Source of the DNA: Halomonas denitrificans
GTDB taxonomy: Bacteria > Pseudomonadota > Gammaproteobacteria > Pseudomonadales > Halomonadaceae
Assembly (NCBI RefSeq): GCF_003056305.1
Contig: NZ_PYVX01000003.1
Coordinates: 124,001 to 188,000 of the forward strand
Reading direction: 5' to 3'
Length of the DNA: 64,000 nt
This document shows positions 1 to 64,000 of the stretch, piece after piece. How positions within the stretch are numbered: position 1 is the stretch's first letter; the number at the start of each line of letters is the position of its first letter. Below the pieces are notes generated by a model that did no database searches, had not been told where the DNA came from, and saw nothing but the letters and a program-made list of their open reading frames with translations. A program made the position numbers and the translations under genes.

Positions 1-1
1 G

Positions 2-382
2 ACACGGAACAACCTTGAGGGCGTAGAGGGCGCATTAACCAACATCCTCGAATCCATCGAGAACGGCTTAGACCCGAAGCAATACCCAGCCATCGGCGAG
101 CGTCTATCCGATCTTCAGAACCATCGTGACGAGCTCACAGAAACACTTTCCGAGCTTTGTCAGCGTCAGACAACTTTTAGTGGGGCCATGGCGACCCGTC
201 GCGCAGTTAGCCTCGGGAAAGCCATCAGGGATCATCCCGACGACAAGACGCTGGTCAACTCGCACATGCGGGAGTGCTTTTCCAAGGTGGTCGTGGACTT
301 CCTATCAGGAGACCTCGTGTTCAACTGGAAGCATGGCGGCGAGACTCGCTTGCTGTACAAAGTGCCCGCCTTCGAGAGCTAG
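2..382 (+). CDS. Large serine recombinase, C-terminal fragment (cut by window edge)
   Basis: An open frame runs from the first bases of the window to a stop at 380-382, giving 126 visible residues with no start codon. The segment begins with a charged, leucine-rich stretch of coiled-coil type (around residues 4-55) and ends with a short strand-rich tail reading VFNWKHGGETRLLY. Both are typical of the C-terminal domain of large serine integrases, which follows the catalytic, recombinase and zinc-ribbon domains. Those upstream domains should lie left of base 1. An internal ATG at 188 also opens this frame, but the homology-like region extends upstream of it, so 188 is not the true start. By position it is the probable integrase of the island in comM. 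Family assignment rests on recognition of the C-terminus only. Confidence 0.6.
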   Translation, partial: TRNNLEGVEGALTNILESIENGLDPKQYPAIGERLSDLQNHRDELTETLSELCQRQTTFSGAMATRRAVSLGKAIRDHPDDKTLVNSHMRECFSKVVVDFLSGDLVFNWKHGGETRLLYKVPAFES

Positions 383-639
383 CCGAGCCCCAATTCATAG
401 AATCTGAAGAATTGCCCAACCTCGCTGTGTGCGCTTCTCTCAGCCTCGGCAACCCTCATCAGCTAAGGTTTCCAGTTGATAACTTTGATCTCCTGAGAGA
501 CGCACACAGCCGCGCCTCGCCTGTCTTCATGCCCATCCTTTGGCCTGATCTGTGGTGATGCGCAAAAATAAGCCCCACCGCACAGATGGAGCTTATAAAT
601 TCAGGACATTAGATAGTAAACATTAACAGGTTATGGCTA

Positions 640-1221
640 TTAAGCGCTGGCGCTCTTGTTCCAATGACGCTTTATAGTGGCAATGCCCAGGCCAGACTGT
701 GCTGCCGCCTGTGACTGGCTCAGGCCCTGCGTCTTGAGCTGTTGCACCTTCTCGGTGGTATCGGTGGCGACTGGGCGCCCGAGCTTCTTGCCCTGGCTCT
801 TGGCTCGCTCAAGTCCTTCCTGTGTCCGCTCCCTGATCCTATTCCGCTCGAACTCGGCGAAGGCGGCGAACATCTGAAGTAGCAGCTTCCCCTCGCTACT
901 CGTCAGGTCATGCGCTGGCAGGTCCAGTGAAACCACCTTTACGCCAGCATCCGAGAGATTGGTGATGGTCTGCTGTACGTCGATGTTGTCACGGCCCAGG
1001 CGGTCCAGCTTCAAGACAACCAGGGTATCCCCAGGCTCTAGCTTGTGCTCGACCATGCTTCGGAAGGCCGGACGCTCCATCACTTGCACTGAGCCGCTGA
1101 TGGTCTCGCTGATCACTCGATGCGGCTCAACGTTGTATCCGGCTGCCTTGATGGCAGCGACCTGATTGTCGGTGGTCTGTTCGACTGTGCTGACTCGGCA
1201 ATAGGCGAAGGTGCGTCCCAT
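640..1221 (-). CDS. Small serine recombinase (resolvase/invertase family)
   Basis: This 193-residue protein has the resolvase/invertase architecture: an N-terminal catalytic domain (residues 1-140) and a C-terminal helix-turn-helix of the Hin type (about 155-190). The catalytic serine is S11 in the YCRVSTVEQ motif. The LDRLGR motif (residues 72-77) supplies the conserved active-site arginines. The length is usual for a resolvase. Family members resolve cointegrates or invert DNA by a covalent phosphoserine step at short crossover sites. A perfect palindrome at 1257-1276 and arms of the TATCAA type lie just upstream and could be its own site or operator. It may belong to a decayed transposon or plasmid within the island. 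It is too small to be the island integrase, for which the protein at the left edge is a better candidate. Confidence 0.9.
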   Translation of the reverse strand: MGRTFAYCRVSTVEQTTDNQVAAIKAAGYNVEPHRVISETISGSVQVMERPAFRSMVEHKLEPGDTLVVLKLDRLGRDNIDVQQTITNLSDAGVKVVSLDLPAHDLTSSEGKLLLQMFAAFAEFERNRIRERTQEGLERAKSQGKKLGRPVATDTTEKVQQLKTQGLSQSQAAAQSGLGIATIKRHWNKSASA

Positions 1222-1256
1222 GCTGTCCCCCTGGCTGTCCGGGCATCTAGTATCAA

Positions 1257-1276
1257 GTAACGTGGTATCACGTTAC
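1257..1276. promoter_or_regulatory. Perfect palindrome overlapping the resolvase promoter (candidate res site or operator)
   Basis: The sequence is GTAACGTG, a 4-base centre, then CACGTTAC, a perfect 8-base inverted repeat. On the minus strand it overlaps the -10 region of the likely resolvase promoter. TATCAA at 1251 and TTGATA near 1309-1314 form a wider inverted pair around it. Small serine recombinases commonly repress their own promoter from a res site in this position; that role is inferred here. Confidence 0.5.
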
Positions 1277-1298
1277 GAAAGGGATCATTATTCGTCAA
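1270..1298 (-). promoter_or_regulatory. Likely sigma-70 promoter of the resolvase gene
   Basis: On the minus strand TTGACG (plus-strand 1293-1298) matches five of six -35 consensus bases. It is followed after 17 bases by TAACGT (1270-1275), a weak -10 match. The distance to the start codon at 1221 leaves a leader of about 40 bases. Confidence 0.4.
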
Positions 1299-1715
1299 CC
1301 CTATTTTGTTGATACCAGTTCAGCGGGACTATGGTTGGTGTCACGAAACGGACAATTGATGATCCCAGCATAAAAGACCGGAGTCATGGCAGTAGGGCAA
1401 CCGGAGCAATGCGAATCAAGCCAACATGCTGGGGCATGGCACTGGCCATAATGGGGATGGTCATCAGGCGAGTCGCGCGCAATGTCTTACTGAGGGTGCC
1501 GATGGTCAGACTACTGGCATGGAATCAGTATGGCTCGACCCTGGATCGCTGGGCAGATTCCAAGCACGACCCGGTGCTATAGGCGTAGCCTCGCTCCGCT
1601 CGGTCCCTGGCGCTCAGCCATGAGCGGGGTAGGTGCCTTCGTCATTCATCCTCCCGGTGGGTGCTTCGAAGATCGACTTCCAGCCGCCATCATTCGCCCG
1701 CTCGGGGCGGGCACC

Positions 1716-1734
1716 GGGGAAGCTCTTCCCCTTT
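1716..1734 (+). terminator. Possible intrinsic terminator or hairpin
   Basis: GGGGAAG, a 2-base centre and CTTCCCC form a perfect inverted repeat, followed by TTT. The T tract is short and no gene clearly ends here, so a terminator role is only suggested. Confidence 0.3.
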
Positions 1735-1801
1735 ATACAATCAAATACTGGCTCAGATGTGCGCCACAAAATAACCGGGGGTGGCCGGAAGATCGTCGGT
1801 T

Positions 1802-1908
1802 GGAGTCCCGTTCCTTTGCCTCAGGGATGGACACACGGAGTTGAAGACGTGCCGGTAGTAGTTCCACCGGAGTCCCGTTCCTCCAGCTCAGCGATGGACA
1901 CACGGAGT
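1802..1908 (+). repeat. Pair of 40-base direct repeats
   Basis: Copy 1 spans 1802-1841 and copy 2 spans 1869-1908. Both begin GGAGTCCCGTTCCT and end GATGGACACACGGAGT. They differ at about five internal positions, and their starts are 67 bases apart. No coding frame explains the repeat. Confidence 0.8.
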
Positions 1909-2024
1909 CAGACGCGCACAGGTAGATCACATTCCAGCGTGTCTACCGTCCCCGCTACCGTGGCACGTCCTCAGTTTGAGGATGTACAACCACGCCATGT
2001 GAGCAAATCGGCAGAGCCAACGCC

Positions 2025-2317
2025 TTGGTGGTTCTTCAGATTTCGCGAGAGACCACTACCGAGCCGACCATGAGCAGCCGCGAGATCGCGGAGGTGGTCA
2101 AGAAGCGTCACGACAGCGTGAAGCACACCATCGAGTCACTCACGGAGCAGTCACGTCTCCACAATCTGTGGAAACGTCGTTCCTCGATTCCCGTGGCCGG
2201 AAGCAGTGGGCCACCGAATACCGAGTCAACCAGCGCGACAGCTATGTGAACATCGCCCAGCTTTCCTCAGTGTTCACCGCTCGACTGGTGGACCGTTGGT
2301 CTGGTCGGTGGGTGTGA
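2025..2317 (+). pseudogene. Rha-family phage regulatory protein, frameshifted
   Basis: The first frame encodes the N-terminal signature of the phage Rha/antirepressor family, TMSSREIAEVVKKRHDSV, followed by KHTIESL. At about 2145-2150 the similarity moves to another frame. That frame reads on with VETSFLDSRGRKQWATEYRV, then NQRDSYVNIAQL and FTARLVDRW, to a stop at 2315-2317. Family members normally continue in one frame through the YRV..RDSYV..AQLSP.FTARLVDRW block. One net frameshift therefore separates two halves of one gene. Rha proteins are phage-encoded regulators, so the gene marks phage ancestry for this part of the island. The second frame also ends soon after DRW, so the C-terminus may be shortened. 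A programmed frameshift cannot be excluded, but no slippery heptamer was seen. Confidence 0.7.
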
Positions 2318-2700
2318 TCATGGTCGATGCTTCCTCATTGGCCCCTCCCCCTCGTTAAGTCTCCCCTCATCGGTCATCGAACACTCCCTCGAACCGGCCC
2401 AACGATAGGCCAGCCGATGAGGAACGCGAGGAAGAATCCCGATAAGAGGTTCGAGTGGATGGTCTAGTAGCTGGTCAGCGGGAGAGGCTGACGGGGTGGT
2501 CTGAAGGTGTGGCCGTCGTTGATGGCGGACACGGGTATGGTCACTGACACAAACGCGGATGCTCTCTGTCGGCATCATCGGTGGTCCTTCGGTGAGTGGT
2601 GATCATCATCCAAGATCACCCATCCTCAAGAGCGTGAAGACTGAAAGCACCTGGGCAGGGGTGTTGTGTCAGGATCAAGGCATCGGGCTTACTGGCCCGT

Positions 2701-2724
2701 CTTGAAGTGGATCTTGAAGTGGAT
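2701..2724 (+). repeat. Perfect 12-base tandem duplication
   Basis: CTTGAAGTGGAT occurs twice in immediate succession at 2701-2712 and 2713-2724. Confidence 0.9.
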
Positions 2725-2810
2725 CGGTGGATACTGGGTTCGGTGGGGACATGGATTGACTACATCGCCCGAAGAAGCGCCCGGTGCTGGGCCGAGAGTG
2801 GATTTCTGGT

Positions 2811-2894
2811 TCTCCCTAATACTGCGTCGTTTAGAAGTCGCAAGGTCCATCTTCTGGAGCATCTTCGGTGTTCCCCAATACTGCATCGTTTAGA
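2811..2894 (+). repeat. Pair of imperfect 25-base direct repeats
   Basis: Copies at 2811-2835 and 2870-2894 share the core AATACTGC(G/A)TCGTTTAGA and match at 21 of 25 positions. The starts are 59 bases apart. They lie downstream of the minus-strand gene at 2920-3687. Function is unknown. Confidence 0.75.
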
Positions 2895-2919
2895 GCAGCT
2901 CTTCGGACTGTCGATTTCC

Positions 2920-3687
2920 TCAGGCAGCCCCCATGATCCAGGCGTCTAGCCTGTCCTGGCGAGTCACGTCTGCATCATCGGACGACCATCCTTGATCTGA
3001 CGCCTCCGCTGTCGTTGGTGTTGGCAGGGCCCGCTCCAAGAACGGTAGCGCAATCCCGCAAGCCTTCACATACTTCTGAGCTTGACGATGGCCCACATCG
3101 AGAAGTCCCTTGACGTTCCTCGTCGAGATGATCTCCAGCTCCTGAAGGATGACATACAGGCTGATCTTGTTGAGTGGCAGGTTGCGCTCTTTCTGGCTGT
3201 GGTGGTCCAGGTTCGCAATCCCCGTAATGACATCTGACGCAGGACATCCAATGTCGCCTATGGCTCGCTCTTTCATGGCATCCTGCAAAGTGTTCTCGAT
3301 ACGCTTTTCTCGATTGCTTCGCTTGGGGATGTCGCTGATGTTGCTCTTGTCGAGGCGTTCGCCCTCTTGAGAATCGACGTAACCGGCTCGAATCTTTGCA
3401 GACCGCCCCCTGCCAAGCCGCCACTTGAGGTTCGGCATCTCGTCAACCGGGTAAGTCTGGTCGATGGGGTCGACCATAGCCGGTGCTTCGCCCGACCCGA
3501 AAGCGGGGCCGAACGGCCACCGATCACGGGACAAGCTATCCACGTACCGAAGCTGTCTTTCGGTTTGCTCCTTTAGCGCCAGTCCTCGGGCATTCATTTC
3601 TTCCCGGCCTGAGCGACCATGCCTGACAACAGTCGTCACCTCGGAGCTGGTAATTGTGCTGATCGTTGGAGCAGATGCTTTATCCAT
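2920..3687 (-). CDS. Unrecognised protein with possible C-terminal helix-turn-helix
   Basis: This is a 255-residue protein of unknown function. The ATG at 3687 was chosen because AGGAAG lies 8 bases upstream on the minus strand; the frame is also open upstream to 3762, without such a site. The N-terminal third is polar and the middle is rich in Arg, Lys, Asp and Asn, as in a nucleic-acid-binding protein. Near the C-terminus the segment NVKGLLDVGHRQAQKYVKAC looks like a helix-turn-helix of the kind found in replication or partition proteins. No signal peptide or membrane segment is visible. It is divergent from the HTH-methyltransferase operon across about 690 bases of repeat-rich DNA. A plasmid- or phage-type replication or regulatory role is possible but unproven. 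Confidence 0.55.
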   Translation of the reverse strand: MDKASAPTISTITSSEVTTVVRHGRSGREEMNARGLALKEQTERQLRYVDSLSRDRWPFGPAFGSGEAPAMVDPIDQTYPVDEMPNLKWRLGRGRSAKIRAGYVDSQEGERLDKSNISDIPKRSNREKRIENTLQDAMKERAIGDIGCPASDVITGIANLDHHSQKERNLPLNKISLYVILQELEIISTRNVKGLLDVGHRQAQKYVKACGIALPFLERALPTPTTAEASDQGWSSDDADVTRQDRLDAWIMGAA

Positions 3688-3917
3688 GTTCGTGTCTTCC
3701 TCATGAGTGGAGCCACTCGACCAGCCGGGCCACACACCAGCCCATGGCCGCAGGACTTCCAACCGGGCACACGAAAAGCCCTGTCCTACGGTTGGCCGGT
3801 GAGTAGCTCCAGTGATGAGCGGTTGGATAGATGGTGTGTGTGGTGAAGGCGTCCTCGCTTGAACGCTGTGGTGAGCGGCAGTGCCGTCTGCCTGTAACTG
3901 AGAGGAGCAGCAGGTGG

Positions 3918-4097
3918 CGGCCTTCCCCAGTAGTGGGCCGTAACCGCGTTCTACTAGATCGGCGATGGCCTTCCCCGTAAGTGGGTGGCAATCACCCGCC
4001 CGGAGAGGGCCGGTTCCCCTAAGGTGGGCTCCATCCCCTCCGAAAGTGAGGGGTAATCACCAAAGGCGGCGCCTTCTCCCTAAGAGGGCCGTAATGG
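3918..4097. repeat. Array of about five imperfect hairpin repeats
   Basis: Units at about 3921-3945, 3969-3996, 4012-4038, 4036-4061 and 4072-4096 follow the pattern CCTTCCCC-(TAAG-like loop)-TGGG-CCGTAATCACC, with changes in each copy. The C-rich and G-rich arms can pair, so each unit can form a small stem-loop. On the minus strand each copy places a GGGGA or GGGA motif beside the stem. Spacing is irregular (roughly 24-48 bases), so this is not a CRISPR array. Function is unknown. Confidence 0.65.
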
Positions 4098-4235
4098 ATA
4101 CGGCGTTGCGTGGCGCTGTGAGAGGTTCTAGGGGGTAGGCAGCAGGAGCCTCAATTACGGCTCTGATCGTCGGTCACACCTCATTCCCTGGACCCATGGT
4201 GCTCGAATCAGGGCTGATGACCTTTTCCGCACACT

Positions 4236-4290
4236 CTATCCACACCCTTCCGAAGCCTCACTCACTGATACATGAAGAAGGTTATACACA
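4236..4290. other. DnaA-box-like 9-mers beside AT-rich DNA
   Basis: TTATACACA at 4282-4290 fits the relaxed DnaA-box consensus TTWTNCACA. CTATCCACA at 4236-4244 differs from TTATCCACA at one base. The next 60 bases are AT-rich. Two boxes are weak evidence for an origin, so this is recorded only as a candidate. Confidence 0.25.
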
Positions 4291-4345
4291 GAGATACCCA
4301 CACCCAGAAAACACACTAATAAATGTGCTAACCACATAAAAATAA

Positions 4346-4374
4346 TTGCTTCTTCAGAATAGCGTCGCTATGAT
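4346..4374 (+). promoter_or_regulatory. Promoter of the HTH-methyltransferase operon, predicted leaderless
   Basis: TTGCTT (4346-4351) and TATGAT (4369-4374) are separated by 17 bases. The -10 matches consensus at five of six bases. The ATG of the HTH gene begins at 4381, seven bases after the -10 box, so transcription should begin at or next to the start codon. No ribosome-binding site can fit in that gap. Confidence 0.6.
4359..4371. promoter_or_regulatory. Perfect 13-base palindrome over the -10 box (candidate operator)
   Basis: ATAGCG-T-CGCTAT is a perfect inverted repeat with a one-base centre. It overlaps the first bases of the -10 hexamer. It would suit repression by a dimeric HTH protein, most simply the one encoded immediately downstream. 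The role is inferred from position. Confidence 0.5.
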
Positions 4375-4380
4375 ACCCTC

Positions 4381-4695
4381 ATGACCTATCAAGAGTTCCA
4401 GCGGCAACTCGGCAAGGCTGGACTCACGGTGAAGGAGTTCAGTGAGCTGGTTGGTATGACGCCCAATGCGGTTACCAACTACGCCAGGAAGCCCTCAGTA
4501 CCCTCTCATCTCGCTGTCATAGCGAAGCTCATGGGGGAAATGGCGGAGCATCAGGTCGACTTTCGTCGAGCACTGGCTGACCTGGACATCAAACCCAAGC
4601 GGCCCAGAGGCGCCAAGATTCAAAGTCGCCCTTCTCAGGCGCCGCATGGAGGACAGAAGAACGTGAGTAGCACCAAGGGTGAAAGGCATGAGTAG
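4381..4695 (+). CDS. Small HTH (XRE-like) protein of the restriction-modification block
   Basis: This 104-residue protein has an N-terminal helix-turn-helix at about residues 14-36 (LTVKEFSELVGMTPNAVTNY) of the lambda-repressor/XRE type. A basic, Pro- and Lys-rich C-terminal tail follows. It lies directly after a promoter whose -10 box is seven bases from the ATG and is overlapped by a perfect palindrome. The gene end overlaps the methyltransferase start, so the two are translationally coupled. In many type II restriction-modification systems a small HTH controller regulates itself and the methylase or nuclease. That role is likely here but inferred. It is longer than typical C proteins (about 80 residues), so it may instead be a generic island regulator. 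Confidence 0.8.
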   Translation: MTYQEFQRQLGKAGLTVKEFSELVGMTPNAVTNYARKPSVPSHLAVIAKLMGEMAEHQVDFRRALADLDIKPKRPRGAKIQSRPSQAPHGGQKNVSSTKGERHE

Positions 4696-5860
4696 CATCG
4701 AACTTTTCGCGGGCGCTGGCGGGCTGGCCATGGGGATGGCCCGAGCTGGCTTCCAACACTCTGCCGTCGTGGAGTGGGACGATGATGCTTGTCAGACCAT
4801 CCGTGAGAACCGGACGCACTATGACTCCCATGGGGAGGATTTTGTGCTGTTCGAGGGTGATGCCAGGAAGTTCGATCTGACTCCCTATGCTGGGGATGTG
4901 GAGGTAATCTCAGGCGGCCCTCCTTGCCAACCCTTCTCCTTGGGCGGGAAGCACAGAGGGAACCTAGACGAACGAGACATGTTCCCCACCGCCGTTCAGG
5001 CCGTGAACAAGACGATGCCCCGCGCATTCATCTTCGAGAACGTGAAGGGCCTATTACGTCAGAGTTTCGCCAGCTACTTCGAATACACATACCTCCAGCT
5101 CAGCTATCCCGAGGTCGTAAAGCGCAAGAGCGAGACTTGGGAGAGCCACCTTGCCCGCCTGGAGGGTATCCACAGCTCGGGGAAACGGAAGCCCACCTAC
5201 AACGTTCTTTTCCGTCTCTTGAATGCTGCTGACTATGGCGTTCCTCAGAAGCGTGAACGTGTATTCCTTGTTGGCTTCCGTTCAGACCTCGGCATCGAGT
5301 GGTCATTCCCTGAGCCAACTCACTCAGGTGACGAGTTACTACGATCCAAGTGGGTTACTGGAGAGTATTGGGAACGGCATCGCATTGCCAAGAAGCACAG
5401 GCCCGCACCGCCAGAGAAGATGAAGAAGCGCATAAGCCGTCTTGCTAGCGATGACCTACAAGGTCTACGCCAAGAGCCGTGGATGACAGTTAGGGATGCC
5501 ATCAGCGATCTTCCTGATCCTGAGGAGCCGTCGCTGCTCACTCTCCCCAATCACGTCTTCACGCCTGGAGCACGGGTCTACAAGGGGCACACAGGGAGCC
5601 CCTACGACGAACCTTCGAAGACCCTCAAAGCCGGGGCTCATGGAGTGCCTGGAGGCGAGAACATGCTAGTACGCGACGATGGCTCAGTCCGCTACTTCAC
5701 AGTTCGAGAGGCTGCAAGGCTCCAAACCTTCCCCGATGACTACATCTTCCATGGGGCTTGGGGCGAGACGATGAGGCAGCTCGGCAACGCTGTGCCCGTT
5801 AGGCTCGCCGAGGTTGTCGCGCGGTCAGTCTCTGAGGCACTAAATGGGCTGTCGATGTAG
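4688..5860 (+). CDS. DNA (cytosine-5) methyltransferase of a type II system
   Basis: This 390-residue enzyme carries the ordered motifs of the C5-methyltransferase family. Motif I is FAGAGGL at residues 7-13. Motif IV is GGPPCQPFS with catalytic Cys80. Motif VI is ENVKG, motif VIII PQKRERVFLVG, motif IX REAARLQTFPDDY and motif X RQLGNAVPV near the C-terminus. The target-recognition region lies between VIII and IX. It transfers methyl from S-adenosylmethionine to cytosine C5 and should protect DNA from the nuclease encoded next to it. I chose ATG 4688 because AAGGGTG lies at good spacing; an in-frame GTG at 4679 would add three residues. The gene overlaps the HTH gene and converges on the nuclease gene with a 21-base overlap. 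Its target sequence cannot be read from the protein. Confidence 0.93.
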   Translation: MSSIELFAGAGGLAMGMARAGFQHSAVVEWDDDACQTIRENRTHYDSHGEDFVLFEGDARKFDLTPYAGDVEVISGGPPCQPFSLGGKHRGNLDERDMFPTAVQAVNKTMPRAFIFENVKGLLRQSFASYFEYTYLQLSYPEVVKRKSETWESHLARLEGIHSSGKRKPTYNVLFRLLNAADYGVPQKRERVFLVGFRSDLGIEWSFPEPTHSGDELLRSKWVTGEYWERHRIAKKHRPAPPEKMKKRISRLASDDLQGLRQEPWMTVRDAISDLPDPEEPSLLTLPNHVFTPGARVYKGHTGSPYDEPSKTLKAGAHGVPGGENMLVRDDGSVRYFTVREAARLQTFPDDYIFHGAWGETMRQLGNAVPVRLAEVVARSVSEALNGLSM

Positions 5861-6622
5861 AACGGTACCGTGTTTATAGGCATGATCTTCTGGGTAGAGG
5901 ATCAAGTGGCTTGGAAAGGCGGTGGCTTGCCAGCCAGGGAGAGCTTTAGTAATAAGGACAAGAAGCTCTTTAGAGGTCATCCCTTTCTTCGGCACAGTTA
6001 CTGTCTTTCCTCGATAATCTGAATGCCCCCTTTTATAGTGTCCTTCATGGTAGTATCGAAGGAGATAAGGCAGCTTTGATGAGTCTTTCAGCGCCACTAA
6101 AAGCTCTGTAACGTCCCATTCTCCATCTTCAATCCAATCGCACTGCCAATCCAGGCGTATCGGATAACGCATATCAAAACCCTCTGGATCTACATCAGTA
6201 AGGTCTCGATTCCTCCCAGGATCATTATTCCCAAAGCCTATTCCGTTCCACTCGCTCTGAAGACGACTTTTATAGTGGTCAATCAATGATTTTTCTGGAG
6301 CAAGAGCCGCCCAGTTTTCGTGAATTGAGAGGCACTTAAACCCCATTTCATCTACAGTTATATTGTTTCTTCCCGATATCTTGTGGTGATGCATTCTCAG
6401 CCTTCTTGGGAGATTGTCGGCCTTCCCTACATAAACAGAAGCACCATTCAGGAAGAGCTGATACACACCACGAAGCTCAGGAAGATCATCAATAGCACCT
6501 CTACTAAGTTGTCCTATTTCAAGTGAGTCCAGGGCCCCGGAAAGCTGGGAAGCCAGTGCTGAAACAATATCAATTTCGAAATGACTGTAGTGGGGAATAG
6601 TTTGCATCCCATCATGTTTCAT
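5840..6622 (-). CDS. GIY-YIG type II restriction endonuclease, Eco29kI-like
   Basis: This 260-residue protein has the GIY-YIG nuclease core. GVY (52-54) and YVG (64-66) are ten residues apart, K67 follows, R73-R76 and H78-H80 form the helix with the catalytic Arg and His, E110 is the metal-binding Glu, and N126 lies in NGIGFGNNDPGRN. This order of Tyr, Tyr, Arg, His, Glu and Asn is that of the Eco29kI/HpyI-type nucleases. A C-terminal extension after residue 140 is longer than in Eco29kI. The start codon overlaps the stop of vsr in an ATGA arrangement, so the two are co-translated. The DNA is clearly AT-rich beside the chromosome, as expected for acquired DNA. Eco29kI cuts CCGCGG; whether this enzyme does is unknown. 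Confidence 0.88.
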   Translation of the reverse strand: MKHDGMQTIPHYSHFEIDIVSALASQLSGALDSLEIGQLSRGAIDDLPELRGVYQLFLNGASVYVGKADNLPRRLRMHHHKISGRNNITVDEMGFKCLSIHENWAALAPEKSLIDHYKSRLQSEWNGIGFGNNDPGRNRDLTDVDPEGFDMRYPIRLDWQCDWIEDGEWDVTELLVALKDSSKLPYLLRYYHEGHYKRGHSDYRGKTVTVPKKGMTSKELLVLITKALPGWQATAFPSHLILYPEDHAYKHGTVLHRQPI

Positions 6623-7047
6623 TCTGATGTATCCCTACTTTTTTGAAGAAACTCATTGATTTTTTCTAATATAACATCAATTTCGGATAGCTCACACTCC
6701 CACACTACAAGCACCTCCCATCCCATTTCTCTAAGCCTGTCCTCGTTCCGCCTATCCCTTTGCTTGTTAGCTTCTAGCTTGGGTATCCAGAATTCCTCTC
6801 GGCTCTTGGGGAGCCTGGCCAAGGCACAGCCCTCGTGACGATGCCAGAAGCAGCCATGTACGAAAATCACCTTCTTCCTTCCCTTGAATACTAAATCAGG
6901 CTTCCCCGGTAGCCGCTTGTCGTGCAACCGGTAACGATAGCCAGCGCCATGGACAAGACGCCTTACAACCATCTCTGGCTTGGTATCCTTGTGGCGTACC
7001 TTCCCCATGATCCTGCTTCGAGTCTCTCTATCGACCGAATCGGCCAT
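6619..7047 (-). CDS. vsr: Very short patch repair endonuclease (Vsr)
   Basis: This 142-residue protein matches the Vsr family along its length. Numbered from the ATG at 7047, it has the metal ligand D51 in GKPDLVF, H64, the intercalating pair F67-W68 and H69 in the HGCFWHRH block. These are the same numbers I recall for E. coli Vsr. Vsr nicks beside T:G mismatches produced when 5-methylcytosine deaminates, so it repairs the mutational by-product of the neighbouring methyltransferase. A TTG at 7050 is an alternative start with slightly better spacing from AAGGGG. The gene is the first of a two-gene unit with the restriction nuclease and begins only about 60 bases from the island boundary. AT-rich codon use contrasts with the chromosome. 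Confidence 0.95.
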   Translation of the reverse strand: MADSVDRETRSRIMGKVRHKDTKPEMVVRRLVHGAGYRYRLHDKRLPGKPDLVFKGRKKVIFVHGCFWHRHEGCALARLPKSREEFWIPKLEANKQRDRRNEDRLREMGWEVLVVWECELSEIDVILEKINEFLQKSRDTSE

Positions 7048-7064
7048 CAATGGTTAACCCCTTG

Positions 7065-7094
7065 ATTCTAGAGCGCTTTATTCATTGGTCTCGA
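7065..7094 (-). promoter_or_regulatory. Possible promoter of vsr and the restriction gene
   Basis: On the minus strand TCGAGA (plus 7089-7094) and TAGAAT (7065-7070) are separated by 18 bases. The -10 matches five of six consensus bases and the -35 four of six. It lies within the last 45 bases of the island, so the pair would carry its own promoter. Confidence 0.4.
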
Positions 7095-7751
7095 AAGACA
7101 TGATATGAAGAGGTTGTGGCCGCCGGCCGCCGCCACCTCCAGGGCGCGCCTCGCCTGGTGCTGGCCTCGCACGTCGGCGAGATCGGGGGCCGGCGTCGAA
7201 GCCGGAGCGGGGCCGGGCGCGCGATGCGGCTGCAGCGGCGTCTGGCCGAGCAGGTGGGCCACCACCTCGAGCAGGTGGTCGGCGGGCAGCACCTCGAGAT
7301 CGCCGGCCAGGGCCGCCTCGTCGGCGTTGGCCCGGGGCACGATCAGCCGGCGGCGCGCCCGGCGCGTGGCCATGGCCATCGGCAGCACGCCGCCGAGCGG
7401 TCGCAGCCGGCCGTCCAGGGCCAGCTCGCCGGCGCACTCGACCCCCTCGAGGGCCTCGGGGGGCACCTGGCCCGAGGCCACCAGCAGCCCCAGGGCGATG
7501 GGCAGGTCGAAGCGGCCGCCCTCCTTGGGCAGGTCGGCGGGGGCGAGATTGAGGGTGATGCGCCGCAGGGGGAAGTCGAAGCCGGCGTTGACCAGGGCGC
7601 TGCGCACCCGCTCGCGGCTCTCCTTCACCGCGGCCTCCGGCAGCCCCACCAGGGTGATGCCGGGCAGCCCGTTGGCCAGATGCACCTCGACCAGCACCTC
7701 GGGGGCCTCGAGGCCGAGGCCGGCCCGGGTGTGGATGATTGCCAGCGTCAT
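7068..7751 (-). pseudogene. comM: comM (yifB) N-terminal fragment, truncated by the island
   Basis: The frame encodes about 214 residues of ComM, the hexameric Mg-chelatase-like AAA+ helicase that extends branch migration during natural transformation. The N-terminal Lon-protease-like domain is intact, with VEVHLANGLPGITLVGLPE and INLAPADLPKEGGRFDLPIA-type segments (here TLNLAPADLPKEGGRFDLPI). Similarity stops after AAAGGHNL. In the intact family LLLIGPPGTGKT, the Walker A motif, would follow. Here the frame reads 13 unrelated residues and stops at 7068. The whole ATPase and C-terminal part, about 290 residues, is missing from this side and should lie left of the window. The product cannot hydrolyse ATP, so DNA uptake recombination is probably impaired. 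Confidence 0.92.
7105..7112. other. Island-chromosome junction inside comM (right attachment site)
   Basis: The comM-like sequence ends at the codons for His-Asn-Leu (7110-7118) and the first unrelated codons follow at about 7107. The recombination core therefore lies within a few bases of here. The exact core cannot be set without the left junction or an uninterrupted comM from a close relative. Confidence 0.6.
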
Positions 7752-7804
7752 GCGCGATCCCTCGCCGCCTGTGTGCCCTCAGGCTAGACCAGGCCGGCGG
7801 GGGG

Positions 7805-7834
7805 CGCCCGGCGAGGGGCGCCCGACGCCGGGCG
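7805..7834 (-). terminator. GC-rich hairpin after ubiK (possible terminator)
   Basis: CGCCCGGCG and CGCCGGGCG form perfect 9-base arms around a 12-base loop, just downstream of the ubiK stop on the minus strand. No T tract follows, so termination is uncertain. Confidence 0.3.
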
Positions 7835-7838
7835 AGGA

Positions 7839-8219
7839 TCAGCGGTGGGACTCGCCGGCGCCGGCGTCTTCCTCGGGGCGTGGATCGTCACTGCCCGTCT
7901 CGGGGCCGCCTGTCTCGAGAGCGGATTCGGGCGTGGCGGCGACGCTCGGCGCCTCGGCCATGTCGCCCGCCTTCGAGGCGTCGAGCGCCTCCTCCAGCGC
8001 CGCCACCTGCTGCTCCAGCGCCTCGACCCGCGACCGGGTGCGCTGCATCACGTCCATCAGGATGTCGAAGTCCTCCCGCGACACCAGCTCCAGGCGATCG
8101 AAGGCGCCCTTGACCACCTGCTGGATGCCCTTCTGCACCTCTTCCGGGGCCTGGGACGCGCCCTGAAGCCGGTCGCCGATCTGCTGGGCCAGGCGGCTGA
8201 TGCGATCGTGGCTCACCAT
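7839..8219 (-). CDS. ubiK: UbiK-like ubiquinone biosynthesis accessory factor (BMFP domain, YqiC family)
   Basis: This 126-residue protein has the BMFP/UbiK fold: an N-terminal amphipathic helix (SRLAQQIGDRLQ) and a long coiled coil at about residues 45-80. The coil carries the typical RTRSRVEALEQQVAALEEAL heptads. A low-complexity acidic tail rich in Pro, Glu and Gly follows. UbiK trimerises and helps the Ubi enzymes, with UbiJ, to handle lipid ubiquinone intermediates at the membrane. The ATG at 8219 is preceded by GGAGAG at good spacing, while the frame is open further upstream without a ribosome site. It sits between comM and the divergent glnK, a common order in gammaproteobacteria. Confidence 0.88.
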   Translation of the reverse strand: MVSHDRISRLAQQIGDRLQGASQAPEEVQKGIQQVVKGAFDRLELVSREDFDILMDVMQRTRSRVEALEQQVAALEEALDASKAGDMAEAPSVAATPESALETGGPETGSDDPRPEEDAGAGESHR

Positions 8220-8233
8220 GGTGTCTCTCCTGA

Positions 8234-8851
<618 letters not shown>

Positions 8852-8890
8852 TCGCCCCCTCCCTTCCCTTCCCGACGTGGAGAGACACCC

Positions 8891-10141
<1,251 letters not shown>

Positions 10142-10157
10142 GACGCCTCCCGTGTGA

Positions 10158-10631
<474 letters not shown>

Positions 10632-10666
10632 GCCAGGCGCCGCGCCCAGGCGTCGGCACACCACGC

Positions 10667-10705
10667 AAGACCCCGCGGGAGCGCATCCCGCGGGGTCTTC
10701 TTTTT
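10667..10705 (+). terminator. Strong intrinsic terminator after the second PII gene
   Basis: AAGACCCCGCGGGA and TCCCGCGGGGTCTT form a perfect 14-base stem around a 5-base loop. C and five T residues follow. The symmetry allows it to serve the convergent fpr gene too. Confidence 0.92.
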
Positions 10706-10745
10706 GCCGCTTCGCGATCCGCCGCCCGTCAGGGGGCGGCGCGGC

Positions 10746-11522
10746 TCACTTCTCGACGAAGGCGCGCTCGATCACGTAGTCGCCGGGCTCGCCCATGCGC
10801 GGCGAGATGGTGAAGCCGAGCTCGTCGAGCAGGGCGCTGGTGTCGTCGAGCATCGCCGGGCTGCCGCAGATCATGGCGCGATCCTGCTTCGGGTCGATGG
10901 CCGGCAGGCCCGTGTCGTCGGTGAGCTTGCCGCTGCGGATGTGGTCGGTCAGCCGCCCCATGGTGTGGAACTCCTCACGGGTCACCGTGGGGTAGTAGAC
11001 CAGCTTCTCGCTGATCTCCTCGCCCAGGTACTCGTGGGCCGGCAGGTCCTTCTGGATGAAGTCGGCGTAGGCCAGCTCGTTGACGTTGCGCACGCCGTGC
11101 ACCAGCACCACCTTCTCGAAGCGCTCGTAGACCTCCGGGTCCTGGATCAGGCTCATGAAGGGCGCGAGGCCAGTGCCGGTGGAGAGCAGGTAGAGATTGC
11201 GCCCCGGCAGCAGGTCGTCGGTGACCAGGGTGCCGGTGGGCTTGCGGCTGACCATGATCTGGTCGCCCACCTTGAGGTGCTGCAGCCGCGAGGTCAGGGG
11301 GCCGTCCTGCACCTTGATGCTGAAGAACTCCAGGTGGTCCTCGTAGTTGGGGCTGGCGATGGAGTAGGCCCGCATCAGCGGCTTGCCGTTCACCTCGAGG
11401 CCGATCATCACGAACTGGCCGTTCTTGAAGCGCAGGCTGCGCTCGCGGGTGGTGCGGAAACTGAACAGGGTGTCGTTCCAGTGATGAACGCTGAGAACGT
11501 CCTCAAGCGCAAACTTGCTCAT
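10746..11522 (-). CDS. fpr: Ferredoxin/flavodoxin-NADP+ reductase
   Basis: This 258-residue flavoenzyme matches the bacterial FprA type. The FAD-binding beta-barrel has the RAYSIAS motif at residues 51-57. The NADP-binding domain has GTGLAPF near residue 117, and the family-typical C-terminal end is ERAFVEK. It passes electrons between NADPH and ferredoxin or flavodoxin, for oxidative-stress defence and Fe-S enzyme supply. The ATG at 11522 is the natural family start. A LysR gene is divergent, separated by about 160 bases. In Pseudomonas the corresponding regulator FinR activates fprA under superoxide or sulfite stress, and the same pairing is likely here. Confidence 0.93.
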   Translation of the reverse strand: MSKFALEDVLSVHHWNDTLFSFRTTRERSLRFKNGQFVMIGLEVNGKPLMRAYSIASPNYEDHLEFFSIKVQDGPLTSRLQHLKVGDQIMVSRKPTGTLVTDDLLPGRNLYLLSTGTGLAPFMSLIQDPEVYERFEKVVLVHGVRNVNELAYADFIQKDLPAHEYLGEEISEKLVYYPTVTREEFHTMGRLTDHIRSGKLTDDTGLPAIDPKQDRAMICGSPAMLDDTSALLDELGFTISPRMGEPGDYVIERAFVEK

Positions 11523-11620
11523 GCCGGCTCCTTTGATATTCCCAAAACGAATAGATTGACCCGATAGATCGATGCAGCAATTCTAAGAGCCGGGAGTTTA
11601 TCTGTTAAATGGATTGTATG

Positions 11621-11633
11621 GATAACGCTTATC
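11621..11633. promoter_or_regulatory. Palindrome in the fpr-finR intergenic region (candidate LysR operator)
   Basis: GATAA-CGC-TTATC is a perfect inverted repeat between the divergent fpr and LysR-type genes. Its position, about 48 bases upstream of the regulator start, fits an autoregulatory or activation site. Confidence 0.45.
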
Positions 11634-11680
11634 TATACTCTGGATACCTGCACCAGGCCGCCACCCCGCCAAGGAGCGTC

Positions 11681-12607
11681 ATGCGCTACACCCTGCGTCA
11701 GCTCGAGGTCTTCGTCGCCGTCGCCCAGCACGAGAGCGTCTCCCGGGCGGCCCGCGCCCTGGCGCTCTCGCAGTCAGCGACCAGCACCGCCCTGGCCGAG
11801 CTGGAGCGCCAGTTCGACTGCCGGCTGCTTGACCGCCTCGGCAAGCGCCTCAAGCTCAATGCGCTGGGCTTCCAGCTGCTGCCCAAGGCGGTGGCCCTGC
11901 TCGACCGCGCCGAGGAGGTGGAGGAGCTGCTGCGCGGCCAGCAGGGCATCGGCATCCTCGACGTGGGCGCCACCCTGACCATCGGCAACTACCTGGCGAC
12001 CCTGTTGATCAGCGACTTCATGCAGCGCCACCCGGGCAGCCGGGTGCGCCTCTCGGTGCGAAACACCCGCACCATCATCGAGAGCGTGCGCCAGCACGAG
12101 CTCGACCTGGGGCTGATCGAGGGGCAGTGCGAGGAAGAGGACGTGATCACCCAGCCCTGGGTGGAGGACGAGCTGGCGGTGTTCTGCTCGCCGCGCCACC
12201 CGCTGGCCCACGGCGGCCCGGTGGAGCTCGACCGGCTGCTGCGCGAGGCCTGGATCATGCGCGAGCAGGGCTCCGGCACCCGCCTGACCCTGGAGCAGGC
12301 CGCCCGGCACCGCCGCGGGCGCTTCAACATCCTGCTCGAGCTGGAGCACACCGAGGGCATCAAGCGGGCGGTGGAGTCGGGGCTCGGCATCGGCTGCGTC
12401 TCCAAGCTCGCGCTGCGCGACGCCTTCCGCCGCGGCAGCCTGGTGCCCATCGCCACCCCGGAACTCGACCTGAGCCGCCAGTTCACCTTCATCTGGCACC
12501 GCCACAAGTACCTGGCCACCGGCATGCGCGAGTTCCTCAAGCTGTGCCGGCAGATGACCGAGGGCATTCGCCGCAGCGACCAGATCGACCTGCCCCAGGT
12601 CCCCTGA
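11681..12607 (+). CDS. finR: LysR-family regulator, FinR-like
   Basis: This 308-residue LysR-type regulator has an N-terminal winged helix at residues 1-60 (YTLRQLEVFVAVAQHESVSRAA, shown here in part) with recognition helix QSATSTALAELERQF. A periplasmic-binding-protein-like effector domain follows. The ATG at 11681 follows AAGGAG. The frame is open 24 codons upstream, but the LysR fold begins here. Divergence from fpr identifies it as the probable FinR, which in Pseudomonas putida controls fprA. It could also be a CysB-like sulfur regulator paralogue. A palindrome at 11621-11633 is a likely binding site. A symmetrical terminator follows the gene. Confidence 0.8.
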   Translation: MRYTLRQLEVFVAVAQHESVSRAARALALSQSATSTALAELERQFDCRLLDRLGKRLKLNALGFQLLPKAVALLDRAEEVEELLRGQQGIGILDVGATLTIGNYLATLLISDFMQRHPGSRVRLSVRNTRTIIESVRQHELDLGLIEGQCEEEDVITQPWVEDELAVFCSPRHPLAHGGPVELDRLLREAWIMREQGSGTRLTLEQAARHRRGRFNILLELEHTEGIKRAVESGLGIGCVSKLALRDAFRRGSLVPIATPELDLSRQFTFIWHRHKYLATGMREFLKLCRQMTEGIRRSDQIDLPQVP

Positions 12608-12640
12608 GGCGACGGGGCTGGCGCCGGGCGCCCAGACGCA

Positions 12641-12669
12641 AACGGCCCGGCCACCGGGGCCGGGCCGTT
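12641..12669. terminator. Bidirectional hairpin between finR and the host-attachment-like gene
   Basis: AACGGCCCGG and CCGGGCCGTT form a perfect 10-base stem between two convergent genes. No long T tract follows on the plus strand. Confidence 0.6.
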
Positions 12670-12684
12670 CGCCGCGCGGGACGC

Positions 12685-13113
12685 CTAGCGCAGGTCGCGG
12701 ACCGCCTCCTGGATATCGGCGGGGGTGGCCTTGGTGAGGTCCTTGGCCAGGGAGTGGATCACCAGCTTGGTCGTGGGGCCGTCGAGCTTGTCGCGCAGCT
12801 GGCCGAGGAAGCGCGGCGGGGCCACCAGGATCAGCTTCTCCATGCTGTTGTCGACGCGGGCGCGGTAGAGCCGCTCGGCCACCTCGCGGGCGAACATCTC
12901 CTCGTGATGCTGGGTCGCCACGCTCTCGCCGCCGGCGCTGCGGGCCGTGGTCGAGGTCGACTCGTGGACATCGCCGCCCCGATCGGTGACCAGGTCGCCC
13001 TCGTGCAGGCGCCCCTCGGCGTGCACCAGGCTGTCCAGCTCGCTGATCGTGATTCCATCGCGGGTAAACAGGCGAGCCCGCGCCGCATCCGCCACCACGA
13101 TATAGGTCGTCAT
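12685..13113 (-). CDS. Host-attachment-like protein (baeRF family)
   Basis: This 142-residue protein matches the family often annotated as host attachment protein. It has the N-terminal segment IVVADAARARLF, a central disordered GGESV linker and a C-terminal IHSLAKDLTK block. Similar small proteins are related to the archaeal release factor/pelota-like baeRF fold, and their role in proteobacteria is not established. The name derives from plant-associated bacteria and should not be read as evidence of a host. There is no signal peptide, so it is cytoplasmic. It is a single gene convergent with finR. Family membership is likely; function is unknown. Confidence 0.75.
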   Translation of the reverse strand: MTTYIVVADAARARLFTRDGITISELDSLVHAEGRLHEGDLVTDRGGDVHESTSTTARSAGGESVATQHHEEMFAREVAERLYRARVDNSMEKLILVAPPRFLGQLRDKLDGPTTKLVIHSLAKDLTKATPADIQEAVRDLR

Positions 13114-13334
13114 AGTCGCTCCTCGATGCCGGTGAGTGGACGAGGACCCGTCCGACGGACACCCGCCCTCGCCTCTGATTCACCTTGGCAAGCGCCCCGG
13201 GGTTGGTCAACAGGCATCGGCGATGACACGCCGGGACTGCAGGAGGACGGGAACTGGGGTAGCATCGCGGCTCGCCCGACACGGAGGTCGGCGCGCCTCA
13301 TCGCCGCGATGTGCATTCTCCGGGAGGATCCCCC

Positions 13335-13811
13335 ATGCGACAGTTCCTGTTTCCCCGCCGGCCGCTGGCTCGCGCCACCGTGCTGACCTGCCACCTGCTG
13401 CTGCAGTTCGGCCTGCTGGCCGCGGCCGCCCTGTGGCTGGCCCCCCAGACGCCGTGGCTCACGGCGAGCGACGCGACGTCCCGCGACTGGCTGCCCCTGG
13501 CGCTGGGCGGCGGGCTCTGGCTGCTGGCCGCCATGGCCCTGCGCCTGGTGGCCGAGCTCGCCCTGCTGCCCCACCACCTGCAGGCGTCGCGTCCCGGCTT
13601 CGCCCCGGCCGCCGTGGTCACCCGCTCCTACGCGCGCCGCCCGGCGGTATATGACGAGGCCGAGTGGACCAGCGAGGCGCGGCGGGCCGCCGACGAGGAG
13701 GACGCGGTGGGGCGCCCGCGGGTGGTGCGACGCGCCGCCGACGAGCCCACCCTGGACCTTGCCAGGCCGAGCGAGCCGGAGCCGGCGGCGGCCAACGAGC
13801 CGCGGCTCTAG
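13335..13811 (+). CDS. Small membrane protein of unknown function
   Basis: This 158-residue protein is not recognised. It has two predicted membrane helices, at about residues 15-37 (VLTCHLLLQFGLLAAAALWL) and 55-80, with a short loop between them. A cytoplasmic tail of about 70 residues is rich in Arg, Glu and Ala. The ATG at 13335 follows GGGAGG. It is convergent with the VanZ-like gene and no operon partner is evident. The GC-rich codon use is that of the chromosome. Confidence 0.65.
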   Translation: MRQFLFPRRPLARATVLTCHLLLQFGLLAAAALWLAPQTPWLTASDATSRDWLPLALGGGLWLLAAMALRLVAELALLPHHLQASRPGFAPAAVVTRSYARRPAVYDEAEWTSEARRAADEEDAVGRPRVVRRAADEPTLDLARPSEPEPAAANEPRL

Positions 13812-13839
13812 GGGCGGGACCGGGGAGGACGCCGCGGGC

Positions 13840-14214
13840 TCATCCCCGGACCGGGCGGCGCCCTTGCAGGTAGCGCAGGGCCTTGAGCGCGGCCACCGCG
13901 CAGGCCGCCCCCAGGGTGTTGGCGAGGATGTCGTGCCCGTCGCCGCCGAGGCGGCCCGGCACGGGAATCTGGGCGAACTCGATGGCCGCGCCGTACAGCA
14001 CGCTGATCAACAACGCCAGCGGCAGGCGCACCCCGGCGAGCCCGATCAGGCCCGCGAGGCCGCCGTAGCCGAGGAAGTGGCTGGCCTTGTCCCAGGGCAG
14101 CGTGCCGGGCAGCTCGCTGCCCGGGGTCAGGCTGCCCCAGGCGATCACCAGCGCTGCCAGCACGGCCAGCGCCGCCCACAGGCGGCGCCATGGCGCCTCG
14201 CGTGGTGGGATCAC
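13840..14214 (-). CDS. VanZ-like membrane protein
   Basis: This 124-residue membrane protein has three to four hydrophobic helices and the VanZ-family pattern. The signatures are a DKASHFLGYGGLAGL helix and an AAIEFAQ..PGR...DILANTLGA block. VanZ domains are named after teicoplanin-resistance accessory proteins, but most such proteobacterial proteins have no known role. The start is GTG at 14214, seven bases beyond the hemE stop on the minus strand, so it is probably the second gene of a hemE transcript. It is no evidence of antibiotic resistance. Confidence 0.78.
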   Translation of the reverse strand: MIPPREAPWRRLWAALAVLAALVIAWGSLTPGSELPGTLPWDKASHFLGYGGLAGLIGLAGVRLPLALLISVLYGAAIEFAQIPVPGRLGGDGHDILANTLGAACAVAALKALRYLQGRRPVRG

Positions 14215-14221
14215 CGCGGCC

Positions 14222-15298
14222 TCACTCCTGGGCGATCTGGCGGTGGTAGGCCGGGCTCAGGTCGTGCAGCGCGTCCATGAAGGCCGTGACGTGGTCCGGA
14301 TTGGTGAACTGGCTGATGCCGTGGCCCAGGTTGAAGATATGCCCGGGGCCCTGGCCGTAGCTGTCGAGGATGCGCGCCACCTCGGCGCGGATCGCCGGGG
14401 GACGGGCGAACAGCACGTTGGGGTCGAGGTTGCCCTGCAGGGCGACGCGATGGCCGACCCGCGCCCGGGCGGAGGAGAGCTCGGTGCTCCAGTCCAGGCC
14501 CACGGCGTCGGAGCCCGCCGCCGCGATGTCCTCGAGCCACTGGCCGCCGTTCTTGGTGAACAGGATCACCGGTACCCGGCGCCCCTCGTGCTCGCGGATC
14601 AGGCCGGCCACGATCTGCTCCATGTAGCGCAGCGAGAACTCCAGGTAGGCCGGCGTCGACAGCGCCCCGCCCCAGGTGTCGAAGATCTGCACCGCCTGGG
14701 CCCCGGCGCGGATCTGGGCGTTGAGGTAGTCGGTGACCGCGTGGGCCAGCTTGTCGAGCAGCCGGTGCATGGCGTCCGGCGCGTCGTAGAGCATCGTCTT
14801 GACGTGGCGGAAGTCCTTGCTGGAGGCGCCCTCCACCATGTAGGTGGCCAGCGTCCAGGGGCTGCCGGAGAAGCCGATCAGCGGCACCCGGCCGTTGAGC
14901 TCGCGGCGGATGGTCGAGACGGCCCGCATCACGTAGTCCAGATCGCGCTCGGCGTCCGGCACCGCCAGCGCATCCACCTCTGCCGCGGTGCGTACCGGCT
15001 TGCGGAATTTCGGCCCCTCACCGGTCTCGAAGTAGAGCCCCAGCCCCATGGCATCGGGGATGGTGAGGATGTCCGAGAAGAGGATGGCCGCGTCCAGCGG
15101 ATAGCGCTCCAGGGGCTGCAGGGTGACCTCGCAGGCCAGTTCCTGGTTGCGGCAGAGGTCCATGAAGCTGCCGGCCTGAGCCCGCACCTCACGATACTCC
15201 GGCAGGTAGCGGCCGGCCTGACGCATCATCCAGACCGGGGTGCGGTCGACGGGTTGACGCGCCAGGGCGCGCAGAAAGCGGTCGTTCTTGAGTTCCAT
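14222..15298 (-). CDS. hemE: Uroporphyrinogen decarboxylase
   Basis: This 358-residue enzyme removes four carboxyl groups from uroporphyrinogen III to make coproporphyrinogen III in haem synthesis. Signatures include [19 protein letters not shown] near the N-terminus, the substrate-binding Asp in ILFSDIL, and [11 protein letters not shown] (family GFSGSPWTL). The start at ATG 15298 was chosen because homology begins there, although the frame is open 26 codons upstream. It diverges from ribA across about 155 bases. Confidence 0.96.
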
Positions 15299-15453
15299 GC
15301 GGGCGCTCGTCCACGGAAAATGTGGGCGCCATTGTACCCCATCGAAGGCGCCGGGGATCAGCCCCGTGATGCACACGGTGAGCCCGCCCGGCCTTCCTGA
15401 TAGAATGATCGTTCACTCGTCGGCAACGCCGTGGTCTTCCTCCGAGGTACATC

Positions 15454-16089
15454 GTGACGATTCGATTCATCGCCGCCTCCCGGCTGCCCACCCCCTGGGC
15501 CACCTTCACCATGCACGGCTTCGAGGACGAGGCCACCGGCAAGGATCATATCGCCCTGACGCTGGGCGACGTGGCCGACGGCGAACCGGTGCTGGGCCGG
15601 GTCCACTCGGAGTGCCTGACCGGCGATGCGCTCTTCTCGATGCGCTGCGACTGCGGCTTCCAGCTCCAGGAGGCGCTCAAGCGCATCGCCGAGGAGGGCC
15701 GCGGGGTGCTGCTCTACCTGCGCCAGGAGGGGCGCGGCATCGGCCTGCTCAACAAGATCCGCGCCTACCACCTCCAGGACCAGGGGGCCGACACCGTGGA
15801 GGCCAACGAGCAGCTGGGCTTCGCCGCCGACCTGCGCCGCTACGACCTCTGCGTGCCGATGCTCGACCACCTGCAGATCACGGCCCTGCGGCTGATGACC
15901 AACAACCCGCGCAAGGTCGACGCCCTGACCCAGGCCGGCGTGACGGTCGGGGAACGCGTGCCGCTGACCACCGGTCTAAACCCGCATAACGAACACTACC
16001 TGACCACCAAGGCGGGCAAGCTGGGCCACATGATGGCGCTGGGCGACTTCACCCAGGCCGACGACGTGGACATCGAACGCAAGCCCTGA
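15454..16089 (+). CDS. ribA: GTP cyclohydrolase II
   Basis: This 211-residue stand-alone RibA catalyses the first step of riboflavin synthesis, opening GTP to diaminopyrimidine phosphate with release of formate and diphosphate. The zinc site is the HSECLTGD...RCDCG segment, with three Cys. The catalytic block [15 protein letters not shown] and the LMTNNPRKV motif are intact. The start is GTG. No DHBP synthase domain is fused, so RibB must be elsewhere. The region upstream does not show an obvious FMN riboswitch. Confidence 0.96.
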
Positions 16090-16144
16090 GCCTTCGCGAC
16101 GCGCCGAGCGGCATCGGGGTGGTGGCCTGACAGGAGGCGCCCCG

Positions 16145-16816
16145 ATGACGCATCCCCCCGCGCATGATGCCGAGCCCTACAGCGACCTCGAAGAGCGGCT
16201 GCACAGCATCAGCCACGGCATCGGTGCCGCCCTGAGTCTCGCCGGACTCGTGGTGCTGCTGGTGCTGGCGAGCCTCGGCGCCCGGGTCGACCCCTGGAAG
16301 ATCGTCGGCATCAGCCTCTACGGCACCACTCTGGTGCTGCTCTACACCGCCTCCACCCTCTACCACGGCGTGCGCCACCCGCGCCTGAAGCGCCTCTTCC
16401 AGCACCTGGACCACTGCGCGATCTACCTGCTGATCGCCGGCACCTACACGCCCTTCCTGCTGGTCAACCTGCGCGGCCCCACGGGCTGGACGCTGCTCGC
16501 CACGGTCTGGTCGCTGGCCCTGGCGGGGATCGCCTGCAAGCTCGCCTGGCCCCACCGCTTCGAGGCGCTGCGGGTGGCCATCTACCTGGTGATGGGCTGG
16601 CTGATCGTGCTGGCCGGCGACGCCCTGGCCGCCAGCCTCTCCGCCACCGGCCTCACCCTGCTGGTCGCGGGCGGGCTCACCTACACCCTGGGCGTGGTCT
16701 TCTACGCCGTCAGCGCCATCCCCTTCAACCACGCGATCTGGCACCTCTTCGTGATGGGCGGCAGCACCTGCCACTACTTCGCGGTGGTCACCGCCGTGCT
16801 GCCCGTCGCGACCTGA
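16145..16816 (+). CDS. Hemolysin III family (PAQR-like) membrane protein
   Basis: This 223-residue protein has seven predicted membrane helices and the PAQR/HlyIII signatures. An early Glu-Arg segment is followed by SHGIGAALSLAG, the central STLYHG motif carries conserved Ser and His, and HxxxH-type histidines occur in HAIWHLFVMGGSTCHYF. The family resembles progestin and adiponectin receptors and may bind zinc as a membrane hydrolase. Despite the name, haemolysis is not implied. It follows ribA by 55 bases on the same strand. It overlaps nothing and is convergent with the GST gene. Confidence 0.88.
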   Translation: MTHPPAHDAEPYSDLEERLHSISHGIGAALSLAGLVVLLVLASLGARVDPWKIVGISLYGTTLVLLYTASTLYHGVRHPRLKRLFQHLDHCAIYLLIAGTYTPFLLVNLRGPTGWTLLATVWSLALAGIACKLAWPHRFEALRVAIYLVMGWLIVLAGDALAASLSATGLTLLVAGGLTYTLGVVFYAVSAIPFNHAIWHLFVMGGSTCHYFAVVTAVLPVAT

Positions 16817-16820
16817 GCCG

Positions 16821-17450
16821 TCAGCCCGACGCGGCGGCGTCGCGCTCCCGGGCCGCGGCCCGCGCCAGCGCCGGCCGCGCCGTGACGCGCTCGCGATAGG
16901 CCGAAAGCGCCGGCGGCAGGCGCATCTTGAACTGCACGGCCCAAGTCAGGGTGTGGGCCAGCAGCAGGTCCGCCAGGGTGAAGTGATCCCCCACCAGCCA
17001 GCCCTCGCCGTCGAAACGCCGCCCCAGGGCCGCCAGGGCCCGCTGGAACTCCCAGGCGGCGGTCGGCAGCACCGCCGGGACCCGCTGCTCGCCCGGCAGC
17101 GCGAACTTGTGCTTGGCCTGGGTCCAGAGCGGCTGCTCCAGCTCGCCGATGATGAAGAAGAGCCACTGGTCGACCCGGGCCCGCCCCTCGACGTCCGCCG
17201 GCAGCAGGTCGCCCGACTCTCCGTAGCGCTCCGCCAGGTAGCGACAGATCGCCGCCGACTCGAAGAGCGTCAGCTCGCCATCCTCCAGCACCGGCACCTT
17301 GCCGTCGGGATGGCGGGCCAGGAAGGCCTCCGACTGGCCCTCGCCGCGGCCCAGGTCGACGTGGCGATAGGCGTACTCGAGGCCCAGCTCTTCCAGGGCC
17401 CAGGCGACCCGCAGCGAGCGGGACTTGGGGAAACCGTAGAGGGTGATCAT
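16821..17450 (-). CDS. Glutathione S-transferase family protein
   Basis: This 209-residue protein has the two GST domains. The N-terminal thioredoxin-like domain begins ITLYGFPKSRSLRV, with KVPVLEDG and ESAAICRYLAERY forming the glutathione site. A helical C-terminal domain carries the DHFTLADLLL N-capping motif. The ATG at 17450 is the family start, although the frame is open upstream. Substrate is unknown. It ends four bases from the convergent hemolysin III gene stop. Confidence 0.9.
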   Translation of the reverse strand: MITLYGFPKSRSLRVAWALEELGLEYAYRHVDLGRGEGQSEAFLARHPDGKVPVLEDGELTLFESAAICRYLAERYGESGDLLPADVEGRARVDQWLFFIIGELEQPLWTQAKHKFALPGEQRVPAVLPTAAWEFQRALAALGRRFDGEGWLVGDHFTLADLLLAHTLTWAVQFKMRLPPALSAYRERVTARPALARAAARERDAAASG

Positions 17451-17680
17451 CGGGCAGCTCCTTGCGATGTCTCGGTCCCCCCACGCTAGCGCAACCCCGG
17501 GGATGTGGCGAGCAGGGGCCGTCCGGCGGAGTGCGTCAACGCTGCAGGCTCCCGATGCACGCCGCCGATGCACGTCGCCGATAGCCGCGCTCAATCTCCC
17601 TCATCGAAACCAATAACTACCCTAATGTTTAGCTGGCTATTAATATGCTCGCCATACATCAACACGACGAGGCACTTGCC

Positions 17681-17962
17681 ATGAAGACCACCCTGATCAC
17701 CGCCACCCTGATGCTTGCCGCCCTGCCGCTGGCCGCCCAGGCCGACCCCGCCACCGACAAGGCCCTGCAGCTGAACCAGGAGCCGATCTCGAGCGTCGAG
17801 CGCTCCGCCTCCGCGGACGCGCCGGTCGACCTCGAGCGCCTCGACGGCGGCAGCGACGCCATGGCCCAGGCCCGCCTGCGGCTGCGCTCCCAGCAGGCCG
17901 CCATGACCGACTTCGCCGACAGCGGCGACGCCTACCGCCTGGCCCGCGAGGCCACCAGCTGA
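17681..17962 (+). CDS. Small secreted protein of unknown function
   Basis: This 93-residue protein begins with a clear signal peptide: MKTTLITATLMLAALPLAAQA with likely cleavage after AQA. The mature part is about 72 residues, polar and without Cys, rich in Ala, Asp, Arg and Ser. GAGG lies 8 bases before the ATG at 17681. An excellent terminator follows, which supports it as a real, separately transcribed gene. It should be periplasmic. No family is recognised. Confidence 0.7.
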   Translation: MKTTLITATLMLAALPLAAQADPATDKALQLNQEPISSVERSASADAPVDLERLDGGSDAMAQARLRLRSQQAAMTDFADSGDAYRLAREATS

Positions 17963-17993
17963 GGCACTGGCCGGCACGCCCCGCCCGGCACGC

Positions 17994-18022
17994 AAAAAGC
18001 CCCCGATCTCGGGGGCTTTTTC
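17994..18022. terminator. Bidirectional intrinsic terminator
   Basis: AAAAAGCCCCCGA and TCGGGGGCTTTTT form a near-perfect stem with A and T tracts on both sides. It serves the small secreted protein on the plus strand and the djlA-like gene on the minus strand. Confidence 0.93.
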
Positions 18023-18076
18023 GTGGGCGGCGCCGGGATCAACCGGCCCGCGATGGGCGGTCGCCGCGGCGTAGGA

Positions 18077-18838
18077 TCAGGCCGCCGCGCGCGCCTTGCG
18101 GATGCGCTCGTAGGCGCTGCCGATCTCGCTGGTGCGCTCCTTGGCCATCTCGCGCATGCTCTCGGGCAGCCCCTTGGCCGCCAGCTTGTCGGGGTGGTTC
18201 TCGCTCATCAGCCGGCGGTAGGCCTTCTTGACCTCGGCATCGCTGGCCTCGGCCTCGACCCCCAGCACCCGATAGGCGTCCTCCAGCGAGGGGCCCTGGT
18301 CGCGCGCCGCCTCGGGGCCGCCGCGCAGCATCGCCTCGATCTGGGCGATCTCGGCCTCGGAGCAGCCCAGCCCCCGGGCCACGCGCAGCAGCATCTCGTG
18401 CTCGGCGGGGTGCAGCTCGCCGTCGGCGGTGATCGCCGCGAGCTGCACCTGCAGGAACACCTGCAGCAGGGCGTGCTGGCGGCCGACCACCTGGCGCACC
18501 TTGGCGAGCTCCGCCTCCAGGTCGAAGTCGGGCGCCTTGCCGCGGGTGAAGGCGGCCCGCGCCTGGGCGCGCTGCGCCTCGTTGAGCCGCAGGCGATCCC
18601 ACAGCCGCCGGGAGGCCTCCAGCTCGTCCTCGGTGACGCGGCCGTCGGCCTTGCACATGCAGCCCATCACCGCGAAGGTCGAATCGAGGAACTGCGCCTG
18701 GGCGCCGGCCAGCCGGCCCAGCACGCTCTTGCGCAGCCGCCGCACCAGCCAGTAGCCGAGGCCGGCGCCGACCAGCAGCCCCAGGGGGCCGCCGATCCAG
18801 AAGCCCAGTAGCGCACCGAGCAGAGTCAGAAAGAGCAT
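18077..18838 (-). CDS. djlA: DjlA-like membrane-anchored DnaJ co-chaperone
   Basis: This 253-residue protein has the order of DjlA. A glycine-rich N-terminal membrane helix comes first (residues 3-32). A TerB-like helical domain with the CKADGRVTEDE segment (about 60-75) follows. A J domain begins near residue 185 with the catalytic HPDK in SENHPDKLA. It should anchor to the inner membrane and stimulate DnaK ATPase. The J domain at the C-terminus and the single N-terminal helix exclude DnaJ or CbpA. It is encoded next to dxs on the same strand with a 27-base gap. Confidence 0.9.
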   Translation of the reverse strand: MLFLTLLGALLGFWIGGPLGLLVGAGLGYWLVRRLRKSVLGRLAGAQAQFLDSTFAVMGCMCKADGRVTEDELEASRRLWDRLRLNEAQRAQARAAFTRGKAPDFDLEAELAKVRQVVGRQHALLQVFLQVQLAAITADGELHPAEHEMLLRVARGLGCSEAEIAQIEAMLRGGPEAARDQGPSLEDAYRVLGVEAEASDAEVKKAYRRLMSENHPDKLAAKGLPESMREMAKERTSEIGSAYERIRKARAAA

Positions 18839-18865
18839 CGTCGCCTCGCAGGTAAGGGGAAGGAA

Positions 18866-20803
18866 TCAGCCGCGCCGGGCGCGGATCGATGCCTCGATGC
18901 CATCGGCGTCGAGGCCGCACTCGGCGAGCAGTTCGGCGGGCTTGCCGTGCTCGACGAAGGCGTCGGGCAGGCCCAGGTTGAGCACCTCGACCCGGACGCC
19001 CTCGGCCATCAGCAGCTCGTTGACGGCGCTGCCGGCGCCCCCGGCGACCACGTTCTCCTCCAGGGTCACCAGCAGGTCGCAGCCGTCGGCGGCCGCCAGC
19101 ACGGCGTCGCGATCCAGCGGCTTGATCGAGCGCATGTTGAGGTGCGTGGCGTCGAGCCGCTCGGCGACCTCGGCCGCCGGGCCGTTGAGGCTGCCGAAGG
19201 CGAGCAGCGCCACCCGCGCCGCGCCGCGACGCCGCCACTCGGCCCGGCCGATCTTCAGGGGCTCGAGGTGGTCGGGGATCGCGACCCCCGGGCCGGTGCC
19301 GCGGGGATAGCGCACCGCCGCCGGGCCGGGATGCCGGTAGGCGGCGCTGAGCATGGCCCGGCACTCGGCCTCGTCGGCCGGCGCCAGCACCACGAGCCCG
19401 GGGATGCAGCGCAGGAAGGAGAGGTCCAGGCTGCCGTGGTGGGTGGGCCCATCCTCCCCCACCAGGCCGGCGCGGTCGATGGCGAAGGTGACGTCGAGCT
19501 CCTGCACCGCCACGTCGTGGATCAGCTGGTCGTAGCCGCGCTGCAGGAAGGTGGAGTAGATCGCCACCACCGGCTTCATCGCCTCGCAGGCCATGCCCGC
19601 GGCCAGCGTCACGGCGTGCTGCTCGGCGATCGCCACGTCGAAGTAGCGCTCGGGGTACTCCTTGGAGAAGCGCACCAGGTCGGAGCCCTCGCGCATCGCC
19701 GGGGTGATGCCGATCAGCCGCTCGTCCGCCGCCGCCATGTCGCAGAGCCAGTCGCCGAACACGCTGCAGTACTTGCGCGGCTTCGCGCGCCCGGGCGCGT
19801 CGCGTTTCTCCGGGCCGGGGGCCGGCTTGAGCGGTGGCGGGGTCGCGCCCTGGGTCTCCGGATCGCTCTTCTCCAGCTTGGTGATGGCGTGGTAGCCGAT
19901 GGGGTCGGCCTCGGCGGGCAGGAAGCCCTTGCCCTTGCGGGTCTTCACGTGGAGGAACTGCGGCCCCTCCAGGTCGCGCATGTTGCGCAGGGTCTCCACC
20001 AGCAGCGGCAGGTCGTGGCCGTCGATGGGCCCGATGTAGTTGAAGCCCAGCTCCTCGAAGAGCGTGGCGGGGCTGATCATGCCCTTCATGTGCTCTTCGG
20101 TGCGCCGCGCCAGCTCCAGGGCGCCGGGCAGGTGGGAGAGCACCCGCTTGCCGCCCTCGCGCATGCTGGTATAGGGCTTGCTGGTGAGGATCCGCGCCAG
20201 GTAGCTGGCCATGCCGCCGACGTTCTCGGAGATCGACATCTCGTTGTCGTTGAGTACCACCAGCAGGTTGGCGTCGACGTGGCCGGCGTGGGCCAGGGCC
20301 TCGAAGGCCATGCCGGCAGTCAGCGCACCGTCGCCGATCACCGCGCAGACCCGGCGCGACTCGCCGCGGGTGCGGGCGGCCAGCGCCATGCCGAGCGCCG
20401 CCGAGATCGAGGTGCTGGAGTGGCCGACGCCGAAGGTGTCGAACTCCGACTCGGCGCGCCGCGGGAAGGCGGCCAGGCCGCCGTACTGGCGAATGCCGGT
20501 CATCGCCTCGCGGCGGCCGGTGAGGATCTTGTGGGGATAGGCCTGGTGGCCCACGTCCCACACCAGGCGGTCGTGGGGCGTCTCCAGGGCCTGGTGCAGG
20601 GCCACGGTGAGCTCCACCACGCCGAGGCCCGCGCCGAAGTGGCCGCCGGAGACGCCCACGCTGTAGAGCAGGTAGGCGCGCAGCTCGTCGGCCACCTGGG
20701 CCAGCTGGCCGGCGTTCATGGCGCGCAGGGCGGCCGGCGCCTCCAGGGTGTCGAGCAGCGGCGTCGCCGGACGCTCGACGGGAATGTCATCGAACAGCTT
20801 CAT
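18866..20803 (-). CDS. dxs: 1-deoxy-D-xylulose-5-phosphate synthase
   Basis: This 645-residue thiamine-diphosphate enzyme joins pyruvate and glyceraldehyde 3-phosphate in the first step of the MEP isoprenoid pathway. The diphosphate and metal motif [14 protein letters not shown] lies at about 150. The transketolase-like middle has [12 protein letters not shown], and [15 protein letters not shown] is near residue 430. Full family length with no interruption. The order dxs, ispA, xseB, read from right to left, is the usual proteobacterial arrangement, in which the isoprenoid genes travel with exonuclease VII small subunit. The ATG at 20803 is the family start. Confidence 0.97.
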
Positions 20804-20818
20804 GTGGGCCCTGTGGTG

Positions 20819-21706
20819 TCAGTGGTCACGCTCGATCATGTAGCGGGCCAGGTCGGCCAGGGGCGCGGCGCCCTCGCCCAGCGGCGCCAGGGCCGCCACG
20901 CCCGTCTCGACCAGGTCGAGGGCGCGGCGGCGGGCCCCCTCGAGCCCCAGCAGGCTCGGATAGGTCGGCTTGGCCCGGGCGGCATCGGCGCCGGAGGTCT
21001 TGCCGAGGGTGGCGGTGTCGCCGGTCACGTCCAGCACGTCATCATGGATCTGGAAGGCCAGGCCGATGGCGTCGGCGTAGGCATCCAGGGCGGCCAACCG
21101 CGCGTCGTGCTCGTCGACCGCGACCAGCCCGCCGAGGCGCACCGCCACGCGGATCAGCGCCCCGGTCTTGTGGCCGTGCATGGCCGCCAGCGCGGCCACT
21201 TCCGGATGCCCGCCCACGGCGGCCAGGTCCAGCGCCTGGCCGGCCACCATGCCGTCGCGCCCGGCGGCCCGGGCGAGGCCGGCGACCAGGGCGCCGACCC
21301 GCGGGTGCTCGCTTTCCGCCAGCACCTCGAAGGCCAGCGCCTGGAGGGCGTCGCCGGCCAGGATCGCCGTGGCCTCGTCATAGGCGCGATGCACCGTGGG
21401 CTGGCCGCGACGCAGGTCGTCGTCGTCCATCGCCGGCAGGTCATCGTGCACCAGCGAGTAGGCGTGGATCAGCTCCAGCGCCATGGCCGGGGCGTCCAGG
21501 TCACGCTCCGTGGCGCCCAGGGCGCGGCCGGCGGTGTAGACCAGCACCGGGCGAAGGCGCTTTCCGCCCACCAGCAGGGCGTGGCGCATCGCCGCCTCCA
21601 GGCGTGGCGAGGGGGCCGCCCGCTCGGTGAAGAGCGACTCGAGACGGGCATCGACCCGGGCACGGTCCGCGGCCAGTCGGGCCGCCAGTTGCTCAGTGCT
21701 CACCAT
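20819..21706 (-). CDS. ispA: Farnesyl diphosphate synthase (geranyltranstransferase)
   Basis: This 295-residue prenyltransferase has both aspartate-rich motifs: DDLPAMDDDD at about residue 90 and QIHDDVLDVTGD near 215. Two residues separate the Asp pairs of the first motif (DDxxxxD form), typical of bacterial FPP synthases. It condenses IPP with DMAPP and GPP to make farnesyl diphosphate for quinones and undecaprenyl phosphate. Its start overlaps the xseB stop by 14 bases and its stop lies 16 bases before dxs, indicating one operon. Confidence 0.96.
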   Translation of the reverse strand: MVSTEQLAARLAADRARVDARLESLFTERAAPSPRLEAAMRHALLVGGKRLRPVLVYTAGRALGATERDLDAPAMALELIHAYSLVHDDLPAMDDDDLRRGQPTVHRAYDEATAILAGDALQALAFEVLAESEHPRVGALVAGLARAAGRDGMVAGQALDLAAVGGHPEVAALAAMHGHKTGALIRVAVRLGGLVAVDEHDARLAALDAYADAIGLAFQIHDDVLDVTGDTATLGKTSGADAARAKPTYPSLLGLEGARRRALDLVETGVAALAPLGEGAAPLADLARYMIERDH

Positions 21707-21986
21707 CGTCCTCCGCGGGCGGGGCGGCGAAGGGCGCGAGGTCGACGCCGCCCGCCTCGCCCTCGGTGAGGGTGCGCACCCGCAGCTCGGCCTCGTCGAG
21801 CCGGCGCTGGGCGTCCCGGGTCAGGCGTACGCCCTGCTCGAAGGCGGCCAGCGACCCCTCCAGCGACAGCTCGCCGGACTCCAGCCGCTCGACGAGCTGC
21901 TCGAGCCGCTCGACGGTGGCAGCGAAGTCGGCCGGCGCCGTCTCGTCGCCGGCCCCGTCCCTGCCTTGACTATGGTGTTCCGCCAT
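21693..21986 (-). CDS. xseB: Exodeoxyribonuclease VII small subunit
   Basis: This 97-residue protein has the XseB helical-hairpin pattern FAATVERLEQLVERLESGEL followed by SLEGSLAAFEQGVRLTRDAQ. Low-complexity tails precede and follow it. It binds XseA to form exonuclease VII, which degrades single-stranded DNA. The ATG at 21986 was chosen because homology starts soon after; the frame is open 15 codons upstream. It is the first gene of the xseB-ispA-dxs operon. Confidence 0.93.
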   Translation of the reverse strand: MAEHHSQGRDGAGDETAPADFAATVERLEQLVERLESGELSLEGSLAAFEQGVRLTRDAQRRLDEAELRVRTLTEGEAGGVDLAPFAAPPAEDDGEH

Positions 21987-22258
21987 CGCCTCTACTCGCC
22001 GGTGGATGATAGGTGGGCCGACAGTATACACGCTCTCCCGGGGGGGTCGTCTGCCCCGGCTCGCGGGCGGTCAACATGCATGTGGCTCATCCTCGGCCCA
22101 CAGCATTTTCATCCCGACTCATGCCGGCTGTGGTAACATATCGGCCCTGTTTCGAGCCTGCCTTGCCCCGGGCGAAGCGCAACCGGCCGGCCCCAGGCTC
22201 ATCAGCATCTTCATGACACATGCATGCGGCGCGCGCCGACGAAGGGGTTGAATCGACC

Positions 22259-23509
22259 ATGGCCAAAACGTCCCTGGACAAGAGCAAGATCAAGATCCTG
22301 CTGCTCGAGGGCGTCCACCAGAGTGCGGTGGACAATCTTCTCAATGCCGGTTACACCAACATCGAACACCTGCCGACCTCGCTGGACGAAGCGACGCTGA
22401 TCGAGAAGATCCGCGACGTCCACTTCATCGGCATCCGTTCGCGGACCCAGCTCAACGAGCGCGTCTTCGACGCCGCCGAGAAGCTGGTGGCGGTGGGCTG
22501 CTTCTGCATCGGCACCAACCAGGTCGATCTCGACGCCGCCCTGGTGCGCGGCATCCCGGTCTTCAACGCCCCCTACTCCAACACCCGCTCGGTGGCCGAG
22601 CTGGTGCTGGCCGAGGCCATCATGCTGCTGCGCGGCATCCCCGAGAAGAGCCACCGCGCCCATCAGGGCGGCTGGCTGAAGTCGGCTAAGAACTCCCACG
22701 AGGCGCGCGGCAAGACCCTGGGCATCATCGGCTACGGCAGCATCGGCTCGCAGCTCTCGGTGCTCTCCGAGTCGCTGGGCTTCGACGTCATCTACTACGA
22801 CGTGGTGACCAAGCTGGCCATGGGCAACGCCCGCCAAGTGGGCAGCCTCGAGGAGCTGCTGGCCCGCGCCGACGTGGTCAGCCTGCACGTGCCGGACCTA
22901 CCCGCCACCCGCTGGATGATTGGCGAGGCCGAGATCGCGCTGATGAAGCCGGGCAGCATCCTGATCAACGCCTCCCGCGGCAGCGTGGTGGTGATCGAGG
23001 CGCTGGCCGCGGCCCTCGAGGCCGGTCGCCTCGCCGGCGCCGCCGTCGACGTCTTCCCGGTGGAGCCCAAGGGCAACGACGAGGAGTTCGTCAGCCCGCT
23101 GCGCGGCCTGGCCAACGTCATCCTCACCCCGCACATCGGCGGCTCCACTCTGGAGGCCCAGGAGAACATCGGCATCGAGGTCTCCGAAAAGCTGGTGACC
23201 TACTCCGACAACGGCACCACCGTGAGCTCGGTCAACTTCCCCGAGGTCGCCCTGCCGGCCCATCCGGGCAAGCACCGCCTGCTGCACATCCACGACAACG
23301 TGCCCGGCGTGCTCTCCGAGATCAACCGCGTGCTCTCCGAGAACGGCGTCAACATCCTCGGCCAGTACCTGCAGACCAACGAGCGCATCGGCTACGTGGT
23401 CATCGACGTCGACCAGGACTACGGCGACCAGGCCCTGGATGCCCTGAGCCAGGTGCGCCACACCAAGCGGGTGCGGGTGCTCTACTCCGAGTCCAGCTTC
23501 CAGGGCTGA
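22259..23509 (+). CDS. serA: D-3-phosphoglycerate dehydrogenase
   Basis: This 416-residue enzyme oxidises 3-phosphoglycerate in the first committed step of serine synthesis. It has the NAD-binding GYGSIGSQ motif at about residue 160, the catalytic His in LTPHIGGST near 290 and a C-terminal ACT domain (LLHIHDNVPGVLSEINRVLS). The ACT domain is the serine feedback site, as in the E. coli-type enzyme. The ATG at 22259 matches the family N-terminus. A terminator follows at 23539. Confidence 0.97.
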   Translation: MAKTSLDKSKIKILLLEGVHQSAVDNLLNAGYTNIEHLPTSLDEATLIEKIRDVHFIGIRSRTQLNERVFDAAEKLVAVGCFCIGTNQVDLDAALVRGIPVFNAPYSNTRSVAELVLAEAIMLLRGIPEKSHRAHQGGWLKSAKNSHEARGKTLGIIGYGSIGSQLSVLSESLGFDVIYYDVVTKLAMGNARQVGSLEELLARADVVSLHVPDLPATRWMIGEAEIALMKPGSILINASRGSVVVIEALAAALEAGRLAGAAVDVFPVEPKGNDEEFVSPLRGLANVILTPHIGGSTLEAQENIGIEVSEKLVTYSDNGTTVSSVNFPEVALPAHPGKHRLLHIHDNVPGVLSEINRVLSENGVNILGQYLQTNERIGYVVIDVDQDYGDQALDALSQVRHTKRVRVLYSESSFQG

Positions 23510-23538
23510 TCCCCGCCACGAGGCTTGGGCCACGCCAG

Positions 23539-23570
23539 CGCCGCCGCGTCATCGACGCGGCGGCGTTTTT
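23539..23570 (+). terminator. Intrinsic terminator after serA
   Basis: CGCCGCCGCGTC and GACGCGGCGGCG form a perfect 12-base stem with a 3-base loop, followed by five T residues. Confidence 0.93.
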
Positions 23571-23634
23571 GGTGATAATGATTAGCTGACGACATTTCTC
23601 CTGCCGTTCGCCCCCGACGCTCAAGGATGCTGCC

Positions 23635-24561
23635 ATGCCGACCGGACCGGCCTATCTGATCGTGGTGCTGGTGTGGGCCACCACGCCGCTGGCCATCAAG
23701 TGGAGCGCCGAGGCCGGCGCACCGATCGGCAGCGTGATGCTGCGCATGCTGATCGCGCTGATCGCCGGCGCGCTGATCCTGCTGGTGCGCCGCCACCGCC
23801 CGCGCCTGGATCGCCGGGCCTGGCTGAGCTACGCCGCGGCGGTGCCCGGCGTGTTCGGCGCCATGGCGCTGAGCTACCACGCCTCCCAGCACCTGCCCTC
23901 GGGCATGCTCTCGGTGATGTTCGGCATGGCCCCGCTGGTCTCGGGGCTGATCCTCCAGGCCCTGCCCGGGGCCACGCGGCTGCGCGGCTGGCACTGGTTC
24001 GGCTGTGGCCTCGGCCTGGCGGGGCTCGGCGTGGTGTTCGCCGACAGCCTGACCCTCGGCGGCGGCCAGCTGGGGGCACTGGCGATGATGCTGGCGGCGG
24101 TGACGCTGTTCAGCGGCAGCGGCATCGCCGTGCAGCGCGTGGCGGCCGGCCTCGGGCCCCTGGAGCAGACCGTCGGCGCCCTGGCCATGAGCCTGCCCTG
24201 CTTCCTGGCGCTGTGGCTGGCGAGCGGCGAGCCGCTGTCGATCCCGCTCAGCGAACGCGGTCGCGGGGCGGTGCTCTACCTGGCCGTGTTCGGCTCGCTG
24301 GTGGGCTTTCTCTGCTACTACCTGATCCTCTCGCGGCTGCACGCCGCCACCGTGGCCCTGGTCACCCTGATCACGCCGGTGCTGGCGCTGGGGCTCGGCA
24401 TGACCCTCAACCAGGAGCAGCCCTCGGCCTCGATGCTCGCCGGTGCGCTGCTGATTCTGGTGGCGCTGGGCGCCTACCTGTTCGGCGACCGCCTGACGCG
24501 CCGCAAGGCCGCGACGACGGCACGCGCCTCAAGCGCCGCAGGCGCCGGCGAAGAGCGTTGA
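23635..24561 (+). CDS. EamA/DMT-family transporter
   Basis: This 308-residue inner-membrane protein has about ten hydrophobic helices in two EamA repeats, starting with YLIVVLVWATTPLAIKWSAE. It resembles the RhaT/EamA drug and metabolite exporters. Substrate cannot be inferred. It stands alone between serA and the amidohydrolase, with 180 bases before the next gene. A basic, Ala-rich C-terminal tail follows the last helix. Confidence 0.85.
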   Translation: MPTGPAYLIVVLVWATTPLAIKWSAEAGAPIGSVMLRMLIALIAGALILLVRRHRPRLDRRAWLSYAAAVPGVFGAMALSYHASQHLPSGMLSVMFGMAPLVSGLILQALPGATRLRGWHWFGCGLGLAGLGVVFADSLTLGGGQLGALAMMLAAVTLFSGSGIAVQRVAAGLGPLEQTVGALAMSLPCFLALWLASGEPLSIPLSERGRGAVLYLAVFGSLVGFLCYYLILSRLHAATVALVTLITPVLALGLGMTLNQEQPSASMLAGALLILVALGAYLFGDRLTRRKAATTARASSAAGAGEER

Positions 24562-24743
24562 GCGCCCGCCTTGACACTCGCACGAGCCCTTCGCATCTTG
24601 TACACAGCAACTGAGCCGAATACGGCACGGCATCGTACACATTTTCGCAAAGGCACCTGAACCAAGGCTCCTGTTCACGGCGAGACTTGGGTAACCCTTT
24701 GTCCACACAGGGATCGCCACCGGCGGTTCCCCAGGAGGACAAC

Positions 24744-26099
24744 ATGGCCCCGAACTCACCGACCCTCTGGATCCGACACCCCCGCGCCTGCAGCGATCCC
24801 GCCGCCGCCGGCGGGGTGGTGATCCTCGACGACCGCATCGTCGAGGCGGTCCCGGCAGGTGGCACGCCCGAGACGCCGATCGATGCGACCTTCGACGCCT
24901 CGGATCACGTGCTGCTGCCGGGCCTGGTCAACACCCATCACCACTTCTACCAGACCCTGACCCGCGCCTACTCGCCGGCGTTGAACAAGGCACTCTTCCC
25001 CTGGCTGACCACCCTCTACGACGTCTGGGCGAACCTCACCGAGGAGCAGCTGGAAGTCGCCAGCGAGCTGGCCATGGTGGAGCTGCTGATGTCGGGCTGC
25101 ACCACGGTGGCCGACCATCACTACGTCTTCTCCGGGGCGCTGGAGCACGCCATCGACGTCCAGGTGGAGACCGCCCGGCGACTCGGCGTGCGCGCCGCCC
25201 TGACCCGCGGCTCGATGAGCGTGGGCCGCGACGACGGCGGCCTGCCGCCCCAGTCGGTGGTACAGGACGAGCGCACCATCCTCGAGGAGAGCGAGCGGCT
25301 GATCGACGCCTACCACCAGCGCGGCGACGGTGCCATGACCACCATCGCCCTGGCGCCCTGTTCGCCGTTTTCGGTGAGCCGCGAGCTGATGCAGGAGAGC
25401 GCCCGCCTGGCCAAGGAGAAGGACGTGCGCCTGCACACCCACCTGGCCGAGACCGCCGACGAGACCGCCTACTGCGAGCGGCTGTTCGGCATGCGCCCGC
25501 TGGACTACCTGGAGGCCACCGGCTGGCTCTCCGATCGGGCCTGGCTGGCCCACGGCATCCACTTCAACGATGACGAGGTGGCACGCCTCGGCGAGGCAGG
25601 CACCGGCATCGCCCACTGCCCGTCGTCGAATATGGTGCTGGGCTCGGGCCTGTGCCGCACCCTGGAGCTGGAGGCGGCCGGCTGTCCGGTGGGCCTCGCG
25701 GTGGACGGCTCCGCCTCCAACGACCACTCCAACCTCGCCGAGGAGATGCGCCAGGCGCTGCTGCTCGGTCGGCTGCGCTATGCCCCGAGCCGCGTGACCC
25801 ATGACGACGTGATCCGCTGGGCCACCCACGGCTCCGCGGGCTGCCTCGGTCGCCATGACATCGGCGGCCTCGCCCCCGGTCAGCAGGCCGACCTGGCGCT
25901 GTTTCGCCTCGACGAGCCGCGCTTCTCCGGCGCAGAGAACCCCGTCGCCGCCCTGCTGCTGTGCGGCGCCCACCGGGCCGACCGGGTCATGGTCGCCGGG
26001 CAGTGGCGGGTCACCGACGGCCGGCCGCTGGGCGTCGATCTCGACGCCCTGATGGGCCGCCACGACGCGGCCGCCCGCGCGCTACGCCGCACCGGCTAG
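24744..26099 (+). CDS. 8-oxoguanine deaminase-like amidohydrolase
   Basis: This 451-residue amidohydrolase has the metal-binding motifs of the deaminase group. NTHHHF gives the first HxH and HTHLAETADE the third His. HGIHF follows, and DGSASNDHSN carries the catalytic Asp. The closest match I recognise is the 8-oxoguanine deaminase described in Pseudomonas aeruginosa, which turns 8-oxoguanine into urate; related proteins act on triazines or guanine. AGGAGGAC precedes the ATG at 24744, whereas the frame is open earlier without a site. An NCS2-type purine permease gene follows 42 bases later, pointing to uptake and salvage of an oxidised or normal purine. Confidence 0.85.
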   Translation: MAPNSPTLWIRHPRACSDPAAAGGVVILDDRIVEAVPAGGTPETPIDATFDASDHVLLPGLVNTHHHFYQTLTRAYSPALNKALFPWLTTLYDVWANLTEEQLEVASELAMVELLMSGCTTVADHHYVFSGALEHAIDVQVETARRLGVRAALTRGSMSVGRDDGGLPPQSVVQDERTILEESERLIDAYHQRGDGAMTTIALAPCSPFSVSRELMQESARLAKEKDVRLHTHLAETADETAYCERLFGMRPLDYLEATGWLSDRAWLAHGIHFNDDEVARLGEAGTGIAHCPSSNMVLGSGLCRTLELEAAGCPVGLAVDGSASNDHSNLAEEMRQALLLGRLRYAPSRVTHDDVIRWATHGSAGCLGRHDIGGLAPGQQADLALFRLDEPRFSGAENPVAALLLCGAHRADRVMVAGQWRVTDGRPLGVDLDALMGRHDAAARALRRTG

Positions 26100-26141
26100 G
26101 CCATCCACCGGGTATCCAACAACGACAACAGGAGACGCCTC

Positions 26142-27488
26142 ATGGCGACACCCGATAGTGCCACCGAGACCGGGACCCGCCGGGTCCGCAGTACCCGCGA
26201 CGTCGATGCCATGCCGCCCCTCGGCCGGGCCATCCCGCTGGGGTTGCAGCACGTGCTGGCGATGTTCGTGGGCAACGTCACCGTGCCCATCATCATCGCC
26301 GGTGCCGCCGACCTGCCGGCGGATCAGACGGCCTTCATGATCCAGGCCGCGATGTTCGTGGCCGGGGTCGCCACCCTGGTGCAGTCGCTGGGGCTCGGGC
26401 CGATCGGGGCGCGCCTGCCCATCGTCATGGGCACCAGCTTCGGCTTCGTGCCGGTGCTGATCCCCATCGCCGTGGGCATGGGCCTGCCGGCCGCACTGGG
26501 CGCGGCGCTGTGCGGGGGCATCGCCATGGCCCTGGTGGGGCTCTTCCTGCCCTGGGTGCGCTTCCTGTTCCCGCCGGTGGTCACCGGCACCTTCGTGATC
26601 ATGCTCGGCACCCTGTTGATGCCGGTGGGCTTCGCCTACGCCGGCGGCGGCTTCGGCGCCGAGGACTTCGGCGCCCTGCACAATGTGCTGCTGGCCGCCC
26701 TGGTGCTGGTGGTCACCCTCGGCCTGCACCAGTTCGGCCGTGGCATCTGGTCCGAGACCGCGCCGCTGGCGGGCCTGATCGTGGGCTACGTGACCGCCAT
26801 GGCCTTCGGCCTGGTGGACTTCGGCCAGATCGCCTCCGCCGGCTGGCTCTCGCTGCCCACGCCGCTCACCATCGGCCTGGAGTTCCACCTCGCCGCGATC
26901 ATTCCGGTGGTGCTGCTGGCGATCGTGACCTGCGCCGAGTCGATCGGCGACATCGTCGGCACCACCGCCGGCGGCATGGACCGCGAGCCGACCCCCAAGG
27001 AACTGTCCGGCGGGGTGATGGCCGATGGCCTGGCCAGCGTCTTCGCCGCCCTCTTCAACGCCTTCCCGCAGATCAGCTTCAGCCAGAACGTCGGCATGGT
27101 GGCCCTGACCGGGGTGGTCAGCCGCTTCGTGGTGGCCATCGGCGGCGGCTTCCTGGTGCTGGCCGGCCTGCTGCCGAAGCTGGGTGGGCTGATCTCGAGC
27201 ATCCCCAACGCCGTGCTGGGCGGGGCGGTACTGATCATGTTCGGCATGATCGCCAGCGCCGGCATCAAGATGCTGTCCCACATCGACTTCAACAAGCGCA
27301 ACATGGTGATCATCGGCGTCTCGCTGTCCGCGGCCATCGGCCTGCCGGCCCAGGAGGGGCTCTACGCCGGCCTCTCCGAGAACGTCCAGGCGATCATCGA
27401 GTCCGGCCTGATCCCGGGTGCGATGGCGGCCATCGTCCTCAACCTGGTGCTGCCCAGGCAGGAGCGTTCCTTCCGCGACGACGTCTGA
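26142..27488 (+). CDS. NCS2-family nucleobase/xanthine permease
   Basis: This 448-residue protein has about 12-14 membrane helices and the nucleobase-ascorbate transporter signature QNVGMVALTG near residue 325, preceded by acidic TCAESIGD in helix 8. The family carries uracil, xanthine or urate with protons or sodium. It starts 42 bases after the deaminase gene and is probably co-transcribed, so xanthine, urate or an 8-oxo-purine is the best guess. A UraA-type uracil permease is possible but less fitting. Confidence 0.88.
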   Translation: MATPDSATETGTRRVRSTRDVDAMPPLGRAIPLGLQHVLAMFVGNVTVPIIIAGAADLPADQTAFMIQAAMFVAGVATLVQSLGLGPIGARLPIVMGTSFGFVPVLIPIAVGMGLPAALGAALCGGIAMALVGLFLPWVRFLFPPVVTGTFVIMLGTLLMPVGFAYAGGGFGAEDFGALHNVLLAALVLVVTLGLHQFGRGIWSETAPLAGLIVGYVTAMAFGLVDFGQIASAGWLSLPTPLTIGLEFHLAAIIPVVLLAIVTCAESIGDIVGTTAGGMDREPTPKELSGGVMADGLASVFAALFNAFPQISFSQNVGMVALTGVVSRFVVAIGGGFLVLAGLLPKLGGLISSIPNAVLGGAVLIMFGMIASAGIKMLSHIDFNKRNMVIIGVSLSAAIGLPAQEGLYAGLSENVQAIIESGLIPGAMAAIVLNLVLPRQERSFRDDV

Positions 27489-27610
27489 AGCGCTGGCCCG
27501 CGACCGCCCCGTCCGGGGCGGTCGTCGACAGGGGCCGCCTTTGGTCGTAGGCCTCCCCCGGGCGGCCCGCCGGGCGTTAGGCTGGGGCTTTTCTCCCGAG
27601 GAGTGCGACG

Positions 27611-28399
27611 ATGCGAGACGCGGACGATGCCCCGGTGCTGCGCCACGATGCCGACGGCGTGACCACCCTCACCCTGAACCGGCCCCAGCGCTTCAATGCC
27701 CTCTCCGAGGAGATGCTCGAGGCCCTGACCGCGGCCCTCGACGCGCTGGCCGACGACGGCGAGGTGCGCTGCGTGGTCATCGCCGCCCGGGGCCGCGCCT
27801 TCTGTGCCGGCCACGACCTGCGCGAGATGCGCGAGCACGCCGAGGAGGCCTACTACCGCGACCTCTTCGCCCGCTGCGGCGCGCTGATGCAGGCGATCGT
27901 CGCCCTGCCGGTGCCGGTCATCGCCCGGGTGCAGGGCGTGGCCACCGCCGCCGGCTGCCAGCTGGTGGCCAGCTGCGACCTGGCGGTGGCGGCGCGCAGC
28001 GCCCGCTTCGCCGTCTCCGGCATCGGGGTCGGCCTGTTCTGCTCCACCCCCGCGGTGGCGCTCTCCCGCGACATCGGCCGCAAGCGGGCCCTGGAGATGC
28101 TCTTCACCGGCGAGTTCATCGACGCCGACCGGGCCCTCGACTGGGGGCTGGTCAACCGGGTCGCCGAGGACGAGGCCCTCGACGAGGCGCTGGGGGAACT
28201 GACCGCGAGCCTCTGCGCCAAGAGCATGGTGGCAGTGCGCACCGGCAAGGGCATGTTCCCGCGCCAGCAGGAGATGCCGCTCGCCGAGGCCTACGACTTC
28301 GCCGGTCAGGTGATGGCGGGGAACATGATGGCCGAGGACGTCGGCGAGGGGATCGACGCCTTCCTCGAGAAGCGCCCGCCCCGCTGGCAGCACCGCTGA
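27611..28399 (+). CDS. Enoyl-CoA hydratase/isomerase family protein
   Basis: This 262-residue crotonase-fold protein has FCAGHDLREM (residues 64-73), close to the oxyanion-hole loop of the family, and a second loop VQGVATAAGCQLVASCDLAVA near 115. These supply the CoA-thioester oxyanion hole. No Glu pair typical of true 2-enoyl hydratases was confirmed, so hydratase or isomerase activity is open. The FCAGHDL form is that of ECHDC3-like proteins. It stands alone and an IclR gene follows 100 bases later on the same strand. Confidence 0.85.
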   Translation: MRDADDAPVLRHDADGVTTLTLNRPQRFNALSEEMLEALTAALDALADDGEVRCVVIAARGRAFCAGHDLREMREHAEEAYYRDLFARCGALMQAIVALPVPVIARVQGVATAAGCQLVASCDLAVAARSARFAVSGIGVGLFCSTPAVALSRDIGRKRALEMLFTGEFIDADRALDWGLVNRVAEDEALDEALGELTASLCAKSMVAVRTGKGMFPRQQEMPLAEAYDFAGQVMAGNMMAEDVGEGIDAFLEKRPPRWQHR

Positions 28400-28500
28400 G
28401 CGCACGGCCTCGCTCCCTGTTGGAAACCATTTCCGAAGCGCGACATCGCCCCGCCGACTCGGTATCCTAGGCCGTTAATGCAAGTGACAGGAGAGATCGG

Positions 28501-29328
28501 GTGAGCGAAGGCAAGCGCAGGACGGCGGGACGTCCCGCCGGTTCAGGCAAGAGCACCAGCGGCCACAGCCAGTCGCTGGTACGCGGGCTCAACCTGCTCG
28601 AGCGCCTGGCGGCGAGCCCCGGCGGCCTCGCCCTGTCGGAGCTGGCCGAGGCGGCGGATTTCGCCCCCTCCACCACGCACCGGCTGCTGCAGGCGCTGCA
28701 GAGCCAGGGGTTCGTCACCCAGGACAGCGAGCTCGGCGTCTGGAAGATCGACGTCAAGACCTTCCGCATCGGCAACAGCTTCCTCGAGGCGCGCGACTTC
28801 CTCGGCACCAGCCGCCCCTTCCTGCGCCGCCTCACGGCGCTGACCGGCGAGACGGCCAACCTCGGCGTGCGTGACGACGGCACGGCGGTGTTCCTCGCCC
28901 AGAGCGAATCGCCGCAGATGATGCGCATGATCACCCGGCTCGGCTCCCGGGCGCCGCTGCACGCCTCCGGCGTGGGCAAGGCCCTGATGGCCTGGCTGCC
29001 CGAGGACGAGCTCGAGCGCATCCTCGACGAGCGGGGCCTGGCGCGGGTCACCGAGAACACCCTGCACACGCCCGAGTCGCTGCGCGAAGGGATGGCCGAG
29101 ATCCGCCGTCAGGGCTTCGCCTGTGACCGCGAGGAGCACGCCATCGGCCTGCACTGCGTGGCCGCCTGCATCCACGACGAGCACGGCATTCCGCTGGCCG
29201 CCATCTCGGTCTCCGGGCCGGTGGCGCGGATTCCCGAGGAGCGGCTGCTCGAGCTCGGCCAGCTGGTCCGCGAGACCGCCGCCGAGATCACCGCGCGCCT
29301 GGGCGGCCGGGTGCCGGAGCCCTGGTAA
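28501..29328 (+). CDS. IclR-family transcriptional regulator
   Basis: This 275-residue protein has a disordered basic N-terminus, then a winged helix at about residues 22-75 (LVRGLNLLERLAA... with SELAEAADFAPSTTHRLLQAL, in part). A GAF-like effector domain follows, with the SGVGKALMAWLPE and FACDREEHAIGLHCVAA segments typical of IclR. The start is GTG at 28501, following AGGAGAG. These regulators bind small catabolic effectors. The target is unknown; the upstream enoyl-CoA hydratase gene is a candidate. Confidence 0.9.
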   Translation: MSEGKRRTAGRPAGSGKSTSGHSQSLVRGLNLLERLAASPGGLALSELAEAADFAPSTTHRLLQALQSQGFVTQDSELGVWKIDVKTFRIGNSFLEARDFLGTSRPFLRRLTALTGETANLGVRDDGTAVFLAQSESPQMMRMITRLGSRAPLHASGVGKALMAWLPEDELERILDERGLARVTENTLHTPESLREGMAEIRRQGFACDREEHAIGLHCVAACIHDEHGIPLAAISVSGPVARIPEERLLELGQLVRETAAEITARLGGRVPEPW

Positions 29329-29347
29329 CCGCCCCGCCCCTCGTCAT

Positions 29348-29371
29348 CACGCCCGGCCTCGGCCGGGCGTG
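29348..29371. terminator. GC-rich hairpin after the IclR gene (possible terminator)
   Basis: CACGCCCGGCC and GGCCGGGCGTG are perfect 11-base arms with a 2-base centre. No T tract follows, so termination is uncertain. Confidence 0.4.
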
Positions 29372-29455
29372 CGCGTTCGGGGGCCCGGAAGAGGGCTGAA
29401 GCCGTGCCCGCACGGCGTTACACTAGCGCCCGTTCCCCCTGCCGAGGCCGCCGTG

Positions 29456-30481
29456 ATGTCCCACCTGCTCTCCATCGACTCCCTCTCCCGCGACGAGATC
29501 GATCACCTGATGCGCGTCGCCGCGCGCCTGGAGCCCGTCGCCCAGCGGCGCAAGGTCACCCGGATCCTGGAGGGCGCGGTACTCGGCAACCTCTTCTTCG
29601 AGGCCAGCACCCGCACCCGCGTCAGCTTCCACACCGCCTTCTCGCGGCTCGGCGGCAGCGTCTGCGACACCACAGGCTTCACCTTCTCCTCCATGGCCAA
29701 GGGCGAGTCGCTCTACGACACCAGCCGGGTGATGAGCGGCTACTGCGACGCCATCGTGATGCGCCACCCGGAGCAGGGCTCGGTGGCGGAGTTCGCCGCT
29801 GCCACCCACGTGCCGGTGATCAACGCCGGCGACGGCCCAGGCGAGCACCCGAGCCAGGCGCTGCTGGACTTCTACACCATCGACAAGGAGTTCGCGCGCC
29901 AGGGCAAGGCGCTCAAGGACGCCCACGTGCTGATGACCGGCGACCTGAAGTACGGGCGCACCGTGCACTCGCTGATCCGGCTGCTGGCGCGCTATGCGCC
30001 GATGCGCATCACCCTGGTGGCACCCCCCGGGCTCGAGATGCCCCACCACCTGATCGAGCGCGTCAGCCGCCAGGGGCTCGCCGTGGAGGTGCGCGAGAGC
30101 CTGGCCGGCGACTTCTCCGACGTCGACGTGGTCTACACCACGCGCATCCAGAAGGAGCGCTTCACCGCCGAGATGATCGAGGGCTTCAACCTCTCCCGGG
30201 ACTTCACCGTCGACCGCGCCTTCCTCGACAGCCGCTGCAACGCCTCCACCATCGTCATGCACCCGCTGCCCCGGGACAGCCGCCCCGAGGCCAACGATCT
30301 GGACGTCGACCTCAACGGCGACCCGCGCCTGGCGATCTTCCGCCAGACCGACAACGGCATCCCGGTGCGCATGGCGATCTTCGCCACCCTGCTGAAGGTC
30401 GAGGAGCACATCGAGCGCGACCTGCGCGACGTGCCCTGGTTCGTGCCGCCGACCGTGGGCGTGGACGACACCCGCTTCTAG
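29456..30481 (+). CDS. pyrB: Aspartate carbamoyltransferase catalytic chain
   Basis: This 341-residue enzyme makes carbamoyl-aspartate from aspartate and carbamoyl phosphate in pyrimidine synthesis. It shows the carbamoyl-phosphate loop FFEASTRTRVSFHTAF and SMAKGES (catalytic Ser and Lys of the neighbouring chain). HPSQALLDFYTI and the terminal HPLPRD motif are also present. STRTR rather than SxRTR-Glu variants marks it as a transcarbamoylase. It is about 30 residues longer than the E. coli chain, with an extended C-terminus. No pyrI follows, so it is probably unregulated by CTP through a regulatory chain. It faces ruvX; in pseudomonads pyrB and ruvX are also close. Confidence 0.88.
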   Translation: MSHLLSIDSLSRDEIDHLMRVAARLEPVAQRRKVTRILEGAVLGNLFFEASTRTRVSFHTAFSRLGGSVCDTTGFTFSSMAKGESLYDTSRVMSGYCDAIVMRHPEQGSVAEFAAATHVPVINAGDGPGEHPSQALLDFYTIDKEFARQGKALKDAHVLMTGDLKYGRTVHSLIRLLARYAPMRITLVAPPGLEMPHHLIERVSRQGLAVEVRESLAGDFSDVDVVYTTRIQKERFTAEMIEGFNLSRDFTVDRAFLDSRCNASTIVMHPLPRDSRPEANDLDVDLNGDPRLAIFRQTDNGIPVRMAIFATLLKVEEHIERDLRDVPWFVPPTVGVDDTRF

Positions 30482-30510
30482 CGGCGCGTCTTTACCCCGC
30501 CGCAAACGAG

Positions 30511-30538
30511 CGACGCCCGGGCCATGGCCCGGGCGTCG
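30511..30538. terminator. Bidirectional hairpin between pyrB and ruvX
   Basis: CGACGCCCGGGCC and GGCCCGGGCGTCG form a perfect 13-base stem between the convergent genes. No T tract is present on the plus strand. Confidence 0.55.
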
Positions 30539-30560
30539 TGGTCTCGGCAGCCACAGGCGC

Positions 30561-31004
30561 TCAGCGCGGCGGCAGCCCCTCGGCGCGGGCGAACCAGCCC
30601 TCCAGGATCAGCACCGCGGCGATGCCGTCGACGCTCTCCTGGCGGTAGTTGCCGCGGTGGCCGCCCTCCCGGGCGATCGCCTTGGCCTCGCGGGTCGAGC
30701 CGCGCTCGTCGACCATCTCGCAGGGCACGCCGAAGCGACCGTAGAGGCGCTTGCCGAACTTGCGTGCCCGGGTACTCATGACCGACTCGCTGTCGTCTAT
30801 GTTGAGCGGCAGCCCCACCACGAAGAGGTCGGGACGCCACTCGTCCACCAGCCGGGCCACCTCGGCCCAGTCGGGGATGCCGTCCCGGGCTGGCAGCGGA
30901 GGGAGCTCCCGGGCGCTGCCGAGCAGCTCGTTGCCCACCGCCACGCCGATGCGCCGGGTGCCGAAGTCGAAGGCCAGGATCAGGCGCGCGCCGGCGTCGG
31001 CCAT
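30561..31004 (-). CDS. ruvX: Putative pre-16S rRNA nuclease RuvX/YqgF
   Basis: This 147-residue RNase H-like protein starts with the first catalytic Asp in LAFDFGTRRIGVAVG. It continues with VVGLPLN and ends with SVDGIAAVLILEGWF, carrying the last acidic residue. YqgF completes the 5' end of 16S rRNA. GGAGGAG lies just upstream of ATG 31004, which I preferred over a further upstream ATG at 31028. It follows algH by about 33 bases on the same strand, the usual gene order. Confidence 0.93.
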   Translation of the reverse strand: MADAGARLILAFDFGTRRIGVAVGNELLGSARELPPLPARDGIPDWAEVARLVDEWRPDLFVVGLPLNIDDSESVMSTRARKFGKRLYGRFGVPCEMVDERGSTREAKAIAREGGHRGNYRQESVDGIAAVLILEGWFARAEGLPPR

Positions 31005-31037
31005 CAGCTCGTCTCCTCCATCAACCACACTCCGGCA

Positions 31038-31610
31038 TCAGGAGTGCCCCGCCTCGCGGGTCATCAGGTTCAGGTCGATGCCGAGGATGCCCGCGGCGGC
31101 GCCCAGGCGCTGCTCCGGCGGCACCGAGAAGAGGATCTCGGCCTGGCCCTCGACGGTCAGCCAGGCGTTCTCCTTTAGCTCGTTCTCGAGCTGGCCCGCC
31201 TCCCAGCCGGCGCAGCCCAGGCAGACCAGGAACTGCTCGGGCCCGCGGCCGTCGGCCAGCGCCTGGAGGATGTCCATGGAGGTGGTCAGGGCGATGTCCT
31301 CGGCGACCTGGATGCTGGAGTCCCAGGCGTCGCTGTCGCCGCGGTGCAGGATGAAGCCGCGATCCTTGTGGGTCGGGCCGCCGTAGTAGACCGGCGCCTG
31401 GCGATGGGGACTCTCGTCGCCGCCCAGCTCCAGCTGCTCGAAGAGGGCGTCGAGGGTCAGCTCCAGGGGACGATTGACGATCACGCCCATGGTGCCGTTC
31501 TCGTCATGGTCGCAGAGATAGCTCAGGCTGCCGGCGAAATTGGGGTCTTCCAGGTGCGGCATCGCCAGCAGGAAGTGGTGTTTCAAGCCGAAGTGTTGCA
31601 CGGATTGCAT
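31038..31610 (-). CDS. algH: AlgH/YqgE-family protein (UPF0301)
   Basis: This 190-residue protein matches UPF0301: LKHHFLLAMPHLEDPNFAGSL-type N-terminus (here in part), VIVNRP near 45, PVYYGGPT and FLVCLGCAGWEAGQLE. The family is called AlgH because of an early link to alginate regulation in Pseudomonas; its biochemical role is unsettled. It sits immediately before ruvX. A stress or cell-envelope association is inferred only from the neighbours and family. Confidence 0.93.
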   Translation of the reverse strand: MQSVQHFGLKHHFLLAMPHLEDPNFAGSLSYLCDHDENGTMGVIVNRPLELTLDALFEQLELGGDESPHRQAPVYYGGPTHKDRGFILHRGDSDAWDSSIQVAEDIALTTSMDILQALADGRGPEQFLVCLGCAGWEAGQLENELKENAWLTVEGQAEILFSVPPEQRLGAAAGILGIDLNLMTREAGHS

Positions 31611-31627
31611 GGGACTCCCCGGCGGAC

Positions 31628-32545
31628 CTAGTGCACGCCGTAATGATTGCCTTGGCCGAACCGCCAGACCCGAGTGATGGACAGGCTGTCCAGGTTGCCC
31701 ATGCCCCGGTCGAAGGGCCGGTAGGGGGCGGCACCGTGCACCGTGTCCAGGGCCGCCTGGTCGAGTTCGGCATGTCCCGAGGATTGTATCACCTCTGCCT
31801 GGCGAACCTGACCGTCGCGGCCGATCACCACCCGGATGCGCAGCTGGCCGGCGAGTTCACGCGGCGCCGGGTGCACGCGATTCCCGTAGTCCTCGACCCG
31901 GCGGGTCCAGTCGTCGATGTAGCGCGCCTCTGCGGCCTGCTGGGCGGCGGGGCGTCCCTCGCCCGGCCGCTCGCCGGCGTACTCGGGCGAGAGGCCCTGG
32001 TCGCGGATGCTGGCGGTGGCCTGGGCGAGCAGGTCGCGCCCCGAGGCCGAGGGCGCCGCCGCGGTGGGCGGCGCCGAGGCCTCGGCGGACTGGGGGGCGC
32101 TCTCGCGCGGCTCGGGGGTCGACGGCGCCTCGCGGGCGGCCTCGGCGGCCGGGGCCTCGCGGTCGCGCTCGGGTGCGGGGGCCTCGGCCGGCTGGGGCGC
32201 GGCCGGCGTGGCCGGGTCCACCTCGGGCTCGGCGCTCTGCCGCTCGGGCAGCGCCTCCATGGGCGCGGCGCGCGCCTCGGCCGGCGCCTGGGCCTGGGGG
32301 GACCCCGCGGCGCGCTGGTCGGCCTCGGCGATCGCCTCGGCCTCCACCGGCGCCTGGGCCGGGCGGCTCACCAGCACCACGTCGATGCTGGTGCGCTCCA
32401 CGGGCGGGGCCGGCGCGAACTGGCGGCTCGCCACCACCCCGATCACCACCAGGTGCAGCAGCAGCGCCAGCGACCAGGCCAGCCAGTGCCGGTGCGGCCG
32501 GGTCACCGGGGCGTACTGGATCGGATCGCTGAGGGTGCTGGACAT
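31628..32545 (-). CDS. TonB-family energy transducer
   Basis: This 305-residue protein has the TonB layout: an N-terminal membrane helix at about residues 23-42 (WLAWSLALLLHLVVIGVVAS), a long Pro, Ala and Glu-rich linker of about 150 residues, and a TonB C-terminal domain from about 205. The C-terminal domain has VHPAPRELAGQLRIRVVIGRDG and SSGHAELDQAALDTV. It would transmit proton-motive force to outer-membrane receptors or act in envelope stability. No exbB or exbD gene is adjacent. It lies between gshB and algH on the same strand, a common arrangement in Pseudomonas-like bacteria. Confidence 0.9.
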   Translation of the reverse strand: MSSTLSDPIQYAPVTRPHRHWLAWSLALLLHLVVIGVVASRQFAPAPPVERTSIDVVLVSRPAQAPVEAEAIAEADQRAAGSPQAQAPAEARAAPMEALPERQSAEPEVDPATPAAPQPAEAPAPERDREAPAAEAAREAPSTPEPRESAPQSAEASAPPTAAAPSASGRDLLAQATASIRDQGLSPEYAGERPGEGRPAAQQAAEARYIDDWTRRVEDYGNRVHPAPRELAGQLRIRVVIGRDGQVRQAEVIQSSGHAELDQAALDTVHGAAPYRPFDRGMGNLDSLSITRVWRFGQGNHYGVH

Positions 32546-32563
32546 GGCCGCCGACCTCCCGGA

Positions 32564-33529
32564 TCAGCCCCGCGCGTCGAGGCGCCGCGCGATGGCATCC
32601 ATCAGCAGACCGGCGATGTCGGTGCCGCGCTGGTCGTCGATCTCGCGCACGCAGGTGGGGCTCGTGACGTTGATCTCGGTGATGTAGTCGCCGATCACGT
32701 CGAGGCCGACGAACATCAGCCCCTTCTCGCGGATCACCGGCTGCACCTGCTCGATCAGCCAGCGGTCGCGGGCGGTGAGCTCGCGGCTGACCCCGGTGCC
32801 GCCGGCGGCGAGGTTGCCGCGGGTCTCGCCGGCCATGGGCACCCGGGCGAGGCCGTAGGGCACCGGCTCGCCGTCCACCAGCAGGATGCGGGTGTCGCCG
32901 TCCTTGATCTCGGGGATGTAGCGCTGGGCCATGATCTGGCGCTGGCCGCGCTCGCTCAGCATCTCGATGATGGCGCCGAGATTGCGCCCCTCGGGGCGCA
33001 CGTGGAAGATCCCGGTGCCGCCCATGCCGTCCAGCGGCTTGAAGATCACGTCGCCGTGCTCGGCGTGGAAGGCGCGCAGCACGGCCTCGTCGCAGGAGAC
33101 CACGGTCGGGGTGCAGCACTGGGGGAACTGCTGGGCGAAGAGCTTCTCGTTGCACTCCAGGAGCGCCTGGGTGGGATTGACCACCAGCACGCCCTCGCGC
33201 TCGGCGAAGCCCAGCAGGTAGACGGCGTTGAGGAAGTGGCCGTCGACCGGCGGGTCCTTGCGCATCAGGATGACGTCGAGCTCGGCCAGGGGCCCCACCT
33301 CGGGCTCGCCCAGGTCGTACCAGTGCGCGGGATCGCGGTGCACCCGGAGATCGCGCAGCCGACCGAAGGCGCGCCCCTCGCGCAGGAACAGATCCTCCTG
33401 CTCGAGGTAGTAAAGCGACCAGCCACGATCCTGGGCCGCCCACAGCATGGCCAGGCTGGTGTCCTTCTTGTAGGTGAGGTCGGCGATGGGGTCCATCACC
33501 ACGCCGATCTTCAGCGCGCGTTCGCTCAT
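32564..33529 (-). CDS. gshB: Glutathione synthetase
   Basis: This 321-residue ATP-grasp enzyme joins gamma-glutamylcysteine and glycine. The N-terminal domain starts KIGVVMDPIADL. The ATP-grasp part has VIFKPLDGMGGTGIFHV and the metal-binding DVIGDYITEINVTSPTC block near residue 275. Full family length. It is the first gene of the gshB, tonB, algH, ruvX run on the minus strand. Confidence 0.97.
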   Translation of the reverse strand: MSERALKIGVVMDPIADLTYKKDTSLAMLWAAQDRGWSLYYLEQEDLFLREGRAFGRLRDLRVHRDPAHWYDLGEPEVGPLAELDVILMRKDPPVDGHFLNAVYLLGFAEREGVLVVNPTQALLECNEKLFAQQFPQCCTPTVVSCDEAVLRAFHAEHGDVIFKPLDGMGGTGIFHVRPEGRNLGAIIEMLSERGQRQIMAQRYIPEIKDGDTRILLVDGEPVPYGLARVPMAGETRGNLAAGGTGVSRELTARDRWLIEQVQPVIREKGLMFVGLDVIGDYITEINVTSPTCVREIDDQRGTDIAGLLMDAIARRLDARG

Positions 33530-33854
33530 GGCGTCGTGTTTCCGGTCGGAGAGTGAATGCGCTCAGTATGCCGCAGCGGTATCGCGTCCACCAAGCAGAC
33601 GGTCGGGTGTTGGCGGCTTGGGGCTAATCCGGCGACGGCACACGGCCAGAGGCGCCGGAGGTAGAGCAAAGAGAGGGGCCTATGCAGGGGTGAGGAGCCC
33701 GGCTCCGAACGGGCCGGTCATGGATGGCCTGCACCGGACAGGCGAGCGGAGCGGGACGCGAGAGCGAAGCAGGGCATAGGTAGCGCCCAGGGGCGGGGTC
33801 ACAGCGCCCCTCGACACTCCGCTTCCGGGAAGCCGCATGCCAGGCGCGGTGGGT
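33530..33854. other. Intergenic region of 325 bases with a structured element
   Basis: Nothing in this stretch looks coding. It contains a strongly structured segment at 33679-33780 (see the repeat entry). The remaining DNA near the gshB start probably holds that operon's promoter, but no clear hexamers were assigned. Confidence 0.5.
33679..33780. repeat. About 100-base structured intergenic element with closing inverted repeats
   Basis: CCTATGC (33679-33685) and GCATAGG (33774-33780) are perfect complements at the ends. Inside, GCCCG/CGGGC arms and GCCTG/CAGGC arms make two further hairpins, giving a branched shape. It could be a REP-like mobile repeat or a structured RNA. Only one copy was noticed in the window. 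Confidence 0.5.
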
Positions 33855-34574
33855 TCAGTCCCCGCTCGGCGCCAACCGGATGCCGCCGGGCTCCAGGAGG
33901 ATGCGCCGCTGCTTGTAGAGCCGCCCGATGGCCTGCTTGAAGGCGTTCTTGCTCACCCCCAGGCGCGCCTTGATCTCTCCCGCGTCGCTCTTGTCGCCCA
34001 GCGGCAGGTAGCCGCCGCTCTCGCGCAGCGCCTTGAGCACCCGCTCGCCGACCACGTCGAGGCGCGCCGGCCCCGGCGGCAGCAGCGAGAGGTCCAGGCG
34101 CCCGTCGTCGCGCACCCGCTTCACGTAGCCGGTGAGCCGCTGGCCGCGGCGTAGCGGCCGGTTCACGTCGTCGCGGTAGAGCAGGCCCCAGAAGCGCTGA
34201 TCGACCACCACCTTGTAGCCCAGGTCGGTCTGGTCGGCGATCACCAGCGCCACCTCGTCGCCCGCCGCCAGGCCCTCGGCCTCGTCGGCCAGGAAGCGGT
34301 CGAGGCGCTGGGAGGCGACCGGCCGGCCCTGCTGGTCCTCGTAGATCATCACCAGCACCCGCCGGCCGACGCTCGGGCGAAAGCGCTGCTCGCCGAAGGG
34401 CAGCAGCAGGTCGCGGGGGTGCCCCCAGTCGAGGAAGGCGCCGGTCTCGTTGACGGTGACCACCTCGAGGTAGACCACCTCGCCGACCGCGGCCCGGGGC
34501 GCGCGATGGCGCCGCGGCGCGGCGGCGTGCGGGGCGGAGGGGCGCGGCGAGCGGCGGTCTCGGGAATCGGGCAT
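33855..34574 (-). CDS. S1-domain RNA-binding protein, CvfB/YitL-like
   Basis: This 239-residue protein begins with a basic, Pro and Ala-rich tail, then OB/S1-type modules. The first has VVTVNETGAFLDWGHPRDLLLPF and the third LTGYVKRVRDDGRLDLSL. A winged-helix end carries SKNAFKQAIGRLYKQRRILLEPGGI. This is the CvfB architecture of three S1 domains plus winged helix. CvfB-type proteins bind RNA and influence virulence or global expression in Gram-positives; the role here is unknown. It follows the rsmE gene on the same strand by a 69-base gap. Confidence 0.85.
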   Translation of the reverse strand: MPDSRDRRSPRPSAPHAAAPRRHRAPRAAVGEVVYLEVVTVNETGAFLDWGHPRDLLLPFGEQRFRPSVGRRVLVMIYEDQQGRPVASQRLDRFLADEAEGLAAGDEVALVIADQTDLGYKVVVDQRFWGLLYRDDVNRPLRRGQRLTGYVKRVRDDGRLDLSLLPPGPARLDVVGERVLKALRESGGYLPLGDKSDAGEIKARLGVSKNAFKQAIGRLYKQRRILLEPGGIRLAPSGD

Positions 34575-34643
34575 GGCGGGCGTCCGGTAGAGAGTGGGGC
34601 TGAAGGGCGTGGGGCTGGAAAGGAGGATAGCCGAGCGCGGGGC

Positions 34644-35369
34644 TCAGAGGTCGCCGAAGCGGGCCTGCAGCAGCGACAGCGCCACCACCGGCGCGGTCTC
34701 GGTGCGCAGCACGCGCGGGCCGAGGGAGAGCGGGGCGAAGCCTTGGGCCCGGGCGGCCTCGACCTCGGCCTCGGCGAGCCCGCCCTCCGGGCCGATCAGC
34801 ACGGCGGCACTGGCGGGCGCCTCGGCCGCTTCCAGGGCGCCGGCGGTGCCGGGGTGCAGCACCAGGCGCAGCGCCTCGTCGCGGGCGGCGAGCCACTCGG
34901 CCAGGCCCACCGGGGGGTGGACGGGCGGCAGGGTCGCGCGGCCGCACTGCTCACAGGCGCTGGCCGCCACGGCCTGCCAGTGGGCGAGCTTCTTGGCCGC
35001 CCGCTCGCCCTTGAGCCGCACGTCGCCGTGCTCGGTGTAGAGCGGGGTGATGGCCGCCACGCCGAGCTCGACCGCCTTCTGGATGGCGTAGTCCATGCGA
35101 TCCCCCTTGGAGATCGCCTGGCCGAGATGCACCGCCAGCGGCGACTCGCCGCGCCCCTGCTCGACGGCCTCGAGGCGCGCCACCACCCGCTTGCGGGAGG
35201 CCTCGACGAGCACCGCCCGGGCCTCCAGGCCAGCGCCGTCGAAGAGGCGCAGCTCGGCCCCCTCGCCCAGGCGCAGCACCCGCGCCACGTGGCGCGCCGG
35301 CCCCTCGGGCAGAACGACGTCGCCGCCGACGTGGAAGTCGGCGGCGACGTGGATGCGCGGCGCCTTCAC
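34644..35369 (-). CDS. rsmE: 16S rRNA (uracil1498-N3)-methyltransferase
   Basis: This 241-residue SPOUT methyltransferase has an N-terminal PUA-like part and the trefoil knot. Knot segments are AVLIGPEGGLAEAEVEAA near residue 190 and SLGPRVLRTETA near 215. It methylates U1498 of 16S rRNA. The order here is secB, rsmE, CvfB-like on the minus strand. No frame disruption is seen. Confidence 0.95.
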   Translation of the reverse strand: MKAPRIHVAADFHVGGDVVLPEGPARHVARVLRLGEGAELRLFDGAGLEARAVLVEASRKRVVARLEAVEQGRGESPLAVHLGQAISKGDRMDYAIQKAVELGVAAITPLYTEHGDVRLKGERAAKKLAHWQAVAASACEQCGRATLPPVHPPVGLAEWLAARDEALRLVLHPGTAGALEAAEAPASAAVLIGPEGGLAEAEVEAARAQGFAPLSLGPRVLRTETAPVVALSLLQARFGDL

Positions 35370-35402
35370 GGGCGGCTCTCGCTCATGAGGGTCGGCATCG
35401 GC

Positions 35403-35915
35403 TTACTGGGTCGCCTGCTCGCCGGCGGCCTGGGCCTGCTCGGCCTCGCGCTTCTTCTTCTGGGCGTAGATCGCCTCGAAGTTGACCGGCGCCAGCATCA
35501 GCGGCGGGAAGCCGCCGCGGTTGACCAGGCTGTCGATGCACTCGCGGGCATAGGGGAACAGCACGTTGGGGCAGAAGGCACCCAGGGTGTGGTCGAGCTG
35601 CTGACCCTCGAGGCCGCCGATGCGAAACAGGCCGGCCTGCTCGATCTCGGCCAGGAAGGAGGTGGTGCCCTCCTCGCTGTGGGTGACCTGGGCGGTGACC
35701 TTGATCACCACCTCATAGAGGTCTTCCCCGACCTGCTGGTGGGTGGTGTTCAGGTCCAGGCCGACCTTGGGCTTGAACGGCTGCTGGAAGATCGCCGGCG
35801 AGTTGGGCGCCTCGAAGGAGAGGTCCTTGACGTAGATGCGCTGCAGGGCGAACTGCAGCTGCGGCTTGTCCTGCTGGCCGTTGGCGCCGGCGTTCTGGTT
35901 GTTCTCTTCCGCCAT
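35403..35915 (-). CDS. secB: Protein-export chaperone SecB
   Basis: This 170-residue protein matches SecB. Segments are LQRIYVKDLSFEAPNSPAIF, an acidic VKVTAQ-type strand and the LFPYARECIDSLVNRGGFPPLMLAPVNFEAIY C-terminal block (in part). It keeps secretory preproteins unfolded for SecA as a tetramer. Charged, Gln- and Asn-rich tails precede and follow the core. It is next to a YibN-like rhodanese, as in the E. coli yibN-grxC-secB group, but the glutaredoxin gene is missing between them. Confidence 0.96.
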   Translation of the reverse strand: MAEENNQNAGANGQQDKPQLQFALQRIYVKDLSFEAPNSPAIFQQPFKPKVGLDLNTTHQQVGEDLYEVVIKVTAQVTHSEEGTTSFLAEIEQAGLFRIGGLEGQQLDHTLGAFCPNVLFPYARECIDSLVNRGGFPPLMLAPVNFEAIYAQKKKREAEQAQAAGEQATQ

Positions 35916-35973
35916 GGGAAAGGTCCTTTGTCCGGTGAAAATATCGGGGAAACGGGTCCGGGAGCGGCGTCGC

Positions 35974-36396
35974 CTACTTCCTGACGACCGGCAGGCCGTC
36001 CGCCTGCCACTGGGCCATGCCGCCCTTGAGCTTCAGGACGCGCTCGAAGCCCGCCTTGGCGAGCTTGGCCTGGGCGACGCCGGCGCTCTGGCCGTGCTTG
36101 CAGGCCACGATGATCGGCTTGCCCTTGAACTTCTCGAGCTCGCGCAGGCGCTCGTCGAGCTTGCTCTGCGGGATGTTGCGCGCCCCGGCGATGTGGCCCG
36201 ACTTGAAGTCGTTGGCCTCGCGCAGGTCGACCACCACGGCGTCCTCGCGGTTGACCAGCTGGGTGGCCTCGCTGGAGGTCACGCCTCCGGCGCTGCTGCT
36301 GCGGACCTCGTAGGCGAGCCAGGCGATCAACACCACCAGGAAGGCCCCCACCAGCAGGGGATGATTCTGCACGAATTCGAACAGCTGATCGATCAT
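35974..36396 (-). CDS. Membrane-anchored rhodanese-like protein (YibN-like)
   Basis: This 140-residue protein has one N-terminal membrane helix (residues 14-32) and one rhodanese domain. The active-site loop is CKHGQS with Cys near residue 98, in IIVACKHGQSAGVAQAKL. The domain ends with LKGGMAQWQADGLPV. Such proteins move sulfane sulfur or act in redox control at the inner membrane. The start at ATG 36396 places the helix at the N-terminus. It is divergent from gpmI, with a 217-base gap. Confidence 0.9.
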   Translation of the reverse strand: MIDQLFEFVQNHPLLVGAFLVVLIAWLAYEVRSSSAGGVTSSEATQLVNREDAVVVDLREANDFKSGHIAGARNIPQSKLDERLRELEKFKGKPIIVACKHGQSAGVAQAKLAKAGFERVLKLKGGMAQWQADGLPVVRK

Positions 36397-36613
36397 GGGT
36401 TCGGCTAACTCTTTATCGGGTACACGGTGAACGGGGCCGGCCAGTCGCGGCGGCGCCCAGTATACACAAAGCCGCGGCGCGCCGCGGCCCGGGCGCCGGC
36501 CAAAATGACGTCCGACGGTGCCGTGCGATATGATGCCGCAAGCAGATGCAAGTCGCGACCCTGGCCGCCCCAGAGGCCGGCCGGGCGCGACCCCGACCAC
36601 GAGGCCCTCCCCC

Positions 36614-38182
36614 ATGACCGACCCCCGTACCCCGCGTCCGGTAGCCCTGATCATCCTCGACGGCTACGGCCACAACGAGTCGCCCACCGACAACGCCGTC
36701 CTCGCCGCCCGCACCCCGGTGATGGATCGCCTGTGGCAGGAGCAGCCCCACAGCCTGATCCACACCGACGGCCGCTACGTGGGCCTGCCGGATGGCCAGA
36801 TGGGCAACTCCGAGGTCGGTCACATGAACCTGGGGGCCGGGCGCGTCGTCTACCAGGACTTCACCCGCATCACCAAGGCCGTCGAGGAGGGCGAGCTCGA
36901 CGCCATCGACGCCCTGACCGCGCCGATCGACGCCGCCGTGGCCGCCGGCCGGGCCGTGCACCTGCTGGGCCTGCTCTCGCCGGGCGGCGTGCACAGCCAC
37001 GAGGACCACATCCTGGCCATGGCCGAGCTGGCCGCCCGCCGCGGCGCCCGGCGGATCTACCTCCACGCCTTCCTCGACGGCCGCGACACGGCGCCGAAGA
37101 GCGCGATGGCCTCGATCGAGCGCGCCAACGCCCGTCTCGCCGAGCTGGTGGGCGCCGAGCAGGGCTTCGTGGCCTCGATCATCGGCCGCTACTTCGCCAT
37201 GGACCGCGACAACCGCTGGGACCGCGTCGAGAAGGCCTATCGCCTGATCACCGAGGGGGCGGGCGAGTTCACCGCGGAGTCCGCCGAGCAGGGCCTCGAG
37301 CAGGCCTACGCCCGCGGCGAGACCGACGAGTTCGTCGCCGCCACCAGCATCCGCCCCGCCGGCGCCGCGGTGGCCCTGGCCGACGGCGATGCGGCCATCT
37401 TCATGAACTTCCGTGCCGACCGCGCCCGGGAACTGACCCGCGCCTTCGTCGAGGACGGCTTCACGGGCTTCGCGCGCCAGGCGCGGCCCCGGCTGGCCGC
37501 CGAGGGCCTGGTGATGCTGACCCAGTACGCCGCCGACATCCCGGCCCCGGCCGCCTTCCCGCCGGCGGAGCTCGTCAACACCCTGGGCGAGGTGATGGAG
37601 ACGCGCGGTCTCACCCAGCTGCGCATCGCCGAGACCGAGAAGTACGCCCACGTCACCTTCTTCTTCTCCGGCGGGCGCGAGCAGGAGTACCGGGGCGAGA
37701 CCCGGGTGCTGGTGCCCTCCCCCCAGGAGGTGAAGACCTACGACGAGAAGCCCGAGATGAGCGCCGTGGAGGTCACCGACCGCCTGGTGGAGGCGATCGA
37801 GGGCGGCCAGTACGACCTGATCGTCTGCAACTACGCCAACGGCGACATGGTCGGCCACACCGGCCAGTTCGACGCCGCGGTGAAGGCCATCGAGGCCGTG
37901 GACGCCTGCGTCGGCCGGGTGGTGGAGGCGATCCAGCGCGCCGGCGGCGCCTGCCTGGTGACCGCCGACCACGGCAACGCCGAGCAGATGATCCACCCCG
38001 AGACCGGCGCCCCCCAGACCGCCCACACCACCTTCGACGTGCCGCTGATCTACGTCGGGCCGCGCCCGGTGCGCCTGCTCGACGACGGCCGGCTGTGCGA
38101 CATCGCCCCGACCCTGCTGACCATGATGGACCAGCCGGTGCCCGAGGAGATGACCGGACGCGTACTCATCGAGGCCGAGTGA
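36614..38182 (+). CDS. gpmI: 2,3-bisphosphoglycerate-independent phosphoglycerate mutase
   Basis: This 522-residue alkaline-phosphatase-superfamily enzyme converts 3-phosphoglycerate to 2-phosphoglycerate. The first metal site is in [11 protein letters not shown]. The catalytic Ser is in [14 protein letters not shown] near residue 70. [10 protein letters not shown] and [13 protein letters not shown] supply further metal ligands. Full length. The ATG at 36614 is the family start, and the envC gene overlaps its stop by four bases, so gpmI-envC form one transcript, as in E. coli. Confidence 0.97.
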
Positions 38183-39363
38183 GCCGGGGCCCGGAGCGCC
38201 AGGGCGTGACGGGGCGGCGTGCCGCGTCGGCCGGCCTGATGGCGAGCCTGGTGCTGGGCCTCGCCCTGGCCGGCCCGCTTGCCGCCGCCCCCTCCGAGCG
38301 CGAGGCCCAGGCGCGCCTCGACGCCCTGGGCGAGGAGATCCTGGCCGCCTCCGGCCGGCTCTCCACCACCCGGGAGGCCCGCGACGAGGCGAGCGAGGCG
38401 CTGCGCGAGGTGGAGACGGCGCTCGCCGAGACCCATCGCCGCCTCGACGCCCTGCAGGCCGAGCGGCGCGCCCTGAACGACGAGATCGCCGACCTCGAGG
38501 CGCGGCGCGAGCGCCTGGCCGACGAGCGGCGCGGGCAGCGCGACGCCCTCGAGGTCCAGCTCGAGGCCTTCTACCGGCTCGGCCTCACCCCCCAGCTCAA
38601 GCTGCTGCTCAACCAGGACGACCCGGCCCGGCTCGACCGCCTGCAGCACTACCTCAACCGCCTGGCCCGGGCCCGCCACGAGCGCCTCGATGCCCTCGAG
38701 CGCCTGGAGCGCGAGCTCGCCGAGACGCGCCAGGCCCTGGCCGAGCGCGGCGAGCGGCTGGCGGCCGTGACGGCACGCCTCGACGAGCGCAGCGCCGCGC
38801 TGGCCGAGCAGAGCGCCGAGCGCGCCGCGCTGGTGGCGAAGCTGGACGAGCGCTTCGCCAGCGAGCAGGCCCGGCTGGCGACCCTCGCCCAGGACCGCGC
38901 CCATGCCGAGCGCACCCTGCGCGAGGTGCAGGAGCGCCTGGCACGGCTCGAGCGCCCGCCGCCCTCCACCGCCATCGAGGAGACCCGGGGCGCGCTGCCC
39001 TGGCCGGTGCAGGGCAGCATCGCCTCTTCCTTCCGCCACGGCGAGGGGGTGCACCTCAACGGCCTGGTGATCCGCGCCGCCGAGGGCACCCCCGTGCGCG
39101 CCGTGCACCCCGGCCGGGTGGTCTTCGCCGACTGGATGCGCGGCTTCGGCAACCTGCTGATCGTCGATCACGGCGACCGGGTGATGACCCTGCACGCCCA
39201 CCTGCAGCACTTCTCCGCCGGGGTGGGCAGCGCGGTCGACCGCGGCGATACCCTGGGCGCCGTGGGCGCCAGCGGCGGCCAGGGCCAGCCGGGGCTCTAC
39301 TTCGAGGTGCGCCGCGACGGCCAGCCCATCGACCCCCGGGGCTGGATCGCCAGCCGACCCTGA
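38179..39363 (+). CDS. envC: Murein hydrolase activator EnvC-like
   Basis: This 394-residue protein starts at GTG 38179, overlapping the gpmI stop as GTGA. It has a basic N-region and hydrophobic signal core ([18 protein letters not shown]), so it is exported. A long coiled coil fills about residues 40-260. A C-terminal LytM domain follows from about 290. In the LytM domain the zinc motif HxxxD is degenerate (HLNGLV) while the later TLHAHL is kept. This is the EnvC signature: it activates AmiA and AmiB amidases at the septum rather than cutting wall itself. A later internal GTG or ATG start is possible but would shorten the signal. Confidence 0.92.
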
Positions 39364-39448
39364 ATCGCCGCCGTGCGCCGCGACTATTCCATCGACGCCG
39401 GGGCGCGGGCTATGCTGGGCCGCCCGCCCCGCAACCGCGAGAGTCTGC

Positions 39449-40750
39449 ATGCTCCTACGTCCCGCCGCCCTGCCTTCCGTGACGCGCCGCCTGGTGGCGG
39501 TGCTGCTGCCGATCGCCCTGCTGGCCATCGCCCCGCTGCCCGCCGCCGCCCAGAGCGCCGCGGACGATGACCTCCCGGTGGCCGAGATCCAGGCCTTCGC
39601 CGAGGTGTTCGAGCGCATCAAGCGCGCCTACGTGGAGGAGGTCGAGGACGAGGACCTGCTGCGCAACGCCATGCGCGGCATGCTCAGCGAGCTCGACCCC
39701 CACTCCGCCTACCTGGACAGCGAGGAGTTCGCCAGCCTGCGCGAGTCCACCCAGGGCGAGTTCGGCGGCGTGGGCATCGAGGTGGGCATGGAGGAGGGCC
39801 AGCTGACGGTGATCACGCCCATCGACGACACCCCGGCCTCCCGGGCCGGCCTGCGCTCCCGGGACCGGATCCTGCGCATCGACGACACCCCCACCGACCG
39901 GCTCTCGCTGCAGGAGGCGGTCAACCTGATGCGCGGCGAGCCGGGCACCCAGCTGCGGCTGACCATCCTCCACCAGGACGCCAACGCGCCGCTGGAGGTC
40001 ACCCTGACCCGCGAGATCATCCGCACCCAGAGCGTCAAGCACGAGCTCCTGGAGGAGGGCTACGGCTACCTGCGCGTCAGCCAGTTCCAGAGCCGCACCG
40101 GCCAGCAGGTCGACGAGGCCCTGGCGAGCCTGCAGGACGACGGCCCCCTCCAGGGCCTGGTGCTCGACCTGCGCAACAACCCCGGCGGGGTGCTGCAGGC
40201 GGCGGTGGACGTGGCCGACGCCTTCCTCGACAGCGGGCTGATCGTCTACACCGAGGGGCGCCTGGCCGACAGCGCGATGCGCTTCTCCGCGGGCCGCGAG
40301 ACCGCGGCGCCCGAGGTGCCGCTGGTGGTGCTGATCAATGGCGGCAGCGCCTCGGCGGCGGAGATCGTCGCCGGCGCCCTGCAGGACCAGCGCCGCGGCG
40401 TGGTGATGGGTACCCAGAGCTTCGGCAAGGGCTCGGTGCAGCAGATCATGTCGCTGGGCAACGACGAGGGGCTCAAGCTGACCACGGCGCTCTACTTCAC
40501 CCCCGACGGCCGCTCGATCCAGGCCCAGGGCATCGAGCCCGACGTGGAGGTGATCCGCGGCCGCCTGGAGGTCGCCGAGGGCAACGGCCTGGACGTGCGC
40601 GAGGCGGATCTCCAGGGCCATCTGGGCGCCTCGGACGATCCGCAGGAACGCAGCGAGATGAGCCAGCGGCTGCGCGAGGACTACCAGCTCGGCGAGGCCC
40701 TGAACCTGCTCAAGGCCCTCGACGTACTCAGCCGGCGTCGCGCCGGCTGA
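39449..40750 (+). CDS. ctpA: Carboxy-terminal processing peptidase (S41 family)
   Basis: This 433-residue periplasmic protease has a signal peptide (residues 16-35, ending PAAAQ), a PDZ domain from about 95, and the S41 core. The catalytic Ser is in NGGSASAAEIVAGAL near 300 and the Lys in GTQSFGKGSVQ near 325. CtpA enzymes trim or degrade periplasmic proteins, including cell-wall enzymes. It follows envC by 85 bases, as in other gammaproteobacteria, where it controls the hydrolases activated by that system. Its stop overlaps the convergent ubiI gene by 23 bases. Confidence 0.95.
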   Translation: MLLRPAALPSVTRRLVAVLLPIALLAIAPLPAAAQSAADDDLPVAEIQAFAEVFERIKRAYVEEVEDEDLLRNAMRGMLSELDPHSAYLDSEEFASLRESTQGEFGGVGIEVGMEEGQLTVITPIDDTPASRAGLRSRDRILRIDDTPTDRLSLQEAVNLMRGEPGTQLRLTILHQDANAPLEVTLTREIIRTQSVKHELLEEGYGYLRVSQFQSRTGQQVDEALASLQDDGPLQGLVLDLRNNPGGVLQAAVDVADAFLDSGLIVYTEGRLADSAMRFSAGRETAAPEVPLVVLINGGSASAAEIVAGALQDQRRGVVMGTQSFGKGSVQQIMSLGNDEGLKLTTALYFTPDGRSIQAQGIEPDVEVIRGRLEVAEGNGLDVREADLQGHLGASDDPQERSEMSQRLREDYQLGEALNLLKALDVLSRRRAG

Positions 40751-42017
40751 GGGGACGACAGGCGGCGGGCAGCCGGCCGCGATGGCCGGTCGCCTGCTGC
40801 ATCAGCAGCCGCTTGAGCGGCCCGAACCGATCCACCCCGGAAAGCCCCAGGTTGCGGGCCAGGGTCAGGGCCGGATGGCGCGCCCCGAACAGCAGCCGGA
40901 AGCCGTCCATCAGCGCCAGCATGGCGGCGTTGTCGCCGCGGCGTCGCCGGGCATAGCGGGCCAGCACGTGTCCGTCGCCGGGCGCGAGCCCCCGCCGACG
41001 CCCCTCGATTACCTCCTCGGCCAGCACCGCGGCATCCATCAGCCCCAGGTTCACCCCCTGGCCCGCCAGCGGGTGGATGCTGTGCGCCGCATCGCCCACC
41101 AGGGCGAAGCCCGGGCGCACGTACGCTTGGGCGTGGCGCTGGATCAGCGGCACCGCCAGCGCCCGGTCGACCACCGTCACCTCGCCGAGGCGATGCTCGA
41201 GGGCCGCGCCCAGCGCCTGCCCCAGCGCCTCCGGGGAGAGCGCCGTCAGGCGTTCGGCCTCCTCCGGCGTCGTCGACCAGACGATGGAGCAGTGGCGGGC
41301 GTCGCCCTCGACGGACAGCGGCAGGAAGGCCAGCGGCCCCGTCGCCAAGAAGACCTGGCGCGCCACGCCGCCGTGCTCGCGGGCCGTGCGCACCGTGGTG
41401 ACCACCGCCACCTGGCCGGTGTCGCGCTCGCGGGTCTCGATGCCGGCCCGCTCGCGCAGCGGCGAGCGGGCGCCGTCCGCGGCCACGATCAGCGGGGCCC
41501 GGAGCCGCTCGCCATCTCCCAGCACCACCGTGCGCGGCTCGCCCTCGCTCTCTGTCTCGCCCCCGGCCTCGAGCTCGGCCACCCGGGCGCCGTAGCGCAG
41601 GGTGACCGTGGGCAGCTCCGCCAGGCACGCCTCCAGGGCCGCCAGGGTCACGTCGTTCTCGACGATGTGCCCGAGCACCGGCACCCCGGCCTGGTCCGCG
41701 GAGAAGTTCACCTCCCCGCTGCCCTCGCCGTCCCACACCTGCATGAAGCGGTAGGGGCTGACCCGGCGCGCGGCCATGGCCGGCCAGGCGCCCAGTCCCA
41801 CCAGCAGCTGGCGGGAGACCGGGGTCAGGGCGCTGACCCGCATGGCGGGCGCCCCCCGGCCCGCGGCCTGCCCGTCGAGCGGCGCCTCGCGGGCGTCCAG
41901 CAGGGCCACCGGCAGCCCGGCCCGGCCCAGCAGGCAGGCCAGGGTCGCGCCCACCATGCCGCCGCCGACGATGATCGCCTCGAACGCCTGCGGCGCGGCT
42001 TGCGGTTCTGCGCTCAT
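40728..42017 (-). CDS. ubiI: 2-octaprenylphenol hydroxylase-like FAD monooxygenase (UbiI/VisC type)
   Basis: This 429-residue flavin monooxygenase has an N-terminal FAD motif GGGMVGATLACLLGRAGL, the DGARSPLRE motif and the second FAD motif GDAAHSIHPLAGQGVNLGL near 305. These are features of the UbiH/UbiI/UbiF group that hydroxylate ubiquinone precursors. Position after ubiH in the pepP-ubiH-ubiI order points to UbiI (VisC), which acts at C5. The ATG at 42017 was chosen because the FAD motif follows at the right distance. UbiI versus UbiF is not settled by sequence alone. Confidence 0.88.
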   Translation of the reverse strand: MSAEPQAAPQAFEAIIVGGGMVGATLACLLGRAGLPVALLDAREAPLDGQAAGRGAPAMRVSALTPVSRQLLVGLGAWPAMAARRVSPYRFMQVWDGEGSGEVNFSADQAGVPVLGHIVENDVTLAALEACLAELPTVTLRYGARVAELEAGGETESEGEPRTVVLGDGERLRAPLIVAADGARSPLRERAGIETRERDTGQVAVVTTVRTAREHGGVARQVFLATGPLAFLPLSVEGDARHCSIVWSTTPEEAERLTALSPEALGQALGAALEHRLGEVTVVDRALAVPLIQRHAQAYVRPGFALVGDAAHSIHPLAGQGVNLGLMDAAVLAEEVIEGRRRGLAPGDGHVLARYARRRRGDNAAMLALMDGFRLLFGARHPALTLARNLGLSGVDRFGPLKRLLMQQATGHRGRLPAACRPLSRRDAG

Positions 42018-42117
42018 GGCGTCTGCTCCTCGTGGTGGCCCGGCGGGCCATGCCGTCTGTTCATCGTATGCGTTTCCGTCCCTATCCTTCCGGTCTTTCA
42101 CCTTGCCGGCCCTGGCG

Positions 42118-43365
42118 CTAGCGTTCCAGCCCCATGGCCCGGCGCGCCAGGGTCCGGCGCAGCGGCCCCACCAGGTTCAGCCCGACGAGCCCCGCCGCCC
42201 GGGCGTGGGAGAGTACGGGGTGGTCGAGGCCGAAGAGCCGGATCAGGCCGTCGCTGAAGCGGATGACGTCCTGGCGGTCGCCGTCGCGGCGCGCCTCGAA
42301 GTCCTGCAGCACCGCCGCGCTCCCCGGCGCCTCGCCGCGCTCGTCGCCGGCCTCGATGGCCGCCACCAGGTCCATCACCCCGCGCAGCGCCAGGTTGAAG
42401 CCCTGACCGGCCACCGGGTGCAGAGAATGGGCCGCGTTGCCGAGCACGGCCAGCCCCGGGCGCACCGTCTCCCGCGCCGTGACCAGCGAGAGCGGGTAGG
42501 CATGGCGGCGCCCGACCCGGCGGAAATGCCCGGCGCGATCGCCGAAAGCGCGCTGCAGTTCGGCCAGGAAGTCGCCGTCGGCAAGCGACAGCCGCCGCGT
42601 CTCCTCGCCCCGCGCGTGGGTCCAGACCAGCTCCATGGTCTGCCCCGGAAGGGGCAGCAGGGCGATGGGGCCCTCGGGGGTGAAGCGCTCATAGGCGATG
42701 CCGTCGTGGGGGCGGCTGACCTCGACGCTGGCGATCAGCGCCACCTGCTCATAGGGCCGCTCGCGGCTTTCGATGCCCAGGCGCTCCTTGAGCCCCGAGC
42801 GCCCGCCGTCGGCGAGCACCGTCAGGCCCGCCTCCAGCACGCTGCCGTCCGAGAGGGTGAGCCGATGTCCCTCGGCGACGGGGGCGATGCCCTCCACGCT
42901 CGCCGGACAGTGCCAGTCGAGCGGCAGCTCGCCCAGCCGCCCGTGCAGGGCGCGCCCCATCCAGGCGTTGGGCACCACGTGCCCCAGCGCCTCGACGCCG
43001 AGCTCCGCGGCGCGCAGCCGGGTCACGCCGAGCCGGCCCCGCTCGCTGACGTGGATGGTGCGGATCGGCGCCGCCTGCTCGGCCATGGTCTCCCAGACCC
43101 CCAGGCACCCGAAGTGGCGGGCCGAGCCGCAGGCGATGGCGCTGGCCCTCGCATCGAAGCTCGGCTGCCAGGGCTCGGCCAGCCGGCGATCCAGCGGCGC
43201 CGGCTCGATCACCGCGACCCTGAGCCCCGTCCGCTCGACCTGCGCGGCCAGGGCACAGCCCAGGCTGGCGCCCACCAGGCCGCCGCCGACGATGGCGATA
43301 TCGACCCGCTCGCCCCGCCGCTCCGCTACCGCTTCGCTACCCCGCGCGTCCCGCGTCGACGTCAT
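42118..43365 (-). CDS. ubiH: 2-octaprenyl-6-methoxyphenyl hydroxylase (UbiH)
   Basis: This 415-residue FAD monooxygenase belongs to the same family as its neighbour, with GGGLVGASLGCALA at residue 28 and GNAAHSLHPVAGQGFNLALRG near 305. The Asn in GNAA in place of Asp is usual for UbiH. It hydroxylates C1 of the quinone ring in ubiquinone synthesis. It lies between pepP and the ubiI-like gene on the minus strand. The two probably arose by an old duplication. Confidence 0.93.
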   Translation of the reverse strand: MTSTRDARGSEAVAERRGERVDIAIVGGGLVGASLGCALAAQVERTGLRVAVIEPAPLDRRLAEPWQPSFDARASAIACGSARHFGCLGVWETMAEQAAPIRTIHVSERGRLGVTRLRAAELGVEALGHVVPNAWMGRALHGRLGELPLDWHCPASVEGIAPVAEGHRLTLSDGSVLEAGLTVLADGGRSGLKERLGIESRERPYEQVALIASVEVSRPHDGIAYERFTPEGPIALLPLPGQTMELVWTHARGEETRRLSLADGDFLAELQRAFGDRAGHFRRVGRRHAYPLSLVTARETVRPGLAVLGNAAHSLHPVAGQGFNLALRGVMDLVAAIEAGDERGEAPGSAAVLQDFEARRDGDRQDVIRFSDGLIRLFGLDHPVLSHARAAGLVGLNLVGPLRRTLARRAMGLER

Positions 43366-43430
43366 GCCTGCCGCCCCTTTGTTTCATAACGTACATTACA
43401 TAAAAGCATTGAAAGCCTCTCGCCAGCTGG

Positions 43431-44768
43431 TCACTCCGTGACCATCAGCGCCTCGATATCGGCCACCCGCTTGGGCACGGAGGCGGTCAGCACCTCGCCC
43501 CCCTCGGCGGTGACCGCCACGTCGTCCTCGATGCGGATGCCGATCCCCCGGAAGGCCTCGGGCAGGTCGTCGGCGTCGGGCACGTAGAGCCCCGGCTCCA
43601 CGGTGAGCACCATGCCGGGACGCAGGGGCCGCGGCTGGCCCGCCTGGCGATAGGCGCCGACGTCGTGCACGTCGAGCCCCAGCCAGTGGGAGGTCGAGTG
43701 CAGGTAGAAGCGCTGGTAGCTGCCGTCGTCGATGCGCGCCTGGACGTCCCCCGCCAGGAGCCCCAGCTCGATCAGCCCGGCGGTGAGGTCGTGCACCACG
43801 CCGGCGTGGATCGACGCCAGGGTGGCGCCGGGCCGCACCGCCGAGATGGCGCGCTCCTGGGCCGCCAGCACCACCTCGTAGAGAGCCCGCTGGGCCGCCG
43901 TGAAACGGCCGTTCACCGGGAAGGTGCGGGTGATGTCGCCGGCATAGAGGTCGAACTCGACGCCGGCATCGATCAGCACCAGCTCGCCGTCCCGCAGCGG
44001 GGCGTCATTCTCGAGATAGTGCAGCACACAGGCGTTGGGGCCGCCACCGACGATGCTGGCGTAGGCCGGCCCGCTGCCGCCCTGCCAGCGGAACTCGTGC
44101 TCGAGCTCGGCCTGCAGCTGGCGCTCCACCAGGCCGGGGCGGCAGGCCCGCATGGCGCGTGCCTGGGCCCGAGCGGAGATCTCCCCGGCATGGCGCAGCA
44201 GCGCGAGCTCGGCCTGGCTCTTGACCAGGCGCTGCTCGTGGATCAGCGCGCTGACGTCGGCGAAGGCGGCCGGTATCGACGCCCCGCGGCGGGCGTGCCC
44301 CGCCAGCTCGCCGCGCACCTCCTCGGCGAGCGCCAGGGCCCCGGCGTCGTCCAGCGGCAGGTAGAGCGTCTCGCGACCCTCCAGCAGCAGGGCCAGGCGC
44401 TCGTCGCGCTCGGCATTCTCGAAGGCCTGGTCGAGGCCGTGGTCGCGCACCGCGCCCTCGGCGCCCAGGCGCCGGCCGGTCCAGGTCTCCAGCGCCGGGT
44501 CGCGATCCTGGCAGAACAGCACGCTCTCGCCGGCCTCGCGGCCGGGCAGCAGCACCAGCAGCGCCTCCGGCTCGGGAAAGCCGGTCAGGTAGTGGAAGTC
44601 GCTGTCCTGACGAAAGGGGAACTCGCTGTCGCGCGAGCGGGTGACCAGGGCGGCGCCCGGCAGCAGCACGGCGCTGCCGGCGGAAAGCTGCGCCATCAGG
44701 GCGCGGCGCCTCGCGCGGTACTCGTCGCTGGCGATCGGCGCGGGGCGGGGCAGGGTCTCGGGGGACAT
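43431..44768 (-). CDS. pepP: Xaa-Pro aminopeptidase
   Basis: This 445-residue enzyme of the M24 family removes N-terminal residues that precede proline. After an N-terminal domain, the pita-bread domain supplies metal ligands in IDAGVEFDLYAGDITRTFPV, HSTSHWLGLDVHDVG, VEPGLYV and RIEDDVAV. The ATG at 44768 is the family start, while the frame is open 54 codons upstream within the ygfB region. It is the second gene of the ygfB-pepP-ubiH-ubiI run, a conserved operon in gammaproteobacteria. Confidence 0.96.
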   Translation of the reverse strand: MSPETLPRPAPIASDEYRARRRALMAQLSAGSAVLLPGAALVTRSRDSEFPFRQDSDFHYLTGFPEPEALLVLLPGREAGESVLFCQDRDPALETWTGRRLGAEGAVRDHGLDQAFENAERDERLALLLEGRETLYLPLDDAGALALAEEVRGELAGHARRGASIPAAFADVSALIHEQRLVKSQAELALLRHAGEISARAQARAMRACRPGLVERQLQAELEHEFRWQGGSGPAYASIVGGGPNACVLHYLENDAPLRDGELVLIDAGVEFDLYAGDITRTFPVNGRFTAAQRALYEVVLAAQERAISAVRPGATLASIHAGVVHDLTAGLIELGLLAGDVQARIDDGSYQRFYLHSTSHWLGLDVHDVGAYRQAGQPRPLRPGMVLTVEPGLYVPDADDLPEAFRGIGIRIEDDVAVTAEGGEVLTASVPKRVADIEALMVTE

Positions 44769-44802
44769 CGCGGCTCCTCGGTGGCGGGGTGGGGTCGGCG
44801 GC

Positions 44803-45381
44803 TCAGTGCTGGGTCGGCTCGTCGACCTGCTCGACCTGGGGCTTGCCGGGATGCTGCTCGGTGTAGAGCAGCATGGCGGCCATGCGCGCATGCTCGGTGA
44901 GGGCGAAGAGGTCGTTCTCGTTCTCGGCACTGTCCTCGAGGTCGGTCTCGATGGAGGTCAGACCGGCGAGATCCTCCAGGGCCTCGCGCAGGGCCGGCGA
45001 CCAGTCGCCTCGCGGGGCATCGCCGGCATCGGCCACCACCTCGAGGAAGCCCAGGGTCCACTCCTGCAGGCCCTGGGCCCGCTCGGCCAGCGAGAACAGC
45101 TCGTCGGGCAACAGCGGCTCGAGGTTGAGCTCGGCGGCCGACAGCGCCTCGAGGGTCTGGCGGCGCCAGCCCAGCAGGCGCTCGGCGCTGGCCTCGTCGC
45201 GGGGCTGCTCGACGCCCAGGCTCAGGCAGACCTCCTCCAGCCAGGCCTCCGGCGTGATGTCGTGCAGGGCGAGGGAGGCGCAGAGGCGACCGTCGAGGAA
45301 GGCCGGTGACTGCATGCTGCCGTGGAGCAGAAAGGTGTCGGCGATGGTGGAGAAGTCCTGGCGCTCGTTGATCAGTGACAT
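44803..45381 (-). CDS. UPF0149 family protein (YgfB-like)
   Basis: This 192-residue all-helical acidic protein matches UPF0149: SPAFLDGRLCASL near 27, PEAWLEEV and the C-terminal EHARMAAMLLYTEQHPG. In Pseudomonas the homologue YgfB has been linked to beta-lactam resistance control; here only family membership is claimed. It is the first gene of the pepP operon and divergent from zapA. There is no signal peptide. Confidence 0.92.
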   Translation of the reverse strand: MSLINERQDFSTIADTFLLHGSMQSPAFLDGRLCASLALHDITPEAWLEEVCLSLGVEQPRDEASAERLLGWRRQTLEALSAAELNLEPLLPDELFSLAERAQGLQEWTLGFLEVVADAGDAPRGDWSPALREALEDLAGLTSIETDLEDSAENENDLFALTEHARMAAMLLYTEQHPGKPQVEQVDEPTQH

Positions 45382-45542
45382 GGCAAGGTTCCGCTGGGGG
45401 AGCCGACGGGCGCGTTGACCGCCCGCAAACGGCTCTCTTATAGTGACTGGGTTTCGCTTCAGGCCTCGATGTTAACGCATCGACCCTGCATGACGCGCAC
45501 CCGCTGCGCCCCCGCTGCCACAGGCCCTTGCCGGAGCCCGCC

Positions 45543-45842
45543 ATGACCGAGCCGACACGGCCGACCACCGAGATCACCCTCCTGGAGCGCTCCTACTCCA
45601 TCGCCTGCCCGCCGGAGGAGCAGGACAAGCTGGAGCGGGCCGCCCGCTACCTCGATCGCGCCATGCAGGGCATCCACGCCCAGGGCCGGGTGGTCGACCG
45701 CGAGAAGATCGCCATCATGGCGGCCCTCAACATCGCCCACGAGCTGCTCGAGACCCTCGACGACCAGCGCGCCGGCGAGGAGAGCCTCAACGCCCTCACC
45801 GCGCGCCTCGAGAAGGCGCTGGACGCCGTCCCCGGCCGCTGA
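45543..45842 (+). CDS. zapA: Cell division protein ZapA
   Basis: This 99-residue protein has an N-terminal globular strand-helix part (ITLLERSYSIACPPEEQDKLERAA, in part) and a C-terminal coiled coil (HELLETLDDQ onward). ZapA tetramers crosslink FtsZ filaments at the division ring. The ATG at 45543 is preferred over one at 45528 because the family begins there. It is followed by 6S RNA and ygfA, the conserved zapA-ssrS-ygfA order. Confidence 0.94.
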   Translation: MTEPTRPTTEITLLERSYSIACPPEEQDKLERAARYLDRAMQGIHAQGRVVDREKIAIMAALNIAHELLETLDDQRAGEESLNALTARLEKALDAVPGR

Positions 45843-45861
45843 GCCGAGACGCAATCGCCCC

Positions 45862-45890
45862 TTTGGCCCGGCCCCGGCCTCTGGTAGGAT
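45862..45890 (+). promoter_or_regulatory. Sigma-70 promoter of 6S RNA
   Basis: TTTGGC (45862-45867) and TAGGAT (45885-45890) are 17 bases apart. The RNA should begin at about 45897, seven bases beyond the -10 and at the start of the closing stem. Confidence 0.6.
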
Positions 45891-45895
45891 GAAGG

Positions 45896-46080
45896 TGTTC
45901 CCTGGGGTGTTGGCCAGTCGTTATAGTCCCTCGAGCCTATGCGCAGTACCCAGGGGGCCAAAGCTAGCCGAACCCGTGTGCACGTCCGTGCGTCGGAAAG
46001 CCTGACGGTTCGGCTGCGGCCACCCACCTTGAACCACTGGGTTCAAGGGCCAGAACGACAGCGGCACTCTGGGGAACTCC
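45896..46080 (+). ncRNA. ssrS: 6S RNA
   Basis: A segment of about 185 bases lies between zapA and ygfA, the classic 6S locus. The ends pair through GTTCCC near 45897 and GGGAAC at 46072-46077. Near the 3' side CCTTGAACC and GGTTCAAGG form the conserved stem known in E. coli 6S RNA. GGCCAGT with a bulge-forming CCTCGAGCC segment lies on the 5' side. 6S RNA mimics an open promoter and binds sigma-70 RNA polymerase in stationary phase. The region has no competing good coding frame. Ends are estimated to within a few bases. Confidence 0.92.
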
Positions 46081-46088
46081 GATCCGAC

Positions 46089-46721
46089 ATGACCACCATG
46101 CAGGATATCGCCGCACCCACTCCCTCCGACGATGACCGTCGCCGGCTGAGACGCGAACTGCGTCGCCGCCGACGCGAGCTGTCGCCCCGGCAGCGCCGCG
46201 AGGCCGCCGAGCGACTCTGCCGACGCCTGCGCCGCCTCCCCGAACTCCAGCGCGCCCGCCGCGTGGCCCTCTACCTGCCCAACGACGGCGAGATCGATCC
46301 CACGCCGCTGATCGACTGGCTCGAGCGCCGCGGCTGCCGCGTCCACCTGCCGGTCCTGAAGCCACTCTGCGACAACCAGCTGTGGTTCGTGCACTACCAT
46401 GCCGGCACGCCCATGGTGGCCAACCGCTACGGCATCCCCGAGCCCGAGACCCGCCACGGGGCGCACCGCGCCCGGCGCACCCCGGCCTGGGCGCTGGACC
46501 TGATCCTGCTGCCGCTGGTGGGCTTCGATGATCACGGCCAGCGCATCGGCATGGGCGGCGGCTTCTACGACCGCACCCTGGCCTTCACCCGCCGCCCCGG
46601 GCCTCGCCCGCGGCTGATCGGCCTGGCCCATGACTGCCAGCGGGTGTCGCGCCTGCCGACGGCCCCCTGGGACGTGCCGCTGGATGCCATCGTCAGCGAC
46701 GCCCGCGTGCTTCGCCCCTGA
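46089..46721 (+). CDS. 5-formyltetrahydrofolate cyclo-ligase
   Basis: This 210-residue protein (YgfA/Fau family) has LRRELRRRRRELS at the N-terminus, VALYLPNDGEIDPTPLI, and the substrate loop LLPLVGFDDHGQRIGMGGGFYDR near residue 150. It converts 5-formyl-THF to 5,10-methenyl-THF with ATP. The start at ATG 46089 falls nine bases after the 6S RNA end, so it may be read from the 6S transcript, as in E. coli. A second ATG lies at 46098. Confidence 0.94.
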   Translation: MTTMQDIAAPTPSDDDRRRLRRELRRRRRELSPRQRREAAERLCRRLRRLPELQRARRVALYLPNDGEIDPTPLIDWLERRGCRVHLPVLKPLCDNQLWFVHYHAGTPMVANRYGIPEPETRHGAHRARRTPAWALDLILLPLVGFDDHGQRIGMGGGFYDRTLAFTRRPGPRPRLIGLAHDCQRVSRLPTAPWDVPLDAIVSDARVLRP

Positions 46722-46744
46722 GGCCGCCCTCCCCAGGTGCCACC

Positions 46745-46783
46745 AACGACGACGGCCGATGCAGATGCATCGGCCGTCGTCAT
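46745..46783. terminator. Long perfect inverted repeat between ygfA and the small gene
   Basis: GACGACGGCCGATGCA and TGCATCGGCCGTCGTC are perfect arms with a 2-base centre, between two convergent genes. No T tract follows. It may stop transcription in both directions. Confidence 0.6.
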
Positions 46784-46826
46784 CGGGCGAGGCGGGCAGG
46801 GCGATGGCCGCTCTGCTGCGAGGGCC

Positions 46827-46922
46827 TCAGCCGCCCGCCAGCGCCTGGGCGTAGCCGGTGGCCACGATCCCGATGCCGAAGACCAGCACCAGTGCCATGA
46901 CCAGATCGGGCTTGCGCTTCAT
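46827..46922 (-). CDS. 31-residue single-helix membrane protein
   Basis: The frame from ATG 46922 gives MKRKPDLVMALVLVFGIGIV followed by ATGYAQALAGG. It has a basic start, one membrane helix (residues 7-25) and a short tail. GGAG lies 9 bases before this ATG; upstream in-frame ATGs have no such site. Small proteins of this form are sometimes subunits of terminal oxidases or stress proteins, but I do not recognise a named family. A perfect-arm FNR/Anr-like box lies about 155 bases upstream on the same strand. It is too short to be certain. Confidence 0.5.
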   Translation of the reverse strand: MKRKPDLVMALVLVFGIGIVATGYAQALAGG

Positions 46923-47076
46923 TGTGATGGACTCCATGGGAGACGGGACCGCGTCGGTCCGATGTGAAGATGATGGCGGCGTCACCACGGCGGTGATGAC
47001 ACCGGGATGACTATAGAGCCTCGTGCTTACGCATGACAACCGGCATTCTCAGTACGTTACATATCTAAACACTTAC

Positions 47077-47090
47077 ATGACCTGGATCAT
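47077..47090 (-). promoter_or_regulatory. FNR/Anr-like box upstream of the small membrane protein gene
   Basis: The minus-strand sequence ATGATCCAGGTCAT is a near match to the Anr/FNR consensus TTGATNNNNATCAA. It is a perfect inverted repeat apart from its central two bases. It lies between ilvA (ending at 47164) and the small gene. No clean -10 was identified downstream. Confidence 0.35.
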
Positions 47091-47163
47091 ACGGTGAGTC
47101 AGCGCTCACTTCCGAGCCTCTAGCGCCATCCCATGTCGCTGCCCCGTCTCGACGCCTCGCCCA

Positions 47164-48678
47164 TCAGGCCATGAAGAGCCGGTAGGCCGGGTTGTCGCTC
47201 TCCTTCCAGTAGCGGTAGCCGATCTCGTCGAAGTAGCCCTCGACGTGGCGGCGGTCGCCGTTGGGCACCTGCATGCCGACCAGCACCCGGCCGTAGGCGG
47301 CGCCGTGGTTGCGGTAGTGAAAGAGCGAGATGTTCCAGTCCTGGGGCAGGTGGGTGAGGAAGTTCATCAGCGCGCCGGGGCGCTCCGGGAACTCGAAGCG
47401 ATAGACCTCTTCCTCGAAGTGCTCCTTGGGACGGCCGCCGCCCAGGTGGCGGATGTGCAGCTTGGCCAGTTCGTTGTCGGTCAGGTCCTCCACCGGGTAG
47501 CCGGCGTCGCGCAGCCGGTCGATCACCGCCTGGCGATCCTCGCCGCCGGGCTTCACCTGCACGCCGACGAAGATGTGGGCCTGCTCGGGCTCCGCGTAGC
47601 GGTAGTTGAACTCGGTGACCATGCGCTTGCCGATGGTGCGGCAGAACTTCTTGAAGCTGCCGGGCTTCTCGGGGATGGTCACGGCGAGGATCGCCTCGCG
47701 CTGCTCGCCGAGCTCGGTGCGTTCGGCGATGTGCTGCAGGCGATCGAAGTTGGTGTTGGCCCCGGAGTTGATGCAGACCAGGGTCTCGTTCTCGGCGCCG
47801 GTCTGCTGGATGTACTTCTTCAGCCCGGCGAGCGACAGCGCGCCGGAGGTCTCGGAGACCGCGCGGGTGTCCTCGAAGATGTCCTTCACCGCCGCGCACA
47901 TCTCGTCGGTGTTGACGGTGATGACGTCGTCGACCAGGCCGCGCATCACGGCGAAGGGCGCCTCGCCGATCTGCGCCACGGCGACGCCCTCGGCGAACAC
48001 CCCGACCTGGTCCAGCACCACGCGCTCGCCCGCCGCCAGGGCCGCCTTGAGGCAGGCGCTGTCCTCGGACTCCACGCCGATCACCTTGATCTCGGGCCGC
48101 AGGTACTTGACGTAGGCCGCCACGCCGGCGATCAGGCCGCCGCCGCCCACCGGCACGAAGATGGCATCGATCGCCCCGCCGTGCTGGCGCAGGATCTCCA
48201 CCGCGATGGTGCCCTGGCCCGCGATGACGTCGAGGTCGTCGAAGGGCGGGATGTAGGTGTAGCCGTGCTCGGCGATCAGCTCCTGGGCGTGGGCCGCCGC
48301 CTCGGCGAAGGCGTCGCCCTTGAGCACCACCTTGGCGCCCCGCGCGCGCACCGCGGCCACCTTGATCTCCGGGGTGATGCGCGGCATGACGATCACCGCC
48401 TTGACGCCCATCAGCTTCGCCGCCATGGCCAGGCCCTGGGCATGGTTGCCCGCCGAGGCGGCGATCACGCCCTTGGCCTTCTGCTCGTCGGTGAGCTGCG
48501 CCATCTTGTTGTAGGCGCCGCGGATCTTGAAGGAGTAGACCGGCTGGAGGTCCTCGCGCTTGATCAGGATCTGGTTATTGAAGCGACGGGAAAGGAAGGG
48601 GGCCGGCGAGATGGGGGTTTCCCGGGCGGCCTCGTAGACCCGGGCCTGGAGAATCTTCTTGACGGTAGCTTCGAGCAT
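47164..48678 (-). CDS. ilvA: Threonine dehydratase (biosynthetic, allosteric)
   Basis: This 504-residue PLP enzyme deaminates threonine to 2-oxobutyrate in isoleucine synthesis. The PLP lysine is in YSFKIRGAYNKM near residue 50, with ASAGNHAQG and the phosphate-binding GGGGLIAG. Two ACT-like regulatory domains fill the C-terminal 180 residues, marking the biosynthetic, isoleucine-regulated form. The ATG at 48678 is the family start; the frame is open far upstream but that part is not homologous. It is divergent from rpiA. Confidence 0.96.
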   Translation of the reverse strand: MLEATVKKILQARVYEAARETPISPAPFLSRRFNNQILIKREDLQPVYSFKIRGAYNKMAQLTDEQKAKGVIAASAGNHAQGLAMAAKLMGVKAVIVMPRITPEIKVAAVRARGAKVVLKGDAFAEAAAHAQELIAEHGYTYIPPFDDLDVIAGQGTIAVEILRQHGGAIDAIFVPVGGGGLIAGVAAYVKYLRPEIKVIGVESEDSACLKAALAAGERVVLDQVGVFAEGVAVAQIGEAPFAVMRGLVDDVITVNTDEMCAAVKDIFEDTRAVSETSGALSLAGLKKYIQQTGAENETLVCINSGANTNFDRLQHIAERTELGEQREAILAVTIPEKPGSFKKFCRTIGKRMVTEFNYRYAEPEQAHIFVGVQVKPGGEDRQAVIDRLRDAGYPVEDLTDNELAKLHIRHLGGGRPKEHFEEEVYRFEFPERPGALMNFLTHLPQDWNISLFHYRNHGAAYGRVLVGMQVPNGDRRHVEGYFDEIGYRYWKESDNPAYRLFMA

Positions 48679-48786
48679 CCTGATATCCCAGAAGTGACGC
48701 GAGGGCGCCATGGGCGGCGCCGCGAGGAACCCGTATTGGTAGCATTCCCGCGGCCGCGGCGTCCAGCATCCATCGGCGCCATGGCC

Positions 48787-48792
48787 TATAAT
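48787..48792 (+). promoter_or_regulatory. -10 box of rpiA
   Basis: A perfect TATAAT hexamer lies 38 bases before the rpiA start. No good -35 hexamer was found at 16-18 bases. Confidence 0.4.
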
Positions 48793-48829
48793 GACGCCCC
48801 TTTCGCCCCCATCAGACAGCGAGCCCGAC

Positions 48830-49504
48830 ATGACCCAGGACGAACTCAAGGACGCCGTGGCCGCCGCCGCCATCGACGAGATCCGCCCGCACCTCGGCCG
48901 TGACAGCGTGATCGGCGTCGGTACCGGCTCCACCGCGAACCGCTTCATCGACCGGCTGGCCGCCCTGCGCGACGACTTCCGCGGCGCCGTGGCGAGCTCC
49001 GAGGCCAGCGCCGAGCGCCTCCGGGGCCACGGCATCGACTGCTTCGAGCTCAACGAGGTGGGCACCGTGCCGGTCTACGTCGACGGCGCCGACGAAGTGA
49101 ACGCTCACTTGCACATGATCAAGGGCGGCGGCGCGGCCCTGACCCGCGAGAAGATCGTCGCCGCCTGCGCCGAGCGCTTCGTCTGCATCGCCGACGCCTC
49201 CAAGCGCGTCGCCACCCTGGGGGACTTCCCGCTGCCGGTCGAGGTGATCCCCATGGCGCGCTCCTACGTGGCCCGCGAGCTGGTCAAGCTGGGCGCCGAC
49301 CCGGTCTACCGCCAGGGCGTGATTACCGACAACGGCAACCAGATCCTCGACTGCTATGAGTTCATGATCGAGGACCCGGTCGCCATGGAGGCGCGGATCA
49401 ACGCCATCGTCGGGGTGGTCACCAACGGGCTCTTCGCCGCCCGGGGCGCGGACCTGCTGCTGCTCGGCGGCGAGCAGGGCGTGGAGCGCCTGACGCCGCA
49501 GTAG
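48830..49504 (+). CDS. rpiA: Ribose-5-phosphate isomerase A
   Basis: This 224-residue enzyme interconverts ribose 5-phosphate and ribulose 5-phosphate. Signatures are [15 protein letters not shown] near residue 25, the catalytic DGADEVN with Asp and Glu near 80, [15 protein letters not shown] and ADASKRV. Full length. The ATG at 48830 is the family start and AGCGAG precedes it. It is divergent from ilvA, the frequent arrangement in gammaproteobacteria. Confidence 0.96.
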
Positions 49505-49601
49505 GGGGCCATCTCGAGCTCCCGATGATGAACGCCGGGGCAGGACGACGCGAGGGCCTTTGGGGTGAGGAGGATTCCTCCGAACGAGCTGGCCCAAGCC
49601 C

Positions 49602-50903
49602 TCACTCCGCCGGCAGCAGCGCCTCCAGGCCGGCCAGGGTGCGTTCGAGGGCCCCGCGATTGGCCGCCACCACGCCGAGGCCGGCCTCGCCGAGGCGCCG
49701 GCGCTCGGCGGCGTCATCGAAGAGCCGCCCCAGGGCCTCGCCCAGCGCCTCGCCGTCGGCCACCTCGACCAGCGCCTCGGCCTCGCGCAGCGCCTCGGCC
49801 ACGTCGAGGAAGTTGGCGAGCGCCGGCCCGGTGAGCACCGGCACGCCCAGCGCCGCCGGCTCCAGCAGGTTATGCCCGCCGATGGGCACCAGGCTGCCGC
49901 CCACGAAGGCCAGGTCCGCCGCGCCGTAGAGCGCCAGCAGCTCGCCCATGGTGTCACCCAGGTAGACGGCCGTGTCGTCGCCGGGCCACTCGCCCCGGGA
50001 GCGGCGCGCCACCTCAAGGCCCTCCCGCGCGCAGAGCTCGGCCACGTCGTCGAAGCGCCGGGGATGGCGCGGCACCAGCACCAGCAGCGCCTCGGGCCGC
50101 TGCGCCCTCAGCCGCGCGTGGGCCGCCAGCAGCTGCTCGTCCTCCCCGGGATGGGTGGACCCGGCCACCCAGACGGGGCGGTCGCCCAGCCGGGCACGCA
50201 AGCGCTCACTCACCTCGCGGGTCGCGTCGTCGACGGCGAGGTCGAACTTCAGGCTGCCCACCACCGCGCTGCGCTCGGCCGGCATGCCCAGGGCGTGGAA
50301 GCGCTCGGCGTCCTCGTCGGACTTGGCCGCCAGCCAGTGCACCCGGCCCAGGGCGTCGCGCATCAGCGGCCTCAGGCGGCGATAGCCGCGAAAGGCGCGG
50401 GGCGAGAGCCGGCCGTTGACCACCGCCACCGGCACGCCCGCGCGGTCGCAGGCGGCCAGCAGGTTGGGCCACAGCTCGGTCTCGAAGAAGAGGGCGAGCG
50501 CCGGACGCAGCCGGGCGACGAAGCGCCGCGCGGCGCCGGGGAAGTCCAGCGGCACGAAGTGATGGCTCACTTCGGCCCCACGCTCTGTCTGACCGGCTGT
50601 CTGTGACAGCGCCAGCACCCGCTCGGCACCGGTGGCGGTCATGGTGGTGATCACCAGTTGATACCCGGGCCAGCGCTCGGCCAGCGCCGCGATCAGCGGA
50701 CGGGCGGCCTGCACCTCGCCCACCGAGGCGCAGTGCAGCCAGAGGATCCGCTCGCCCTCACCGGCGGGGGGAATGAGCCCCAGCCGCTCGCGGCGGGGGC
50801 GACCGGGCAGCTGCTCGCGCCAGACCCGTTTCCAGACCAGCGGCGCAAGCAGGTAGAGGGCCGCCGAGTAGGCGCGGCGGGCCCAGGGCGGCGCGAGGCC
50901 CAT
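49602..50903 (-). CDS. waaA: 3-deoxy-D-manno-octulosonic acid transferase
   Basis: This 433-residue GT30 enzyme (KdtA) transfers Kdo to lipid A. It has an N-terminal membrane-associated helix, HCASVGEVQAARPL with the catalytic Glu near residue 62, VNGRLSPRAFRGY and FVGGSLVPIGGHNLLEPAALG near 345. Whether it adds one or two Kdo residues is not evident, but the adjacent Kdo kinase gene suggests a phosphorylated mono-Kdo core, as in Haemophilus. The start overlaps the hldE stop as ATGA, so they share a transcript. Confidence 0.95.
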   Translation of the reverse strand: MGLAPPWARRAYSAALYLLAPLVWKRVWREQLPGRPRRERLGLIPPAGEGERILWLHCASVGEVQAARPLIAALAERWPGYQLVITTMTATGAERVLALSQTAGQTERGAEVSHHFVPLDFPGAARRFVARLRPALALFFETELWPNLLAACDRAGVPVAVVNGRLSPRAFRGYRRLRPLMRDALGRVHWLAAKSDEDAERFHALGMPAERSAVVGSLKFDLAVDDATREVSERLRARLGDRPVWVAGSTHPGEDEQLLAAHARLRAQRPEALLVLVPRHPRRFDDVAELCAREGLEVARRSRGEWPGDDTAVYLGDTMGELLALYGAADLAFVGGSLVPIGGHNLLEPAALGVPVLTGPALANFLDVAEALREAEALVEVADGEALGEALGRLFDDAAERRRLGEAGLGVVAANRGALERTLAGLEALLPAE

Positions 50904-52333
50904 CAGGTCTCGCGATCGAGGATGGTGGAGATCATCGCGGTGGTAGAGACGCCGTCCTCGAAGCCCAGCACCCGCACCTCGCCGCCGGCCTCGCGCACCG
51001 CGACGCCGCCGGCGATCTCCTCGGGGCGATAGTCGCCGCCCTTGACCAGCACGTCCGGCAGCACCGTCTCGATCAGCCGCTGGGGGGTGTTCTCGCCGAA
51101 GGGCACCACCCAGTCGACGGCGCCGAGGCCGGCCAGCACCTGCATGCGCCGGGCCAGGGGGTTGATCGGGCGCTTGGGCCCCTTGAGGCGACCGATGGAG
51201 GCGTCGTCGTTGACCGCCACCACCAGCCGGTCGCCGAGCCGGCGCGCCTGCTCCAGGTAGGCGACGTGGCCGGCGTGCAGGATGTCGAAGCAGCCATTGG
51301 TCATCACCACCCGCTCGCCGCGGGCCTGGGCGGCGCGCACCGCCTCGACTAGGGGCGCCTCCTCGATGACGCCGAACTCGGCGAGCTTGTCGCCGTGAAG
51401 GGCGGTGTAGAGCTCGGCAATGGAGAGCGTCGCGGTGCCGGGCTTGGCCACCACCAGGCCGGCGGCCAGGTTGGCCAGGGTCATCGCCTCGGCGAAGCCG
51501 TGGCCGGCGGCGAGCGCCAGGCCCAGCACGCCGATCACGGTGTCGCCGGCGCCGGTGACGTCGTAGACCTCCCGGGCGCGGGTCGGCAGGTGCAGCGGCT
51601 CGTGCCCCTCGCGGATCAGCGTCATGCCCTTCTCGCTGCGGGTGATCAGCAACGCCTCGAGCTCGAGCTCGGCGCGCAGCGTCTCGCCCTTGGCCGCGAG
51701 CTCGGCGTCGTCGCGGCAGTGGCCCATCACCGCCTCGAACTCGCCGAGGTTGGGGGTGATCACGCTGGCCCCGCGATACTTGCGGAAGTCGCCGCCCTTG
51801 GGGTCCACCAGCACCCGCTTGCCGGCGCCGCGGATCATCCGGATCAGCTCCTCAACGCGGTTCAGGGTGCCCTTGCCGTAGTCGGAGAGGATCACCAGGT
51901 CGCAGCCGGGCAGGGCCGCCTCGACCTGGGCCAAAAGCCCCGAGGTGTCGACCTCGCCGAGCCCCTCTTCGAAGTCCAGGCGGATCAGCTGCTGGTTGCG
52001 GCTCATCACGCGCAGCTTGGTGATCGTCGGGATGCCGGGGCTGCGCGCGAAGCGAGTGCTCACTCCGGCATCCTCGAGACGCGTCGCCAGCCGATCGGCG
52101 TTGTCGTCGTCCCCCACCAGGCCGGCCAGGGCGGCATGGGCCCCGAGGGAGGCGACGTTGAGGGCCACGTTGGCGGCGCCGCCGGGACGATCCTCGGCCT
52201 CGTCGACCCTGACCACCGGGACCGGGGCCTCCGGCGAGATCCGCGAGGTGCCGCCGTGCCAGTAGCGGTCGAGCATCACATCGCCCACCACCAGCAGGCG
52301 GGAGCGCTCCAGGGCGGTCAGGTCAAGCTTCAT
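50903..52333 (-). CDS. hldE: Bifunctional heptose-7-P kinase / heptose-1-P adenylyltransferase
   Basis: This 476-residue fusion has an N-terminal PfkB-type kinase domain with a [18 protein letters not shown] anion-hole segment near residue 265, and a C-terminal nucleotidyltransferase with [14 protein letters not shown] near 345. It phosphorylates heptose 7-phosphate at C1 and then adenylylates it, supplying ADP-heptose for the LPS core. It overlaps the GT9 gene upstream by 11 bases and waaA downstream by one, showing a compact operon. Confidence 0.96.
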
Positions 52334-53420
52334 CGGGGGACTCCGTCTCGATGGGGGACTCGGGGAGGGCCAGCAGTGCCTCGAGGCGCTCGATCACGTC
52401 CTCGGCACGAATCAGCGACATGGCGTCGGGGTGGCGGACCCGCTGGCCCCAGGGCAGCGTCTCGGGGTCCTTGTGCAGATAGGTGCGCACGGCGTCCGGG
52501 TAGCGATTCACCACGAACGACCGCCAGCAGTAGGGCGCCGCCCGATCGGGGTTGGTGGTGGCGTAGAGCCCCACCACCGGCGCGCCCAGGGCGTTGGCCA
52601 TGTGCACCGGCCCCGAATCCGGGGCGATCACCGCCCGGGCGTCCCGGATCAGGGCCAGCAGGCCCTTGAGCGAGGTCTCGCCGATGACGTCGGTCACCAC
52701 CTGCGCCGAGCAGAGCGACTGGATGCGCTCGCCGAGCTCGCGCTCCTGGGTGCTGCCGCCGCCGGTCAGCACCGTCTTCAGGCCGTGCTGGCGCCAGGCA
52801 TGCTCGATCACCGCCGCATAGCCCTCGGCGGACCAGTTGCGGAAGTTGCGCAGCCGCGGGTTCGCGCAGGGGCTGATCAAGAGGTAGGGCGCCTCGCCGG
52901 TGATGCCGCGGGCCTCCTCGACGGCGGCCTCGGGCACCGGCAGGTCCCAGGCGAGCGAGAGGTCCTCGACGCCGAGCAGGCGCGCAAAGTCCAGGTAGGA
53001 CTCGAGCACGTGGGCACGGGGATGCGGGGCCAGCTGGCGCTGGGTGAACCAGTGCTGGGCATCCTTGGCCCGCGCCTTGTCGTAGCCCACCCGCAGGTCG
53101 GCCTTGAGCCCCAGGGAGAGCACGCTGGCGCGCAGCGCCTGCTGCATGTGGAGCAGCAGGTCGAAGCGCGTATCGGCGAGCTGCCGCCACAGGGCCCGCA
53201 TGCCGGCCAGGCCCGTCGCCTTGTCGTAGACCACGAACTCGACCCCGGAGAGGCCCGCCAGTAGACTGTGCTCGCCCTTGCCGACGATCCAGGTGATCCG
53301 CGCCTCGGGCCACTGACGCTGCAGGGCACGGACTGTCGGCACCAGGTTACAGACATCGCCCAGGGCGGAGAGTCGCAGCACGCAGATGTGCTGGGGTCGA
53401 TCGGGCAGAGGATGCTTCAT
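52323..53420 (-). CDS. GT9 heptosyltransferase-like glycosyltransferase (first copy)
   Basis: This 365-residue protein has the GT9 fold: [22 protein letters not shown] at the N-terminus and [21 protein letters not shown] near residue 275. SP-type substrate segments resemble WaaC or WaaQ heptosyltransferases. Together with waaF downstream it would add heptose to Kdo. Its ATG at 53420 shares two bases with the divergent kdkA start. An extended frame upstream has no ribosome site. Confidence 0.88.
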
Positions 53421-54144
53421 GCGGTTGGCAACGTATCGAGCGGGAAAGAGTTGCATTCTATATGATGCGGACAGTTTATGTGACGCCGGCCGGGCGCCAC
53501 AAACCGCGCCAAGGCTCATCGCCGAGGGCTTCGACCCCGCCTGGTGGCGCGACGCCGGCCGGGTCACCGGCGAGGCGCCGGGCCGCGGCGCCAGCCTCTT
53601 CCTGGACGCTGGCGAAGGCGTCGAGTGGGTGCTGCGCCCCTACCGCCGCGGCGGCCTGATCGCCAGGGCGAGCGAGACCCGCTACCTCTGGACCGGCCTG
53701 GAGCGCACCCGCGCCTTCCGCGAACTGCGCCTCACCGCCCACCTGCACGACCGCGGCCTGCCGGTGCCCCGCCCGGTGGCGGCGCTGGTGACGCGCCACG
53801 GGCTAGGCTACGAGGCGGCGCTCGTCACCGTGCGCATCCCCGGCGCCCGCGCCCTGGCCGAGCTGATCACCCGGCAGCAGGCCGATGAGGCCCTGCTCGC
53901 GCGGGTCGGCGCCACGGTGCGCCGCTTCCACGACGAAGGCCTGGATCACGTCGACCTCAACGCCCGCAACCTCCTGATCGACCCCGAGGGGCGGGTCTGG
54001 CTGATCGACCTGGACCGCTGCCGGCTGCGGCGGCCCGGCCGCTGGCGGGCGGCCAACCTGGCGCGCCTGCAGCGCTCCTTCGAGAAGTTCGGCGCCTCCG
54101 GCGCCATGGCGGCCGTGCGCCGCGGCTACGAGGCCTCGGCGTAG
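53419..54144 (+). CDS. kdkA: 3-deoxy-D-manno-octulosonic acid kinase
   Basis: This 241-residue protein matches the KdkA/WaaP-type LPS kinases of the protein-kinase-like superfamily. Segments are GFDPAWWRDAGRVTG, RPYRRGGL, and the catalytic-loop pair HVDLNARNLLI with Asp and Asn near residue 185 followed by LIDLDRC. KdkA phosphorylates Kdo on the inner core. The ATG at 53419 follows AGAGGA with six bases between, and overlaps the opposite-strand GT9 start by two bases. Its promoter must therefore lie within the GT9 gene. Its stop overlaps the convergent GT4 gene by 19 bases. Confidence 0.9.
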   Translation: MRLATYRAGKSCILYDADSLCDAGRAPQTAPRLIAEGFDPAWWRDAGRVTGEAPGRGASLFLDAGEGVEWVLRPYRRGGLIARASETRYLWTGLERTRAFRELRLTAHLHDRGLPVPRPVAALVTRHGLGYEAALVTVRIPGARALAELITRQQADEALLARVGATVRRFHDEGLDHVDLNARNLLIDPEGRVWLIDLDRCRLRRPGRWRAANLARLQRSFEKFGASGAMAAVRRGYEASA

Positions 54145-55265
54145 GCGGCCAGCAGTTCCGTCACGTGCCGCTCGAGGGTGAAGTCGCGCTCAACGCGTAA
54201 GCGCGCCGCCTCTCCCAGCCGCGCCCTCAGGGCCGCATCGTCGGCCAGCTCGGCCAGGGCCCGGCCCCAGGCCGCGGGGTCGTCGGGCGCGGCGAGCCGG
54301 CCCGTGGCGGGCTCGATCAGCTCGGGCAGGGCGCCGCTGTCGCTGCCGACCACCGCCTTGCCGGCCGCCATGGCCTCGATCACCGTCAACCCGAAGGCCT
54401 CGTTGCGCGACGGCACGCAGACGATGTCCATCGCCTCGAAGAGCCGCGGCAGGTCGCGGCGAAAGCCGACGAAGGCGATGCTCTCCTCCAGGCCGAGCGC
54501 GCGGACCCGCTCGCGCAGCTCGGCGACGAAGGCCTCGCTGCTACCCTCGGCGGCGGTGAGCCCGCCGACCAGCAGGCCCTGCCAGGCCAGGGCCGGCCGC
54601 TGCTCGGCCAGCCAGGCCAGCGCCTCGATCCACACCCGCTGCCCCTTGCCCGGGGTCAGGCGCCCGGCCAGGCCGATCGCCACCGCGCCCGGCGCCACGC
54701 CGAGCGCCTGGCGCAACTCCGCCCGTTCGTCCGGTGACAGCCGCGGCGCATAGGGCGCCGGGTCGATGCCCAGGTAGAGGCGCTGGATGCGCTCGGCGGG
54801 CAGGGGGAAGGCCGCCTGGTTGCGTCGACGGGTCGTCTCGCTGATGGAGAACACCCGGGTGACGCGGCCGTAGGCCCAGCGGTGGTAGGGGTCCTTCTTG
54901 GGGCGGGTGACGCCCATGTGGTCGGTGAAGAAGAGCCGCAGGGAGGGGCGCAGGCTCACCAGCAGGGCGCCCAGGCGAAGGTCGCTGGACTTGTGGCAGT
55001 GCAGCACGCCGATCCCGTGGCGCTTCAGGTAGCTCAGCAGCCGGCCGATCCCCAGCAGCGCTCGACCGCGCGAGGACACCGTCAGCGGCGTGATGCCGGC
55101 CTCGGCGAGGCTATCGGCCACCCGGGAGCCGGCCAGGGCCAGGCCGTGGGCCTCCCACCCCTGTCGCGCAAGCTCGGGTATAATGCGCGACGGATACATT
55201 TCCAGTCCGCCCCAGCCGTTCGAGAGGCAGATATGCAGGACCTTGCGGGACGACTTGCAGGACAA
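54126..55265 (-). CDS. GT4 glycosyltransferase, TTG start
   Basis: This 379-residue protein has the GT-B fold of family 4: HICLSNGWGGLEMYPSRIIP at the N-terminus, GLAGRLTPGKGQ near the middle and the C-terminal donor-binding NEAFGLTVIEAMAAGKAV with E..GLT..E. It resembles WaaG-like core transferases. The predicted start is TTG at 55265, preceded by AAGGAG with six bases between, better than an upstream GTG at 55316. It converges on kdkA and diverges from the second GT9 gene. Confidence 0.88.
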   Translation of the reverse strand: MSCKSSRKVLHICLSNGWGGLEMYPSRIIPELARQGWEAHGLALAGSRVADSLAEAGITPLTVSSRGRALLGIGRLLSYLKRHGIGVLHCHKSSDLRLGALLVSLRPSLRLFFTDHMGVTRPKKDPYHRWAYGRVTRVFSISETTRRRNQAAFPLPAERIQRLYLGIDPAPYAPRLSPDERAELRQALGVAPGAVAIGLAGRLTPGKGQRVWIEALAWLAEQRPALAWQGLLVGGLTAAEGSSEAFVAELRERVRALGLEESIAFVGFRRDLPRLFEAMDIVCVPSRNEAFGLTVIEAMAAGKAVVGSDSGALPELIEPATGRLAAPDDPAAWGRALAELADDAALRARLGEAARLRVERDFTLERHVTELLAAYAEAS

Positions 55266-55306
55266 GGCGCTCTCCTTACGTGCGGTTGCGGGGCTCGGGA
55301 GCCCGG

Positions 55307-56407
55307 ATGATGACACTTTCCCCTGCCAGGGACGGCGGCCGCCCTCGCCTGCTGGTCGTGCGCAATGACAAGCTCGGCGACTTCATGCTGGCCTGGCCGG
55401 CGCTGGCCTGCCTGAAGGCGGCCGAGCCGGCCCCCCACGTCAGCGTGCTGGTGCCGGCCTACACCGCGCCGCTCGCCCGCCAGTGCCCGTGGATCGACGA
55501 GGTGCTGCTCGACCCCGGCGACGACGCCGGCCGCGAGGCGCAGCGCGAGCTGCTCGGCACCCTGCGCGCGGGCCGCTTCGATGCGCTGCTGACCCTCTTC
55601 TCGACCCCGCGCATCGGCCGGCTGGGCTGGCGAGCCGGCATCCCGCTGCGCCTGGCCCCGGCCACCAAGTGGGCGCAGCTATTCTACAACCGCCGGGTCA
55701 CCCAGCGCAGGTCGCGTTCCGAGAAACCCGAGTACGTCTACAACCTGGAGCTGGCCGAGGCCCTGCTCGACGCCCTGGGCCTCGCCGTGCCGCCGCGCCC
55801 CGCGCCGCCCTGCTGGCCGCTGCCGGCCGGCACCCGCGAGGCCGAGCGGGGGCGCATCGTCGACGAGCTCGCCCTCGACCCCGCGACGCCCTGGGTCTTC
55901 CTGCATCCGGGCAGCGGCGGCTCGGCGGTCAACCTCACCCTCGAGCAGTACGCGCGTCTGGTGGCCGCCGTGGACGCGCGCCTCGACGCCGCCGACGCCG
56001 TGCGGCCACACTGGGTGCTGACCGCGGGCCCGGGCGAGGAGGCGGCGGCCGAGCGGCTTCGCGAGCGACTCGCCGAGGCGGCGATCACGGCCCACCGGCT
56101 GCCCGCCCGTCGCGGCATCGACGACTTCGCCCGGAGCCTTGCTGCCGCTGACCTGTTCATCGCCGGCTCCACCGGCCCGCTGCACATCGCCGGGGCCCTG
56201 GACCGACCGACGGCGGGCTTCTACCCGTCGCGCCGCTCGGCTACCCCGCTGCGCTGGCAGACCTGCAACGCCGAAGGTCATCGCCTGGCCTTCTGTCCCC
56301 CGGAGGGGGCGGGCGAGCGCGACATGTCGAGCATCGACCTCGACGCCGCGGCGACCCGCATCGCCGAGCGCCTGCTGCCCCTCCCGACCCGCGAGACGAG
56401 CCCATGA
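55307..56407 (+). CDS. GT9 heptosyltransferase-like glycosyltransferase (second copy)
   Basis: This 366-residue protein has LLVVRNDKLGDFMLAWPALACL at the N-terminus and GSTGPLHIAGALDRPTAGFYP near residue 285, the two nucleotide-sugar-binding ends of GT9. FLHPGSGGS lies in between. It differs from the first copy and waaF in sequence and so is a third GT9 enzyme of the cluster. ATG 55310 is an alternative start. Its stop overlaps the GT2 gene as ATGA. Its substrate, a third heptose or another sugar, is unknown. Confidence 0.88.
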   Translation: MMTLSPARDGGRPRLLVVRNDKLGDFMLAWPALACLKAAEPAPHVSVLVPAYTAPLARQCPWIDEVLLDPGDDAGREAQRELLGTLRAGRFDALLTLFSTPRIGRLGWRAGIPLRLAPATKWAQLFYNRRVTQRRSRSEKPEYVYNLELAEALLDALGLAVPPRPAPPCWPLPAGTREAERGRIVDELALDPATPWVFLHPGSGGSAVNLTLEQYARLVAAVDARLDAADAVRPHWVLTAGPGEEAAAERLRERLAEAAITAHRLPARRGIDDFARSLAAADLFIAGSTGPLHIAGALDRPTAGFYPSRRSATPLRWQTCNAEGHRLAFCPPEGAGERDMSSIDLDAAATRIAERLLPLPTRETSP

Positions 56408-57177
56408 CGCCGATCACCGGAATCATCATCACCCTCGACGAGGCAGAGAACATCGCCGACTGCATCGCCTCGCTGCGACCGGTCTGCGACGAGATCATCG
56501 TGGTCGACTCGGGCAGCCGGGACGACACCGTGGCCATTGCCGAGTCGCTGGGCGCCCGCGTCCTCCACCAGCCTTACCTCGGCGACGGCCCCCAGAAGGC
56601 CTTCGCCGTGCCCCAGGCGCGGCACGACTGGATCCTCGCCCTCGACGCCGACGAGCGCCTCGACGAGGACGCGGTCGCGGCGATCCACGCCCTGCCGTTG
56701 GACGACCCCCGCCAGGCGTACCGCTTCAACCGCCGCAACTTCGCCGGGCACCACTGGATCAAGGCGGCCGGCTTCTATCCCGATCCCGTCACGCGGCTCT
56801 ACAACCGCACCACCTCGGGCTACCTGCCGAAGAAGGCCCACTCCTCGGTGCAGGCGCCGAGCGTCGTGGATACCCACAGCCACATCCGGCACTTCACCTA
56901 CCGCGACCTGTCGCACTGGATCACCCGAATCGACCAGCTCTCGAGCCGCGACGCCTGGGCGATGAAGGAGCGCGGCAAGGGCCCCTCGCGCTGGCGCCCT
57001 ACCCTGCATGCCGCCAGCGCCATGCTGCGCAAGCTGATCCTCAAGGGGGGGCTCTTCCAGGGCGCGGACGGCATGACGGTGGCGATCACCACGGCGTTCC
57101 ATGCCTACATGAAGTACGCCAAGCTGAACGAGCTGCATGAGAACGAACGGGCCGCGGCGCCGACCGACCATGCTTAG
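56404..57177 (+). CDS. GT2 glycosyltransferase, WaaE/KdtX-like
   Basis: This 257-residue family 2 enzyme has ITGIIITLDEAENIADCIASL at the N-terminus, VDSGSRDDT and the metal-binding LALDADERLDEDAV near residue 78. The set resembles WaaE (KdtX), which adds beta-1,4-glucose to the first heptose in Klebsiella and relatives. A C-terminal helix follows. It overlaps the upstream GT9 gene as ATGA and the downstream phosphotransferase gene by eight bases or more, so three genes are translated together. Confidence 0.88.
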   Translation: MTPITGIIITLDEAENIADCIASLRPVCDEIIVVDSGSRDDTVAIAESLGARVLHQPYLGDGPQKAFAVPQARHDWILALDADERLDEDAVAAIHALPLDDPRQAYRFNRRNFAGHHWIKAAGFYPDPVTRLYNRTTSGYLPKKAHSSVQAPSVVDTHSHIRHFTYRDLSHWITRIDQLSSRDAWAMKERGKGPSRWRPTLHAASAMLRKLILKGGLFQGADGMTVAITTAFHAYMKYAKLNELHENERAAAPTDHA

Positions 57178-58801
57178 GGCGGCGCGCCGACTGCGTCATC
57201 CGCGCTGGTGGGCGCTGCTGGTGCTGGGCCTGTGGCTCGGCTATGCCCTGGCCATGCTGACCCGGCTGCCGACCTGGGCGCTGCCCGCGGTGACCGGCGC
57301 CTGGCTGCTCCTGGCGCGCTGGCGGCGCTGGGGCGCCCCCCGGGATCCCCGGCCGGCGACCCGGGTGTGGCCCTGGTCGCTCGTGCCCCTGACCCTGTGG
57401 GGCTTCTACGTCTACCTGGCCGCCAGCTTCGGCGAGGTCGATCTCGGGGCGGTGTTCTTCCACCTCCAGGCCGGCATGTCGGAGCACGGCGGCGCGGAGC
57501 GCATCGTTTCCGCCCTCCTCCACACCCTGGGCATGCTGCTGCTGCTCGCCGCCTTCACCTGGCTGGTGCGGGTCGATCGCCGCTGGCGCACGACGGAGCG
57601 CCTGCTGGCCGTGGTGCTGCTGGCCGCCAACCCCATGCTCTACGGTCTCGGCCAGCGCGGCGCCGCCATCGTCACCGACGACGGCGCCTGGCTCGATCGG
57701 CAGTACGTGGCGCCGGTGATCCTCGATGCGCCCCGCTCGCCGCCCAATCTGCTGCTGATCTACCTGGAGAGCCTGGAGCGCACCTACGCCGACTCGGCGC
57801 GCTTCGGCGATGCCTACGCGCCCCTGAAGGCGCTGGGCGAGCGAGCCCTGGTCGTCGAAGGCGTGCGCCAGCTCGACAACACCGGCTGGACCATGGCCGG
57901 CATGATCGCCAGCCAGTGCGGCACGCCGCTGATGCCGGCGGGCCTGCTCCACGACAGCCAGTTCGAGCCGCTCGGCCGGGTCGTGCCGGGCGTCGACTGC
58001 CTGGGCGACCTGCTCGCCGAGCGCGGCTATGCGCTCTCCTACCTGGGCGGGGCCAGCACCCGCTTCGCCGGCAAGGGGGTCTTCTACCGCGATCACGGCT
58101 TCGACCGGGTGATGGGGCGCGAGGAGCTCGAGCCGCGGCTGTCGGATCCCGACTACGTCAACAGCTGGGGCCTCTTTGATGACACCCTCTATGACCTCAC
58201 GATCGAGGAGATCCGCCGCCTGGAGCGCCGGGGCGGCCCCTGGGGGGTGGTCAACCTGAGCCTCGCCGGCCACGCCCCCCACGGCTACCCGGCCCGCGCC
58301 TGCCGCGAGCGGCAGGGCGAGTTCGACGGCACCGACATCCTCTATTCGGTGGAGTGCTCGGCCTGGCTGGCGCGCCGCCTGGTGGAGCGGCTCGAGGCGG
58401 ACGGTGTGCTGGACAACACCCTGGTGGTGATCGCCAGCGACCACCTGACCATGCGCGTTTCCGCCTGGGAGCAGCTGGTCGCCGGAGAGCGGGAGAACAC
58501 CCTGATGCTGCTGGGCGAGGGGGTCGAGGCGCGCCGGCTGAAGGTCGAGGCGTCGACCATGGACGTCCTGCCGACGGTGCTCGAGGCCATGGGCTTCGTC
58601 ATCGACTGGCACCGCGCGGGTCTCGGCGTCTCGCTGCTCTCCGACCAGCCAACGCTGGTCGAAGAGCACGGCCTCGAGACCCTGAACGCCCGCCTGCGGG
58701 AGGAGACCGCCCTCCAGGAGCGGCTGTGGGAGGGCCTGGCACCCACGCGGAGCGAAGCGGCGAACGCGCCCCCCGAGGCCGGCCCGGCGACGCCCCCCTA
58801 G
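57170..58801 (+). CDS. MdoB/LtaS-like membrane phosphotransferase or sulfatase
   Basis: This 543-residue protein has about four N-terminal membrane helices in residues 10-160. A periplasmic alkaline-phosphatase-superfamily domain follows. In that domain, LLLIYLESLERTYAD holds the first metal site, DNTGWTMAGMIASQCGTPL the catalytic Thr region, and VIASDHLTMR the second metal site. This is the OpgB/MdoB phosphoglycerol-transferase form. It may add phosphoglycerol or another phosphate group to LPS core or periplasmic glucans. ATG 57137 is an alternative start. The cytosolic gene neighbours suggest LPS. The stop overlaps waaF by four bases, convergently. Confidence 0.85.
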   Translation: MLRAARRLRHPRWWALLVLGLWLGYALAMLTRLPTWALPAVTGAWLLLARWRRWGAPRDPRPATRVWPWSLVPLTLWGFYVYLAASFGEVDLGAVFFHLQAGMSEHGGAERIVSALLHTLGMLLLLAAFTWLVRVDRRWRTTERLLAVVLLAANPMLYGLGQRGAAIVTDDGAWLDRQYVAPVILDAPRSPPNLLLIYLESLERTYADSARFGDAYAPLKALGERALVVEGVRQLDNTGWTMAGMIASQCGTPLMPAGLLHDSQFEPLGRVVPGVDCLGDLLAERGYALSYLGGASTRFAGKGVFYRDHGFDRVMGREELEPRLSDPDYVNSWGLFDDTLYDLTIEEIRRLERRGGPWGVVNLSLAGHAPHGYPARACRERQGEFDGTDILYSVECSAWLARRLVERLEADGVLDNTLVVIASDHLTMRVSAWEQLVAGERENTLMLLGEGVEARRLKVEASTMDVLPTVLEAMGFVIDWHRAGLGVSLLSDQPTLVEEHGLETLNARLREETALQERLWEGLAPTRSEAANAPPEAGPATPP

Positions 58802-59838
58802 AGGGGCGTCGCCAGCACCGCCTTGAGGACGCGCTCGGGGGTGAGGCGCTTCAGGCAGTCGGTATGGCCCAGCGGACAGGTCCGCTGGAAGCAGGGCGAG
58901 CAGTCCAGGGCCAGGTAGTGGATCTCGGCGTTGTCGGTCAGCGGCGGCGTGTAGGCCGGTGACGAGGAGCCGTAGAGAGCCTGGACCCGGGTCCCCACCG
59001 CCGCGGCCACGTGCATCAGCCCCGAGTCGTTGGTCACCACCTGCCGGCAGTCGCCCAGCAGGTCGACGGCATCCGCCAGCCGGGTCCGGCCGCAGAGGTT
59101 GTGGGTGTGGGGCAGGCCGTCGGCGATCGTCTCGCCGGCCTCGACATCCTTGGGGCCGCCCAGCACCCGCACCTCGAACCCCTCCACCACCAGGGCCCGG
59201 GCGAGCTCGCGGAAGTGCGCGAGGGGCCACTGCTTGGCGGGGCCGTACTCGGCGCCGGGCATCATGCCGATGGCCGGGCGCGACGACAGCCCCAGGGCGA
59301 GACGCTGCTCGACCAGGTTGTCGATGTCCAGGCGCAGGGAGGGCCGTGGCAGTACGAAGTCGCCGCCCTCGGCCTCCTCCCGGGGCAGGCCCAGCGCCAC
59401 GAAGCGCTTGACGGTCTGGTCCAGCGTCGCCTTGTCGAGGGGCCGGCGGTCGTTGAGCAGCCCGTAGCGCTGCTCGCCGGTGAAGCCGGTGCGCCGGGGG
59501 ATGCGCGCCAGGAAGGGCACCAGCGCCGCCTTCCAGGAGCGCGGCAGCACGATCGCCCGATCGAAGCGCCCTCTCAGGGAGGCGGCCAGCTGCCGGCGCG
59601 TCGCCAGGCCGAACTCGCCGTGACCCACCTCGAGGCCCGCGACCTCGTCGACCTCGTCCATGCGCTCGAGGATCGGTCTCGACCAGCCGGGCGCCACCAC
59701 GCCGATGCGACAGCCCGGGTGGCGCGCCTTGAGGGTCTTGAACAGGCTCTGGGCCATGACCATGTCGCCGACCCAGGAGGGACCCACCACCAGGATGCGC
59801 TCTCCCTCACCGCCGGGCGCCCCAGCGGCTTCACCCAT
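58798..59838 (-). CDS. waaF: ADP-heptose:LPS heptosyltransferase II
   Basis: This 346-residue GT9 enzyme adds the second heptose to the inner core. Segments are [38 protein letters not shown] and [22 protein letters not shown] near residue 265. The C-terminal half contains [17 protein letters not shown], a Cys-rich stretch typical of WaaF. It lies eight bases inside the hldD gene end, so the two overlap on the same strand. Confidence 0.95.
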
Positions 59839-60787
59839 TCAGCCACTCCAGGTAGTCGCGCACGCCCTCGGCCACGGTGCGAAACTCGCGGTCGTAGCCC
59901 GCCTCGCGCAGCCGCGAGATGTCGGCCCGGGTGTAGCTCTGGTAGCGCCCCTTGAGCTCCTCGGGGAAGTCGATGTACTCGATCTGGCCCTTGCCGTAAT
60001 GCTCGATGACCGCCTCGCCGATCGCCTTGAAGGGTTCGGCACGGCCGGTGCCCAGGTTGAAGATGCCGGAGGCCTCGGGGTGATCGAGGAACCACAGGTT
60101 CACGTCCACCACGTCGCCGACGTAGACGAAGTCGCGGCTCTGCATGCCGGCCTCATAGCCGTCCCAGGCGCCGAACAGCTTGAGGTCATGGCCATCGCGG
60201 ATCTGGGTATGGTGATGGTAGGCGACGCTGGCCATCTTGCCCTTGTGCTGCTCGCGGGGGCCGTAGACATTGAAGTAGCGGAAGCCCACCACCTGGCTCT
60301 CGAAGTCGTCGTGGCGGGCCCGCACGTACTGGTCGAACAGCAGCTTGGAGTAGCCGTAGACGTTGAGCGGCTTCTCGTGCTCCGGGGCCTCGTAGAACAC
60401 CTCGCTGCCGCCGTAGGTGGCGGCCGATGAGGCGTAGAGGAAGGGGATGCCCTCGCGCTGGCAGAAGTGCAGCAGCACCTTGGAGTACTCGAAGTTGTTC
60501 TCGAGCATGAAGCGGCCGTCCCACTCGGTGGTGTCCGAGCAGGCGCCCTCGTGGAAGATCGCCTCGATGGGCGGGAGGTGCGACTCCTCGCCGTTCATCG
60601 CCGCCTTCACCCGGGCCAGGAAGTCGTCCTTGTCCAGGTAGTCGCCCAGCGTGCAGTCGGCCAGGTTGACGAACTTGGTACCGTCGCTGAGGTCGTCGAC
60701 CACCAGGACGTCGTCGCGGCCGCGGGCATTCAGTGCCTTGACCAGATTCGAGCCGATGAAGCCGGCTCCGCCTGTTACTACGATCAT
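59831..60787 (-). CDS. hldD: ADP-L-glycero-D-manno-heptose 6-epimerase
   Basis: This 318-residue SDR enzyme has the Rossmann motif [12 protein letters not shown] at the start and the catalytic YGYSK, with Tyr and Lys near residue 140. It epimerises ADP-D-glycero-heptose at C6 to make the LPS core donor. GAGGA precedes ATG 60787, and homology begins there. Full length. With hldE and waaF it completes ADP-heptose synthesis and use within one cluster. Confidence 0.96.
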
Positions 60788-60879
60788 GGGAATCCTCTTC
60801 TCCGGGCCTGCGCCTATAACCGATCTTCCAGTAATTGTATACTTGACGGCTCGTGAATTCATGGCCAACGGTGCTTCCA

Positions 60880-61841
<962 letters not shown>

Positions 61842-61842
<1 letters not shown>

Positions 61843-63908
61843 TGGCTGCCAACACCCTACTGGTCGAACTGGGCGTCGAGGAACTGCCGCCGGGCGCCAT
61901 CGATGCCCTCTCCGATGCCCTGGCCGAGGGCATCCGCCGCGGCCTTAGCGAGGCCGACATCGACGCCGGCGAGGTGCGGGCCTACGCGAGCCCGCGTCGC
62001 CTGGCCGTGCAGATCCAGGAGCTCGCCGACAAGCAGCCCGACCGCGAGGTCGAGCGCCGCGGCCCGGCGCTGGCCGCCGCCTTCAAGGAGGGCCAGCCGA
62101 CCAAGGCCGCCGAGGGCTTCGCCCGCTCCTGCGGGGTCAGCGTGGACCAGCTGATCCACCTGGAGACCGACAAGGGCACCTGGCTCGGGTACCGGGAGCA
62201 CCAGCCCGGCGAGGCCACCACCGCGCTGCTGCCGGCCATCGTCGAGAAGGCCATCGGTGCGCTGCCGGTGCCCAAGAACATGCGCTGGGGCGCCTCGCGG
62301 GTCGAGTTCTCCCGCCCCGTCCACTGGCTGGTGATGCTCTACGGCAGCCAGGTGGTCGAGGCCAGCGCCTTGGGCCTCGAGGCCGGCCGCACCACCCGCG
62401 GCCATCGCTTCCACGCCCCTGCGCCCATCGAGCTCGCCCATGCCGACGACTACCTCGCCGCCCTCGAGGGCGCCTGGGTGCTGGCCGATCGTGACAAGCG
62501 CCGCGAGCGGATCCGCGAGCAGGTGCTGGCCGAGGCCGAGGTCCAGGAGGCCACGGCGGTGATCGACGAGGAGCTGCTCGTCGAGGTCAGCGGCCTGGTG
62601 GAGTGGCCCGTGGCCCTGACCGGCAGCTTCGACGAGCGCTTCCTCGAGGTGCCGCCGGAGTGTCTGATCTCGTCGATGAAGGCCAACCAGAAGTACTTCC
62701 ACCTGCTGGACGAGGCGGGCCGGCTCAAGCCGCTGTTCATCACCGTCTCGAACATCGACAGCGCCGACCCCGACCAGGTGATCCAGGGCAACGAGCGGGT
62801 GATCCGTCCGCGCCTGGCCGATGCCGCCTTCTTCTACGACACCGACCGCAAGCAGACCCTGGCCGAGCGCGCCCCGGCGCTGGCCGGCGTGGTGTTCCAG
62901 AAGCAGCTCGGCAGCCTGGCCGACAAGGCCCACCGCAACGCCGCCGTGGCCGCCTTCATCGCCGGCCGCATCGAGGGCGACGTGCACGATGCCCGGCGCG
63001 CCGCCGAGCTCGCCAAGTGCGACCTGGTCACCGAGATGGTGCTCGAGTTCCCGGAGCTCCAGGGCACCATGGGTCGCTACTACGCGCTCAACGACGGCGA
63101 GCCCGACGAGGTCGCCCTGGCGCTGGAGGAGCAGTACCTGCCGCGCTTCGCCGGCGACGCCATCCCCCAGGGCCGCACCGGCCTGGCGCTGGCCCTGGCC
63201 GACCGCCTCGACACCCTGACCGGCATCTTCGGCATCGGCCAGCGCCCCAGCGGCACCAAGGACCCCTTCGCCCTGCGCCGTGCGGCCATCGGCGTGATCA
63301 ACATCCTGGTCAAGGGCGAGCTCAGCCTCGACCTGCGCGAGCTGCTCGAGCTGTCGGCCGCCCAGCACCAGGAGCTGCCCTACGCCGAGGGACTGGTCGA
63401 CGAAGTACTCACCTACATGCTCGACCGCTTCCGCGCCTGGGCCAGCGACGAGGGCATCGCCACCGAGGTCTACCTGGCCGTACGCGCCCGGCCGGTCACC
63501 GAGCCCCTCGACTTCGCCCGTCGCCTGCGCGCCGTGCAGGGCTTCGCGCGCCGCGAGGAAGCCGCCGCGCTGGCCGCCGCCAACAAGCGTGTCTCCAACA
63601 TCCTCGCCAAGCAGCAGCATGACGGCGACCTCAGTGTCGATGCCGACCGGCTGCAGGAAGCGGCCGAGAAGACGCTCTTCGAGGGGCTGGAGGCGTGCCG
63701 GGGCCAGGTGATGCCGCTGTTCGCCGAGGCCCGCTACAGCCAGGCCCTGGACACCCTGGCGACCCTTCGCGAGCCGGTGGACCGCTTCTTCGACCAGGTG
63801 ATGGTCATGGCCGAGGATCCCGCCGTGCGTCGCAACCGTCTGGCGCTGCTGGCCGGGCTGCAGGCGCTGTTCCTCGAGGTGGCCGACATCGCCCTGCTCC
63901 AGCAGTAG
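61842..63908 (+). CDS. glyS: Glycyl-tRNA synthetase beta subunit
   Basis: This 688-residue subunit begins LLVELGVEELPPGAI and binds tRNA. Family segments include KNMRWGASRVEFSRPVHWLVML, PECLISSMKANQKYFHL and FGIGQRPSGTKDPFALRRAA. Its start overlaps the glyQ stop by one base (TGATG). A C-terminal anticodon-binding helical domain follows. A terminator ends the unit at 63931. Confidence 0.97.
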
Positions 63909-63930
63909 GCAACCCCCTCAGGGACTCAAG

Positions 63931-63957
63931 GCCGGCGAGCGATCGCCGGCCTTTTTC
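63931..63957 (+). terminator. Intrinsic terminator after glyS
   Basis: GGCCGGCG and CGCCGGCC form a perfect 8-base stem around a 6-base loop, followed by five T residues. Confidence 0.92.
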
Positions 63958-64000
63958 ATGTCCGTCATTTATGGCCATCCTTCCCTGACGGAGATGGCAT

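Follow-up and report, generated by a model that had tools for sequence, protein, structure and literature searches.

An island with restriction-modification genes in comM of Halomonas denitrificans, apparently inserted by a large serine integrase

The analysed window, a stretch of 64,000 nucleotides (G000:C7:124001-188000), opens with most of a small island followed by the N-terminal half of comM, and the question raised by this locus is which recombinase placed the island in the gene. The earlier note had claimed that comM is cut just before its Walker A motif and that the window begins inside the C-terminus of a large serine recombinase (LSR), and had proposed that the rest of both genes lies to the left of base 1. 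The leftward extension (L003, C7:115001-133000) bore this out. The letters at window 2-382 (+) are the C-terminal end of an LSR of 517 aa (L003:7829-9382; gene start C7:122829) with the serine-catalytic Resolvase (2.4e-15), Recombinase (5.7e-17) and zinc-ribbon (Zn_ribbon_recom, 9.6e-10) domains, which, at ~500 aa, is the composition of a large serine integrase. Ser18, which we take from its motif to be the catalytic residue, is invariant across 25 aligned LSRs, and the LSR would be active in recombination. Its matches in a phage collection (225 records) were all below 60% identity, with a best value of 35.3% among the 15 matches listed.

The island is 8,348 bp long and splits comM in the HNLL codons preceding the Walker A motif. 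The N-terminal half, an ORF at window 7068-7751 (-), has a profile match to ChlI (2.9e-44) and matches Mg_chelatase at positions 1-27 only; it stops at HNLF.., whereas intact relatives read HNLL(F/L)(A/S)GPP. The missing ATPase half was found left of the window (C7:121901-122770), in the ORF L003:6901-7785 (-), and matches Mg_chelatase positions 23-206 (5.7e-88). Only 59 bp separate the LSR start from the first shared codon of this half, and an 8-bp repeat, AGGTTGTG, is present at L003:7763 and L003:16111 (window 7111). The features of the window are listed in Table 1.

Table 1. Island features and the adjoining comM half in the window.
Feature	Position	Strand	Evidence
LSR C-terminal end, gene begins left of window	1..382	+	Domain matches to full 517-aa LSR
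Small resolvase/invertase-type serine recombinase, 193 aa, convergent with LSR	640..1221	-	PF00239 9.1e-38; phrog_125 DNA invertase 5.7e-55
20-bp palindrome upstream of resolvase gene, possible res site	1257..1276	.	Function from position only
Conserved Halomonadaceae protein, no assigned function, 255 aa from internal Met at 3687 (ORF to 3762, 280 aa)	2920..3687	-	phrog_3360 2.3e-19
Small regulator-like protein, weak matches only	4381..4695	+	phrog_8898 1.5e-6; phrog_4779 2.1e-5
C5-cytosine DNA methyltransferase	4679..5860	+	PF00145 2.1e-58; PADLOC MTase_II 3e-136
GIY-YIG nuclease, Eco29kI restriction-enzyme type	5840..6622	-	PF09517 5e-8; PF01541 3.5e-7; PADLOC REase_II 1.6e-5
Vsr mismatch endonuclease	6619..7050	-	PF03852 3.3e-30; TIGR00632 9.2e-47
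Island/comM junction, N-half side	7108..7118	-	Inferred crossover dinucleotide 7108-7109; HN codons 7113-7118
comM codons 1-213 (N-terminal half)	7113..7751	-	ChlI match

The crossover point was located by comparing the two ends of 28 islands. At offsets +4 and +5 after codon 213 the ends agreed in 27/28 and 28/28 cases; the mean for the flanking columns was 7.7 of 28, with neighbouring columns reaching up to 25/28 and far single columns up to 24/28. The two best-agreeing adjacent bases probably represent the crossover dinucleotide expected of a serine integrase, and strand exchange would most likely take place there, within the second Leu codon, at a core of 2 bp (YT); the right edge given by the earlier note (7112) is at most 4 bp away. 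The ends of this island share CACAACCT, followed by one mismatch and then TT again, so that the exact 2 bp of the core rest on the family profile. The uninterrupted comM of locus L146 is identical to the C side of this island over CACAACCTGTTGTTCGCCGGGCCGCCC. The predicted core, which the note had suggested defining from uninterrupted relatives, was unbroken in 30/30 intact comM loci of the Halomonadaceae, loci that are intact by selection because they were chosen as the best-scoring 30 of 275 genomes. Both a short shared core that fits a 2-bp crossover and an intact attB in relatives are thus present. The attP site would adjoin the 5' end of the LSR gene, and attB would lie in the HNLL codons just before Walker A.

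Depending on the island, the LSR gene is found on the N-half or the C-half side of the core. As an explanation of this difference, a flip of the core dinucleotide was considered and rejected, since by eye a GGGTCT-like arm lies on the C-half side both ways; the LSR gene, not the core, therefore seems to have moved. The idea that the ATPase half routinely receives its start codon from the island was also dropped, as L024, L025 and L027 carry in-frame stops at most 6 codons before the junction. This island does provide an in-frame ATG (L003:7783-7785). ATG is the C-side codon right before the core in 10/19 non-Halomonadaceae rows of the end profile.

Among public LSR loci, the 80 most similar (the best 80 of 254 relatives) include 50 in which the LSR adjoins the same comM codon (L063, assigned to another site, is outside the 50), which leaves chance as no serious rival. 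These loci were found in Pseudomonadota, in Geomonas and in a Gemmatimonadota bin, and an LSR beside one half of comM, always at one codon, is what marks the comM/yifB-targeting LSR group. A related LSR does not by itself imply the same target, because comM was absent from the available DNA around 23/80 relatives, some of them on short contigs, and 4/80 lie near comM codons 28-37 instead. The Dongia locus L049 first appeared to have an LSR beside an intact comM; its comM gene starts only at codon ~28, which makes one more insertion site near the comM N-terminus the better reading, although the first comM codons were not found by BLAST.

A comM-type domain was found in 275/275 searched genomes of the host family, and the gene was physically interrupted in 35 of them, at four codons, three by LSRs and one by a Tn7-like element. 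The codon used here was interrupted by an LSR in 9/275 genomes. A single control gene, dprA, showed no clean interruption in the same census.

Several explanations of this arrangement were weighed. The anatomy itself comprises an LSR, both comM halves, a shared core and an intact site in relatives, and it is very probable that LSR-mediated site-specific recombination between attP and attB brought the 8.3-kb integrative island into comM. That a Tn7-like transposon of the AbaR/Tn6022 type inserted and acquired the LSR later as cargo seems extremely improbable. Such elements do interrupt comM in A. baumannii, according to the accessible part of PMC11472951, and the earlier note named comM as a familiar site for transposon-type islands in Acinetobacter; in the host family TniA-, TniB- and TniQ-type proteins (G267) and TnsA (G227) were found at comM. 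However, the host-family Tn7-like insertions lie at Mg_chelatase positions ~93-96, about 70 residues beyond the LSR site at ~22-27, and the LSR-junction pair, with its 59-bp spacing here, recurs in distant bacteria. The scans covered the larger island proteins, namely 8 window ORFs, the full LSR and then sets of 7 and 5. As the earlier note had expected in naming a serine integrase and no Tn7-like element, Tn7-type proteins (TniA/TnsB, TniB, TniQ, TnsA) were absent among the 8 window ORFs and the sets of 7 and 5, and the Phage_integrase domain of tyrosine integrases was absent among the 8 window ORFs, the full LSR and the 7 island proteins.

Conditional excision by the LSR, with comM restored as in regulated gene integrity, would make the locus a reversible switch. 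The LSR gene is open and the comM halves are in register with the native site; excision of phage A118 from Listeria comK restores that gene, and yifB (= comM) is reportedly among the regulated-gene-integrity candidates of the TIGER study. We nevertheless consider a switch unlikely. The genome shows one integrated state, a directionality factor was not recognised and the excised state was not seen, and in same-site relatives the ATPase half is broken by a stop in G199 and by a second insertion in G016 and G269, damage that a working switch would not long tolerate. It is possible, though somewhat doubtful, that the island gains nothing from the loss of comM and that the gene is no more than a landing site with a conserved DNA sequence where insertion is tolerated. 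The codons that hold the core are highly conserved, which by itself would let an LSR cross species. Against this, three LSR lineages and a Tn7-like element have between them used four codons in a single family, while dprA, the one control, showed no clean interruption. The pattern favours the view that losing comM either benefits the island or is unusually well tolerated, two possibilities that are inseparable here.

The small resolvase is present in 16/29 islands. Its pairing with the LSR was compared post hoc, at 25/46 versus 2/14 (p = 0.013) in the first grouping and 24/45 versus 2/12 (p = 0.047) with L063, L077 and L099 set apart as a site of their own. It would reduce multimers of a circular island form. 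Script-detected palindromes lay upstream of the resolvase gene in 3/11 loci examined (L003, L027, L054), which makes the res-site reading weak. In a wider reading the codon-213 islands are a two-recombinase module, the LSR inserting and the paired resolvase controlling the circular form, and comM is a convergent battleground in whose ATPase domain recombinases that are distantly related or unrelated, comprising three or more LSR lineages and a Tn7-like transposon within one family, each use a codon of their own; the island would thereby switch comM integrity and the recombination of incoming DNA. This reading is quite unlikely, and its rating was lowered slightly because the pairing test was conceived after the pattern had been seen.

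Among the remaining genes, the GIY-YIG nuclease is presumed to be the partner of the C5 methylase, and the restriction-modification genes would maintain the island. The conserved Halomonadaceae protein has 11 homologues of 174-259 aa, the best with 91% identity across most of the query; neither it nor the small regulator-like protein had a match in Pfam scans. No phage structural, relaxase or mating genes were recognised among the larger island proteins scanned, namely the 8 window ORFs and the sets of 7 and 5. An Rfam search of the island gave nothing at E <= 0.1, and its three tandem-repeat arrays are short and weak.

LSR targeting of magnesium chelatase/yifB is already published (Durrant et al. 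2022, PMC10083194), and this island is a further example. In the accessible text of that study, LSRs belonging to several diverse clusters insert into magnesium chelatase/ATP-dependent protease genes, 12.4% of predicted site-specific integrases target this gene family, and the targets show an enrichment of DNA competence genes; unlike here, that text gives no codon and core, no several sites in one family and no small resolvase. The part of PMC9203015 consulted describes the Wolbachia phage WO sr1WO element as likewise flanked by magnesium chelatase gene portions, yet it is a phage, whereas our island is 8.3 kb long and phage structural proteins were not recognised among those scanned. AbaR-type islands resemble it in target gene, defence or resistance cargo and proposed conflict with transformation but carry a transposase set instead of an LSR, as far as the sections of PMC11472951 at hand go. 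The Aggregatibacter and other comM-inserted elements of PMC4774983 share the conserved comM insertion and the evolutionary argument (an intragenomic conflict model); the available text leaves the recombinase type of CF65_00446 unstated. The Dehalococcoides islands pair a ~540-aa serine recombinase, DsiB, with a ~200-aa DsiA, like our LSR and resolvase, but their target is ssrA and not comM; the excerpted text of PMC3146451 places DsiA in a putative operon with DsiB, with no DNA-binding motif detected, whereas our resolvase gene is convergent with that of the LSR and is preceded by a palindrome. Less expected were the several comM codons used within one family, the small resolvase and the LSR on either side of the core.

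In summary, LSR-mediated insertion would cost the host full-length ComM. The host genome encodes ComEC and DprA; it would recombine less heterologous DNA, and replacement of the island by transformation would become rarer. It is plausible, as the earlier note argued, that the insertion disables uptake recombination and thereby protects the island, an argument already made for comM-inserted elements in the accessible text of PMC4774983 and PMC11472951. The analysis deduces the attB and attP sites and the core of a comM-using LSR and makes visible how broadly one comM codon is used as a landing site. Since some species of the host family have an intact comM and others an interrupted one, the published proposal of mobile elements acting against transformation by way of comM can be tested there.

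The window spans C7:124001-188000 of genome G000. Leftward extension of this locus (L003, C7:115001-133000) revealed a complete large serine recombinase (LSR) of 517 aa with all three domains, and a divergent 294-aa ORF encoding the ATPase half of comM (Mg_chelatase positions 23-206), confirming the content that the earlier note had predicted to the left of the window. The island is 8,348 bp long, and AGGTTGTG is common to both of its ends. The Pfam scan of eight window ORFs matched five and left three, including an LSR fragment, without a match (Table). In the genome (3.76 Mb, 99.98% complete), Mg_chelatase was matched three times, by both comM halves and weakly (1.2e-4) on another contig, and the Recombinase domain once, by the island LSR.

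Table. Features of the island and interruption sites in comM of the family genomes
Feature	Position	Description
LSR fragment	window 2-382	no Pfam match
Small serine resolvase gene with upstream palindrome	window 640-1276	range covers gene and palindrome
Protein of unknown function	window 2920-3687	Halomonadaceae homologues, best 91% identity
Repeat stretch	window 3920-4094	24-bp unit x3, copies 75-79% alike; no recognised gene; ahead of restriction genes
comM N-half		window ORF; ChlI; Mg_chelatase positions 1-27 only (Pfam)
Vsr		window ORF (Pfam)
GIY-YIG/Eco29kI-type nuclease		window ORF (Pfam)
C5-methylase		window ORF (Pfam)
Small Resolvase-domain protein (product of the resolvase gene above)		window ORF (Pfam)
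In-frame ATG for comM ATPase half	L003:7783-7785	provided by island end; not a conserved feature among close relatives
Site A	codon 213	9 genomes: G000 (this genome), G097, G164, G194, G199, G019, G020, G016, G269
Site B	Mg_chelatase ~93-96	20 genomes, including G016, G269, G125 and draft G264 (one half only)
Site C	Mg_chelatase ~128-134	7 genomes
Site D	Mg_chelatase ~147-164	2 genomes: G217, G125
Tn7-like element at site B	G267:C1:690001-706000 (L148)	~70 residues past the codon-213 site

The uninterrupted comM of relatives was compared, as the earlier note had proposed. The site reads G(G/S/A)HNLL(F/L)(A/S)GPP without interruption in 30/30 loci, which are the best-scoring 30 of 275 genomes and hence intact by selection, and a same-genus genome (L146) is identical to the C side of the window's own locus across CACAACCTGTTGTTCGCCGGGCCGCCC. 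The probable crossover was located with 28 islands with both ends present (23 public, the window's own and L104-L107), whose ends were aligned by codon 213. The two ends agree in 27/28 islands at offset +4 and in 28/28 at +5, offsets that fall on bases one and two of the second Leu codon and read CT or TT. Agreement is 25/28 at offset +2 and 20-23 at offsets -4 to -1, with a mean of 7.7 in flanking columns (single columns up to 24). The 19 non-Halomonadaceae rows alone score 18 and 19 at +4 and +5. Such an agreement is the trace expected of a 2-bp exchange by a serine integrase.

A protein search gave 1,513 LSR homologues among 7,999 scored candidates, with 17 entries, query included, at 60% identity or more. 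A scan of public genome contigs gave 254 relatives. To the best 80 of these an automatic rule was applied, which required that a comM half stop at codon 213 or begin at the next codons, at most 2.5 kb from the LSR 5' end and with comM not contiguous. Such a junction was found in 51 of these 80 (50 after removal of L063); the nearest half was the C-half in 32 and the N-half in 19, and both halves lay within the fetched DNA in 23. Three further loci (L037, L066, L102) have a comM half at codon 213 beyond these limits. In L063 (~36), L077 and L099, and probably in L049, the LSR belongs to this group but lies near codons 28-37 of comM; in L063, comM is additionally cut at codon 213. At the remaining 23 of the best 80, comM was absent from the examined DNA, some stretches of which were short. 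The 50 codon-213 loci come from Pseudomonadota (Halomonadaceae, Sphingomonadales, Rhizobiales, Burkholderiales and others), from Geomonas and from a Gemmatimonadota bin. Of two nearly identical Bosea LSRs (L103, L096), one lies beside comM and the other has no comM in 10 kb upstream and may be a copy that is circular or sits elsewhere.

A quick tree was computed for 88 LSRs, with two short sequences excluded, SH-aLRT as the only support measure and L063 counted as N side. N-half-side and C-half-side arrangements were intermixed in it, and well-supported branches require at least nine switches between them. By eye, the core direction appears constant while the LSR gene side varies between islands.

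A search of 275 family genomes for Mg_chelatase gave 41 that scored worse than 1e-91, and these were searched again. comM was in separated parts or had its domain cut in 35/275, at four sites (Table), with double interruptions in G016 and G269, where an LSR island at A accompanies the cut at B, and in G125 at B and D. By coordinates, five of six other low scorers (G089, G095, G222, G230, G266) represent frameshifts, stops or contig edges, and no Mg_chelatase match was obtained in G096 at 1e-7. As a control, the DprA domain was matched at 1.2e-65 or better in 272/275 genomes; the remaining cases, weak matches in G089 and G266 and absence in G139, concern genomes that are 74-85% complete.

Among the site-B genomes sampled for gene content, Pfam matched TniA-, TniB- and TniQ-type proteins in the element of G267, and TnsA in that of G227; nine more sampled elements showed the same or a similar pattern of ORF sizes. 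At sites C and D, an LSR lies beside the junction in 9/9 genomes, three of which were domain-scanned, and these LSRs are 26-33% identical to that of the window's island; a distant one (36-38%) occupies site A in G194. Two further LSR types were observed at other ATPase-domain codons (L109-L113, L165 and L166 at site C; L163 and L164 at site D). LSR matches at 1e-40 occurred in 15 family genomes, 14 within comM and one (G183) elsewhere with a whole comM.

The 29 islands with both ends present range from 3.66 to 10.3 kb, with one L037 edge hand-set and the upper size limited by the fetched flanks. Their 133 cargo ORFs matched 41 Pfam families; the 25 families with counts include C5-methylase, Eco29kI type, Vsr, Mrr and HNH (2 each), DndB and TIR (1 each), and Resolvase (16/133). 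Because most cargo ORFs belong to no listed family, a defence theme is only suggested.

Separately from this Pfam count, phmmer with the small protein of the window's island as query detected a 140-300-aa serine recombinase in 16/29 islands; the ORF list lacks the L034 and L036 resolvase genes, where a longer overlapping frame was chosen, but does contain a weaker match in L038. When the count was restricted to loci with 8 kb of downstream sequence available, a small recombinase lay within 8 kb in 25/46 codon-213 loci versus 2/14 others (p = 0.013), or 24/45 versus 2/12 (p = 0.047) with L063, L077 and L099 regrouped to their own site. The Resolvase domain was matched four times in this genome, twice inside the island. 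The small protein presumably acts as a resolvase, and PMC3146451 describes a comparable recombinase pair in Dehalococcoides ssrA islands.

The TIGER paper reportedly lists yifB. In published work, the magnesium chelatase/ATP-dependent protease gene is an LSR target accounting for 12.4% of predicted site-specific integrases (PMC10083194), sr1WO of phage WO targets the magnesium chelatase gene (PMC9203015), comM insertion is discussed with a proposed advantage for mobile elements (PMC4774983, PMC11472951), and Xanthomonas comM carries a Gabija/Septu island (PMC11736806). A literature search covering listings and text passages found no report of codon 213 and its core as an LSR site, of four comM sites in one family, or of LSR-resolvase pairing in comM islands. 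In summary, an LSR-made insertion in comM is the most likely entry route, and the earlier note was right on this point and on what the locus contains; the island is a well-defined further example of the published LSR-in-comM class, with side observations worth follow-up.
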